A DNA stretch of 64,000 nucleotides, taken from Nymphaea colorata (Eukaryota > Streptophyta > Magnoliopsida > Nymphaeales > Nymphaeaceae). The notes below the pieces were generated by a model. That model was not told where the DNA came from, did not search any database, and saw only the letters and a program-made list of their open reading frames with translations. Positions within the stretch are counted from its first letter, which is position 1; every line of letters begins with the position of its first letter. Below are positions 1 to 64,000 of the stretch, piece by piece. The stretch spans positions 2,798,704 to 2,862,703 of the forward strand of contig NC_045139.1 in assembly GCF_008831285.2 (NCBI RefSeq). The letters are read 5' to 3'. The translations under genes and the position numbers were made by a program.

Positions 1-334
1 GACTTTATAATTGGTATGAACAACAAGAGTTGTATTTCTCTAGTTAGGGTTTGAACTAGCCTAAGCTCAATGTCTTTGTCTCTTGCATGGGGCATAAAAC
101 CCACATTGCCATTCACCTGCACCCCAAAGTTTAGGCATGCTTTTGGCTTGTGCAAAGGCTGGTGCCTTAGAGATTTGAAACAGAGACTGGCTGCCTACCA
201 CGTGTATATGTCAAACATTCTAGCATCAAACTTTTTAAAATTGGAAAAAAGATAAATGTTGCAGATTACCATTTAATTCTTGCAGATATATTCCAGTTAT
301 ATGAAAATTTGAGTTACATTGCCATTTAACTTAA

Positions 335-701
335 GGGGGGCTTTGATAAGGCCAGAATTGTTGAATTCTAGAATTAAAGTTCTTATTTTTTATGATGCAA
401 AAATTGTGTCATCAAACAAAGAATTTTAATTGTTGAATCATAGGCTCATTCTTCAATCAAAATTCTAAAATCGCGATTCTACCCTAGAGGTGGAACTATG
501 ATTCCAAAATTATAAAATTATTTCAATCTCTTTTTAGGACACCTGTCATGATAGTTTTGATTCATCAATTCTGGAATCAAACTTAGAGACTATCAAACAT
601 AAAAAGGATTTAGAACTAAATTTTTCATTTCAATTTTAGTTAAAATTTTGATTTTAGAATTTTAATTCTATAATCAAAATTCAAGGCCTTTAAACTCCCC
701 C
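335..701. mobile_element. MITE-like element with imperfect terminal inverted repeats
   Basis: The left end reads GGGGGGCTTTGATAAGGCC and the right end, read in reverse complement, begins GGGGGAGTTTAAAGGCCTTG. The two ends are therefore imperfect inverted repeats that both reach GGCC then GAATT. The interior is AT-rich, non-coding and full of short AATTCTAAAATC-type inverted motifs. The left flank is TAA, as in PIF/Harbinger insertions, but the right flank no longer matches. A related end (GGGGGCGTTTGATAA) occurs near 35610. It is probably an old non-autonomous DNA element. Family assignment is inference. Confidence 0.55.
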
Positions 702-1980
702 AAAAAGAAGGTTTAATTTTTTCACAAGAAATGTTGCATCCAGAAGCACCGCTTGAGTCTTCCTTGGGGACATGGTATGGTAGACTTTCCAGTCTGCGCG
801 CTACCGAAACTCCTCAATAATTTTTCAAAAAGCAGAAAACCAATAAATAAATAAATTTCACAGGGAACGCCCGTTTTAGACCAAATTTCAAGAAACATGC
901 TTACCTTTTCAGATTTTCTGGATGATCCACATGTTAAGTTAGGTTACCCAACAGCGACATTTTTTTTGGTGCCCATGGTTCATGGTGATTGATTGGGACA
1001 GCTTCAGAAAACATACCGAGTAAAACTTGTCCAAAATAAGTTGTCTTTCAGGTTGACAGGATCCTCATATTATTATTTGCCTAAATATGTGCTCTAATTA
1101 AGTTTCTTAGTGTCTTAAACTGTTTTTTGTAATCTAATTATGTGAATAAATGCAAAATGTGGGAACATATAAAATTTAGAAAATGAAAAAATTTATTTTC
1201 AAATAGAATATGAGAGTAGGTATAAATTAGAAATCTTGTTTGAGGATACAATTTGTAACACCTCACTTTGAAAAGTTTCATTTCGTATTAAAAATTATGA
1301 GATAGTTTCAAGAGCTTATAAAAGAGGTTTTTAAGAGATTGTATGTCTTAGTTCATATTCTTTTTGAAGTTGGAACCGAAACTATGAAGATTCATAGGTG
1401 AATGAGAATCCGTCGAACCAAAGCCCCCTAGTCTAGTGCCGGATTAGCTCGGAAAATGGTGACACTTTTCTCAGCTATCAAACATGAGATTAAAAGTATC
1501 AATAGTTTTAAGGTACAATTTTTTGTGTTGTCAGAATAAAGAAGAGATTTATCAGTTTCCTAAAAAAGGTATAAAGTTTCGGAAATTTTGTAGTGGAAAA
1601 TTAAGAAAAGTGACAAACTTTTAGCCGTGAGGTTTATATTTTCCGCACTTTAAGAATGATGTACCGCTGATTTAATATTTTAATATGGGTGCTTTCAAGA
1701 TAAGCTGTAAAGTAACGGACTAAAATAAATATTTCTCAGCAAAGAAAAGAGAACGGCATTACTGAGAAAGATAAGGGCATAAGTGACAGTTGGTTCCACA
1801 GGGATTTATTTTCCCCTCGAATTTTCTTTCCTTCCAAGAAAAAGCCAGCTTTGGATTTTCTACCACGTTCCTCTCTCTCTCTCTCTCTCGCTCTCTCGGT
1901 CATACCAATCGACTGGGAGATTTCATCTCTGAATCTACTATTGCGACGGTTTCCACACTGGACCTACGAATTGGGTAGCG
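702..1980 (+). promoter_or_regulatory. Upstream region and 5' leader of the FLOE-like gene
   Basis: No supported coding sequence lies here. The last 200 bases look like a plant 5' leader. A pyrimidine (CT)n tract at about 1870-1900 (a plant Y-patch-type element) precedes the start codon at 1981. A short open frame at 1790-1978 has no family resemblance and ends just before the start codon, so I read it as leader. The rest (about 700-1780) is AT-rich intergenic sequence with nothing I recognise. Confidence 0.4.
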
Positions 1981-4900
1981 ATGAATTCGTCGCAGTTTAT
2001 GGATAAACAGATCATGGGTCTCTCAGGATCGCAGAAGGACGATTTCTTCGAGCTGTTGAAGCCATCGGATGAGCAGAACGGCACGAAGAAGGATGAGATT
2101 ATGCCCAGCTACGACTTTCAGCCGATTCGACCGATCGCAACGGGTTCCCCAAATGCCGATGGCGAAACTAGGGTTTGGTCCTCGGCGGATTCGAAGCCCT
2201 CGTCCTCTAGAGTGAGTTTCCCCTGTTCTTTATGGCTTGTCCTTTTTTTCAGTTTCTATAATTTGGTGTTTGCTAATTTTGTTCGTTTCATTTAGAGGAT
2301 TGATGCTTATTGGGCGCGTTAATAAGAATTGGCCTGCGATAAGCGATTCCTTCATTTTATGCCTTCTTTTAAATGTCTGATTAAATGGATGTTGGTGAAT
2401 TTGGGTCCTTGTAACGGGGAATTGTTAATCTTGGGCGTTGATGATAACAAGTTGCTTTGTTAGGGAAGATCATTCTGATTTTAGAGGATTTTCTGATTCG
2501 AGTTCCAATTTGTTGATTGAGGGAATAAAACGCTTCTTGCTTGGAGCAAAATGGTCCGTTATCATTCCTGTTGAAGTTTTTGGTAATACATGTGGCACCT
2601 TCTTTGTTAGCTAACTGGTGTCGGTGGTAAATATTGGTATGGAGTATCGAAATGGGTTCTTTCTCTCTTGCTTTTTGAACACAGTACTTGGTGCTTTCTG
2701 GAGCTGTTCTTGACACTTTGTTTCAACAGCTGGAGATATGATGTTACCAATATGAGGTTGTATTCTACTGGGTGAACTAGTGCATGTGCAATCATCAAGC
2801 ATGATGGGGTTTCTCATGCTCTGAACGGAATTATTGGATAGAATCTTGTTGCTTGGTATGCAATGAAAAATGGTCTCTTTTCGTCTACCATATGAATATG
2901 GGGTTTTCTGTCTACTTTACTTATTCATCTCAGTTCCACTTTGGGTGATTGCCCAGTATATCCTCTTTGAAGGATCAGTATCCCGGAATCTATTTTTCAT
3001 CTATCCTTTTGTCTATTTTTGTTGAATAATGCTTTCAATAGAACTGTTTAACGATTTGATCACATGTGGTCGCATGACTCTTAAATTCAATCCTGCATTC
3101 CATGTCCAATCAAGATTAGATGTGACTCTATAAGTGCTTCAACTTGATTTAGAATTAGAATGAACACAAAGAAAAGTGGAAATCAGCGGATGATGGTAAA
3201 AGATGAAAATAGGCTTGAGAAGAGAAGGTGAGATCAGTTCCAGACTTTTATTTTATAGCATATCTATTAAGGGATAAATACAAGATGAGAATATTGTTTA
3301 AGAACTCTTTAGGGAAAATTAAAATGAAAGTTTACTTTGTTCAATTGGGAGAATAACACTCACAAAATGGAATTTATTATTGTTTTTTCAATTTTAGGCT
3401 GAGCATCATTTGGGTAACATGATGCTTGAATTAGCATTGTCGTCTTTCCTTTATGATATAGAAACTATTCTTGTTCCCAATTTCTTCTAACATATTATGT
3501 CCATGGTGAACTTGAGAGAAATAACCTATGAGAGTGAGGCAACCTTAATTTAAGATTTATTTCTTAAATTTGATTGTATGTAGGAAATGATGAGCAGCAG
3601 AAGATAAAGGAACCCACTAAATGGTTTGCTTTATCTAAACAAAAATGATGCACTTAAATCAATTTGTGGCCATAAGTTCCTTGAGATGTGCATAATTATG
3701 TTGTTTTGTGCATAAGTGGACTTCGGCTGCTGCTGTTCGGTCAATGTTTTAGTTTTCCTGTATTTAACTGTTGTAAAATACTTGGTGACATGGTGCTGCA
3801 TTTCCTTGGTCCTTCTCTTATATTGGAAGGAAAGCAATTCCTTGAGGTTGTGTTTTATTAGATCCGCGGTGATGCGGATCTGCAAAATAAGGAAGGTAAT
3901 TCCTTAAAGTTCATGTGGGATATTTGATGAAGGTGCATGTATGTTCTAGTAGAATTCAATAATTTGGATAATATCTATCTTTTATTCTTATTATTTGTCG
4001 TTGACCTATAGAATTATGTCTCACTGGAACCTGGTGAACCTATGAAAGCTTCTCAAGAACGGGAAAAGGAAGTTTACAACAAAGCTACAATATCTGAGAT
4101 TGATCGTACAATGAAAAAACATGCGGATAACCTTCTTCATGCTTTGGAGAGTATCAGTGCACGCTTGACACAGCTGGAAAGTAGAACTCGCCATCTTGAG
4201 GTATCAGTAGATGAGTTGAAGGTCTCAGTTGGGAATCATCATGGCACCACTGATGGAAGGCTGAGACAGCTGGAAATTATTCTACGAGAGGTCCTTGTCC
4301 TTTTTGTTGCATTTCAGTATTTTACACTGCCTTGTTCTGCTAGACTTCCTTATGGACCTATGCTTGCTCCTTGCAATTTGCATGGCTGTCATTGGAATTA
4401 CATGTTTATTTTCAAATATTGCATGGCTGCCATTGGAATCTTACATGTTTATTTATGAATATCTTGGACAACTTTACCTTGCATTCCTTCAGTTATTGCT
4501 CAGATTTGTTTTTTGATTTGTTTAAGAACTTTTGGATGCTTTTCATTCTTTGTTATTGCAAGGGCACTCCAAGTTTTATAGTTGATGTACCTGTCAATGC
4601 GTATTGCATTTGTAAATTATGGGACAGTTGGTTCCTGTGGCACTTTTACTTTGTTTCTTTTGAGGTTGTGTTCATTTATGATCTTTTATACATCGTACAT
4701 CCCATTAATGCTTCTTGCAACTATTGAATGAAAAGGAAAAGCTAGTTATTTGTGTATGTGTGGATTGTTAGGAGCTGTTTAGAAGTTTGATGATAGTTCT
4801 AAATTCAAATAACATGTTGTCTCATGAGGACTGTTTTTTTAGTATCCAGTTGTTTTTCTGTTCTCTCTAATTAGGTTCATATGGATGTTTCTCATTCACT

Positions 4901-7224
4901 TTTTAAATTGCAGTACTAGGATTGATTCTTTATTCTTCACATAGCAGAGTGCACAGTAGTCTCCACTAATGTGTACATAATTACATATTTCACACTCATA
5001 TAGGTTTCAGGCCATCAGTTGCTTTGCATGGTTTAAATAAAAAACTGAGCAATTGACTTGTTTCTTAAGTTCTAACAAGTTGAATCTGGCAGGCAGTCGT
5101 ATGGTGTCTACCTTACCATTGGTCCAACTAGTAAGTAGTAGCAGATGCTAACATTGCTCAAAAGACAAATTTAATAATGATGCCAGTTATGGTGCTTGCC
5201 GCCTGCTGATATAAACCAAGTAGTAAATGCTATTCCAATCTTTTAATTTAGTGTAATTGAATTCATTCAACAAAGATTCTTTGTAATGAGTGGACGAAGC
5301 TAAGTCCTAAGGATCCAAAGTCTCTAAGTCAAACTGCACATCATGTGGCTGGGCGTTATACTGCAATGTCAATCAATAGAGCCAACTTAATGATTCTTCC
5401 TTTGGATGCGAAAATTGTTAGCTTGATACAGAGACCAGTCTTCTGTCCTACGGTAGTTGATTATCTTTGCAGTCATGGTTATAATGGTCTCCAAATCCAA
5501 ATACTTTTGTTTGGATTCTGAATGTCTAACTGCCAGACTTCATTTTCTGCTAATCATGGACCACTTATTTGGGGGGACAATGAAAGCAACATGCAGCTTG
5601 TCAGTATCTTAGGACTCAATATGGAGCTTGAATTTCCTAACTGCCAACTCCACTTGCTGTCAGCCATGGCTGACTTGAGTGAGGTGACAATAAAAAAGTA
5701 TGCTGATGGAAGCTTTTTTTCTTTTGGTAGTTTGCCTGTTTAATGGTAATGATTTTTTAGAGCCCTGTTAAATGTCAATCTTAGTAGTTCTCTGATCATT
5801 TGCTATAATTTGCTCTGAGATATATATAGGCCATCTGAACCTATCAGCATCATGGCTTCTGTTTCCCTAGCTCTAACGGTTTTGTGGAGCATGTAACAAC
5901 CAAATATGTCCTTCATGGTTATTCTTTCTTAAATTAAGTATTGTATTTATCTCTAGTTGTAATGTTGGTTTCCATTTGTTGAATTTTAAACTAGCTTTTT
6001 CCTGTGTAACCTACCTGAGTTTGTGTCCTAAGTCCTGAATGCTAAAACATGCAGATAAGCACTGGTGTGCAGGTGCTGAGAGACAAACAGGAAATTGCAG
6101 AAGCGCAGTCACAGCTTGCAAAGCTGCAACTGCCGAAGTCTGAATCTCAGGCACCTGAAACTCCGAAATCTTCTCATTCAGAAGTTGTTCAGCAGCCATC
6201 TGTGGCCCCTCCTGCTCCGCAAGTTCTTCAAGCACCAGCACAGCCACTCCTCCCTGCACTTCCTCCACCGCCAAATGCTCCCCCTCCACCTCTCCCACAA
6301 CCACCTCCACTTCTCCCACAACCACTTCCACCTCCTAGTCAACCTGCTCCATCCCAGGTACCACCAATCCAGCCTCCTTTCTACCCACCACCGCCACCAC
6401 CACCTCCTCCTGCTCCTCCAGCTGAGCCACCACACTCACAGTATCAGCTGCCACCTCAACCACAAGAGCTTCCACAACAGCAGTATCAATTACCACCTCA
6501 GCAACCAGGCCTGCCTCCACAGCACTATCAAATGCCACCTCAGATGATGCCAACACCTCCTCCTAGTGGAAACCCTCAATATCCTCAGCAACCGCCACAC
6601 CAACCTAGCCCCCCATCTTTAGGTCCTCCACCTCCACCCCCACCACAGCATCCAGAGGAAACAGTGCCTTACATGCCTCCCCCATCATACCCTCCTGCTT
6701 CTCGTCAACAAACTGTGATGCCTCCACCACCCGCTGTTCCACCTAGTTCTCAACCCTTCTATGGCCCCTCTCACATGTATGAGCCACCTCCCACGCGGAC
6801 CAGTTCAGGGCAGATGCCATATCCGTCTGGCTATGGCCCTCCTGCTGGCCCTAACTTGAGTGACTCGTACGGTTATTCAGGCTCTCCCTCTCGCTATGAT
6901 GGCCCTCCAATGAAGCCATCACATCCTCCATCTGCTCCAAGTGGTGGTAGTGGTTACCCACGTCTGCCAACTGCCCAAGTCCTGCCTCATGCACTTCCAA
7001 CTGCTTCTAGTGTTGGGAGCAGCCCAAGTTCGGGCCCAGGAAACCGTGTTCCCATTGATGATGTGGTTGATAGGGTTACAGCTATGGGATTCTCCAGAGA
7101 CCAAGTCCGTGCCACAGTTAGGAAGCTGACAGAGAATGGTCAGTCAGTCGACCTGAATGTGGTACTTGATAAATTGATGAATGATGGAGAGATCCAACCA
7201 CAAAGAGGTTGGTTTGGCCGATAA
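1981..7224 (+). CDS. FLOE2-like: FLOE-family protein (DUF1421), closest in type to Arabidopsis FLOE2/At5g14540
   Basis: Three coding exons, all in phase 0: 1981-2211, 4012-4290 and 6055-7224, giving 559 residues. Residues 1-77 carry the family start MNSSQFMDKQIM and a PSYDFQPIRP motif. Residues 78-170 hold the predicted coiled coil around IDRTMKKHADNLLHALE and ARLTQLESRTRHLE. Residues 190-495 are a very proline/glutamine-rich, prion-like region. Residues 500-559 (IDDVVDRVTAMGFSRDQVRATVRKL) are the UBA-like DUF1421 tail, ending GWFGR before TAA. Established for the family: Arabidopsis FLOE1 forms hydration-dependent condensates that tune seed germination, and FLOE2 and FLOE3 are its relatives. 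Length and exon-border motifs fit a complete gene. The junctions read through without a frame break (for example RE|ISTGVQVLRDKQ). Long antisense frames over the proline-rich exon are composition shadows. Confidence 0.93.
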
Positions 7225-9430
7225 GTTAAGATCTTGTGCCGCTTCAATTTGTTGTGTAAAGTTAACGATAAGTAACTCTGTCTAGTACTGTTGTCCACGA
7301 ACTAAGCTTCTTGTTGGCAAGATATTTCTTTGCCATTTTTACTGTTCATTGTGAAGGGACCTGTTGCAGATCGGTGGAGTTTCATGGTGGACCCTTCTGT
7401 TGCTTTTCCGGTTTCTAAATTGGCTGCATTGTGTATCACGTCATATATACATGAGAGCAGAAACTATTAGAATTGGTTTAAGCGTTTTCTTGATGCATAT
7501 ATGAATAATCTGTTCGTTTCAGCCTTGTGCCTGTGTGTTTGGTGAAATTTTCTAACAGAATGAAGTTCATGGCTCCTTTTTTATTGCAGCTCAGTGTTTT
7601 CAAATTTGCAAAGGTTGATTGGCCTTGAGACCTTTTATCCCTCCATTCCTAGCTTAGCTAATTTGCATGGAAAGTTGGCCTTGAGACCTTTTTAGTTGCA
7701 AAAGGCTGATAGTCGGTATCCCAAATGTGGTTCTTTCGGCATAACCTTTTAGAGGGCTGTCTAGCCGCGGCTTGCCTTTCAACAGGGAAGTTTCCCAAGA
7801 ATTCCCAAGAAAATGGACCTTTTCACTAGTCAAAAACAGAATCGAGAAAGAAAAACACACGATCGTGTACCTGTATTATGAAGCTTTATCTGCACGATTA
7901 ATCAAGACATGGTTTCAGGGATCGTGAATCTACGACATTACCTAATTGCGATGTTTGTCTTATCTTTAGTGTGAATAACATTTTCAATTTGTTTGTTTTT
8001 CTTTGTGCTACAAAGGTTATTTGCATGGAATAGATTTTTACTGAAGATCTCGTCTGGTGGGATGAAGCTTGAGGATCTTTGGTGCAAATTTCACAAAACT
8101 GTCACAGAGACATTCACAAGGTACAAATGGGGGTGGGTAGGATGTGATGCAGGTCTCACCCAATCTAGTCAACATGGGTTGTTTCATTCCCTGGCTAAAA
8201 CAACTTTTTGTTGTAGGGCTGTGGTCGGATTAAATCGAACTGAGTACAACAAAAAATGCTAAAATGTTCTGTCAGATTTTGCCCATTTGCAATCCTGTTC
8301 TTTGCAACAGCCGGGCCAATTTAATGGGCCTCCTCCGCAGAGGAGAGCAGCTTCAACAACCACCCTACCCATCTTGCGGCACTTATGAAGCACCTATGAT
8401 GAGGGCAACACTGAACTCACAATTCTTAGATTCTATGATCGTCAAGCTAATTACCTTTTGTAGTTTTCTTCTTCTCCTCTTCATGAACGTGATCGCAAAG
8501 ACAGTTGGTCGGTTACCAATTTGAATCTTAGGAGGAATTTGGTAACAGAAACCATATTTTAGTATTTGTCCTAAAACTTGGGTATATTCATGTATCTTTG
8601 AGACAGATTAATGAAACATTAACAGAGTGGTCCTGTCGGCAAATTCTCCTTAGGGCTGAAGGGTTGAGTTGAACATGAATTGCGCCAACTCTAAGCTGGA
8701 CCATTAGGAATCTGAAACTCTCAATGTTGGCTCCAAGTTGGTTGTGTAAGGTTAAGAGTTTCACATAAGCCCAAGGCAGGGGCAGAGGCAGAGGCAGTGT
8801 GGGCATGGTGTGGGTAATTGCCCACACAACCATACAAAAAGAGTTTATTTTTATATTGAAACTTCATATTAGTTATTAGTTTTTTTCATTTACATACAAA
8901 TATGTCTGTAAAAAATTTTGGAATTATATAAATAATGTCTTTTAATTCAAAATTTTCTAACTTTTCCCTCGGCTGGGGATGTACTTTTTCCAGTGTCATA
9001 GCCTCATAGGTATGGTATATTGCATCAATCCTTTGCCAAATATGATAGAAAGATGATACAAGGTTTCATTTCCAAATCAATCTAAAATTTTTCAAAAAAG
9101 CCAAGAAAATTCTAAAAACGAGGTGATATGATATTGGTGAGCAAATTGATACACGTGAATATCATAATCGATTCATGATTTGATTTAAAAAACCCTTCTT
9201 GAAAAAAAAAATATTTGAAACATGATTAAAATTCAATTAAAAATAATAACCACAATCAAATTCCATTACTAATCGAATAGCGTGAGTTGGCTTCGTGTCG
9301 GAGCTTGCTTGAAATTGGATTTGGATCCGTTGAACGATCCCAACGCGCGGGTGCAAATGGGGGCCTATTTCTCTGAAGCAAGATTCCTGGACCGGCTACC
9401 ATAATTTTGGGTCCACGGATCCGATTCAGA
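7225..9430. other. 3' flank of the FLOE-like gene and intergenic sequence
   Basis: The first few hundred bases are probably the 3' UTR. The remainder has several short open frames (for example 7993-8262 and 8264-8524) that show no family motifs, codon structure or splice context. GGCCTTGAGACCTTTT occurs twice, near 7621 and 7678. I see no gene here. Confidence 0.45.
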
Positions 9431-9441
9431 AGGTCCCCGCT

Positions 9442-9474
9442 AGGGTTAGGGTTTGAAACTTTTCGCTATAAATA
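9442..9474 (+). promoter_or_regulatory. Telo-box plus TATA promoter of a non-coding (snoRNA) unit
   Basis: AGGGTTAGGGTTT at 9442-9454 is a telo-box (AAACCCTAA-type) in reverse orientation. It is followed 12 bases later by TATAAATA at 9467-9474. Telo-boxes close to a TATA box are established features of plant promoters for snoRNA and ribosome-biogenesis genes. No long ORF follows, and the next recognisable product is the snoRNA at 10234. Transcription would be expected to start near 9500, but that is inference. Confidence 0.6.
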
Positions 9475-9640
9475 CATGGCCGTCTGATTCTGAGGCTCAC
9501 TCCATCTTCTGATCTTCGTCTTGCGAGTCTCTCTCTTTAGGTGTTTCTTTTTTGATGGCTTAGAGTTTGGTTCTGTGTTTAAGTTTGCAGGAGAATCGAT
9601 CATGGTGGAGCTCTCGTTCTCTCTCTCTCTCTCTCTCTCG

Positions 9641-9672
<32 letters not shown>

Positions 9673-10233
9673 TTCCCTCTCTCTCTAGGCCGCCATTGGA
9701 GTGTTTCAGATCGAGATTGTCTGAGAAGTACTAAGAGCCCAATGAGGAAGCTCACCCAAATGATAGGAAGTGCCGTATGACACATTCCAGCAGCCGCTTC
9801 CCTCTTGCCCGATCCCTTTAGGGGTCTAGGGTTCGGTTGCCGTGGTTGATTTGTCACGGGTCGCTGAGGGCTTCTCTCTCTCTCTTTCTCTCTTTCTCTC
9901 TCTCTCTCTTTCTCTGTGTGTGTGTGGGCGTGTGTTTGTGCTCAATGCCACGTTGACGGTAGCGAAGCGCCGTGACCGTCGATGCTATGATTGAGCAAAA
10001 GTCGATCCTTTGGAGTTTCGCATCTTGATAGGAATCTGTGGACTGATTACCATTCATCCATGGAGCCGATTTGTGCGATTACATCCCTGTTGTGTCCCTT
10101 TCGGTTTTTTTTCCGATTCGATTTCTTTCTTTCTGATTCATTTTATAAAGGTTGCATTTTCTGTGTGGGCCGATTGCTACTCATTTTTGTTTTATCGGAT
10201 CCGGAAGAATGTAACGATTTTTGAATTAGTCTA

Positions 10234-10341
10234 GGAGAAGCCGATGATGAGAACATTTATTATTTATTCTGGAATTACCGTCTGATGGTTTAAAATCTAT
10301 TTTAAGCCCTTTGATGTGCAATGGCAACCTGAGGCTTCTCC
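10234..10341 (+). ncRNA. C/D box snoRNA, predicted guide for 2'-O-methylation of 18S rRNA (snR77/SNORD65-type site)
   Basis: All parts of a C/D snoRNA are present in order. A perfect 9-bp terminal stem pairs GGAGAAGCC (10234-10242) with GGCTTCTCC (10333-10341). Box C is ATGATGA (10244-10250), box D' is CTGA (10282-10285), box C' is TGATGTG (10312-10318) and box D is CTGA (10329-10332). Directly upstream of D' lies CTGGAATTACCG, which is complementary to CGGUAAUUCCAG in the 530-loop region of 18S rRNA, one of the most conserved rRNA segments. By the D+5 rule, A10277 pairs with the U of GGUAAUU and would direct methylation there. I recall this as the site served by yeast snR77 (Um578) and human SNORD65 (Um627). 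The C'-D spacing is only 10 nt, so a second guide is unlikely. Confidence 0.85.
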
Positions 10342-10699
10342 CCACTTTCTTCGTACTTTTAGACCTTAGCATAATCTGTCTACGCTACGTGCCCTATGAA
10401 CTGAGATTTTCATTCTTTTAATCCATCGAAAAAAAATAAAAATAAAACCGTGTTACGGCTCTAATTTCTTGTGTCTTGGTCTCAGATGTTTGAGATCAAC
10501 TCTGTCGTTTTGGTGTTGCCGATTGATTTCATATCTGCTTTGGAAAGTCTGACTTTTAAGACAAGTTTTCTTTTTAGTTTAATTTTGATTCAATACTTGC
10601 TACAATTTTGTACTCAAGAGTAATGGCAATATATGTCATTTAATACGTTAGCATTGGATTTTGTTATTGTAAAAAGAAGTGACCGTAATTGGATGCCGC

Positions 10700-10901
10700 A
10701 GAAGATAAAGGATATCAGCACCTGCGTTCTTAAAAAGATGAATTTGGGTTTAGAAAAAGGAAATCATGAATTCAAAAGCTTGCTAATGAAAGATGATGTA
10801 AGAAGATAAAGGGTATCAGCACCTGCGTTCTTAAGAAGATGAATTTGGGTTTAGAAAAAGGAAATCATGAATTCAAAAGCTTGCTAGTGAAAGATTATGT
10901 A
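10700..10901 (+). repeat. 101-bp tandem duplication, two copies
   Basis: AGAAGATAAAG(G/A)... begins at 10700 and again at 10801. The two 101-bp units differ at only a few bases (for example GATATCAGC versus GGTATCAGC, TTAAAAAG versus TTAAGAAG, GATGATGTA versus GATTATGTA). No ORF or complete snoRNA box set is present, although GATGATGTA in copy 1 resembles a box C. It lies downstream of the snoRNA in the presumed host transcript. Confidence 0.85.
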
Positions 10902-11001
10902 TTGGTAAAATTAACTCAAAGTGAAAGCATGGGGAAATGGAAGACGAGTTTGGTTCGGATCTATGATTCAGGCCTCATTAGTTACATATTATTTTGGACT
11001 C

Positions 11002-12227
11002 AGATTGTATACTTTTAACGTGTTACGGTGTTGTGGGTTGGATATCAATACTCCTGTAACAAAATAAGTCAACAAAGGCTCCCAACTGAACTTCTATGAA
11101 ACAGCAACATGATTCTTAGCTTGAACTTTTAATTTGAATGATCACTAAGTCTTAAATCTTCAATTCTGCGGCCTGAACCTTTTATGGTGTTCTTTAGTTT
11201 GATTTTTACCCCTCGTCTTAAGTATAAAAAGTTTTAATTTAAATAGCTTACTTTAGCTAAAAAGCAAAACTACATAAACCAAAGATGAATAAGCATGGAG
11301 AACAGTAATATTGATTTTAGAGTTTTACGTTATTAAGAAGATACGTACGACCCACACAACATTGTATTCTTCAAACAGTTATTCTTATAAGATATTATTC
11401 AAAAACGTGATGTTCTTGTGCTAAGAGATACAAGGTCATTACGAATGTGGTTCTAATATTTAATAATCAAACATTAGAGATAATTGGATTGTGTTATTAG
11501 ACATGAAAACGTGTTAAAACACACATTCGAAAAATGCAATGTACGTCTTATCAAACAACTTCCAATAACGAAATGAACAAAGTGTTGTTATTACGGTAAA
11601 GTGAAACAAGAACTCTGCTGGTCCGCAGTGCACGTTCTTAGCTCTCTAGGAAGCAGTGAAGAACAGACGCTCCTTGGAAATGTTCTTGTTCAACCTGAGC
11701 GTCCATTCGTAAACGCCTGCTAGATAGAGTTTCCTTGTACAAAAACCCTGTTTGATAGCCTTGAAAGGTGATTTGAGATTGTTGAAAATCTTAAAATCGA
11801 TGACATTATGTTGCATGTCACTGCGGATACAAATTGGATCTCAAATCCATGTTTCTTATGCTATGGCATGAATTTGAAATCCAAGTTGAGGCTAGATGCT
11901 GAAATTCTTTTTGATAAAGCTGTAGATTCAGCTGTCGTTGATTTGATCTGAGATTAGTAAGGAATCAAAGCAACATTAAGATTAGGTTCTTCTCCCATCT
12001 GATTTCAAATCTAAGGTTTTAGCGACAAACTCAGGATCTCCAATCTTTTCCTTTTTTTTCTCTCTTTTTCTTCTACTACTAAAATCTGGTGTTTGGTTAT
12101 ATAGTGGGTCTAACATAAAAAAAAGCTCAGATCAATTTAGTTCGACTCCAAACACCCTAAAGATAAAACATTAAGAGGTCGTTTGACTGCTGTTCATTGT
12201 GAGATGATGGATATTCTCTCTCTCTCC

Positions 12228-12230
<3 letters not shown>
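11002..12230. other. AT-rich intergenic stretch without a recognised gene
   Basis: I find no supported coding or RNA gene. The segment 11740-12160 has many short inverted words (GATTTGAGAT, ATCTCAAATC, GATTTCAAATC) and could be a decayed transposon, but I could not define its ends. Confidence 0.35.

Positions 12231-12282
<52 letters not shown>
12231..12282. repeat. (TA)n microsatellite
   Basis: About 26 uninterrupted TA units preceded by a short CT tract. It lies 460 bp upstream of the PPR-like gene. The open frame across it on the minus strand (YIYIYI) is a repeat artefact. Confidence 0.95.
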
Positions 12283-12284
<2 letters not shown>

Positions 12285-12693
12285 GTTTTAGAAACTCTTG
12301 GCATGTTGGTATAGGTTTTTGAGATATTAAATATAAAATGTTAAGAGTTTCATGAGTTGACATCGAATCGAATGCTGGACAAACATCAAATTGATGATCA
12401 AACTGGACCCGTTTAACTTGAGCCACCCACAAACTCATACAGCCAACCTAAGAGCTTTGAGACCAGCCCGACCCAACCATCAAAATTTGCCTTTTATCGG
12501 ATTCGGTTCCAACGAACAACAAATCCGACCTATTGGTTAATATCCCTTCTCCCGTCCGGATTCTGCGGTTCTCTTCGCACTCTCGAAAATACTCCCTCCC
12601 TCTCTCCCCCTCCTCGTGCAGTCACAGTCACTGAAGAGGGCAGCTGATTGGAGAAGAAGAAGCCTTCCCAACAAGTGCAGCAACCCTATCCTC

Positions 12694-15600
12694 ATGCACT
12701 CGCTGCAGCAAGTTTACGCCCTCTTCAGCCCAATTGCTCACGTCCCTCTTCTAAACCATAGTCGATTCCCTGAAGCAGCTGCTTCTCCCTTCTCCCTCTC
12801 ATTTCTTCTCTCCTTTCGCACGCGTTCTTCCTTAATCTCCTCAGATCAGGCATGATCTTTTTCTTCCTGATTTACAGTATTGTTCCCATTCATAATGATG
12901 TCACTATGTGCTCTATAGTGTAATTTACTTTTATATTGTTCCTTAGCCAATTACCACCATACGTGACCAATTACGATTGCTGTTGTTTCGTTAAGATAGG
13001 TCCTCTGCTACCCGCAGATCAATCGAGCAGAGACTGAAGGATTTCCAAGTAATGGCGGAAGGAAAGCTGCCCCACTTGCTTATGCCGTTCAGAAGTAAGT
13101 CATGTGTGGGTTTTCAGACAATAAATGCCTTCTTGGCTGTGCTTAGGTGTTTGTGACTTTGTTCATGCTCGAAATTCCTTTATATTCCTATTGTTGTATT
13201 CTTTGTTTTCTTTGCTGTAAATTCTGAATATGGCATTCCAGGGATCTGCGGTTCATTCATATGTCAAACATTTTAGACAAACGGATTGTTATTCTTCTTT
13301 AAGTTGTTGCTTATGAATGTATCCTGGCTTAATTTCTTTGACTCCGCGACCAAGTTATGTCGGTGATTTTTTCATATGATATTATGTGGCAATGGTTGGC
13401 TATTTTGAACTGGTCAGGAATTAATTTAGCATACCTGCCTAAAACTCAAACTGTATGAGGTTTAGCAAATTGATGCTCTGGTAGTTTAGCTTTATCTGCC
13501 GATGCTGTATGATGTTCTGGAAATATATATGCTGATCAAGTTGTTTTCCTCATAATGTTTCCGTAGAGAACTGGTAGTAATGGATGTCGGCTACTGTATA
13601 TCTTGATATAGGTATTCCAAAAATTTCCAATGTGGTGTCGGTGATGTACTCTCAGTTTCTGTCAAACAATTTGTACTTGACGATTTGACTGAATATGATG
13701 TCGGACAATAATAATTTTGAATATCTGCTGCACTTATATTTCGTTCTGTGAAGGATAGGAACATAAAGGAGAAGAGTTCCAGAAAGGAGCATCACCTTTG
13801 GAAGAGGAGAGAGACAGCTGGATCTGGGCAAAAGGCATTAAACCTTGTATCAATTGTAAGTTGTTCAAAGGGCTGTTATGATGCAACGACTCATGTAGCT
13901 CTTGCACCTTTGCTTTTAGCGTGTACATGCTACTTGCTTCTTTCCCTTCTCGAGTCACAGAAAAATGACAAAACCAGACAATGCTTAAGTGGGGGCACTT
14001 GATATATCAAGTTGAAAGAAATTTTATATTTAAATGCATGGAAATGTACTTCATTTTGGTGTATATGCGTATTTGTAAGAGTCCAAATCAAGTTGAATGA
14101 AGAACTTCTCTGTTAAAGTATAGGCTGTGTCAGTTGCAACGTCAATTTTCTCTGTCATCTTGTATAGATCTGTCATAACTAGCTCCAACTTCTGAATCTT
14201 TGTGCTTCTCTTCTCTGTTTTCTCATTTCCTTTTTTCCACCTTTTACATCCAATTGTTTTCCCTTTTCCACCTAATTTCTCATTACTGTAACATATTCTT
14301 TTCTGGTTTGTGATTCTTGAGCAAAAAATAAAAATATGTTAGATTCCAATAAGGTTTGTTTAAGAGTTAAGACAGGTCATTCTACATTGCTATTCAAACA
14401 TTATGACCAATATGTGAGGTCGTCTTACTTCCTAGAACAGCTGTATGAAGTGATAATATGGTTTCTGTTGCATTAGTAGCCTACATGCTGAGCTTCTATC
14501 ACTTTCTTGAATTAATGTCCTTCAAAACTAGTAGATATGGTCATTCTCACTTGGCCATGCCTGAGAGGAAACCATTTTACGAGGAATTCCTTGCAGAAAA
14601 ACAATTATGTCAAAACAGTGCTTCCCTTGCCTAATGTCAGGCTTAAATCTCTTCCTAAATGATTTTTTCAGGTAACCAAACTTTCAAATGAGAAAGAGAC
14701 AGTATATGGTGCATTGGATAAGTGGGTGGCATGGGAAACAGAATTTCCTTTGGTTGCAGCAGCTAAAGCTCTTGGAATATTGCGGAAGAGGAACCAGTGG
14801 CTGCGAATAATTCAGGCAGAATACTTCACCATCTCAAATTCTTGAATTTGTAACTCCGAGGTTTTTAATGGTGCTTGTTCTTGCCCATGGTACTACTCGT
14901 ACCATTTCCTCAGGGTCAAACCTGCAGTTGAAACTTATTGATGCCTAAGTCAACTGATGACTCCATCATGGTCAGTCTGTAAATGTGCCATGGTTGACCA
15001 AACCAAATCTACTAATGATGACTGATGCATGCAAAGAGAGCAACTTGTCAGCCTGCTAAGTAAGTTAACTTGGTCAAGTTGAACAAGTTTGTCGTTGGTT
15101 GACGGCCACCTTCCTAACATCACTATTTCTGACCTAGGCGACAAGCTATTGCCTGAAAGACAGAGTTAATATAGACCAACCTTAGTAGTTCTTCTTGCAA
15201 TTAACTTGATCATGATGGACTTACAGTATGGTTTGTTCTTTCTAGTTTTCTGGTAGACAAACCCAGTCAAACCATATTTATCTTAGTAGTGGTCACTCGG
15301 GCAATCTGGGGAGAGATAAAAGTATTGCAAATGATGTAAAACTATAGCAGATCATGTGGCAAATGTAGATATTTTAATGCTTGGACATCAAGTAAACCCC
15401 AAATTTTTTACCAGCAGGTTACTAAATGGATGCTAAGCAAAGGCCTAGTGTTGACAATGGGAACATATGACACACTTCTGTTGGCTTTTGACATGGACGG
15501 GAGAATTGATGAAGCAGAAACTGTTTGGAGGATGATCTTGGAAACTCATACACGTTCTGTTCCTAGACGATTGTTTTCTCGAATGATGTCCTTGTATGAT

Positions 15601-16356
15601 CATCATCATATGCCAGAGAAGCTTTTAGAGGTATTCAGCATTATCTTTTTTAATTTAATGTTCGTCATTTTAGACTTTAGACTTCTTTTGTAGTTCTTGC
15701 CCACTTGGTTTTGGCCAGTTGATTCTACCTCTCTCTGGTCACAAGGAGATGACAAAAAAATTGAGATGGATCCTATTTGCTGGAAAGGAATTGTACTTTC
15801 CTGGTTGGGTCTGTATATCATATGAGATCAGTTTTTTCGTGAAAATATTACCATTACTCCAGGGGCATTTTTGTGCAAACATTCTTAAAATCCGCAGCTG
15901 TGTGCCTACAATTTTTGGACATGCTATTCATATTGATACTTAAATTGTTGTCATGCGTGTTGATGAATGTGTCTGAAACTCTGCATATTTTTTGTTGAGC
16001 TTATCTTTGAAGTTCAGTATACTGTCACCATTAGTCTAGGCTTTGCTTATCTAACCATGAAAATGCAATCTGGCTTCATCTTTGTTATCGACTGTTGGCA
16101 TGAAATGTAGCGCTTTTCCATTTCATGTTTGCTCTGGCCATTTATGTTCGTACTGTAACCTCAGGTATTTGCGGACATGGAAGAGCTGGGGGTGAAACCA
16201 GATCAAGACACTGTTAGAAGAATCGCTCGTGCATTTCACAAGCTTGGCCAAGAAGACAAAAGAAAACAGGTGATACAGCGATATGGTCTCAAGTGGAAGT
16301 ACATCCATTTCAATGGGGAGCGAGTTAGAATAAAAATTGCAGAAGAAGATGGCTAG
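12694..16356 (+). CDS. Pentatricopeptide-repeat-like protein, At4g18975 type, organelle-targeted
   Basis: Proposed exons: 12694-12849, about 13000 (or 13018)-13094, a 7-nt microexon 13567-13573, 13754-13855, 14672-14815, 15418-15630 and 16165-16356. The start ATG at 12694 gives a Ser/Arg-rich, acid-poor N terminus typical of a plastid or mitochondrial transit peptide. Family blocks follow: EHHLWKRRETAGSGQKALNL, EKETVYGALDKWVAWETEFP, AKALGILRKRNQW, TKWMLSKGL, GTYDTLLLAFDMDGRIDEAE, TRSVPRRLFSRMMSLYDHH and VFADMEELGVKPDQDTVRRIARAF, with PPR-like helical pairs in the second half. Exons 4-7 join cleanly in phase 0. The donors after exon 1 (CAG|GC) and after exon 14672-14815 (CAG|GC) are GC rather than GT. 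Without the microexon, the join 13094|13754 would break the frame. The RNA target is unknown. The gene is probably intact; the 5' structure is the uncertain part. Confidence 0.85.
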
Positions 16357-18037
16357 TCAGCTGTAGATAGGTCCTGCGTACGTGTTGTGCATGCTATAGC
16401 ATCACGTACGCACAGCCGTATATACTGTAAATGAGAGAGATGTACATTCCAAAGTCCTCTATTATAAGAAACATGCAAGAGAGGCCTTTGGAGATATTTT
16501 CATTTTTACCACCTAAATTTCATATGCGGTAATTGCATAAACGAAAACATTGAACAATTTCTTGCAGATTATGAAATTATTGTTCTTCTAAAGTTTAGAA
16601 CGGAGAAACTGTCCCACCACCGGACACTAGATTATGGCATGTAAAGATTGGCAGAAATGTAGATTATTTTATTTAGTTAAGCACTTCATGACTGTCTTGA
16701 TATGTTCTTCCATTTTTCTTGTTATGTGTATAATTAACATGTTTTGGCCCGATTTATTAGTCTTGGTCATCATCCTTCCATCTTGTGGTAGATAGTACCT
16801 TAGCTTGTCCACCACTAATATCAAGGGAAGATTTATCAATTTAAGTTCAAAATACTAATATTTATTGCAACAACAGTTTAGATGCGAAAAAGTAGATCCA
16901 ATGTTGATAATAATTCCGAGAAATAAAATATGTAAACAAGTAGTCGATTTGCACGGTTTTGGATATAAATGTGAGTGAGAAAACTGGAGTTCATTGTTTT
17001 GGTTAAAAATTATTGAAAAACAAAACATAATTAAATCACGTTAAATTCTGTAAGGAACAAACTACATCTAGATCCAACTACCATAAGATCCAACTCCACC
17101 CCCACAACATTCGACAACAGTTTTTCACTTTTCATATTGATATGACATCGATCTTAATCGTCACCATGCATCGAACCCCAATCATGTTATAAGTAGTTTT
17201 GTTTTCCATTGGCTCCTGTTATTTAGGAAAATACTGGAATACTAATAAAAATTCTTAACTTTTAAAGAAATAGTGTACCCAAAATTCATTTTTTTTTTTT
17301 AAATTCACTCACTTGACCTAAGAAATACGTGGATATAAAATAAATAGTTACTAGATGAATCCATTCGGCGTTTATAAAAAAAAAATAATTACTTTATCCT
17401 AATGAAAAACCTTGATGCAGTCATAGAGCAAAACTTAATCTGTTAACCTGGATAGAGAGGGACATGATTTGGTGTGAAGGGTCTCAACAATCTAGTGAAG
17501 AGTAGGCAGCAAGATTACATATTAAACTTAATTGATTTAGACAATAGACAACAGGTCAAAGTGGCCCAGATGTTGGCCTAGGAAATATCTTTACAGCCTT
17601 CTTTTGGTGGGCTGCAACAATAAGACAATGACAAAAACAAACAATTATTTAGAAAAGGAAAAGAGTGACCAAAGCTTCCACAAATTGCAGAATAGTATCA
17701 CCAAGAAAACTTCAACATTATCAAAAATCATTTAAAAAAAGCTAAAATTAAACAAAAATACAATATAAATACCAATCCGCGGCCTTAACTTTCGAGCAGG
17801 CTGGTTGAACCAAGTCCTGACATAATTCTGCCAATGCTTCTTAAAATGCCCATCAGGCAACATTGTTATGCTTAAGTTCTTAACCATTGGTTACCTGACT
17901 ACCTGACTATAAGGTAGTCAAGATTAAGAACACTTTTCATATGAAAGGATAATTTGTTAACAATTGTATGAACACAATGAGATTCAACTGCATAAGCCAT
18001 CATCGAGAGTGAGATTAGGGTTTTATAGAGAATACAA
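16357..18037. other. 3' UTR of the PPR-like gene and gene-free AT-rich sequence
   Basis: GCGTACGTG...CACGTACGC (about 16376-16411) forms an inverted repeat just after the stop codon and could fold in the 3' UTR. Beyond about 16600 I see no gene, only AT-rich sequence with short poly-A and poly-T runs. Confidence 0.4.
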
Positions 18038-18295
18038 TTAGACCTGAGCATCGGGCCGACCCAATGTTTGAAACTCAAGCTTGGGCTTGATGCCCAAAAC
18101 CCAGGCCCAGCCCTATCCGGCCTGGTTATAATAAAAAATTATTTTTTTAAAATATAAAATATTTTAAAAAAATATATATATATATATGATATTAACAATA
18201 ATAAATATTATTTAATAATTACCAGATCGAATTATTTAGATCTAGATCCGACCGGATACCGGGTACTCGCCGGCGGGGCGGGTGCCCATGTCTAA
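18038..18295. mobile_element. Small TIR element (GGGCC-rich ends)
   Basis: The left end reads TTAGACCTGAGCATCGGGCC. The right end in reverse complement reads TTAGACATGGGCACCCGCC. These are imperfect terminal inverted repeats. The interior has the GGGCCGACCC / CCAGGCCCAGCCC words that recur in plant non-autonomous elements, then an AT-rich core. I could not find a convincing target-site duplication, so the superfamily is left open. Confidence 0.5.
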
Positions 18296-18299
18296 GAAC

Positions 18300-19715
18300 G
18301 GTCACGCGACCGCTAGTTTACGGGAAGAACGGAAGTGGGTCCGGTTTGAGATTTGCTCGTGCCGGCAAGCTGACGTGGAGTCGTGACTATTTCGTCCTCG
18401 CCATTTGGTCCATGTGTTCGGACTGATTCCACTTTAGTTGGGGGCATTTTGCCTTTGTTTGAGGGTAAAAATGGGAAACAAAAGTGACGTGGTCGGTGCT
18501 GGTTTTGACCTACGTTGAAGAGACCGTCCCCGTCATTTACGGATGAGGTTTTGTCTGACTTCCAAACAGTCTTTCCTTGATTGATGTGATAATTAAAATG
18601 GAATTTTTGTTAGGCCTATCTTTTTTTCTCATAAAATAAAAAAAAATGTCAGTTTTAAGCTTTATTTTTAAATGAAAGTTTTGAATCGAAGGCCTAAAGT
18701 ATAATTTTGTAAATATGGGGAAAAAATATTAGGTACATTTATTTTGATTTTGCCTTCTATAACTAACATACACTATCGTCAATCTAGGTAACCATTTTTA
18801 TCACTTAATTAAATGGAAATATAGTCCAATTTTTTGTGTGGCAGTTTCTACCAAAGTGTGATGCTTACTTAAAAAATGTAAAAGATAGTTCCCAAAAAAT
18901 CATAAACAATATTATGTATGGAGGTCTTGCAAACAATATTTTATGCGTACATCTCATATTTTATGTAGAACATGTCCACTATATTATATGTTGTCCATTT
19001 TTTTACTTGTGTACGTACACGTTATAATATGATGCATGTGTTTTTTAATACGATATTTTATTCAACTAAACCAGAGTCAAAGATCAGCTTTCGCCGTAGA
19101 TAATTGAGCTAGATCAACTTATCAACTTTGGTTAGTCGTAATATATATGATCATCTCACATATGCATCAACAAAAATTTTCACATGAACCTAATATGTTT
19201 TCAAAAACTTTTATGGATCTAAGTGAAATTTTTTGAAAAACTTCACTCAATATTTTTTATTTCTTAAAAAATAGATGCCAAATGATTCAAAACTATATAG
19301 CTTAAATATTGTGATAGTGGAGACATTCTGAATTACTTTTCATTATCCTACTGCTTTATTCTAAGTACTTATTCAAAATTTTTAATGTTTAGATAGTGTA
19401 TTGCCTATTTAATGTTTAGATGCATCATAATTTAATTTAATGGTCACATTCTTCAGCCTAAAGTTTTACAACTCAATATTTCTGTCTATTTCAGAATGTA
19501 TCTAGGAGGTTCTTTCTGTTTTAAGCGTTGCATCCTTTTATGCAAATATGTAAACTAGGTACTCGAATTTTAGTGAAATCCAATTTTGACTGAGACTCGG
19601 ATTCCGACCTTATTTTTAAAAATTGAATACATATATAGGTAACGTGATAATATTGAAGCTTTATATGAGATGAGGTGGAACCTTTTTGGATCCTAGTCAA
19701 ATAGTAAGCTCCAAT

Positions 19716-19764
<49 letters not shown>

Positions 19765-20555
19765 CGGACCATTCCAAACCTTTTAAGTTCATGTTAAAAA
19801 GTGTTTAAAACGAAATATGAACATTGTAATGTGTTAACAAACACTAATTTAATGTAATTATGCTTTAGTTCATGTATTTTTTATAAAAAAAATAAATATT
19901 TTTATTATCAAAATTTTGATGTTATAAGAGCCTTTTATTTTTTATTATTACAAAACATTATTTAAGTATAAAAATGACTAATTTAATATATGTTTCTCAC
20001 CAAATCAACCTTAAGAACATACCTATAAGGTTAAATTCTAAAAATAATGTTTTAATAATGATTTGAATAGGTCTGGTTTTTTGTCTCTAACTCGTGCTCT
20101 ATTTTGTGGTTGTTAATGTGCTTAACATTTATTCTTATGACAAGCCAATTCTTTTAAAAATGATATCTGTCAACCTAAGCGGGTTCAGTATGCAGTGGCC
20201 CATATGGCCTTACATTTTATTTTATAAAGTTAAAATATGGTATAAAATATGTTACTGTGGTTTAAGAATAAAAAATAAAAAAATTTGTATCAGCACCGTT
20301 GCTTGTGCATAAGAGCACCTTGGAAATCTTTAATCCCTCAACAATGGCTGTCCTTTTAACAGGATCATCAAGAAATTGGAGACACGATATGTTTCTTAAT
20401 CTTCACTTCTGATCTAAATTACAGAACAGACGAAGGAGGGAAATGGCAAGAAAAGTGAAAGATGGAAGTCACTTAGAAGTTGTAGCTAAAATCAACTCCC
20501 CATCTTCTGCAAGCTATGTATTATTCACAGCATTTTGTCGAGTCGCGTCTCCTGC
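18300..20555. other. Intergenic sequence between the PPR-like and ZIP genes
   Basis: No supported gene. The sequence is AT-rich with a long (AT)n run at 19719-19763. The final 200 bases or so before 20556 are presumably the 3' UTR of the minus-strand ZIP gene. Open frames in this stretch are short and lack motifs. Confidence 0.4.
19719..19763. repeat. (AT)n microsatellite
   Basis: About 22 AT units, uninterrupted. The minus-strand YIYIYI frame across it is an artefact. Confidence 0.95.
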
Positions 20556-21634
20556 TCATGCCCACTTAGCCATCAAGGACATGAACCCAGCACCCAAGAG
20601 CACCGCCATGTACGCCTGAAACTGAAGCTTCATGTTGCTCTGCAACTTGGGACCCAAGAAATCTGCTGCCAGAAGGTCGACGAGCGCCATGTAATTCAGC
20701 AGCCCCGCCGAACAGCCATTCAGAAGGCCCTGCACAATGAGGGCAGTGGGGCTGTTTTCGCTGTAGACATTGGACAGGCCAATCCCCAGGGCCACCCCAA
20801 ACGGAGTGGTGAAGGCGAAGAAGAACGCCATGACGGCTTTGGTCCCCAGTTTGTACTCGGCCTGCGGGTAGTTTTCTTTTCCAAATGAGAAAGAGAGAAA
20901 GATGGCAAGCAATTGCAGAGAGATTTTGGGAGAAGAACGAGTGAAGAAGAAAAGGCAGAGAAGCGGCGTGGACCTGGAGGATGCAGCCGCCGAGGCCCAT
21001 GCCTTCGAAGAGTTGGTGGAAACAGAGGGCAGCGACCAGCGGCCTGATGGTGCAGGGGTTATCTGAAGCACCCAGCGAGAGGCCTATTATTACAGAGTGC
21101 ACAATGATCCCAAGTTCCAGCACCTGCAGAAACAATGGCACCGCCTTTTCAATTATAACTATAACTCGGGAATGAATTCGTGTTAAACCCAATTTTTCTA
21201 TGGCCTCGTAGGAGGATCTTGAACAGAAGCAGGTGTTCCTTTCGTTTCGTTTAGCTCAAATTCAGCAGTTCTCAGTATAGATTTACTGAAAAAATCTTCT
21301 TGTGGCTGAACCACTATAAAAAGGGTTCCATTCTTCGTTCATTGTTCAATCGAAGACGGTGATTTTCTAATGACAAGATTCAAGAACTCTTTATTTCCTA
21401 TATGTATTGACTAACTAATTACTGATAAACTTGAATTCATGGGCACTCCTCCAAAAATAAAAAGCAAGAAAAGTATTAACTGAAAAGGGTAGTTGAATAC
21501 CCATCGGTCCAATTTGAATAACCAATATAGAAACTATCTGTCCAATGGTTTAATTATATAATAGTTAATGGAACATGTGAAGTGTAAATATGAGCACCAT
21601 TTTATGCACCAGTTACTCATAATCTTTGTTACTG

Positions 21635-21676
<42 letters not shown>

Positions 21677-22702
21677 CAATCGAATTCAGTGGACTGCCTC
21701 TGTAATTGCAAGTTTTTTTTTAATTTTATCGCTAAAAATCATTGTAAAAGATATGTTACTGTCAAAAACTGCTGTTAAATAACTGACAGTCATTAGTGAA
21801 TCTTTTGCAATGATTTTTTTGCGATCCAACATAAAAAAAAAAACCCATAAAACTGTTAATGCTTCAGCTAAAAGTAACATGTATAAAATTTTTCCATACC
21901 TTTTACTATATGTTATATTAAATTTATGATATTAAAGTATAAAAACAATTAAAAACTTTTCCCCGAGAGAAATTGGTTTAAAATAGATTGCTCAAGAAAT
22001 TGGTTTAGCGCAAAGGCAGACTTTACTCGACTAAAAAACAACAAACCTTGAAGAAGAAATAAGAAGTAAACCAAAAACTGACACTGAAACGAACTCATCG
22101 CGTACCTGAGCGACGACCCGGTGGCGGAGGAGCTTCCGATCCTTCCCATCTTTGTCCACCCCAGCGGCCACGAGCCCCGCCGATTCGGCATCGGCCACCA
22201 CCACCACCACATCGCCAGCCCTGTCTGCCGGCTTCACCTTCCCATGGATGCTGGTCGCGAAAGAGTCGACCATGAGGGTGAAGATGGCCGACAGCATGGC
22301 GACGAAGGTGGTGAACGGGAACTTGTGCCACGGGGTTTCCGGCAGGCACGGCGACGTCAGGTCATCGAACGAGTCGGGAAGGACATGCATGTACCCGGTC
22401 GCGAGGATCACGCCGCTGGAGAACGCCTTCACGACCGCGAAGATCTTCCCGTCGGGGTGGAGCATCGGCAGGGAGCGGGTGACGAGCGGCAAGCACACCC
22501 CGATCATACTGGCCACCAGGATGGCAAAGATGGCAATGACTTTCAACCGCAACGCGGCATCGGAATCGTGGCAGCCGCCTGATCGGCCGGCGCAGGGTCC
22601 TGTCGGCGCGACGGCAGCGGCCGGAATGGCCGAGAGCAAGAGTCCGGCGATCGCCACCAAGAGCAGTTCCGCCGCCGAAGCCGAAGTAAACCTAGAAGCC
22701 AT
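20556..22702 (-). CDS. ZIP-family zinc/iron transporter (IRT/ZIP type)
   Basis: Three exons on the minus strand: 22702-22106, 21123-20974 and 20861-20556, all phase 0 with GT-AG borders, giving 350 residues, the usual family length. Residues 1-32 look like a signal peptide, followed by a short Cys-containing segment ([10 protein letters not shown]). Eight membrane segments can be traced: about 51-74, 86-112, 128-150, 200-219, 228-248, 258-280, 286-312 and 326-350. The signature helices IV and V carry H208-S209 ([15 protein letters not shown]) and H235...E239 ([10 protein letters not shown]), the intramembrane metal-binding residues of the family. The variable cytosolic loop at 151-199 has only two histidines and none of the usual HxHxH clusters. 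The role is uptake of Zn2+, Fe2+ or similar ions into the cytosol. Substrate cannot be read from sequence. Exon 1 is strikingly GC-rich compared with its surroundings. Confidence 0.93.
21637..21675. repeat. (AT)n microsatellite inside ZIP intron 1
   Basis: About 19 AT units inside the first intron of the minus-strand ZIP gene. Confidence 0.93.
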
Positions 22703-23251
22703 CTGAGAATTCTTTCTCTGCGCTCTTCTTTTGGATCTGCTGGCTAGGCATAGAAACTTGTCTTGAGCAGAACCTGCATTCTAGTAAACAGTTGGAAGAA
22801 GCAACGACATGGGAAAAGGAAAAGGAAAAACAAAATAGCAATTCAAATTCAAAGACTGGTTTAAGCTGCAAGAAGCTTGTTAGCATCTTCAAAAACAAAA
22901 TACGCCCAAAGACATGCAATGATTTCTACGCCAGCCATAAAAAAACATAACAGTACCCTGAAAAAGCAAGTCTTCAAAGGCGCCATTAAACAAACGTTTA
23001 CCATGAGGGTAGGTGAAAAGAGAGGACCTCATCACTGTTATCATTAATGTATTTGTTTGTTTCTTGACTAGTTGACAACTTGGAGATGTTCAGCCACATG
23101 TATGTCAAAGGAGCACCAGTTCATGCCTGACCGGAGACAGGCTTTTAGTTCTATTCATGAAAAAGAAGACAAATAAAAGGCCCCACTAGAGATATTGCAA
23201 TCTGAACTTTCCTCTTGAAAGTAAATCATGGATTTTGAAATGCGGCTCAAA

Positions 23252-23319
<68 letters not shown>

Positions 23320-24600
23320 GAGAGAGAGAGAGAGAGAGAGAGAAGTTAGTAAAAACCAAACCTTCAAGTGAGGGATAAAAACCACACGATTGATTTTTTG
23401 TTCCAAAACTATTTTACATACAATATAAACATGTTAATTTTAATGTAAACATGCTTTGATTCAAGTTCTTTTAATGAAAAATGTTGTTGATTTTTTTATT
23501 ATCATGTCATGAGGGCCGTTCATTTTTCTATTTCAGTGACTTAATTATGAGGATAATGTAGATATACAAATATCACAACTCAAAATGTAGCACAAATGCA
23601 TCTATAAATACATAAAATAAACTCTTAGTTTCTGAAGGGCATTAGTGTAGATGAGAACTCAAGTTCTGTGGACTAACTTCATCAAAATAGTTAAAAAAAA
23701 TGACTAAAATAACATGCACAATGGAAAATGTGTAATTGATCGCTTATAAAAAATAAATCAGATAATTTATCATTTAGATACCAGTCTACTTTAAATTAAA
23801 GTGGTGAAAAAACAACAATCATACGGTTTAGGACTTGGGCAATGTAAATTTTATGTTTTTTCTTTCAGTATAGGAACTTTCAATCAATGAATGCATTCCA
23901 ACAATGAAAATAACAAACACATTACCGACTTGTTTTGACTTTTCAAAAGTTTTAAATGGAGCTTATGAGAATTGTTCCTAATAGACATATTTTTATATGA
24001 GAAACTAGATTAAGATTAAGATTAAGAACCTAAATGTTCTTAACTATATCCATCTCTTTTCATTCAGTGGTACCCATATATACTAAAGAATGTTACATTT
24101 GCCATGGTCAAAATTTAATTTCATAAACATAATGTATATAGGAAACGTAGATTTGGACAACCATCATTTGGGCACTACTTTTTAAAAGTTTAACCAGGTA
24201 TAAAACTAAAAAAGATTGAACGCCTAGTATTGAAAATGAAAGTCACGAAATTGGATGCCCATATGGGATCTCATAATCTCAAAAGGTTAATGCCAACAAT
24301 GGTAAAATCCGCACAAAATTCATTTCACATATCAGAATTTGTTCCAAAATAAGATTTTCTGTAAACTGAAGAATTCATATAAGCTAAAATACAAGCATCA
24401 TGAATATATAATTTCACTAGTTTCTAACTCACTATATGCAACTAATAAGTAACGCCAAATCTGCAATACTAAAAACGCCAAATCTGCAATAACAGCAAAT
24501 CCCCAAATGCTACATAATTCACGCATGACAAATAGAATTATAAAATCCCCAAATCTACAGCAGTGAAAAGAATAAACGCCTGTGCTGCTGTGAAGGAGAA
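22703..24600. other. Upstream region of the ZIP gene and gene-free AT-rich sequence
   Basis: The first 100-200 bases form the probable 5' leader and promoter of the ZIP gene (read on the minus strand). No coding sequence is supported. It contains a compound microsatellite at 23256-23343. Small repeated words (GCCAAATCTGCAATA, near 24453 and 24477) are the only other structure noticed. Confidence 0.4.
23256..23343. repeat. Compound (TA)n-(GA)n microsatellite
   Basis: About 30 TA units run to 23315, followed after two bases by about 13 GA units. The minus-strand frame with SLSLSLYIYIYI is an artefact of this repeat. Confidence 0.95.
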
Positions 24601-24726
24601 ATCATTAGACTTTGAACAGAATCCAGCAGTGAGGCCTTCATCGTCCCACGGCTTCAGTACACAACATTTTTCTCCTCCTATTTCGTCATTGCCCATTGAC
24701 TCGATGATCTTACACGATAACTAGCC

Positions 24727-24930
24727 ATGACAAAAGCAGAGGAAGAAGATGCTGATAAAACCACCGGTCTCGACCTCAAAGCTGTTGATGGCGGGTTCAG
24801 AGACCATCTTGGCCCTTCTACCAGGGAGACAGAGCTTAGGCTTGGGCTTTGCATCACTCGTGATAAAGAGGGTTGTGACGAGAAGAAGATTTTTAAGAGT
24901 TCAACGACCAGGAAAGAAAAGAACCACTAA
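24727..24930 (+). CDS. Small ORF with an LxLxL (EAR-like) motif; gene or Aux/IAA-like remnant
   Basis: An ATG-initiated frame of 67 codons at 24727. It is acidic at the N terminus (KAEEEDADKTTGLDLK) and contains ETELRLGL at about residues 34-41. This matches the domain I motif of Aux/IAA proteins, an LxLxL EAR repressor motif that binds TOPLESS co-repressors. The Lys/Arg-rich tail (RKEKNH) then stops. No PB1 domain (domains III/IV) was found downstream within 1.5 kb. It could be a free-standing small protein, the first exon of a gene with unrecognised later exons, a truncated pseudogene or chance. I do not claim a function. Confidence 0.25.
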   Translation: MTKAEEEDADKTTGLDLKAVDGGFRDHLGPSTRETELRLGLCITRDKEGCDEKKIFKSSTTRKEKNH

Positions 24931-25099
24931 AAATTCTTCAAAAAAGAGAAAGAACTTCATGGGGAGGAAATTTTTTTGGGGCAAACTGCAAAGAAACAAT
25001 CTAATAAGCAAAATTGAAGCACAGATGTGAATGATGAATCTGCTACCTGTCGATTAACCAAGATCGAGGCCGCTGCTGCCGTGCTGCGAGTTCTCTGAG

Positions 25100-25970
25100 T
25101 CTTTTATTGGGAGCAAAAGAAAGGCCAGTTTTGTAGTGTTCTTCAAGTGCTAGTTAAAATAATAGCGAAGATATTCTTGCATGCGCACACAATTTCTCAC
25201 AGAATAATGCGAACCTACTTCAGTTTTTGATTTATTTTTTTTATTTTTTTTAGTTAACGGCCTGAGGTATCTCACAACAAATTATTGCATGAAATAGATC
25301 TAAATTGGTTATAAGTTATGAGCCATGAGCATAGTATGTTATAAGTTGAGAATGACTAAAATACCCCTGCTGACTGGATCGCAAACCCAAGGGCCTGTGG
25401 GGCCTGACAGGAAACATGATAGGCAAAAATCATATTTTACTTGTCAAATTCAAAAATTTGGGGATTAACTTATATAAAAATTTTGAAAATTTATATTTTT
25501 ATTCATTTAAAAATATTGACAATATTATTTGGCCTCCAATAATAAACTATTTTTTTTTTTTCAATTGGATGGGGCGAGGCCACGGCGCAGGAGGGCCCTC
25601 CTGTCTTCCCTTTTCTATTTTTTTTGTGTTATTAATTTCTTACTTATTTTATTTTTTTTATTTTTTAAAATTTTTGAAAATTTACCATATTTTACTTACT
25701 TTTTTTCATGTTTGTTTAAAGCTGGCTTTATTATACCCAAAAGAAACCTTTCCATTTAAAACAAATTTGGGACGTTATTTGTGACTATAGACATTCAATT
25801 GGAGGAATCATTAAAAGAAAAAACGTTAGATAGATTGAAAATTTTGCTATCTTTCCTGTCATATATCATTCAAGAACCATTTTGCAACTCACTGAAAAAT
25901 ACTTGCTTTATTGCTCCACATGAGATGGTCCCATAAGCACCAAAAAAGTCTTTTGAGCGACCATCTTCAA
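25100..25970. other. Gene-free stretch, T-rich
   Basis: It contains poly-T and TTTATTTTTT runs and a frame at 25416-25784 that is dominated by Phe/Leu/Ile from these runs. No motifs, and no gene supported. Confidence 0.4.
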
Positions 25971-25983
25971 GTTACACTACAGG

Positions 25984-26219
25984 CTTGACAAGAACGCAGA
26001 GTGTGTCACTCGTCTTGAATCACTGATTAGAAGCCATTGCGATGGACTGGTAGCATTGCCTGAGGAAACAAGAGAATTAGTTGCTTTGAAGTACTTGGTT
26101 ATCGGTTACTGCATTAGATTAACAGCATCATCCAGCGCCTTAATCATCTAAGAACCCTACAAATCAATGGGTGCCCTTTCATAAAGAAGATGTTGCTGAA
26201 GCTGAAAAAAGAAGAATAG
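25984..26219 (+). pseudogene. NLR disease-resistance leucine-rich-repeat tail, frameshifted fragment
   Basis: From 25984 the frame reads ...TRLESLIRSHCDGLVALPE ETRELVALKYLVIGYCIRLT, which has the LxxL..L.I..C spacing of the last repeats of plant NLR (CC-NBS-LRR) proteins. Near 26137 a one-base shift moves into a second frame reading LNHLRTLQINGCPF IKKM...KKEE and a stop at 26217-26219. LRTLxIxGCPF is typical of the C-terminal end of such receptors. No NB-ARC (P-loop, GLPL) sequence was found upstream, so this is a dead relic. Weak LRR-like words near 26870-26960 (SVKHLEL) may belong to the same decayed locus. Confidence 0.6.
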
Positions 26220-26744
26220 AACCACAACCACAAGATTGAAATCGATTACCAGACGATTAATCAATCACCGGATGGCTTTGCTCAAAAAGGCGGGGTGGCG
26301 GAGTGATTTCTTTCGATTCTGAAGCCCAAACGAGCCATAGATTTAAGCAGATTACCTCAGCCTATTGCTCAAGAGGATTTTTGGGGTGACTTCTAGTGTC
26401 ACGAAGCTCAACGCATGGTTGATGGATTCTTAATATAGATTACCTTGGTCTGTTTTTGAGGACTACTGTTATTGAGGCCTTAGACTAGATTACCTTGGTC
26501 AGTTCTTGAGGTCCTGAGGACTTTGATAGTTAAATAATTGGTGGGTGACCCTCTTCTCTCTCTCTCTCTCTCCCTCTTTGCTTTAATATATACTATTTTT
26601 TAAAAAATGATTTTTAATAAGATATTTTTTAAAAAATGATTTTTACAGTGTACTATTCAAGATATTTTTTTGCTCAGTCATGCTTTTGTATATAGTTTAA
26701 ATTTCAAGAAAGCTAAAGCCATATGTATTAAAAGAAGGGTTATT

Positions 26745-26815
26745 GATGCGCAAGTTGAAGTGCATTAGATGTGACATCACCAGTCACCAAAAACTTAGGA
26801 GGGAAGGGATTAGGT
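26745..26815 (+). repeat. Partial SINE-like copy (family of 61672-61830)
   Basis: GATGCGCAAGTTGAAG...GTGACATCACCAGTCACCAAAAAC matches, with several differences, the 3' part of the unit at 61763-61820 (GATGTGCAAGTTGAAGC...GATGACACCCTGAGGCACTAAAAAC). It shows that the unit is dispersed, as expected of a transposed repeat. Confidence 0.4.
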
Positions 26816-27141
26816 GGGAGCTTGGGCTCTCCGCCAATCAGTGAATCTCCCCAACTCACTGGGAAAGTTAGATGCATTAAACTGGACTTGCGTAAAGCCC
26901 GTGACCGGTGGGTTGAATGGGTTTCTTGCGGAAAGTGTTAAGCACCTTGAGCTTTAAGAAGAATGGAAGAACCATGAAGATTTGCTCTCTCTCTCCTATG
27001 TCCTCAGCTATGTTGTTTAATGGGGGAGAGATAATGTTTCCTTCTTGTGAGAGCTTCTGAAAGAAACCCTCTCTCGCCATATCCATTCATCACTATCATG
27101 GAAATGCTCATTAGAAGTGTGTAAACTTAATTTATGTGGGG

Positions 27142-27245
27142 CAGACCCTCAGGATGCTGAAGAACAGCATTGCGGAATTTGAACAGGAAGCTGGTTTCAA
27201 GGTGAACCCAAGCAAGAGACTAACTTTCTTGTTAGATATGAAAAA
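27142..27245 (+). mobile_element. LINE-type reverse transcriptase fragment
   Basis: The frame from 27142 reads QTLRMLKNSIAEFEQEAGFK then VNPSK. This corresponds to the conserved segment following the YADD box in plant non-LTR reverse transcriptases (typically ...F...SGLKVNPSKS...). No YADD box, endonuclease or RNase H domain is readable around it and the frame breaks soon after, so this is a scrap of an old LINE insertion. Confidence 0.45.
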
Positions 27246-27249
27246 CCAG

Positions 27250-28857
27250 GAGATGGCAATGATTACCACTATGTTTGGATGATGGAAAGGAAAGGATTTT
27301 GATAGACAGATTGGATGAGAGGGGAGCCGCCGGTCAGGTCAGTGGTTGCAGTTAGTCTGAACTGAATGCCATCATCTTCTAATTAAAGTCAATAATATGT
27401 TTGCTAATTGGAAGATGATGCTCCTTTCGCTCACCTGAAGGTTATGTCCTATAAAATATGTTTTAGATGCTATCCCTGTATGTTGGTGCATGAGCATTGA
27501 GATCATTTGGATAATATTCAGAAAAAAAAAAAAGCATTCAATGGGCGGTACATTATGGAGAAAAGGTATAGTTTTGGCAAGATCACTGATATGGTTCTCT
27601 CCTTGTCAGCTAGACATTTGGTGGAAGTCATTGCTTTTCGTTCTAAGATCGGCCGACCCATGTTCAAAGACTTTTAGAGGAGCTGAACATCTGTCCCAGA
27701 TTAGCTAAGCTGGTGGAAGAAGCTTAAGATGAACAGCTCTAACTATACAACCAACAGGTGGAGCTACATTGGAGCTGCTGCTAGCTACTGCCTACACCAC
27801 TCATTGGGATTAAGGCTGGACTCACTAGTCACATGTGACTGCCACACTGGACTCGGGCTGGTGACTACGTGATCCTCAGCCAAAATATCTGGTTCCACCA
27901 CTGCATATAAACCCATGGAGTGTTTCAAATAGGCTCAGAAAGACGTATTTGAGTGAAGGTTGTGAAGTAGCATGTGGACATTTAAGGCTCTCTCCTGCAA
28001 GCCTACATAGCGGTGGAAGGCAAGCTCCCCACAGAATAGTGCAATGAAAAAGCTGAAACTGGGGTTCCAGATGACTATCAGGCGTCACTAAAGTAGATCT
28101 GCAAACGAAGAGGATGAATCTGCTCTTCAATTGCAGACTTGCAGCAAGGCAGCCAAGGCTGGAGGGAAGGCGATAGGGAATTTTGGTTACTGGAAGCCTC
28201 AGGGTGATAATGTAGGGAAGTCATGGATTGGTAGCACAGTGGGAAGATAAAAAGCAAAACAGTTGGAAGATATTAAAGCTAAAGAAAGCATTCAATAAAT
28301 TATGTTGTTTTTTCTTGTGATTCTCATGCTATGGTGGTAGCACAACACTCTAATTAGGCAAACTGCTTTGCCTTTTACAGGTAAAATGATTGAGGATTTT
28401 GTAAAGGCAAACAGTCAAAGCGATTATAGTTTTTTCTTGGCACCAAGAGTCAAAGCGATTATTCAAGGTAAAATTATTTTTCAAAATATAATCTAATGCC
28501 TTTCCTTAATAAAGAACGCTTTTGTAAATCAACTTATAAATTTAAGCAGTCATCGGTAAACTTCACTTAAAGTATAACCTCAAGCATACAGTGATGAACC
28601 AACAGAACGCCCTGTCAACAAATAAAAAAACATAAATAATATTAGATTTACAGTGCATAAAACAAGCAACAGTGTCAGGAAGAGCATCTGAACTTTCTCA
28701 GCGTTAAATTCTGCTCACATCCAGTGGTGAAGACAACAATTTAAGGCACAAATATGTAAATTTATAGTTGAATGAGGCACTGACATTCGAATATATATAT
28801 TTATTTATTGACCTCCTCATATGTGGCCCCGCCACTGCATTCAACTCATGGGAGCAT
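27250..28857. other. Decayed repeat-like sequence and 3' flank of eIF6
   Basis: There are many broken frames and no recognisable product. The composition up to about 28300 is less AT-rich than ordinary intergenic DNA here, which suggests old coding or transposon sequence, but I could not identify it. The last 250 bases are probably the eIF6 3' UTR (minus strand). Confidence 0.35.
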
Positions 28858-31800
28858 TTAGACAAAATGGTCAATAAGAGATTTCCTCATCTCATTCACA
28901 ATGGCGCTTGGCTGTGCTTCCCTCAATTTGAATACGCTTTCAACCACAGAGAGCTCGGTCGCAGTTGTGTCTGAACCACAGAAGGCAGTCCAGTCATTAA
29001 CCGTCATACCTGAAGCAACAACGTCACAACCCCTGTTCACAGTCCCTGCTACTAGGGGCACCTGAAGAAGTGTTGACAGCTCCTCAAGGTCTTCAATAGA
29101 CGTATGAGGATGGACCTATAGTTGAGTGATTTCTTGTAAGTTGATAAACTACATCTCAGTAATACGAAATGGCAATGCTCGAAGCAGCATTAGAGGGTAA
29201 AAGATGAAATTTATACCAAACCACCCCTGTTAGAGAAGACGCAGTAACTCCCCACGAGAATATTTCCAGCAATGGTCTGCCTGAACACTTCAACTCCAAG
29301 GACATCTGCAACCAATTCTTCTGTTTCCTGGAAAAACAAAATAGAAATTGCACCACAGTCCATCAAGGCATTAAGCTGAAATACTTGAACACATAAGTTT
29401 GATCCTAACACTAAATGAATTATTCAAGGTGAAAAAAATATGAAATTTCTGCTTTATTGCACATTTAGACCAGCAAACTTGGATGCTAGTGTCACAAGAA
29501 GTTACTATCACCTCAGCCAGTGAAGCCAGTCAATGGCATCTAGGTCATATTTACCATGCTTACTCTGTCCCAACTTTCAGATAATATTGATTCCGCAAAC
29601 TCTAAACTATTTCTGACTGATTCACAAAGTTTTCAGATGGATGCATTTATATAACAAATGGCTTGCTGGTATTGTTGAAATGTCTTATTAAGCAAGTCAC
29701 TATCTTCAAACTTTTCGAAACTCATACCTAATAGGGGGATCACCATCATATCCCTTTCTTTATCTATGGTTTTCTGACCTTGATCACCCCTATTTGGATT
29801 TTTTTTTCCTCGTAAAAGTTTCTGTCAATGTTCCATCAACCAAGTACCTTAGTTTCATGTAAGTCCTATTTCATGCAAGCATGCAAAAATATTCCTCTGG
29901 CTTCATCTCAACTTTCATAGAAAAATATAACATATTTTATTAGCAATCAGAAAGTAATACGGCATAATTTCCATGCATACCCGATCCAGATCAGGATGAA
30001 TAAGAGCAACATGGTCATTGCAGGCTATGCAATTTCCCAAGGCAGATAGCTTTTCTTCAATGCGCTGAACTACCACTTGATCAGGCAAACTGTTCCGCAA
30101 GTGATGAAGTTCTGTGAAATGAGAGCAATTAGATGTACTAGACAACGAAAAAGGTTCAGATTGTGCATGATCACATGTACATAGTACAATCTACATAAAC
30201 CAAATGACTATATAGACAACAAAAAAGGATCCAGAATATGTGTGAACATATAAACACAGCAACATGGCTTTAAATATAATAGGAGGTCTACAAAAACCCA
30301 ATAATCAAACCATTCACCCAGAAACCAATCCTAGAACTGTAGTGTACCTAATCACATGATCTAGATACGAAACTTCTCCAGAAATTGTTCCTTTGATTAG
30401 AACACAGAAAGGATCTTAAGAAACATGAAACAATAACAAACAAGCATTATTGATAATTGAACCATGAAAATCATTCCATACAGATTTGCCTAGCGCCAGG
30501 CACCAGCTCCTTGTTATCTCAACTTCCCAACAACTAAGAACGGTGAATCCATATTCAATCAGTTAGCAGTTGGGTATAGCTTTCCTGGTGGTTCCATGTC
30601 ATGTCTTACACTCCCCAAATCATTGCTTTCTTCTGATGAAAAAATTTGTGCAAGCTCTGCATGCAATCATGATTATGCTGCAATGCTTGGCATCAAATAT
30701 TTAGGGTAAGGCATCAAATATCCACTACAGTCTACAGCCAGAACATATGAGAATCACAAAATCAGTCCACAAATGCATAGAAAAATGGCAGATATTCTGT
30801 TGGACACTCACCGAGCTCACACAACAAATACTTCTTGGAAATAAAAATAGAGACAAAAGAGTACAAATAATTTTACAGGTAGTCTGCAAAACAAGCCAAT
30901 GGATAATGTACATGTACTGCAACTCAAAATGATATTACCAATGAATGAGAGGTTCCAAAAACCAAAATAATGTGGTTGAAATAAAATTACCTTGATCAGT
31001 GGTAGTATGAGGCAGAAGCAGTCCATTCTTATTTCCTAAAAAAGAAACAGAAATAGATGAACATACTCAAGCCGGTAAAAATTTTCTTAGCATATTAAAA
31101 AATCCTATTTAGAATCTGACAAACCAGCACAAAGTCGACCAATGATTCTAGTTCCTGCAATTGATGTTTTGGTGACAGGAATGACATCGGCAAGTTCTGC
31201 TTCAAAAGTGCTGTAAAATAGGTAAAGTAAACCCAAAAGAAGATCAAAATCAGGCATCGCAAAGACATGATCAAATGATGTCACATAATGAGAACATGAA
31301 GCTTCTATAATAGTTTTAAAAAACTAACCTGTAAAAGTTTTCAGATCCACCAATAGCAACTAAGCAATATGCATTTGTTAACTTTGAAAATACCCCAACT
31401 TCACAGGAATTTTCAAACTGGAGTCCTGTACACAAGTACAAAAAGGGGGAAAAAAAACATTAGCTTCAAGTTCATATGCACAACAAAAATTAATTTAGAA
31501 GATTATTCTTGAACTACATTAACCAAGCCAAAAATTCAGCAGTTAACAAAGAGAAAACACAAATCACATTAGGTACTGAGCCAAGTGAGATAATAGAGGT
31601 AAACAGCATGGAGCCGGAGTCACAACTGGCAACAGCAGGGGCTAACGGCCGATTTCGAAATAAATTTCTGATATCTATGTACTTGTGCTCATTAGAAGCC
31701 TAACTGAAGTGACTTTAATAATAAAATTAACACTAAAAAGTGTAAAATAATCTAGTTTCCTTTCCTTAAACTGCTGTAATAGCTTCAAGAAAACACCAGC

Positions 31801-33004
31801 ATGGACAGGACTATCTTCACTTGTACCTCCCAACAACTTGCATTTTGAGACGTTTGCAAATGCACAATCACACTTTCAGTTCAAACTAAAACTACCTGAA
31901 GGACTAAAGGTGAAGGTTAATCATACCGCTTGATGTCTCTTCCTAAAAAAGCATAAGAAAAAAGAGCTGAAATTGAACATTAACAAGATTAGCAGTAAAA
32001 GGACCCGTCTATAACCAGATGGACACTAAAAATTTTTAGAAAAATGTTATCCATACAAAATTTTCTGCGCTACTTCAGAATATCACAATAATATTCTACA
32101 AAAATCAGTCCATAGCAATTGCAAAATGGAGACACTAGATAAATTTCCATTTTTCTATTAACAAAACAATAAATATAGTTTTATGGATTCTCTGCAGATT
32201 GTGATCCATTAGAACTGAACAAGTACCTATATTTTTTCTCAAAAGTACAAATAAGAAAATACCTAACAAGAAGATTGAATAGAAAAGGTAACAATAAGTG
32301 ACAGAAGACATCAAAATTGTGCACATAAATAAGCCCATAAAAGTTCAGAGTTTTTCTAACAATTAGAACAAAGGGGACCCAAAAAAATCATACTTTCACA
32401 GAATAAAACAAAACCCGTTCAGGGCATCAATAAGTACAAATTCAAGAAAGTGGGGGTCATAAGAATGAAAAAGAAAATGTTAATAAGAAATATGGAATAA
32501 AAAATGAAATCATTTGCAGTCAATAAAGTCACCATTTTAACTGAGTACAAGACTACAAGCAGATATTTTACTTCACCGTTTGATAAACATACTTAACCCA
32601 CGCAGAATGTTATTTTTGGGCCTCTTTCAATAAATATAACAATGTTCAAGACAAACCTCACCTTAACCCATCAACTCAAGCTGGATATTCTTGTTACCGA
32701 ATAAGTACTTCCCCACCCCCCCACCCCCCAAATATGAGATTAAACAACTAAGCAAATATACCACAAGAACATTCCATGGACAAGATAGACAAAGGCCAGA
32801 AGACATCATATCAAGAGGACATAAACACGATTAGAACTTTTGTTCAACGGTTAGAACACAGGGGACCAAAGAAATATAAAAAAGGTCATGCTTCCACATG
32901 ATAGAATCAAAGATCAAACCGATTCCATTCATCAATAAACCCAAATTCAAGAAAAAAGATATTAGATATGCAGTGTGGATAATAAAGATCTTACGGGTAG
33001 CCAT
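28858..33004 (-). CDS. eIF6: Eukaryotic translation initiation factor 6
   Basis: Seven coding exons on the minus strand: 33004-32995, 31425-31329, 31210-31125, 31035-30991, 30111-29981, 29327-29217 and 29115-28858. All have GT-AG borders, and the phases join without error to give exactly 245 residues, the canonical length. The protein begins [20 protein letters not shown]. It includes [36 protein letters not shown] and [20 protein letters not shown], and ends with [30 protein letters not shown] and [17 protein letters not shown]. These are hallmark blocks of the five-fold pentein fold. eIF6 binds the 60S subunit, prevents premature 40S joining and is required for 60S biogenesis in the nucleolus. 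The first coding exon holds only 10 coding nucleotides. Nothing is truncated. Confidence 0.97.
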
Positions 33005-34130
33005 CAGAACACTTCAATCTCCAACAAGCACAATAGAGAGACACCAAACCAAACCCCTGTAACGCAATGACCCCTAAGTTAATAATTCACAAGTACAATT
33101 GAAACTCACAATTAACCCATAATCAAAATAACAAGCTACTCCGCGTGGTGTGGGTGCGGACACGAGTGCCATGCAATTTGTAAAAACTCGGGTGCAGGGC
33201 CCAGCCGTACGAGTGGGTTATATATGTATATGACACCGCAATTGGAAAACAATTGGGTGCAGCGACACATACATATGTGTGTATGCGTGTGTATGTGAAC
33301 AAAAATAAGATTCTAAACAAACAAAATAATGCATTGATAATTCATTATTTTTAAATATATAAATAAAGACACTAATTAACAAAGTAGCAAAAAATTCCAA
33401 AATCTATCACATATGCCCAATCAAGCACAACTAATACACCATCATCGATATAATGGTAGTAAAAGGTGGCTAACTACAAAAAAAATGGTGGCCCAGAAAA
33501 AACAACTATTCAACCTACGAATAACTCAGAAGGTCAGAACAACTAAGAGGTCATCCGATGAAGTGAGCACCAGCAGCCCCATTTGTCTTTTTTTTTCAAG
33601 GTCCCGCCGGCGACGCCCGACACTGCAGGGGCTGCTCAGGCAGCACCCTTTTTTTCTCTTTTCCAGTGGATAAAAATAAAATTAAAAAACATGGAAATGG
33701 AACACCATGGAAAGAACACGACCACTCCTCCCTCTCGCTGATCGGAGGCACCTCGCCCGTCGGTCGACCTTCCACCGTCGGGACGACCATCGGTGGAGAA
33801 ATAAACAAATAGAGAAACTAAAAAGAGATAGAGAACATTAGCCAACGGACATAAAGTAAAAAGAAATTGAAGAAGAAGTGGGACGCATCTTCCGTCGGAA
33901 GGACGACCGGTGGATAAATAGAGAGAGAGAGAGAGGGATAGTACAAAAGGGGAAGAAGAAAGGCTGCCGGCCCGGAGGAGCCCCTCTGCGCGTCCATGGA
34001 GAGAAATAGAGATACACGGAGGGAGAGTACCTCTGTCTCAGCAGGAGCAGAAGGCTTCAACTTCTTCTGCGCACAGGGAAAGTAGGGAAACAGCAGCCCG
34101 CCTTCGCGCGATGAAGAGGTAACGTCGCTC
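33005..34130 (-). promoter_or_regulatory. 5' UTR of eIF6 with a probable leader intron
   Basis: On the minus strand an acceptor (GTTACAG|GGG, exon start 33056) lies 52 bases before the ATG. A donor (AGACAGAG|GTACTC, exon end 34031) lies about 1 kb further upstream in GC-rich, leader-like sequence, so a 5' UTR intron of about 33057-34030 is likely. The proposed intron contains repeat-like GGGTGCGGACACGAGTG sequence (33148-33260) that resembles dispersed plant elements. Open frames across 33400-34060 are not supported as genes. Confidence 0.45.
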
Positions 34131-34187
34131 GCGGGAAAAAATCTCGCCTTCTGCCCTAACCAGCTGCTGCATCCTGATCCAGGAATT

Positions 34188-34223
34188 AATAAAAATCCGA
34201 CCCCGTGGGGTCAGATTTTTATT
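34188..34223. repeat. Near-perfect 17-bp inverted repeat with a 2-nt loop
   Basis: AATAAAAATCCGACCCC, then GT, then GGGGTCAGATTTTTATT. The arms match at 16 of 17 positions; the exception is C opposite A on this strand, which becomes G-U on the other. It sits just upstream of the eIF6 leader. The flanking GGAATTATAATTCC and GGTAATCAAACG words (34276-34301) suggest that it lies in a small transposon remnant. Confidence 0.8.
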
Positions 34224-35353
34224 CCGAAACGAAAATCCCGTGTTTGTTCCCCTCAGTCAAATCCCTAAAAACTTGGAATTATAATTCCGGGTAATCAAAC
34301 GTTCCTTCGTGCCCAATACAAGGGTCAAACTCAAAGCTGATCAGTTGACCTTGATAAGAAAATCCAAATCTAATTACTAACGGAATCTGAGTCCGGGTCA
34401 ATAGATTAACAGCTACTCCCAAATCTGTATTTGTATGCATCCAAATCTTGACCCAGTCTATCTCTCATTACGCATTATCCGGATAGTCTAATTGTATCTA
34501 CTTCAATCCGATTATATCTCTTAAAATAAATGGTGAAAAAGTTGTCTTCGATTTAACAATCCAAATGTGGATCATATTTGAACCAAACAGCATAAATTTC
34601 GAAGCAGTTATAGATTGTTTGAGGTCGACGTGTTTGATTAGACCAAACATCAGAAAGACCACCAACAAAAAAACTATGTTTTTAAAAATATTAGTTTTTG
34701 CAAATCAGTAGTTTTTATATAATACTGGAAGTATATGAAATCTAATCCTTTTGAAATAATCTATAAATAAAATGACCTATAAATGAATAGGTCAAGGTGT
34801 TTATCATGGCTTTTCACTGCAATCGCGCTTATAAACGAGCAGGTCTTTCGAAATACTACAAAAAAAAAAAAACTATTGAAACTAAAAAACCACAAGTTAA
34901 GGGGGTTTTAACTTTTATGATTGCCTCTCATTTATTATATAAAGCGACATCTGATCATTAAATTTCATTATTGGTTATAAATTTTTGTTCGCTTCATTGT
35001 AAATTTGTAATGCTTGCATTTATAAAATTTAAGATCTTAAATTCATGCTTTTCAAATCTACACTAGCTTGCTATAACAGGCCTCAGGAAAACAACACAGA
35101 AGATGTCAAATTAGGAGTTTAGGATTTTTTTTGTCACAGGGATCAAATTGTAGTTCCAAAATTTGAACATGAACGAAATATAAATTTTTAGATTTTTATA
35201 TATATTAATGAACTTTTAAAAATAGAAGGAGTGCCTAGGCCTTTACTAGCCCCACACTCATAGTGTAAGAACTTTTTTTTTTTTGTCAAATTGAAGAAAG
35301 GAGCGCAATGGTTCATGAATATGTCGACGTTCCACCGAGTGAATAAACATCAC

Positions 35354-35465
35354 AACTCATTTTATAAAAAAACATTCAAGGTTGAGGACTGCGTCAATGT
35401 CTAGTTATGAACTCATTTTATAAAAAACATTCATGGTCGATGACTGCGTCAATGTCTAGTTATGA
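35354..35465. repeat. 56-bp tandem duplication
   Basis: AACTCATTTTATAAAAAA...CAATGTCTAGTTATG occurs at 35354 and again at 35410 with a handful of differences. It is intergenic, with no coding content. Confidence 0.8.
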
Positions 35466-35579
35466 ACTAATGTGCTGAAAAATTAACATTACACAGTTTA
35501 GTTCATAATTCTTGAAACAAAATACCTCGTTTATTCAATAATTATAGTTTCTTAAAAAATGACATTTTGATTCTAAAAT

Positions 35580-35620
35580 TCTACGGTTATGGATTTATCA
35601 AACGCCCCCTTATTGGATCA
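35580..35620. mobile_element. Solo terminal end of a GGGGGC-TTTGATAA type element
   Basis: TTATCAAACGCCCCCTTA is the reverse complement of TAAGGGGGCGTTTGATAA, matching the left end of the element at 335-701 including the adjacent TAA. I could not find the partner end, so this is a partial or decayed copy. Confidence 0.4.
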
Positions 35621-35735
35621 ACTGTGAATATGCATTACATTGGTCCTTTGCATTTATGCAAATGAAAGAACAAGACAATCATAAGGATCATGTTGCTTGG
35701 TGCAATAGTAAGTGTCCCACGTGGTTTGAAGTTAG

Positions 35736-36190
35736 GGATGAACAATGAGTCGAGCTATTTGAGCTCGACTCTTTAAAGGTCGGTTTGTGAATGAGTTCGA
35801 GCCAAGTCATTTGCTTAACAAGTCGAGCTCGAGTCGATTCGTTCAAACAATCGAGTTGTGAACTCAAACTGTTAAAGCTCGACTTGACTCAAAAATAATG
35901 TGTAGTGATTTTTAAAAATATCTGACCTTTTTTTAATTTAAATCCGGTATATGGATGTTAATTAATTATGTAATTTTTACAAAAAATCATTAAAGTATGT
36001 CGACCCTCAATCGAGTAGAGCTCGATTTATGGCAAAATAATAGCTCTTATATTAAAACAAGTTTGTCAAGCCTTAATCAAGTCAAACTCGAGCTCAACAC
36101 ATAACTGTCGAGTCAAACTCAAGGTGCTTCTATCAAGCTATTATTGAGCTCCAACTGGTTGAACTCGGGGTCGACTCAGCATGTTCAGCT
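35736..36190. mobile_element. Element rich in GTCGAGCTC words with inverted ends
   Basis: The left end includes GATGAACAATGAGTCGAGC. The right end in reverse complement includes GCTGAACATGCTGAGTCGACC. These are imperfect inverted ends. The interior repeats GAGCTCGA/TCGAGCTC in both orientations around an AT-rich core. This word pattern is common in plant non-autonomous repeats. No ORF is present. Confidence 0.5.
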
Positions 36191-36783
36191 TACTTGGAGT
36201 CATCAATGTCATGCCTTATTCAATTAAATTGGTCAGGTTGTGAAACTAATATCATATCAGTTTTAAAACATGAAACTAATGAAGATTAACGTCAGCCATA
36301 ATCACACTTAATTAGATATTATGGGACTAATCAAACTTGATTAAAGTTGATGCTTAGTCATGGCCATACTTGTTCTCTTAAATATCATTGTCAACGTCAT
36401 ATACCTTTATGGGAAAAGCTATAAATGGCACATATTGGACGTCATGCATGGTACAACTTTCAAACACGTGCTCCTATATTTACTATTTAATCACTTCATA
36501 TGGTTATTTAGTACAAGTTTGCTTTTTAAAGGTGGGCCTTGGGGACTATACTGGACAATACCAACAGTAGCTAGATAAAATACATTGCATAAATAACACA
36601 ATTAACATATTTTTAGTGAACATACATTTAAATATCAATAGTTAATATTAGTTGAAAATGATTCAAGATACACATATCTCCAAATATGATTTTTTAAAAA
36701 ATATATACCCGCCATTATCAATCTAAGTGAAGAATGCAAATATTTTTAGAAAAATATATGAGACTGAACTTGGAGTCGTTTGA

Positions 36784-36955
36784 AAAGAATAATACTACGT
36801 GAGTGTTTCATCATCTGCATCAAATATGAAGTGTTCGAAAATAATAATATTATATAATTGTTTCATAAATCTGCATCAAATATAAAATGTTCGGAAACAA
36901 TAATACTATGTGAGTGTTTTATGAATTTGCATCAAAAATGTTTTGAGAAGTTATT
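36784..36955. repeat. Three imperfect tandem units of about 57 bp
   Basis: AATAATACTA(C/T)GTGAGTGTTT...CTGCATCAAATATGAA(G/A)TGTTCG-type units recur at about 36788, 36845 and 36899. The sequence is diverged, AT-rich and non-coding. Confidence 0.6.
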
Positions 36956-37039
36956 ACGCATATATAACAACTTGTACCTTATCTAGACAACTACTTATTT
37001 TATAATTAGCAAAAAAGAAATTTTGCGCCCTTATAAAAG

Positions 37040-37500
37040 GAAGAATCGACAGTTCGTAATCGGATATCATCCCATGTAGTGATATGGGTCCAAAATCCAA
37101 TAAGATCAGATTATAAAATGGGTTTTAAAACATCGTATTAGGTATGGATCTCCATTCAGATCGGCCGTCTCAGATCTACTTCAGATTCGGCAAATAGGTT
37201 TATTGCAGGTACGATCAGACTTGGTTCCAGATCCGGATGGATTTAGCTAGAGAGAAACTGAACTCAGCTACTGGGGGATCCGATATTTGCACTTATCCAG
37301 ATTTGGATCCAAGTTCCAAAGCTGTCCTGGTTAAGCTACCAAATCCAAGTAAAAGTCTTGGATTCATTTGGATCATAGATGTTGCATATCAGGTCTGAAC
37401 GCTAGCGGTTCAAATTTAACATTAGTTTTTTTATCCAGATTCAGATGTACCTAGACCCGACCAGAGCAGATCCATTTGGTCACTATCATTTGTGTAAGGT
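37040..37500. repeat. Repeat-like block with recurring GATCCGGAT/CAGATC words
   Basis: Words such as CAGATCCGGATGG, CAGATTCGG, CCAGATTTGGATCC and CCAGATTCAGATG recur in both orientations over 450 bp immediately upstream of the CCCH gene leader. It is probably a decayed dispersed element. A related but shorter pattern occurs at 34330-34500. The ends are not defined. Confidence 0.35.
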
Positions 37501-37529
37501 GAGAAAATAAAAGAAATTGGTCTGACGAA

Positions 37530-37913
37530 TGGGGAGGAAGGGGATTGTCTTATTCTTCGTCACACTATTTCATGTTTTTCTTCCACACAAACGGCGAACT
37601 ACGAAGATCCCTTTCGTGGTTGCTCCTGCTTTTTATTTTCTCTTCTCCCGGGAGCTCGGGGGAGCGCAAAAACCCTACGAAAATCGCCAGCGACGGGGCG
37701 GAAATCCGAAAGAAACCGGAGTCAATCCTGGGAATCAAGGAGGTGAGAATCGGTTTCCGTTCGATTCGTCCTCTATTTCGTCGTCACATTTTTCTTTCCT
37801 CATTGTTTCCTTCGTGGTATCGTCCTTAGGGTTTCGCCTTCTCCATTTTGTTTCGTGGTTACGCTCTCTCCATGGCAGGAGGGCGTTTCTGTAGATTCGA
37901 CCGATGAGGAGGA
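37530..37913 (+). promoter_or_regulatory. 5' leader of the CCCH/RRM gene with upstream ORFs and a possible leader intron
   Basis: GC-richer leader sequence. A donor at CAAGGAG|GTGAGAAT (after 37742) and an acceptor at CATGGCAG|GAGGG (exon from 37879) would remove a 136-base intron. If unspliced, a short ORF at 37872-37907 is present. In either form a second short ORF at 37904-37924 overlaps the first in-frame ATG (37914) and stops one base before the next in-frame ATG (37926). Confidence 0.45.
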
Positions 37914-40900
37914 ATGGTCGGTGATATGAAAATCGAGGAGGGCTCCTTGACTCGGTATCTCGTGGCGAATCTTGGACCCTTGTGAGTTGTTTTTCCTCTT
38001 TGCTTCGATTTAATTGTTCGTCTGCATCGATTTTTTTTTCTCGAAAGAAGAATGCTTTTGAGTTTCTTCCTTTGGTATTTGACGTAGTTTTTGACGGGTA
38101 GGAGGATTTTTTTTGAGCTTGGTTCTGTTTGAAAACTTTGAGGGGGAGGTGTATTTTTCTTTGGTTTAATTGGTTTTTGATTGGAAATAGTGGAACTAGT
38201 GGTATCCGAACGTTATGTTGAAGAAGTGCGAAGGACCGAATAAATGCGTTGCTTCTAATAAGTAGGTGGGTGTGGGCGATGGAAGTTTTTTGGACGTCAT
38301 TCGTTGGCATGGTTCATCGTTTCAGTCTTTTGGCTACTTGTGTCGAATTGGTTGCAAAATCGTTGCACTTCCATTTCTCCCTGTGAATATTCTGTTCTGT
38401 ACATTAAGCTTTGGCAATTTGTAATCCATTGTTTTTCTGAGGGAGCTTACAAACAAACTAAGTTCTTATACTGTTTGAATGCTGTTTTGTTTTACTAAGT
38501 TCGATATTGGCTTGTTTTGTTCTTTAGTTGTTTGAAAATGACTGGAGGAAACCTGTTATTGATATATGTCAACGTGATCACAGATTTACAAGTATTATTC
38601 GGGATAGAGAGCCGATGAAGTTAAAAATCTCCACTGCTTTCTATATGGCTGATCATGCCAGTCAGTTTGTTACGCAGGGTTTTTGAAGTGGAAGCAAGTC
38701 TGGGATACTGTAATTTCTGCAATGTATGGTATCCTAATGGTTGTCTGAGCAACGTATCAAATCTTATTTTGTGGTTCAAATCTCTCCATTCAAATTTTTA
38801 AGATAAATGAATAAATAAATTATACATATTTGCATGTGCATGGTCCCTTTGCATGGTTGTATCTGCATAAACATAATTGCTATGCAGGTGTCTCTAATTT
38901 TGTGCAAACATGATATTCCTTTTTCCCCTTGGAAGATCGGACCATTTAAAGCATATTGATTGTGTATTGCACTAAAGATAAGCATATGGCACCTGATAAA
39001 TGTTGTCACGTGCTATAAATCATTGCTGTAGTGGCTCAAGATAAGGTCATACCAATTCGTGATTCACACAAAATTTGCATGAAGTTCCTTCAAAACCTTT
39101 TTGAGAAGGAGGCTTTCCAAATCTAAATGAAACAATTATCTTAAGGAGTAAGGACAGTTATCAATTTATCAGCTCTAAAAATCTCATGTTGGGAACAAAA
39201 GTATTTAGAATGAGTGCTTGGAACATCTGCATAAAATAGAGTTGAAATTAAAATGAATGTAGAGATCATGACCAGTATCATATGATATAGTGGCATAGCA
39301 TATTATATGTATCATGTTGGTCTGTAGGACTTGTATGATACACCTATGATACACAATTTTCAGGTGTAGCTCAGGTGTATCGGCTGCATATGTACACTCC
39401 TGCCCGTATTGTAAGATCCAATGCAATTTTTAAGAAAGGGGCACACCTCCCTTTTTAATTGATTTCTTTGTTCAAAGTGCCTATCCCCTTCATTTTAACA
39501 CTTCTAAGAGACCACTGAAGGTGGAGTTTTTGCGGGTTTTGGAGAGAAATTGACAATAAATCGTCGATTTGAGCGAGAAATTGTCAGTTTGAAGGATTTG
39601 TTTTTGGGAAACCTATTTGTATTTGGAAAAAGGGCTTTTGCATTTCTTCTTTTGCAGAAGGTATGCAATCCCTCGCTTTCAAGTTTAACTGTATATTTCT
39701 GTTGTTTTCTATAGTTTATGGTAGGTTTTTATTTGTTTTATGAAGATATTCGTTTTATTTTTTTTAAAATATGTAGTTAACATATTATGCTAACGAATGA
39801 TGAATCATGAATTCTCATTACGTGTATGATGACTTTTTTTATGTAAAGCGTACTTTTGATGATTTGTCTTGTTTTTTGATTTTCTTTATTTTTTCTGAAT
39901 TTCTTATTGTTTTATGAATTTAAAAATAATTTTTTGCTTCATTTATGATACACTATGATATGTTATGTTATGGCATATAGGTCAATCTGATTGATACACA
40001 TTACGATATGCCTTTTGTAACATTGATCATGACAACCATCAATGAAATAAATAATGAAAATAGAGAAATTAAATCACACAGTGCCTATTTACATAATTAG
40101 GCACATTGGCCAGCGTAACAAACTAAGGGTAGAAGAGGGTGAGAACTGAGAAGAAATGAGGAAGTGTTGGCTATGGAAGGTCTTCTCTTGTCAAGTAGCC
40201 TTGCCCCCTCAATACCCTCTCATCCCAAAATAAGAGGAACAGAGAATTGCCTTGGTTTTACCATTTTATAGGGCAGTTTGAACCGTTTACTTGGGAGCAG
40301 ATTTGTCGTATATAAAATTACTTTTTCAGATGGATTGACATGCTCATATTAGAGGTTTCTTATTTGGCAGTCCCCATTATCTGTTCAAGTATTGGGGACT
40401 GCCAAAAAGAAAAACCTGTCCATAGTAACCAATGTCTATTATCTTAATGGATGGTGGAGATTCCTGGTCTGTTTCAAAATGTGATTCTGCTGATTGTGTC
40501 ATTTGCTTATCTTTATTTTACTTCTCTTCACGTGGTTCTATCATGTTGTACCTCACAGATGAAGCTGTGCTCCCCAGCACTTCAGGCTTTTTGACATATA
40601 ATTCACACCTTTACTGTATTAAGGCAAAGGGCTTATACGATCTCATTCTTTGCTTCATGGAGAAACAGTCATGATTCTTAAAGTAATTCTGTAGAATTTT
40701 CCTTTGCATATCTCAGTTAATTAACCAGTTCTGAACATGAATTGAGGAATTTAGAGTTCCACTATCACATCTTTTTTCGTTAGCTTATATGGTGTGCTAA
40801 ATTCAGATCATCAAAGGTAGTTGATGATTCTGCCTATGTCTGTGCTTATAGTCCAACAAACTGTGGTGTTTCTCAATATTCCATTAGGTTTTTTGTCTGA

Positions 40901-43900
40901 TTTTAAGCTTCAAGGTGTACAAAGTTGGTTTGATTGGATTCTACGAGTTATATTTTTGGGGATTTTGATTGTCATCTTAGAGGGCTTTAGGTCCACTAAC
41001 TTTAAGTTATATCCCACTTGTCACTTTGCGGTATTATAGATGATTTAGAAACAGTGTTTGTCATATTTTCTAGTGCTTTTAGTAGAATTCTTTCTCTTTA
41101 ACTGTCCTATACATCTTTGATTTGCTTTCGACTAATAGCAATGGAATTTATTCTTTAGTAAAACAACTGTGAAAATATGCAGACTCATTCCAAACCTAAA
41201 AGGTTTCTACACTTAGGTTTCATGTTGTGGCATTCAAGCTGACCTAAAAACTTATTTATTGCCTATTTAGCTTCCTTATGTTGTTGTTAGTATGATCAGT
41301 TGCAGGCTTGGCAGTTGCATCTAAGTTTGATGTTTGCACCTTGATTTGTATCTCTTTCTGGTGTTTTAGTTGTACCATCCAATAGATTGTGTATGATATT
41401 AGCTAATACTCTTTGAATTCTAGGACTGAGGCAGACCCTGTTATCCTTGCCAAGTATGTGGAAGCACTACTAAAGAAAGATAAGCCGACAAAAGAACTGC
41501 AAAAGCTTTGCTTAGAGAATTTGAGTGAATTTCTTGGTCATGGTATGTTCACGTTTGCTTTTTCATTTACTTTGACTGGAAATGCTTGTTGTCTTGCCTT
41601 TTAGGTTAGTGAGATGTTATTTTTGATGGCATAGAAACAAATTATGATCTTTAACTTAGAAAGGATTTCTGTGTTCGTTCCTTTGTAAGAAATTGATGTG
41701 GCATTCACTTGAAAGAGATAATGGAATATGATACTGTGTCAACCATGCTCTTCTACTATGTATTCATGATACATTTAATGAAAGTGTAAAAAGCATGCTC
41801 CATGCTTTTAAATAGTAATATCTACCTTAGTCGATGTTTAACTAGTTGCTCGGATTTTCTTGGGTCACAGTTTATTTTGACTTTGGGACTCCATCCATTG
41901 CACTAATCTGATAGTTTGGGATGAGCAGTGGTTCAATGTCAATCTTGTGTGATCCTTGGTTTGTCATACTATATTTTGCTTATTTTTTTCTTGTAATTGC
42001 TGTTTCTTATATCTTGCAGAGACAAACTCCTTTATTGCAAAACTGTTCCAGGATCTAGAAAATGGTTCCATCTCCACTGCCGCCGAGAGTAGAGAAATAC
42101 AAGAGCGAGTTGAACCATCACCAGCTCCAATTTCTATTGATACTACTGAAATAAAAGGCTCTCCTCCAAAAGAAGAAAGATTTTTGTCCACTGCTCACTA
42201 TAATGATCTTGAAAAGAATGATATAACTGATGATGAAGACGATGATCGCAATCACAAGCATCGTAGACGAGAAACGCGGTCCCAGTCTTTGGATAGAGAT
42301 ACCCAGGATCAGCTTATGCATAGACCTGGTAGAAAGAGGAGCAAACCTTTTGAGAATGGACAGATGTTCATGGATGCTGAGCCTCATTCTGCTTTCCAAA
42401 ACGATCTTGCTAACTCTGACAGAGATACATCCTTGAAGTTTGAGAAACGGCGTCCTGGTTTGACACCATTTCCTCGCCCTTCTTTTGACTCTGGCCCAAG
42501 AACAAGAACAGCTTCCTCTTTGCGGAATGATATCAATTCTCGTTTTGATACATCAGTTTCATTTGGTCGACCTGCAGTAGGTAAAGGAAGAGGAAGGGGT
42601 ACAGGCATATGGAATGTGCATGATTCAAGATTTAATTCAGTAGAATCTCTTGATTTTTCATCTTCATTGGCTCCTCATGGACCAACAGCCTCAAGTATTT
42701 TTCCTGGAAGGGGATTGACTAATACTGCAAGTACACCTAATGCATCTTGGAGTGCATTTGGGATGTTACAAGGGATGCCTAATGGTGGACTTGATCCACT
42801 TCATCCACTGCATTCTGGTTTGCAAGGAGCACTTCCACGACCTTTAAATCCTTCAATAAGTATTGGCTTGCCTAGGGCTCGTTGTAGAGATTTTGAGGAG
42901 CGTGGATTTTGCCTGAGGGGAGACATGTGTCCAATGGAGCATGGTGTAAATCGGATTGTTGTCGAAGATGTTCAGGTTTGTTAACTCTATATCCTCTTTT
43001 TCTAGCTCGTGGTTTGCCATTGCCTGCTCAGTTCTATTGAGTGTGATATTCAGCGAATTTTATCTTGTGTATTGGATATGGTTAGTGGATCATTTGCATT
43101 TACATGTCTGTTTGTCCTTTTATTTTAGACGATTACATGCAATTGATGTTTTGGGTTGCATATCTAATATGTGGCACTGACACTTATTTCACTTGACACA
43201 TGTCTTATTTATAGCTATATTTTTCTTTACATTTAACACATTTCGAGATGCAAAGTTAGTGGCAAGGCTTTCTTTTGATTTGATTAATACAAATGATTTC
43301 TGTCTGTATGAGTTTTGCATGCCTAGTGTGTCTGTGACTGCATTAGCACTTATTTGACATGGCATATTTCCACTTAGGAGTTAGGTGGTCCTTCCATCAT
43401 GTGTATATCAAAAGGCTGTACCATAAGTGGTCCTTTAGGCTAGTCCTCCTGCTGGTACTTGGTTGTGTTATATGTCTTTATGTGCAATCATGATTGTTCA
43501 TTTGCTTTTGCTCTGATCTGGTCAAATTTGATAGCTAAAGGATATCCTCAATTATACTGATAATTAATGCTGTTCCTTGCAGAGCCTTTCCCAGTTCAAT
43601 CTTCCGGTATCAATTCCTAGTGGTCAACTCTTGGGAATTCAATCGGGTACAGGGCCTGGACCTTCAGCATCTTTGCCCCCAACACCACTTTTGTCCAGTA
43701 ACAGGGGTCCAGAAGCTAAAACGGGAAAATATGGACTGGGTGATGAAGGCTTCAGCTTAAATGGAGCTTTATCAAGTGCAGTTACTGATAATGAAGCTGA
43801 CTTGTATGACCCTGATAAGCCATTGTGGAATAATGAGCGTCTTGAGGCATCAAGTGGTCTTGCCAGACTCTCCTCACCTAAAATTGATGATGCAGAACCT

Positions 43901-46900
43901 GCATGGGATGCTCATTCTTCTGATAGTCATAGTTTTAGATTTTCTGAGGGTAATGAAAGTAATAGGACATCTCGAAACGTAGGGATTTCTGGTTTGGCAC
44001 AGACAACCTCATCTGTGTGGGGCAGGATTGGCAGTGGCAGCAAAATAGAGGTGGCTGCTAAGTTGGGCAATGATCCGGCCAGCAGTAGTTATCCTGTCAC
44101 AGGGAAAAAGGAAAATGAAGTGGAGAAATTGATCAATGTCCAAGATGTATCTAACCAAGGAAAATCAACAGTTAGGGAATTGGAGTCCAAAAACTCTTTG
44201 GCTACACGTAGAATGCGCATGAATTTTGTGCCTGGAAATGGGAAGGCTTCTGAAAAAGCATATAGTACTCTATTTGTAAATTGCATTCCCCAAAAGAATA
44301 ACAAAAGGGAGATCCTTCTTTCCCATTTTCAGAAATTTGGGGATGTTATTGATATATATATACCTCCAAACAGTGAAAAAGCTTTTGTTCAGTTCTCTAG
44401 AAGGGAAGATGCAGAGGCTGCATTGAAGGCACCAGATGCAGTAATGGGCAATCGTTTCATCAAGTTATGGTGGGCAAATCGTGATAATATTCCACATGAT
44501 GCAGAAGGCAGTATCAACAATATGTCTACTGGCTTCCATGTTGGGGTTCCTGCTGCAGTTATGTCCCAGGCTGATAAGGGAAAGGAAAATCTCCAGTCTT
44601 CTTCAAAAGCAGTTACACACCCTGCTCCAGAAACTTTAGCTTCTAAGGAAGCTGCAGCTGATAGCCTCAAAGCAGTGCCTTTGCAAAAGAAGTTGGAATT
44701 GGAGATTTTAAAGGAGGAGCTGCGGAAGAAGCAAGAAATGCTAGAACAAAAGCGTAATGATTTCCGGCGGCAGTTGGTTAAACTTGAAAAGCAAGTAAGC
44801 CCTAGTACTTTTCACTCAGTTTCATAATATCATGGCACAAGTGCGGCATCTCAATTGAAGGTGCTATTTAATGATGCACTCTGAACACATCAGTGAGATG
44901 TTTTTCTATCTTTAAGTTAATGCATTCTTATGCATAGGTGCCTGTCTGTGATTGATGAGATTTACATTTGCTACAAGGCCTGCTAGCTTGATATTTGATA
45001 GAGGCTGGGCTAGCTTACAGGGGCCTGAACATCTTAAGGGGCTTGAACTTTTGGAACTTCAACAACTTATACTGGCCTTATTGAAGCTTGGCTGGCATAA
45101 GTTTGAGCATCACTGTATTTGGAACTCAAAAGGGTTAAGCCTAAAACACAGCCTTGAGGTCCAAGTCTGCTTTTGTCCTGTCATAAATGAATCGTTATCT
45201 CAAAAATACAGGACTGTGTTGTTATATTCTTAACTATTGTAGGGTTGTAACCATAGGGCTGGCTCTTCATGAAATTTTTAAATTCTAAAACCCACAGAAA
45301 AAAAAAAAGAAGAAAAGAAAAAATAAATAAATCAGTAAATATCCCCAACCTCCCCTGCTCCATGTGAATATCCTGGTTCCACTAGAAGTCTAGAACCTCA
45401 GACACAATTATATTATATCTACTTCGATTAAAGGATACTGCTTGTTGAGGAATTATATCTTCCTTTCCTTTTTTTTTTCATTTGATTTATTAAAAATTTA
45501 CATGCTTACCTTGCAACTTCAACTTTTTCTGTCATTATGAGTTAGATGCCCTTTTTTGTGATGCAATGGAAGGCCAAAAATCCAATGGAAGCCCACAAAA
45601 TTGATTCTTGAGTGTACTGAATTGCAGTCTTTGTGTTTGCATTTGGCTGCATATCCTTCAATTCACAAATTTTCTGAGCTCATGATAAATCAGATCTACA
45701 TGCTTGCCTGCAACTTTAACTTTTCTGTCAATATGAGTTTATTTATTTTGTCCTCTTTTTGTGATACAATTAGAGGCCATAAATCTAATGGAAACCCACA
45801 AAATTGATGTCTGAGTGTGTGAAATTGCAGCCTTTGTGTGTTTTGGGTTTAGCTGTTTTTCCTTTGATTCACAAATTTGCTGAACTCATGATAGATTCAG
45901 AATGACTCACAAAATTTTACTTTTTTTAACTTGACTATCTAAGTCATACTGCCACCGTGTCATTTCCTTCAAACATATGAAACTTGAGATCTTACTGGAT
46001 GCATGCAAATTCATTTTGCCTTTTGCAGGGGATTAATGTTAAGGGCGAAACTTCAGGCAAGGCCATTCAACAACAGAAAGCCGTTACTGTATCTGCGACT
46101 GATGCTACGTCTCATTTTAAAGTTTCAGCTCCTAGTTCAGCAACACATATGGAAGTAAAAGTGCTGGAGAAAAGCAGTTCAGGGGACAATGTTGCTTCCC
46201 CTAGCTTGAAGGCATATCCAGGAATACAAGCACCACCAAATAGTTTTAGACAGTCAAGTTGTTTACCTTCCCCAATGGGCGTTTCATCGGTTGTCAATCG
46301 CTTTAAATTGGATAATCGTCCTACTTCATTTAGAGTCCTCCCACCCCTTCCAGTTAATCTTGCTAATGTAAGTTTCTGTTCTGGTTATGTAGTGCATCAT
46401 TCTGGTTTGTATTAGCTTATCATAGTTTCCATTATTTGGTTTGGTTTTTACTTTTTACTGCATTTTTAATGTCACATTATCTGATATTGTATAAAGTAGC
46501 CAAGTAGGTGTATGTTAAAGTCCCCCCCACTGGTTTCATAATATCCGTCATTGAAATTATTGATATCCTTGTTTCAGGCCTCAGTTCTAAAGGAGCATTT
46601 TGCAGCATTTGGTGACCTAACTGCAGTTGAAATAGATGATGTAGATGGCCAATCTGACACTGTGGATGAAAATCCTGTGAAAGAGTATTCTGCGCGAATA
46701 ATATTCTCAACTCGCCGGTCTGCAGAGCGTGCATTTCTAAATGGCAAATGCTTACAGGGGCACAATTTACAGTTTGTCTGGATTCCAAGTTCTTCTGTTT
46801 CTAGAGGGCATACTTCTGGTGAGAATTCTGAAAGTTCCCTAAAGAAGGAGTCTGCTGAGGAAATATTGCCTGAAGGGCTAAAGTCTTGCTCTTCGTCCCC

Positions 46901-47129
46901 TCCATCTACTGCAAAAGCAAGTCAAGGTGCTGCAGCTTTATGTCCTACCCCTGTAATTGCAGAAACAGTTAATGAAGAAGGCACAAAAGATGCAGCTGAG
47001 AGCACAGTAAAGCAACAAATGGAGTCAAACAGTGATAGGCTATCAGATGAGAAAAGAGCTACTGGGGATGTTGACAATATGAGTATTGATAGCAAAGTTG
47101 AGAACTCTGATCATGATCCACAAAGCTAA
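37914..47129 (+). CDS. Zinc finger CCCH / RRM RNA-binding protein, RBM26/27-like (plant C3H27/C3H41 type)
   Basis: Six exons: 37914-37981, 41424-41542, 42020-42975, 43583-44794, 46029-46367 and 46578-47129. They join in frame to give 1081 residues (1077 if translation starts at 37926). Order of domains: an N-terminal helical PWI-like domain (about 5-85, LTRYLVANLGPLTEADPVIL); an acidic-basic patch DDEDDDRNHKHRRRE; a CCCH finger at about 351-370 with C-x8-C-x5-C-x3-H spacing (CRDFEERGFCLRGDMCPMEH); an RRM at about 607-683 (TLFVNCIPQ...KAFVQFSRREDAEAAL); a Glu/Lys coiled coil at about 747-785; and a second, degenerate RRM-like fold at about 890-970 (LKEHFAAFGDL...ARIIFSTRRSAERAF). Human RBM26/27 act in nuclear RNA surveillance (PAXT-linked). 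The plant role is less defined. The ATG at 37914 has G at -3 and +4, a better context than 37926. Confidence 0.92.
39264..40033. mobile_element. TIR element within intron 1 of the CCCH gene
   Basis: The left part (GATCATGACCAGTATCATATGATA...) and the right part in reverse complement (GTCATGATCAATGTTACAAAAGGCATATCG...) share inverted CATGA.CA and repeated GTATCAT/ATGATAC words. The internal ends carry TGTATCATG and CACTATGATATGTTATG. This GATACAC/GTATC-rich pattern resembles non-autonomous elements common in plant introns. Ends are approximate and no target duplication was established. Confidence 0.4.
45501..45895. repeat. Imperfect tandem duplication of about 198 bp in intron 4 of the CCCH gene
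   Basis: CATGCTTACCTTGCAACTTC...AATCCAATGGAAGCCCACAA... from 45501 recurs from 45699 as CATGCTTGCCTGCAACTTTA...AATCTAATGGAAACCCACAA. Both copies continue into TTTGTGTGTTT...TTCACAAATTT and ACTCATGATA-type sequence. Similarity is roughly 80 per cent by eye. Non-coding. Confidence 0.7.
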
Positions 47130-48415
47130 CTGGTGCTTGAAGATGATCTTAGTCCTGATCTGACACTTTGAGGTGATTGCACATCAGTATGTCATTTGAA
47201 TTGTCAGATAATAGTTTGATTCTTACTGTCCTGAGAGACATAGAATTTGTCTCTATGGAAATTGTAGTACTTTGAACTGTTAGTTTTTGATATTTTCTGG
47301 GTAAACTTTTTGCATGCTAATTTTCTAGTTCAACACCAGCTACAGTTAGGCATTTGCTAGAATGTTTCGATTCAGTTTTTAAATTATTAATGCCTTTGAT
47401 ATCTTCTGTTCCAAAAACTGGAAAATTCTAATTGATATCAGCCCTAAAAAAATTAAATAATGGGACAGATATTGCATTTGATGTTAGGCTTGTTAGCCAA
47501 TGGGCCAGAAACGCTAAGCCTGAAAGGTGTTCATTGATTCTTCTTAAAACTCCCTGAACATTGAGGCTAGTATCAAAAGTAGCTTGTCTTGCCAATGAAA
47601 ATGAAGCCTTTATGCAGATTTCTTCTCCAATGACTGGTGCCGTTCTGAATTTGCATATTGATCTGTACTTCTTGTTTTTTTCTCTCAATCTAAAATGTAA
47701 TGAAAGATATACTTGTTAAGAATTTAAGATTCAATTTGAGGAGACATATTTTTTACATCTTCACAACAATTATGTGTCAGCCATTTACCAAGCTGAATTT
47801 ATAAGGTAAATAAACTTCTGGAATAATTTCTCTATCTATGGATTATTCAACTTTTTCTCTGACTTACCTGATATTTTAATGATCCTACTCCTTATTAGCT
47901 TGTTCCTTGAAGCCACGTTACAGAACCTGTTTTTACCATGTTGAGTAAACTGCTTCTGTTGTTTTTGTTTTTTTTCTCTCTTCTCAGACATTTGTTTTTG
48001 TTCTTTTTTTCTCTTCTCAGTCATTTCCTTACCTCTTAACTTTAGCCTATTTAATTCATGTTTATTCCATTTCTTTTTCCATTGTAGTTGTGCTCATCCT
48101 TTAATTGTTTTACTTTTAACCATATTTGGTTGCCTTTAATTTTTTTTATCGGCTGCCAGTTTTGTACCCTTGTGATGGGTCGTGTAACCATCATCTAACA
48201 AGCCAGAAAGTAGTTGCTATTCTCAGACACTGGTTATGTTGTGGAAGTACTGTCTTTGTGATCATAATAACGTTCTCTCTCTCCTCTTCCTGTCATTCTT
48301 GCATTTCTTTTATTGATAATTTTTGCTTTAAATTTTGTATAGTATTTTTCTTGTTTACAAATAAAACATTCCCTGCAAATGATGTATAGTGTTAGCTTAT
48401 GAAATATCCTGCATG
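47130..48415. other. 3' UTR of the CCCH gene and gene-free sequence
   Basis: The first 200-300 bases are probably the 3' UTR. Further on I see only T-rich sequence and TTTTTTCTCTTCTCAG(A/T)CAT repeated near 47967 and 48005. No gene supported. Confidence 0.4.
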
Positions 48416-48423
48416 ATAGTCAT

Positions 48424-49098
48424 CTATGTTGTCAAGGCCTCTCCTAGGCGTGGACTAAGCGTGAGTCTACACCCATCGACTAAGTCTGCTACTTAGGCAA
48501 CGGATATGTGTCGGCGCCTAAGCTCGCCTAGGGTCCAACATGCCTAGTCCATGGAATAGTGAAAAGTCACATTCCCTTTCAATTAAAGTTTTGTAATTGA
48601 GTATATATTGTTATGTACTTTATGTCGTATTAATTACATATTTTTATGCATTGTTATGTTGATTATGTTATTATATGTCTACTGTTATTTGTATATGTTG
48701 TTAGTCACTTAGTCTTTTATATAGTATTGGGATACCTCATACGTTATATGTATACATTAGTATTATGTCTTTCTTTATGTACAAATGGATTAAAGCCTTC
48801 TTGTGGATTTACATTCCTTCTTCTAGAGATTAGATCTAGTTTTTTTTTTGTTTCTTGTATTAGATTACATTTAATGAGTAATCTTAAACCTATTTTATTG
48901 ATTTTGCGTACTCAATGAAATAAGCAATTAATTGATTGTTTAAGTTGATAATGCTTGTTATATTACTACTCTCCATATTTCAACTATTAGTAATAGTTAC
49001 TTAAAATAACTTGACATATTAACATAACTAAAAAGAAAATGGTCGTCTTTTTTGCCTAGGCCTCGCCTGGGCAGCACATGGGTGCCTTGACAACATAG
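48424..49098. mobile_element. Non-autonomous hAT-type transposon with an 8-bp target duplication
   Basis: Perfect terminal inverted repeats: CTATGTTGTCAAGGC at 48424-48438 and its reverse complement GCCTTGACAACATAG at 49084-49098. The flanks are ATAGTCAT (48416-48423) and ATAGTCGT (49099-49106), a target duplication matching at 7 of 8 bases. An 8-bp duplication is the hallmark of the hAT superfamily. Subterminal GCCTAGGCG/CGCCTAGG words are clustered at both ends. The 675-bp interior has no transposase frame, so it depends on an autonomous partner. Confidence 0.85.
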
Positions 49099-49106
49099 AT
49101 AGTCGT

Positions 49107-50990
49107 ACATAAAATCTGATAAAGGCATATGCTTCTTAAGGTCGAAGATGGGTTCCCCTCCATCTGTCATTGAAGCACTAACTGTGTCATGCACATTCTG
49201 GAGCATGTCAAAATGGTGATTGAATAGCAGCAAGGAATTTGTATACCAAATCTTTGGGGGCAAACTAAGAGACATGTGAGTGGATGTGGGCATTCAGTTC
49301 TAAAAATGTTTACTAGCTTATGACTTAAGATGATGACTCCCGGGAATGGTTATGTCCCTTCAATTTTTACATGTGGATATGTTCATTGGCTTTATAAAGG
49401 ATGAAATTCATCATCTGATCCTGAGTATTTTACTTGGTGGTGAGGCCTTATTGAACAATATAAGAAAACTCTTATTCCATTCACTAAATTTTGATTGTTA
49501 ATTAAAGCATAAAGGGACATTATGAAGATCTTAGTATATCAACATGATGACAGCAGGCAAATGTCCTGGTAATTTTTAACGTTAAGAATTTAAAGCTGCT
49601 ATGGTATTATCATTTATCTCTGCATTGTTGATATTTTACATTCTTATTTTTATATTGTGCAGGATTGTTGATATTCTTTTTATAACCTTAGTCTTGGATC
49701 CCCCTAGGCTAGTCTCATTTTGTAGCAATAGGGACATAAGGCAACTGATATCTAGACCCTGCCCTATGTCGTTGTCTTCCGAACTTCTTACCTAAATTTG
49801 ATCGGTTCTTTGTGCAATTTTTTGAAATTTTCTCATTCTCATCAGCAAGTAATGATCAAGATATTTCTTTCACTGTAGGCCTAAATCTTCTCATTTTGTG
49901 GCACTCTGGTCAATGGATCGTTTCTGCTAAGTATCAGCAATGGCTGTCGATCTGAGAGGTCCGCTGCCTGCTTCCTTCACATTCAAATGCAAAAGATTCT
50001 ATTATATTCTTGTTTTCCATTGATAGTTGCTCCTCAGCCTTACACTATCAGAATCTGTATGTAGTGCATTACTTGCCTTTGATATCTGAATTTATTAATG
50101 TAGCCTTTTCTGAGAAGCGAATTGTGAAGGTTGAACACCTTCATGTGTATGAGCCTGTAATTTGTCATAGGATGCTGTCAGAAAAAAATTAAACTTTTTT
50201 CTTCTGCTGATAATCATGCTTCCTGTTGCCATTAAAATATATTCTGTTTCTGTCTGCAACCTTTTGTGTCAAGACTGCAAATTTATTATTTCATGGGTCT
50301 TGTCTAATGTATTCCCGTCTTCAAAATTGCAGTATGGAAAAATGCCTACTTATATTAAAGCTTTTTCTGATATATAGCAGGATCACCAGGTTACCAGTCA
50401 TGTCAACCACAAAGAAGTTTGTTTCACTGTTTAGTGGTTCACCAGTTTTTTGGTGATTAATTGTCAGTGCAAAATATGGAACATTGTTGACATTGACATG
50501 ACTTCAGTATTTTGCTTTTCACTGGGTATACATCCTGCATTATGTTGCAATGGCCATGGTTTACTTGTATTAATAGTTGTCTTCCATTTTTTCTTCTACT
50601 TAAAGTATTATCCCTTGTATGTTATAGCTGTGCACATATTGACACACATTACCAAACTCAATGGGGAAAGGGGATGGCACCTAAGTGTGCAAATTCATAA
50701 CCATATTCGTTCAATGTCAGATAGCTATTGTCTAAGACACCTGGAAGTTTTGGAGACAAGGGAACCTTGCAGAGGCTCATGCTCCATGCTCAGGATAGCC
50801 GACAAACTATGACATTCATGTATCTTTTTCACTTCATCGAGGATAGCTTAAATTTTTTGCTTCTGAGTTTTCTGAAGAACGCCATAAGTTATTAGGATGT
50901 CGGGAGCCATCTGTTATCACGCGAACAAGTGATGTTTTTTCACAGTTTGGGGCTGTGGTTCTTTTTGTTTCTGTTTACCATTGTAATGTA
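49107..50990. other. Gene-free stretch
   Basis: Open frames up to 120 codons occur (for example 50450-50812) but show no family motifs or splice partners. The T-rich composition resembles intron or intergenic DNA. Nothing is supported as a gene or RNA gene. Confidence 0.4.
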
Positions 50991-50991
50991 A

Positions 50992-51154
50992 GGGGGTGGT
51001 TGGCAGTTGAAACACTAATATAGTGATTCTTGAATCCATGCCAGATATTGGGGCAGATCATGGAATACTAGAATGCAGTGTTCCATGAATCTGCCTGAAT
51101 TTTTGGCACAGTTTCATGGAATAGCATGTTAGTATTCCTGTTAGAAAATGCCCC
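50992..51154. mobile_element. MITE, copy 1 of an adjacent pair
   Basis: The left end is GGGGGTGGTTGGCAGTTGAA. The right end in reverse complement is AGGGGCATTTTCTAACAGGA, leading to ACTAATAT and ACTAACAT respectively. TAA flanks the left side (TGTAA|GGGGG) and TTAA the right (CCCCTTAA), compatible with a PIF/Harbinger-type TAA target duplication. The interior repeats CATGGAATA/TTCCATGAATCTGCC in both orientations. Confidence 0.6.
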
Positions 51155-51158
51155 TTAA

Positions 51159-51322
51159 GGGGCTGTTTAGCAATGTGAATAGTTTGTTACGGTTCCATGA
51201 ATTTGCCTGAAAGATTAGGGCAAAATCTTGGAACAATATGTTACAATGTTTTATGAATCTGGCCCAATCTTTGCAGCAGATTAATGAATCAGTAACATAC
51301 TGTTATTATTGCCAAACGACCC
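51159..51322. mobile_element. MITE, copy 2 of an adjacent pair
   Basis: The left end GGGGCTGTTTAGCAATGTGA is an inverted match of the right end, which in reverse complement reads AGGGTCGTTTGGCAATAATA. The interior TTCCATGAATTTGCC and TTATGAATCTGGCCCA words match copy 1. The two copies are separated by only four bases (TTAA). Confidence 0.65.
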
Positions 51323-51329
51323 TGAAAGG

Positions 51330-52199
51330 CCACTTTCTTTCCAATATAGCCTAGTAGTGCTGGTCTACATGGACTCGAGTTCAGAGCTGTGACATGCAAT
51401 TTCAAAAGAAGAAAAAGGTGCAGGGACATCATTGCTGTATCTGTGTATGAATACACTTGCTGTTTGTTGTATATATATATGCACACATACACACTCGCGC
51501 TAGGGTCAACTTGAACGCTAAACACTTCGTTTGTACAATCCAACCATAACATATGATCTTAAGAATGTTTTTGATAAAAATCATATTTAAACCTAATCAT
51601 TTTTTTGAGTTAGAATGTTTTTGTTGGTTATAAAAAGTGAACAGCTCTTATGACATCAAAATTTTACCACAGAAGAATCAATATTTTTCATAAAAATAAC
51701 TTGAATTAAGACTTGTTTTATTTTAGTGTTTATAAACATTGCAGAATATTCATATTTTCTTTTAAATATATTTTAACAAGAATTTAAGAGGTCGACCAAA
51801 GTGGTCTTGGATATATCAATTTCTATGTGTGTGTGTATGTATGTATGGAAAATATCATGTATATCAAGTGTAATGCAATCTGGCAGAATGTCTCAGTCCA
51901 CCAGTTTCTTCTGAAAATGACTGCACGCATGTGATCTATGTTTGAAGACCTAGAAATAAGAAGTCATCATGCTTTTATGACTACGTGCTATTTTATAAAG
52001 ATTTAAAAAGCAGTCTGAGCTTGTTTGGCTTATGAATCCTATTTTTGCAATTTGAAAACGTTTTTTTTTTTTTGGTTCCATGTTTTTGAAGCATGGACAT
52101 CACATCCATGTTGTTAGCTTTCTCTGAAAACCATACTTGCAATTGAATTGTTATAACCTTAATGAATTGCACTCGAGTCTACAATCTCTCTCTCTCTCA

Positions 52200-52256
<57 letters not shown>

Positions 52257-55200
52257 ACTCACACTCAGATGTAGCTCATGCTTTGAAATAAAGAATAATT
52301 ATCAAAATTCATTCCTTAAATACATCAATTATTAATGACTAAATGAATTTTACATATACAGGACGACACACTTGTGTAGGTCTTGTATGGCACTGGCATA
52401 TCGTGTTTATGTAGGTACAGCAAGGCCTTTAAAGTCGATCTTTTGAAGGGTCTATGTTGCATATTTTGAGTGACGGCCTTCTTTCTTCCATCATTTGCAT
52501 TAAACATGACATGACCTAGTTATTTCACTGTTTTAAGTTTTAGGCACTGTTGATATCTCAGAAGTCCACTGTAAAGGTCCTGTTGTTTTAAGGAAAAGCA
52601 TGCACAAGGATAAGAATATTTCTTATATATATTTAATCAATCATAAAACCTCTAGTTTGCTGCTCTAATGTTGGGAATTATTTGTGGCTATGTCACATAG
52701 TTGTGCCTACAACTGTGGACATGGATGCTCGGTATTATGAAATCGTAGCAGCTACTGTTTGGGATGACTCAAACAAGTCTCTCTTATGCTCTTTTTATGA
52801 TTGCTCACTGATGGGCACTTAATGAGGAGAGAGATAGAGAGAGCTGTTTGAATTGTCTCAATAGCTGGTTGTTAGCGTATACAGGAGCGGAAATTTTATA
52901 GCCACCGTTTTCTCTCTCTTTTTGTATATATCGGCCTTTTCCAAGGGGATGGCTTGTTGGCTTGGTTTCATTCTGTCTGATAATGTCCAAGATATAGAAA
53001 ACTCCAAGTGTGTAAGATGTTGGTGTTCGTCTGACATAGAGGTGTAATGTAGCTTTTGTTACAAGGAGCCCAAGGGACCTTGAACCACCTCTTCAGTCAC
53101 TTGTTTTTGTCATTTTCTGTAACATGGGAACATAAAGGAATTAGGAGCTGGAATCCATATAAAGATTAAAGTCTTTCTGGCATACACCTTAAGCAAAAGC
53201 AGTCTGTCTCCACTGTTTAGTATGGTGTCAAGCATGTTGATCAAACCATCCATCATATTTCTGCCTTGACGAGGACATTTGTCCATGATCTTAAGCTGGG
53301 GGTTTGTAACTGTTCTGTTCGCAACTTTTATTTTTAAAATTTTTAATTTTGGTTTTTCTCTAAATGTTTATGATGCTCTTTTACTTTGTAGGCAAGGGAA
53401 ATCTAAACTCAAGTAATTTTTTTGCACTTGGTTCTTTTAGATTAGCGCAAAGTGCAGGCCGATCTCACAAAAGTTCTGGGTGAGTGTGGATGTAACCTTA
53501 TGTCAGTTTCCCAAGATCATTGATGAAGCATAAGAAGCTTCTTCGGTACTCCAGTTATGCGGGCATAGATATTTTGAGAAGCATATCTCCTGAACGTAGC
53601 TATGCTTTATCTGATATTTGATTTCTTTATGGAGTGGTAGGGTCTATCTACTGATAATAGTCCTATACTCCTACAGACGTTTGATTCCTTATGGTGTATG
53701 ATACTGTCAAGGGGTAATTTTTTTGTTCTTTTCTGTTCTCGTTTGCTTAGATGAGCAGTATATGTTTCAATACATGACTAGTTTGTTAGTGACTAATGCC
53801 AGCGTTTTTTCCATACTTGCATTTGCAAGATGCTGAGATGATGTGACATATCTTTCTACATTTTGTTGTGTCTTAGTTTTTTTTATTTAAGCTTCAATCC
53901 TGTCCTCAGATTTTTTGTGAAATACTAAAGCTTTTGTAACTTCACAAGCTTTTTCATTGCCAAGTTTTTTTTGAGGATGAGAATTGTGAATATGACGTAT
54001 GCTTGCAATAAGTTTGCAGTTATGCACACTTGTGTCATATAGCATGCAGAAAGCATGATCTTCCAGTATATAATGTTCGGGCTATTTTGGTTGGCCGTTT
54101 GAGGTTTCATACTCAGATGGCAATGATGATGCATAAAAAAGAAAATGGGGAAAAAAAGTGGAGCATCTGAAGCTCGAAAAAGAAAAAAAAATGATGAAGT
54201 GGAAGTGAAAAAGAAAAATACTTCACGATGGGAGAAAGAAACAAAAGTAGGAAAAAAAGAAAAGCAGAACAAGAACATTGAAAGGAGAGAAGATGTGAAG
54301 TTTGGAAAATACTAAAAAGAAAGATGCAAAAAGGAAGAAAAGAATGCAGAAAAAAGGAAAAAAAAAAGAAAAAAGAAGAAAGAAAAAAAGGAACAAAAAA
54401 AGTGGTGGAAAATGGTGATGAAAAATCTCATTGCTTTTCATGCTGCCTGTGGCAGTCATTTTCTTTTGTCCTTTTTTCTTTCTAAATGACAAGTGCTGGA
54501 CATGATAGTGATTGCTATCTAATGTTTAGACTGCTGTCTGAACAATTGGTAAGATTTCTCCAAAATTGGCCTCTTTGTTTGGATGGAAAGTACCATCGAT
54601 GGATTGTTCTCATGCATGACGAGCGGTTCTGGCGGTTCCGGGTTGCCAAAATTTGGTCGGGGCACCATTTGTTTAGTTTTGTAAAGAAAAAATGGTACAC
54701 TTTTTTTTTGTCAAAACAATGGGTGTCCCTTGTGATGTGTTCATATGATTGGGCATGTCTTGTGTACCTGAGTATATTTGGATTGTGTTATTGTTAATTT
54801 TGGCTCACAGGTTCTGCCTCATGGGGTGGGATTGGTTTTTTGTTGGATCTTTCCTTGGCAGGTCCGAATGTTATATGTCGTTAATTATTGCCGTATGTTT
54901 TAAAGCCATCCTCCTTTCTAACTTCTCTGGTATATGTTGAAACTATGGTTGTTTATGCAGATATTCTCTCAGATATTTTTTGGCATGGTTCCTTGTTTTA
55001 AATGAGAGTTTTGTCTTGCGAAAAATTTTACTTGAGGAAATTTTACGAGAAAAGATTTGTGGCGATTTGCGTACGGTGTCCCAAGCGGCAAACGCTAGAG
55101 ATGTGTTTACTGTGGTTCATTTTTACAGAAGCTTGTTCTTGTAAGGTAAATTTATGGTCCTCGTTTGTTTAAATTATTTATGAAAATTACATGATGCTCA

Positions 55201-55980
55201 TTTTTAACCTTTATAAAAACCTATATCCATCAAATCAAGAATTCTAGTTATTGATTCTTACAGAAATATCGAGGTTACATCCTTACAGTTATCTATGCGA
55301 AGAGACTAATACAATGACTTTGAAATTCTGTTTGACATGCTTGGTAGGCATATTTCAGTTGGCATAAGCTGTTTAACATTATACCGATGTATATGTGTGT
55401 GTTTTGGGAGGGGGTGTAGATAGATAGAATATATATATATATAAGTTTACTTTTGTTATGTGCGAGGTACACATGTTATAGTTTTGCAAATAATTCATGT
55501 TATAAGAATGTCTGATATTCTAGAATTGCAGTAGTTAAAAAGATTCTCTACTTTTGCTGGGGTAACAAAATATGGCTACCTTTGATATATATATATATAT
55601 AGAGCAAGAGAGAGAAAGAGAGAGAATGCAAAGACATGGGGTTTAAATGTATATACTGGGCCAACTCAGGCCTTTATTATTCAACTCGGCTGAGCCTGGC
55701 TCAGTAAATTTCTTTTATCAGGTAGGCCCAGGGGTCAAATAAGTAGCCCAAGCATGGCCTATCATGAGCTGGTTGTCTGACTATCTATCACATACCCGGC
55801 TGTTGGGATGATCAGGTCCTAGTAATTTATTTTTGTTGACCTGTAAATTAGAGTGAAAATCAGCTGTGCAAAGATTTCTATTACCCTCACTTAAAGTTTA
55901 AAACTGGAATGAGAACTTGTCCTCCTAGGTCTTTTTCTTTTGCCATGAAACTTGTCTACGTTGTTGGTTGTGGACGAAGG
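51330..55980. other. Gene-free stretch with low-complexity tracts
   Basis: No supported gene. It includes a (CT)n-(AC)n tract (52185-52268), a purine-rich A/G tract at about 54130-54420 (GAAAAAGAAAAA-type) whose opposite strand gives an artefactual Phe/Leu-rich frame, and a short (AT)n-(GA)n run at about 55582-55625. A frame at 54486-54797 (103 codons) has no motif. Confidence 0.4.
52185..52268. repeat. Compound (CT)n-(AC)n microsatellite
   Basis: About 17 CT units with one interruption, followed by about 16 AC units. Confidence 0.93.
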
Positions 55981-55990
55981 TTGCTTGGGT

Positions 55991-56421
55991 TTTCCAACAT
56001 AGATATTGAAAGGAGCTACCGTTGTATATTAAGACAGTTCCGAATGCAATTCTTGAGACATCCTTTCGGCTTGATGCTTGTAAGCTGACCAAGCGCCATT
56101 GTTATGACTCAAGAGATTGTTTAATTGCAAAAATAATGTCAGAACAAGGTGTTCGGTTCCACCAATTTCACCAAGAACGAAGTAACAGCGTTCCTTGCAT
56201 GGATATTTTGTTTTTCCAACATAGATATTTAAAGGAACTACCGTTGTATATTAAGATGTGTTGATGCAATTCTTGAGTGATCCTTTCTGCTGATGCTTAT
56301 ACGATGACCAAGCACCATTATTGCGACTTAAGAGATTGTTTAAATTGGAGAAACAAATCAGAACAAGGTGTTCTGTTCCACCAATTTCACCAGGAACAAA
56401 GGGCGTTCCTTGCATCCCTTG
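55991..56421. repeat. 222-bp tandem duplication, two diverged copies
   Basis: TTCCAACATAGATATT(G/T)AAAGGA is followed in both copies by CTACCGTTGTATATTAAGA. The first copy starts at 55992 and the second at 56214. Both copies also contain ATGCAATTCTTGAG, GACCAAGC(G/A)CCATT, AGAGATTGTTTAA and CAGAACAAGGTGTTC...CCACCAATTTCACCA. Similarity is about 85 per cent by eye, with short indels. The frames in the two copies are not conserved, so this is not tandem coding exons. Confidence 0.85.
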
Positions 56422-56489
56422 TTTGGTATGTGGTTGCCGCCATTGTAATGATATCGCCATTCTCCCTCAATAAAAAAGCTCGTTGAGCA

Positions 56490-59400
56490 ATGGGTTTGGT
56501 CAAGGCTGGATCATTATCTGGAATTTGAGATACTGAAACTAGGCATAGTTCTAGGTTCCCCTGGACCTACCCGAGAAAACCAAGCCTAGTTCTCAGTGTC
56601 AGTGGCTGGATCTAGTCTAGGCCTGATATAGTAGTATTAGTTTCAGGACTTTTTTGATCTAGGAGCTCATTTCTTGTCCATAATTCTGAGAGAACTAGAG
56701 TGTTCAGGACATCAGGTTAATTATTTTGCACTCGGGTTTGCTTTCACACAAGTTTGAAGGGCACTTCAACCCTGAAACTTTTTGGAACAATGGGCATGAA
56801 GGTGATTGATTATAACAGTGTTTTCTTGTAGCACATGTTCATAAAACACATGATCCAAGAACTACTTCGTTTTCATTTTAGGACATAGATGCGATTATAT
56901 ACGCTCTTATTAGATTCTGCAACTAAATACTGTGCATAACCACAACATATTTCCGGAAACGAGAATACGGAAACATGAATGTTCTTTGTATCAAAGATCC
57001 TCTAATAAGCTAGAGCATATATCTCTGTCATGAAGTTGCATGCCTAGAACATCTGCTTTCAGCAGTGACACATGAGATTTGAACCACGACTGCCCCCTCT
57101 CATAGCCAAAGGCTACTCCAAACATCCTCGTCTTTGCAGGTTTACTATTTTCACAGAGCTAATATGCTCTTCTAGACTTCTTGATAAACAAAAATAGAGT
57201 AATGACTTAGGGAACCTTAACATGTGAGGGTGTTGACCAAAGCACAACACAGCACAGGGCATGATATATATATATATATATATATATCTTAACTAGAGAG
57301 AGAGAGAGAGGCTGCTGCCAATTTATGATAAGAGACGCACCACAAGCATCAAACTCTTACGACTTTCTTCAACTTGAAAGTCTTTAAACTTCAAATGCTC
57401 TAGCTAGGTAAACGAGCTTTTGTTGATGAGAGTGGAAGTTGGTAGATCCGAGAAAAATTCATTAGGTTTCTTCATCGCAAAGAAAAAGCTTTTGAATGAC
57501 ACAAGATTAACTTGTCCATTCTTGGACACGGAGAGAGACAGATTAAGCAGCTTGAATGCATGCCATTGCCCAAGCATCTTTTTTCATTACGTAATGCCAT
57601 AAACAAAGCGTTAGGCGATTAAAGATATGGTGGTTGGCATGTGACCTGTCTCATGACTATGTTTCTTGGTTCCCAACATCTGAAGAATGTTGTCAGTGAA
57701 ATTATTTTGAAACAAGCCCCTTCATGAGATCAGAGATTTTAGTATCGTCCAACAAGTCAATGCTATCGCAGTTCAATGAGTTCTCAAGGTAACTTATTTT
57801 CTGAACTATACAGCAAACAGCTCTTGAGGATGAACGAAGGTAGAATCTGGTGAAATCTTTAAGATGATGATTGGTGTTTGAGATGTCGCCGACTTGGGGG
57901 CTTTTTCAACATTCAGAGTTCATACAAGCTTTGCTTGTCAAATATATCGGCTACCCATTGGCAGTCCTTGTTCGCTCTTAGGTTTCATTTTCAAGGTCCT
58001 AAAGATGCACTTCCAATGAAAACTTTTCTATTTAGTCCCTTTGTTGTTGTTGTTATATCTACAAATAGAGCGAGAGAGAGAGAGAGAAGTCATGTGGCCA
58101 CTGGCTCGTAACTTTATGAATATACTTGGACCTACCCATGTGGATTATGATGGGAAGGTGCAATGTGGATCCCAAATCTAGGCCAGTAGTGGGCACTGAT
58201 TTAAAGTACATACACTTTAGAAATGGTCAGGGATCTACCAAATTGGCTTGGATTTGTTAGGAATCTCTCAATCTCTCTTTTGACGACCAAGACAATAAAG
58301 CTGAAGAAGAGAAAGAAGAAGACACAAGGATTTACATGGTTAGGAGACAGTTCTCCTACTTCCATGGCGACACATGTTTTTTTTACTATCATAGAAACAA
58401 AAGAGACCACCCTCCCTCATAAACATGAGGATCAGGGCAAATCTATAAAGAGTAAGGTTGCATAAATGGCCTTACAGTATTAAGTATGGATCAAGCTTCA
58501 CAATCGAACAAGATTTGTATCACCCTATACGATGCAGTAATCTCTCAATCTCTCTCTCAATGAGTTGTGCCTGAAGCCAGACCCCTAGATTTGACAAACC
58601 AGAGAGAAATTCCTGAGCAAAAGTCCATTAACTAGTGAACAGTGAAAGGTGGCAGGATCCACGTTACAAGCCTCTAGATCTGCTTGTCCAATGAGATTAA
58701 GCTGCATGTGGGTCACTGTGACTGCTTTCTAAACCTCAAAATTTTGGTTCATTGATTCGTCGTATTACACTACTCTTCTCTGTCTTTCAGCATGTATGTG
58801 TTTGGAGTTAAACGGATCATGCGACATCTTGATTTGATAAGAATAAACCATCACTGTAATTGTACAAGAGTTAGAATAATAAATCAAGGTTGACATGACC
58901 AGTGGTAGCCAAAATTTAGTGTCGCTATATAGAATTTCGCAAGATGGCGTTGCAAAGAAAGTTTTCTGCTAGCTTGAATTGAAATTAGCAGTCAAAGATG
59001 AGTCATGAACTTGGGTAATGGGAATCTTTTCATCTTTATCATTTATTTAAGTATCAGATAAGTAGATAACCATGCCATCAAGTTTTTTCAGCATAGAGCC
59101 AGTGGCACATTTCGTCTTAGTTGATTAGACAAGCTATCCTTCTTCGAGAATCATGTCTTAAGCTAAACGCACAATGCCCACTTTATTTTCTTTTTCTTTC
59201 CCAATTTTTCATAGACAAAGACAAAACGGAGGAACGCCCTCATGGATCTCAAATTTAAGTTTTTTCAATTAGATAACCTTACAGGTAGCACTCAGTTCTC
59301 AATTAATCTTCTTTATAAATATCCTCTAAACTAGAACCACATCCTGAATAAAAGCTTATATAAATATTGTTCAAATATACTGATTTTTCCGTTTCTTTTC

Positions 59401-59950
59401 ATACTTATGTCATCTGAATCTAATGTCTTTTCCCATTTCTAAAATCCAATAAACTCAGAATGAGCCAGGAAAACCAGACCAGCCGCATTCTTGTCTTCCT
59501 TTCTTGTTCTTCTTTTTTTTTTTCTAAAAAAAATTAAAGCAATACAGTTTACTAGTTTTCATTGCACAACCAGGTTACATGGTTTTGGCATCTCCCAGAC
59601 AAGCCTGACTCCTCTGTACCAATATGCTTACCAATAACTAAACCTACATTTTCACGGCTTCAAAGCGTCTCCCAGGTCAGAAATCATGTCAGTGGCATGT
59701 TTATTATTTATCACACAAGGGGAATCTTGATCAATTCATAAGTTATTGGCTTATTGCTCCTCATTTAATACTTCAATATTTATTGTTCTTATTCCTTCTA
59801 TATTATATTGTGTGGCTGGCACCTCCAGTTACATTATATTTATGGCAACATAGAGTTAGTATTGTAAAAGTTAGGATGTCAAAATAGAGACACTAATGGG
59901 TCCAAGAAGTTGTCATATTGAAGAAGGTTTGAGTTTATTATATTTAAAGT
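56490..59950. other. Gene-free stretch
   Basis: No gene supported. A (TA)n run lies at about 57264-57288 and a short (GA)n run at 57295-57311. The segment 57390-57900 has word content a little like decayed coding DNA (for example LPKHLFSLRN in one frame), but stops are dense and I could not assign a family. GGTTCAAATCT, a B-box-like word on the minus strand near 57075, has no matching A-box. Confidence 0.35.
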
Positions 59951-59967
59951 GTTCAAGGTAAGAGTCG

Positions 59968-60128
59968 GTGCAATGATTCGGGCAAGGGCTGGTAGGCGGC
60001 TAGTTCTTGTTGCGATTCTTCAAGACATCAACTATCTGTGTTGCAAAAGGAAGACTACTAACATGCAAGCCAAAGCACCAGAAAGAGAGAACGGAAGGTG
60101 TGAGAAGGGTCAATGCACTAAAAGGGGC
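59968..60128 (+). repeat. SINE-like unit, copy 1
   Basis: GGTGCAATGATTCGGGCAAG and GGGCTGGTAGGCGGCTAGTT, followed by CATCAACTATCTGTGTTGCA and a tail containing CATGCAAG and CACTAAAAGGGG, match the order of words in the unit at 61672-61830. The copies are diverged, short and on the same strand, and a microsatellite follows. tRNA-derived origin is possible but the internal promoter is not clear. Confidence 0.4.
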
Positions 60129-60143
60129 TCTGTACCTTAAAAG

Positions 60144-60146
<3 letters not shown>

Positions 60147-60222
<76 letters not shown>
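60147..60222. repeat. Long (AT)n microsatellite
   Basis: About 38 uninterrupted AT units directly after the SINE-like unit, a common tail position for such repeats. Confidence 0.95.
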
Positions 60223-60225
<3 letters not shown>

Positions 60226-60229
60226 GTCT

Positions 60230-61670
60230 CACCAACAAAATCACATTGTTTGAAGAATCTCGATCCATATTGTAGCTTCCATCTGACAATTCAATGACTT
60301 CCAACATAAAAGCTAATTTGCAGTTTTTTTTTCTCTAATTTTTAAATAAGAAACATTTCTCAAGTTATTCCAAAACATATGGTGACAAATTTTTTATTGT
60401 CAAACAACATACTCACCATGATCTTCCAACCAAGTGCAAATTATTTAAGCTTTTATTGTATAAAAGTTCACCAATTTAAGAAATTACAAGAACTTTTATT
60501 AGAAATAGTGGGGTTCTCAAGATGATAATAAGAGCTTCACCTAACTGGCTAGAAGGTGAACATCTTGGGATATTCTGTAGGATTTTGCCTAACCCCAGCC
60601 TACCAATTCAAAAAGAAAAGGTAGGTCCTTTGAAATATGTAATACTTGATTGGCATGCAAATAAAACTAGAAAATCCAACGAACACTGGCAATCTTTTGC
60701 AGTTCTTAAGAAATGGAAAAATAAAAAAATCAGCAAATTCTTATTTCTTGGATGGAAAAACTGGAACTTTTTGTTTTTTGAGCAAAATCCTGGGAAATCT
60801 AGTCCTGAACCCTATTGGGAGCAGCAGTAGAACTCCAAAGATGCACCATCCTAACCCTAGGAGACACGCCTTGCTTCGGCTTGCACAAAGTTCCCGTGAC
60901 CCACCGCCTTCCTTGACCTAAAATCTGGACATTCATGAGTTGCACTTCTCTAAGTTCGCAATTCAAGTGACACTAGCATAGCAAAAACAAATGTTGGTAT
61001 CCTTATATTTGTTTGTTGGCTTCTTGGTAACATAACTTAGAAGTTAGAACCATAACTTGGTCATTCAAGGGAACCCGGGCCACTGGAAACCCTAGAAAGT
61101 CCTAGCCATGGAGAAAGCATTCAAGTCTCTTAATTATGAAAGTGACTAAAGAGAAGGATAATTCTTTAGGATGAATGTCAGGCTTAAATTCCTTGGTCCA
61201 TTGGGAAGCTGTCGTGTTCACAAGTGATTTTCCCTACAGATGATCCATAGGATGTTGATACTTCATGACCCCTCATGGTCCCCAACCTAGCTGATGTTAT
61301 TCCCGTCATAATGCATGCATTTGGACAATACCTCTCCAACCAACTTCCCTCCACTTGTTATTGTCACCATCATCCTCATTGTCACATCAATGTATGTGTA
61401 GAGTTAATCTTTCTTCTTAAATCGTTCAATGGTTTTAGGGCTAGGGTTTTCTAATGTAAAAAGTAACTAGGCATGACTTACTAGCATGTTCATGGTTTCC
61501 ACATGGGGAACTCCTTGCCTTAGTCAGTGACATACAAAATCTGGGCATATCAGCTTGATTTTGACACATTTTAAATTTGATATAGCCTTGTGTTAGAGTT
61601 TCTTCAAATTATATTGACGGAAATTCGATTTGACCCACTTGAACTATATGTTACCAATTCCCGAAGGGAT
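60230..61670. other. Gene-free stretch
   Basis: The open frames at 60522-60830 and 60646-60921 overlap each other and show no motif. No RNA gene or element ends recognised. Confidence 0.4.
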
Positions 61671-61671
61671 T

Positions 61672-61830
61672 GGCGCAACAGTCAGGGTGAGGGCTGGTAG
61701 GTGGCTGGTTTCTATTTCAAATCCATGTAGTATCAACCATCTCTGATGTAAAAAGGAGCTACCGATGTGCAAGTTGAAGCATAGTGAGGATGACACCCTG
61801 AGGCACTAAAAACAGTCACTGTTATGTTAG
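61672..61830 (+). repeat. SINE-like unit, copy 2
   Basis: ATTGGCGCAACAGTCAGGGTG, then GGGCTGGTAGGTGGCTGGTT, TTCAAATCC, ATCAACCATCTCTGATGTAA, and GATGTGCAAGTTGAAGC through CACTAAAAACAGTC. It is related to the unit at 59968 and to the fragment at 26745. TTCAAATCC resembles part of a Pol III B box and GGCGCAACAGTCAGG part of an A box, which would fit a tRNA-derived SINE. Confidence 0.45.
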
Positions 61831-62144
61831 GGGGACAAAAGATTCGGTTCTCTTTTGGGAGGTAGCATGAAATACTCTTAATGCTTACTCAGAACTATAT
61901 ATTACCAACTGAAGATCATTCTTTTCTTTCATGCTATATTTCACTTAGGTACCCAAATTTGGCTCCTTAATTAAAACAAAGATAATCCATTTATATAATT
62001 CAAATTTATTAATTGGAAACTTTGTGAAAGAGCTATTTATTGTGGTACAGCTAAAGCACACTTAAATATGAATTTTCTTTCATTTAGTTAACTCTTTGTA
62101 TGGAAAGCAAACAATCAAATGAAAGTAGTTCAACCCCCAAAGGA

Positions 62145-62225
62145 TATAGCATAACTGGTTGGGCAAGTGACACGAGAAATATGCATTGCAAGTTTGATTC
62201 TTGTGGGCACTATGCTCCAGTACCA
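62145..62225 (+). repeat. tRNA-like SINE head (A-box and B-box)
   Basis: TAGCATAACTGG at 62147-62158 fits the Pol III A-box consensus TRGYNNARNNGG. AAGTTTGATTCT at 62190-62201 is close to the B-box GGTTCGANTCC, and the spacing is about right for a tRNA. The cloverleaf is not intact (no matching acceptor or anticodon stem that I can pair), so I read it as a tRNA-derived SINE head and not a functional tRNA gene. Confidence 0.5.
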
Positions 62226-62375
62226 TACAAGGTGGAGCATGGTAAAGATGAAGAAACATTATCTCAATACCAAGCATTGATATAACCCTGGAGCTTGAGG
62301 AAAGATGAAAGGGAAAGGAGAGGGTGCTTTGGCTCTTTTCGTGTTCATGAGTGGTAAGTTTCTTGTTCACACGAA

Positions 62376-63938
62376 AAACAGTTCAAGCCGGATGGCAATA
62401 GTATATTTATAATATCCTAAAAGTTTAATCTCGTATCTAACATTGTGACAAACCTTGAGGGACTTATAACTGAAATTAGTATAGTAATTGGTTGATTTGG
62501 TACGTTGTTAGTCCTTTTAGGTCGAAATCAAAGCTGTTAGGGGACAAGTTAGGATCCACCAAACTAAGAGCCTGAGTCCCGTGTTCGTGTGAAAGTGCAT
62601 CGGGTTGTCACAGTTTTTGTTGCTCCTTAAAGTTGTGCATTTTTATTAATGCTTGCATATATAGTCAAATCAATCACAGATTAGGTAAAGATATCAGTCG
62701 TTTCATTCTTAATGGCATGTCCTGGTGATTTTAAACATAAGGTTCTGCCATGGCCTCTTTGTATCTAGTTTGGTGCCAACGGAAGAGAGTGCACTCCTGC
62801 CACCTTTCTAAGGTGTGTGAGATTGAAGACTTTCGAGTTGAAAGAGATCTAAAGCTTAATACTCATGTCGCATCTTTCGACCTGTAACTGGTAAGAATCT
62901 GCCTAACTCTAATTCTTTTCTGTATCTCTTTTCTAAAAGAGAAAGAAATCAAGTAAAGTGGGTTATTCAAGCACTTGCCCTAAAGTATGTAATAATTTTG
63001 AATTTTGATTGTCTGTTCCTTTTATGGCGGCACTGAAAAGTTTTTGTTTGTGGCAGAACAGCTTTTGTTCTGTCCCTTGGAAAAGTAGTACTCATGTCTT
63101 GATCACAACATGGAGTGCTCTTGTTATTAAATCTACCATGTTTAATAGTAATAGTATTTAATTGAACAAAATGATGGTAGCACTATGGAAAGCAATACTA
63201 TTTCCAAATTATATAATTATTTTACGTGTTAATGTGGGTTTTTTTTTTTGTTAAAACAAATACAAAAAGGCACAAAATGTTCAATTTATGCTCTTATCAA
63301 AATATTATTCTTTCGAGTTGCTTTATTTTGCATTAAAAGTGGGTATTTGGTCTTAGAAAAAAAAAGGTGTTCATTAAAATTTAGCCGCAACCTTCAAAGT
63401 AGCTGGTATCAGTACATCATGAGTTCGATTGATGTGGGTGTTATCCAAGATGAACTGTTCCAAAACACATTATTTTTTTTTTCTCTTTATGTTTTTTTGT
63501 TTCTTTCTTCAATTTCTTCATGCATTTACCTGAAGAATTAATTTCGTCACCAATTTTAACACAGCTTCACTATTAAGTTATTGTCTCTCTAAAAAGCATG
63601 CACTTGTTGACATAAAAGTATTTAATTTATTGTAATCTGTCTACGTTAAATCTATTTAATGATCTAAGTCTAGCATGGAAATTAATTTTCCAGTGACATG
63701 CAATCGTGTGATAACCAAAACGGACCTCAAGACCTTGAATCTCTCTTTCAATACGAGACTCTCACTATTAAAAATCTGGACACCCACTTCAAAATTTAAC
63801 TTTTGTAGTCTCTCTCTTCATTAAATATAATTGAACTAATTTAGTGATAGGGTGGTCAGAATAGGCTTTATCTTTCTCTCTTTGCCTCCAGTGGGCATAA
63901 CTTAGGTGGTTGGAGAGAGGCTTGAGAGAGTAGAAAGG
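62376..63938. other. Gene-free stretch to the window end
   Basis: AT-rich with T runs. The frame at 63248-63541 is Phe/Leu-rich and starts in a T run, and no gene is supported. If a gene begins beyond 64000, CT-rich sequence at the edge could be its leader, but that cannot be seen. Confidence 0.35.
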
Positions 63939-63940
63939 AG

Positions 63941-63946
63941 TCTCTC

Positions 63947-64000
<54 letters not shown>
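63941..64000. repeat. Compound (CT)n-(AT)n microsatellite cut by the window end
   Basis: About 20 CT units with two interruptions, followed by at least nine AT units running off the window. Confidence 0.93.

Follow-up and report, generated by a model that had tools for sequence, protein, structure and literature searches.

The interval 10234-10341 of a 64,000-nucleotide stretch of Nymphaea colorata DNA (the window) is best explained as a box C/D snoRNA gene of the plant snoR77Y family, the third in a snoRNA cluster transcribed by Pol II, whose processed product would act as a single guide for methylation of the 530-loop U of 18S rRNA and would carry a hairpin between boxes D' and C'. We place the probability of this reading at about 0.94. 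The original prediction of a C/D snoRNA aimed at the 18S 530 loop is supported by the anatomy of the locus, the complementarity of its guide and a match to snoR77Y. Its label 'unannotated-type' is not retained, since the family is already known (RF01178) and this copy simply scores below the gathering cut-off. The cluster and the D'-C' hairpin are additions to that prediction.

The locus contains RUGAUGA and CUGA motifs enclosed by a terminal stem (Table 1). As predicted, the stem is a perfect one of 9 bp (zero mismatches), with box C starting 1 nt past the 5' arm and box D abutting the 3' arm. The boxes lie in the claimed order C, D', C', D, with a gap of 26 nt between D' and C'. The claimed C'-D spacing of 10 nt holds when C' is taken as the 7-nt TGATGTG.

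Table 1. Elements of the putative snoR77Y gene and of its probable cluster, by position in the window.
Feature	Position	Strand	Remarks
Telo-box AAACCCTA / AACCCTAA	9446-9454	-	likely cluster promoter; motif as defined in PMC4660826
TATA box TATAAATA	9467-9474	+	likely cluster promoter
snoZ112, box C/D snoRNA, first gene found in cluster	9736-9872	+	RF00337, 57.2 bits (cut-off 40)
snoR2/U65, H/ACA snoRNA, second gene found in cluster	9939-10086	+	RF01292, 116.2 bits (cut-off 44)
Putative snoR77Y orthologue, box C/D snoRNA gene	10234-10341	+	RF01178 match and anatomy; mature ends approximate
Terminal stem, 5' arm GGAGAAGCC	10234-10242	+	pairs with 10333-10341
Box C ATGATGA	10244-10250	+	
D' guide against 18S rRNA GCGGUAAUUCCAG	10269-10281	+	12 Watson-Crick pairs and one G-U; 10277 opposite target U
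Box D' CTGA	10282-10285	+	
Predicted 9-bp hairpin between D' and C'	10287-10308	+	10287-10295 with 10300-10308; MFE and centroid folds
Box C' TGATGTG	10312-10318	+	TGATG (10312-10316) is the C'-like core; 7-nt extent read off the sequence
Box D CTGA	10329-10332	+	
Terminal stem, 3' arm GGCTTCTCC	10333-10341	+	

Nucleotides 10269-10280 are an exact 12-nt complement of 18S rRNA CGGTAATTCCAG. The 12 Watson-Crick pairs between the guide and the 18S stretch CGGUAAUUCCAG are joined by one G-U pair, between the preceding rRNA G and U 10281, which lengthens the duplex to 13 bp and brings it into contact with D'. Box C/D guides, of ~10 nt at least, lie immediately before D or D', as is the case here. 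The 12-nt complement had been described as directly abutting D'; the complement is present, but the 12-mer stops 1 nt short of the box and it is the 13-bp duplex, with its G-U pair, that abuts it. The U of GGUAAUU is the partner of nucleotide 10277, five nucleotides before D', as claimed for the D+5 position. This U is U578 in the 1800-nt eukaryotic SSU rRNA of database contig L009, which served as the reference for site numbering in place of Arabidopsis 18S rRNA. The site had been likened to that of yeast snR77 and human SNORD65, which we take to be HBII-135.

The likeness to snR77 is borne out: the best-scoring Rfam family is its plant counterpart, snoR77Y, and both stand in one row of a table together with Neurospora Nc CD24 (18S-Um575) and human HBII-135 (PMC2780460). 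Yeast Um578 is listed with snR77 in PMC8307265, and Arabidopsis 18S U582 is listed with SnoR77Y in a RiboMeth-seq study (PMC8053127). The locus joins snoR77Y membership to a D' guide for the 530-loop U (yeast U578; listed Arabidopsis U582), and is best read as a C/D snoRNA that would guide 2'-O-methylation at this position.

Database searches provided rRNA sequences for comparison. The 18S pattern occurred in 0 stretches of viral contigs and in 8 stretches of contigs filed as bacterial. All 8 match eukaryotic-type SSU rRNA models of Rfam at the motif (7 SSU_rRNA_eukarya; L010, SSU_rRNA_microsporidia, 149 nt). The 13-bp guide match is found in 8/8, a count that is not an independent test because the search pattern holds all 13 letters. 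One stretch, L006, is eukaryotic rDNA that also matches group I introns three times and lies on a contig filed as a Thermodesulfobacteriota MAG, an apparent contamination. L009, filed as Planomonospora parontospora, carries a 5.8S alongside its SSU and a 5S on the opposite strand; it looks like yeast contamination. A search of viral contigs with the 16-nt guide block returned 3 stretches (L001-L003), which gave no Rfam match at cut-offs or at E up to 0.1 and were treated as chance.

The RF01178 model matches 10238-10340 over its full length (positions 1-85 of 85) with 43.8 bits and an E value of 8.6e-7 when 1.3 kb is searched, or 4.2e-5 for 64 kb. The alignment lines up the C box, the guide and D' block, and the D box, and puts C' elsewhere than TGATGTG. 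An Rfam scan at gathering cut-offs reported the neighbours snoR2/U65 and snoZ112 and left 10234-10341 unreported, because 43.8 bits is less than the RF01178 cut-off of 52, a curators' threshold and not a biological feature; the family search of the locus therefore makes no call at cut-offs and yields snoR77Y over the full model at a relaxed threshold. The alignment suggests that additional bases near the centre of the RNA, together with a C'-D part unlike that of the model, keep the score low. We count the locus as a divergent snoR77Y member because stem, boxes, guide and target agree, and it is very probably an ordinary, working plant snoR77Y gene.

The sub-threshold score and the shortened C'-D interval would speak for a decayed or redundant copy, one among several paralogues, whose expression or processing has been lost. 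Footnote a of the PMC8053127 table (gene variants not shown), attached to SnoR77Y, also points to several copies being usual. We nevertheless consider such a copy very improbable, as all boxes, the perfect 9-bp stem and the full 13-bp guide duplex are intact and the locus adjoins two well-scoring snoRNAs behind promoter-like elements. Still less probably, the locus belongs to another C/D family, for instance snoR38, and has generic boxes in common with snoR77Y. The interval is also hit by snoR38 (34.5 bits, E 0.0017) and by snoZ157 at 22.6 bits, but the top score belongs to snoR77Y, whose consensus carries the guide block TGGAATTACCGTCTGA, and the guide region is mismatched in the snoR38 alignment.

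On both strands of the whole window, the candidate is the 1 C/D pair whose stem reaches 6 bp or longer, and its guide is the sole 12-nt complement of L009 18S rRNA ending at most 1 nt from a CTGA. The motifs of the scan (C, RTGATGA; D, CTGA) were chosen once the candidate was known. Across 100 dinucleotide shuffles, C/D pairs whose stem reached 6 bp averaged 0.03 per window; 0 had a stem reaching 9 bp, and 0 had an 18S guide inside a stem-closed C/D pair. A shuffled window holds on average 0.2 complements of 12 nt to L009 18S rRNA that end 0-1 nt ahead of a CTGA; taken alone this feature is only mildly unusual, and it is the combination of elements that carries weight. The assertion that the arrangement is hard to obtain by chance agrees with its absence from all 100 shuffles. 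Chance resemblance, for which the frequency of the 12-nt complement might speak, is as improbable as a different family given these shuffles and the cluster context.

Folded in full, the RNA is predicted to form both its terminal stem and the D'-C' hairpin (z -3.79; 1/200 shuffles equally good), and the hairpin region 10282-10318 folded alone gives z -2.89 (2/200 equally good). In the free-RNA fold, box C further pairs with 10257-10264, and D' bases with C', unlike in the snoRNP shape. Programs of this type leave the protein-bound kink-turn out of account, and a protein-bound snoRNA would not keep these off-pairings. We treat the D'-C' hairpin as an accepted feature because PMC12218551 describes an internal stem-loop as possible between D' and C' in snoRNAs.

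We found no convincing rRNA guide in the C'-D interval in the rRNAs tested. Positions 10312-10328 were compared with four rRNA stretches, none known to come from Nymphaea colorata: L009 18S, L009 5.8S, L006 LSU (3' end cut, with an intron) and L009 4627-8000 (matched by Rfam as LSU only up to 4963). The best pairing comprised 7 Watson-Crick pairs (L006), or 9 pairs including three G-U (18S). Among the matches listed against 8 loci, at most 8 per strand (runs of at least 10 nt, up to two G-U), two runs covering the interval well, at L007 3986 (13 nt, no G-U) and L005 2676 (10 nt, two G-U), were rejected as targets as they lie outside rRNA genes; other overlapping runs in L006, L010 and L011 fell on the non-rRNA strand or outside rRNA and were set aside. 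SNOR77Y-1 is listed beside Arabidopsis LSU-C2340 in PMC6461891, and LSU-C2340 is absent from the Arabidopsis RiboMeth-seq table (PMC8053127). Because the C'-D side is short and has no convincing match in the rRNAs compared, we favour a single-guide reading, as had been proposed. We suggest tentatively, and at somewhat less than even odds, that it represents a lineage-specific form of snoR77Y, a natural single-guide variant in which the second guide, on the C'-D side, was lost and a newly acquired hairpin restores the C'/D' module from a distance.

The three snoRNAs all lie on the + strand within 606 bases, and a relaxed C/D scan of 9480-10900 recovered snoZ112 and snoR77Y only. This arrangement makes snoR77Y the probable third member of a plant snoRNA cluster, which a single transcript would span. 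The telo-box and TATA box, ~0.26 kb upstream of snoZ112, are likely the cluster promoter; elements of both kinds are described upstream of plant snoRNA polycistrons in PMC4660826. The motifs are weak evidence and the assignment is likely, not proven, since the window holds 14 telo-box matches and Site II lies ~0.7 kb off. This Site II, at 8768 on the minus strand, is the sole one in 8440-9736 and falls within the 1-kb span used by PMC4660826, but with 30 Site II matches across the 64 kb its position means little. CT-rich simple repeats at about 9619-9687 and 9872-9917 flank snoZ112. The order snoZ112-snoR2/U65-snoR77Y is described in none of the paper titles and abstract openings listed.

Elsewhere in the window, two minus-strand ORFs within 20559-22780 match the ends of a ZIP zinc transporter (PF02535) and are probably exons of one gene. 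There is an ORF with an RNA recognition motif (PF00076) at 43568-44824, and a gene for a DUF1421 protein. The snoRNA neighbours, the ZIP exons and the DUF1421 protein are of plant type and agree with a plant source. An Rfam match to MIR821 at 51130-51351 (42.5 bits, E 0.00021) is far under the cut-off of 249, and our guess is a repeat-derived inverted structure, not a miRNA gene. A minus-strand match to mir-1277 at 23244-23322 (33.2 bits, cut-off 81, E 0.022) is probably chance.

In the mechanism that we favour, Pol II would transcribe snoZ112, snoR2/U65 and snoR77Y as a cluster precursor, and after its processing the terminal stem and boxes C and D would assemble a standard snoRNP. The D' guide would pair over 13 nt with the 530 loop, where the U lying five nucleotides away from D', equivalent to yeast Um578 and, by the listed guide, to Arabidopsis U582, would receive a 2'-O-methyl group from fibrillarin. 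The 9-bp hairpin would fold the long D'-C' spacer and bring C' near D', and the C'-D side would leave the RNA a single guide. The gain is one of annotation, an extra snoR77Y gene that Rfam misses at cut-off, within a three-gene cluster; the biology is already known, the same modification appearing in tables for yeast, Neurospora/human and Arabidopsis.

Like the telo-box plant snoRNA polycistrons described in PMC4660826, the cluster has several snoRNAs in a row on the same strand, preceded by a telo-box and a TATA box; unlike them, it has no Site II close to the telo-box, the only one in 8440-9736 standing ~0.7 kb away. The same 18S U is listed as the target of yeast snR77, Neurospora Nc CD24 and human HBII-135 (PMC2780460; PMC8307265 for yeast Um578). 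Nc CD24 differs from the Nymphaea gene in its listing in PMC2780460, which gives it an intronic location and a D guide to U5. With snoR77Y (RF01178) the Nymphaea copy shares a full-length model match, the guide block TGGAATTACCGTCTGA and the same kind of target. It differs from that family in its length (103 nt matched, against an 85-position model), in the D'-C' spacer, which is longer and is predicted to form the 9-bp hairpin, and in a C'-D interval of 10 nt against the 17 counted in the printed consensus, ~7 nt shorter.
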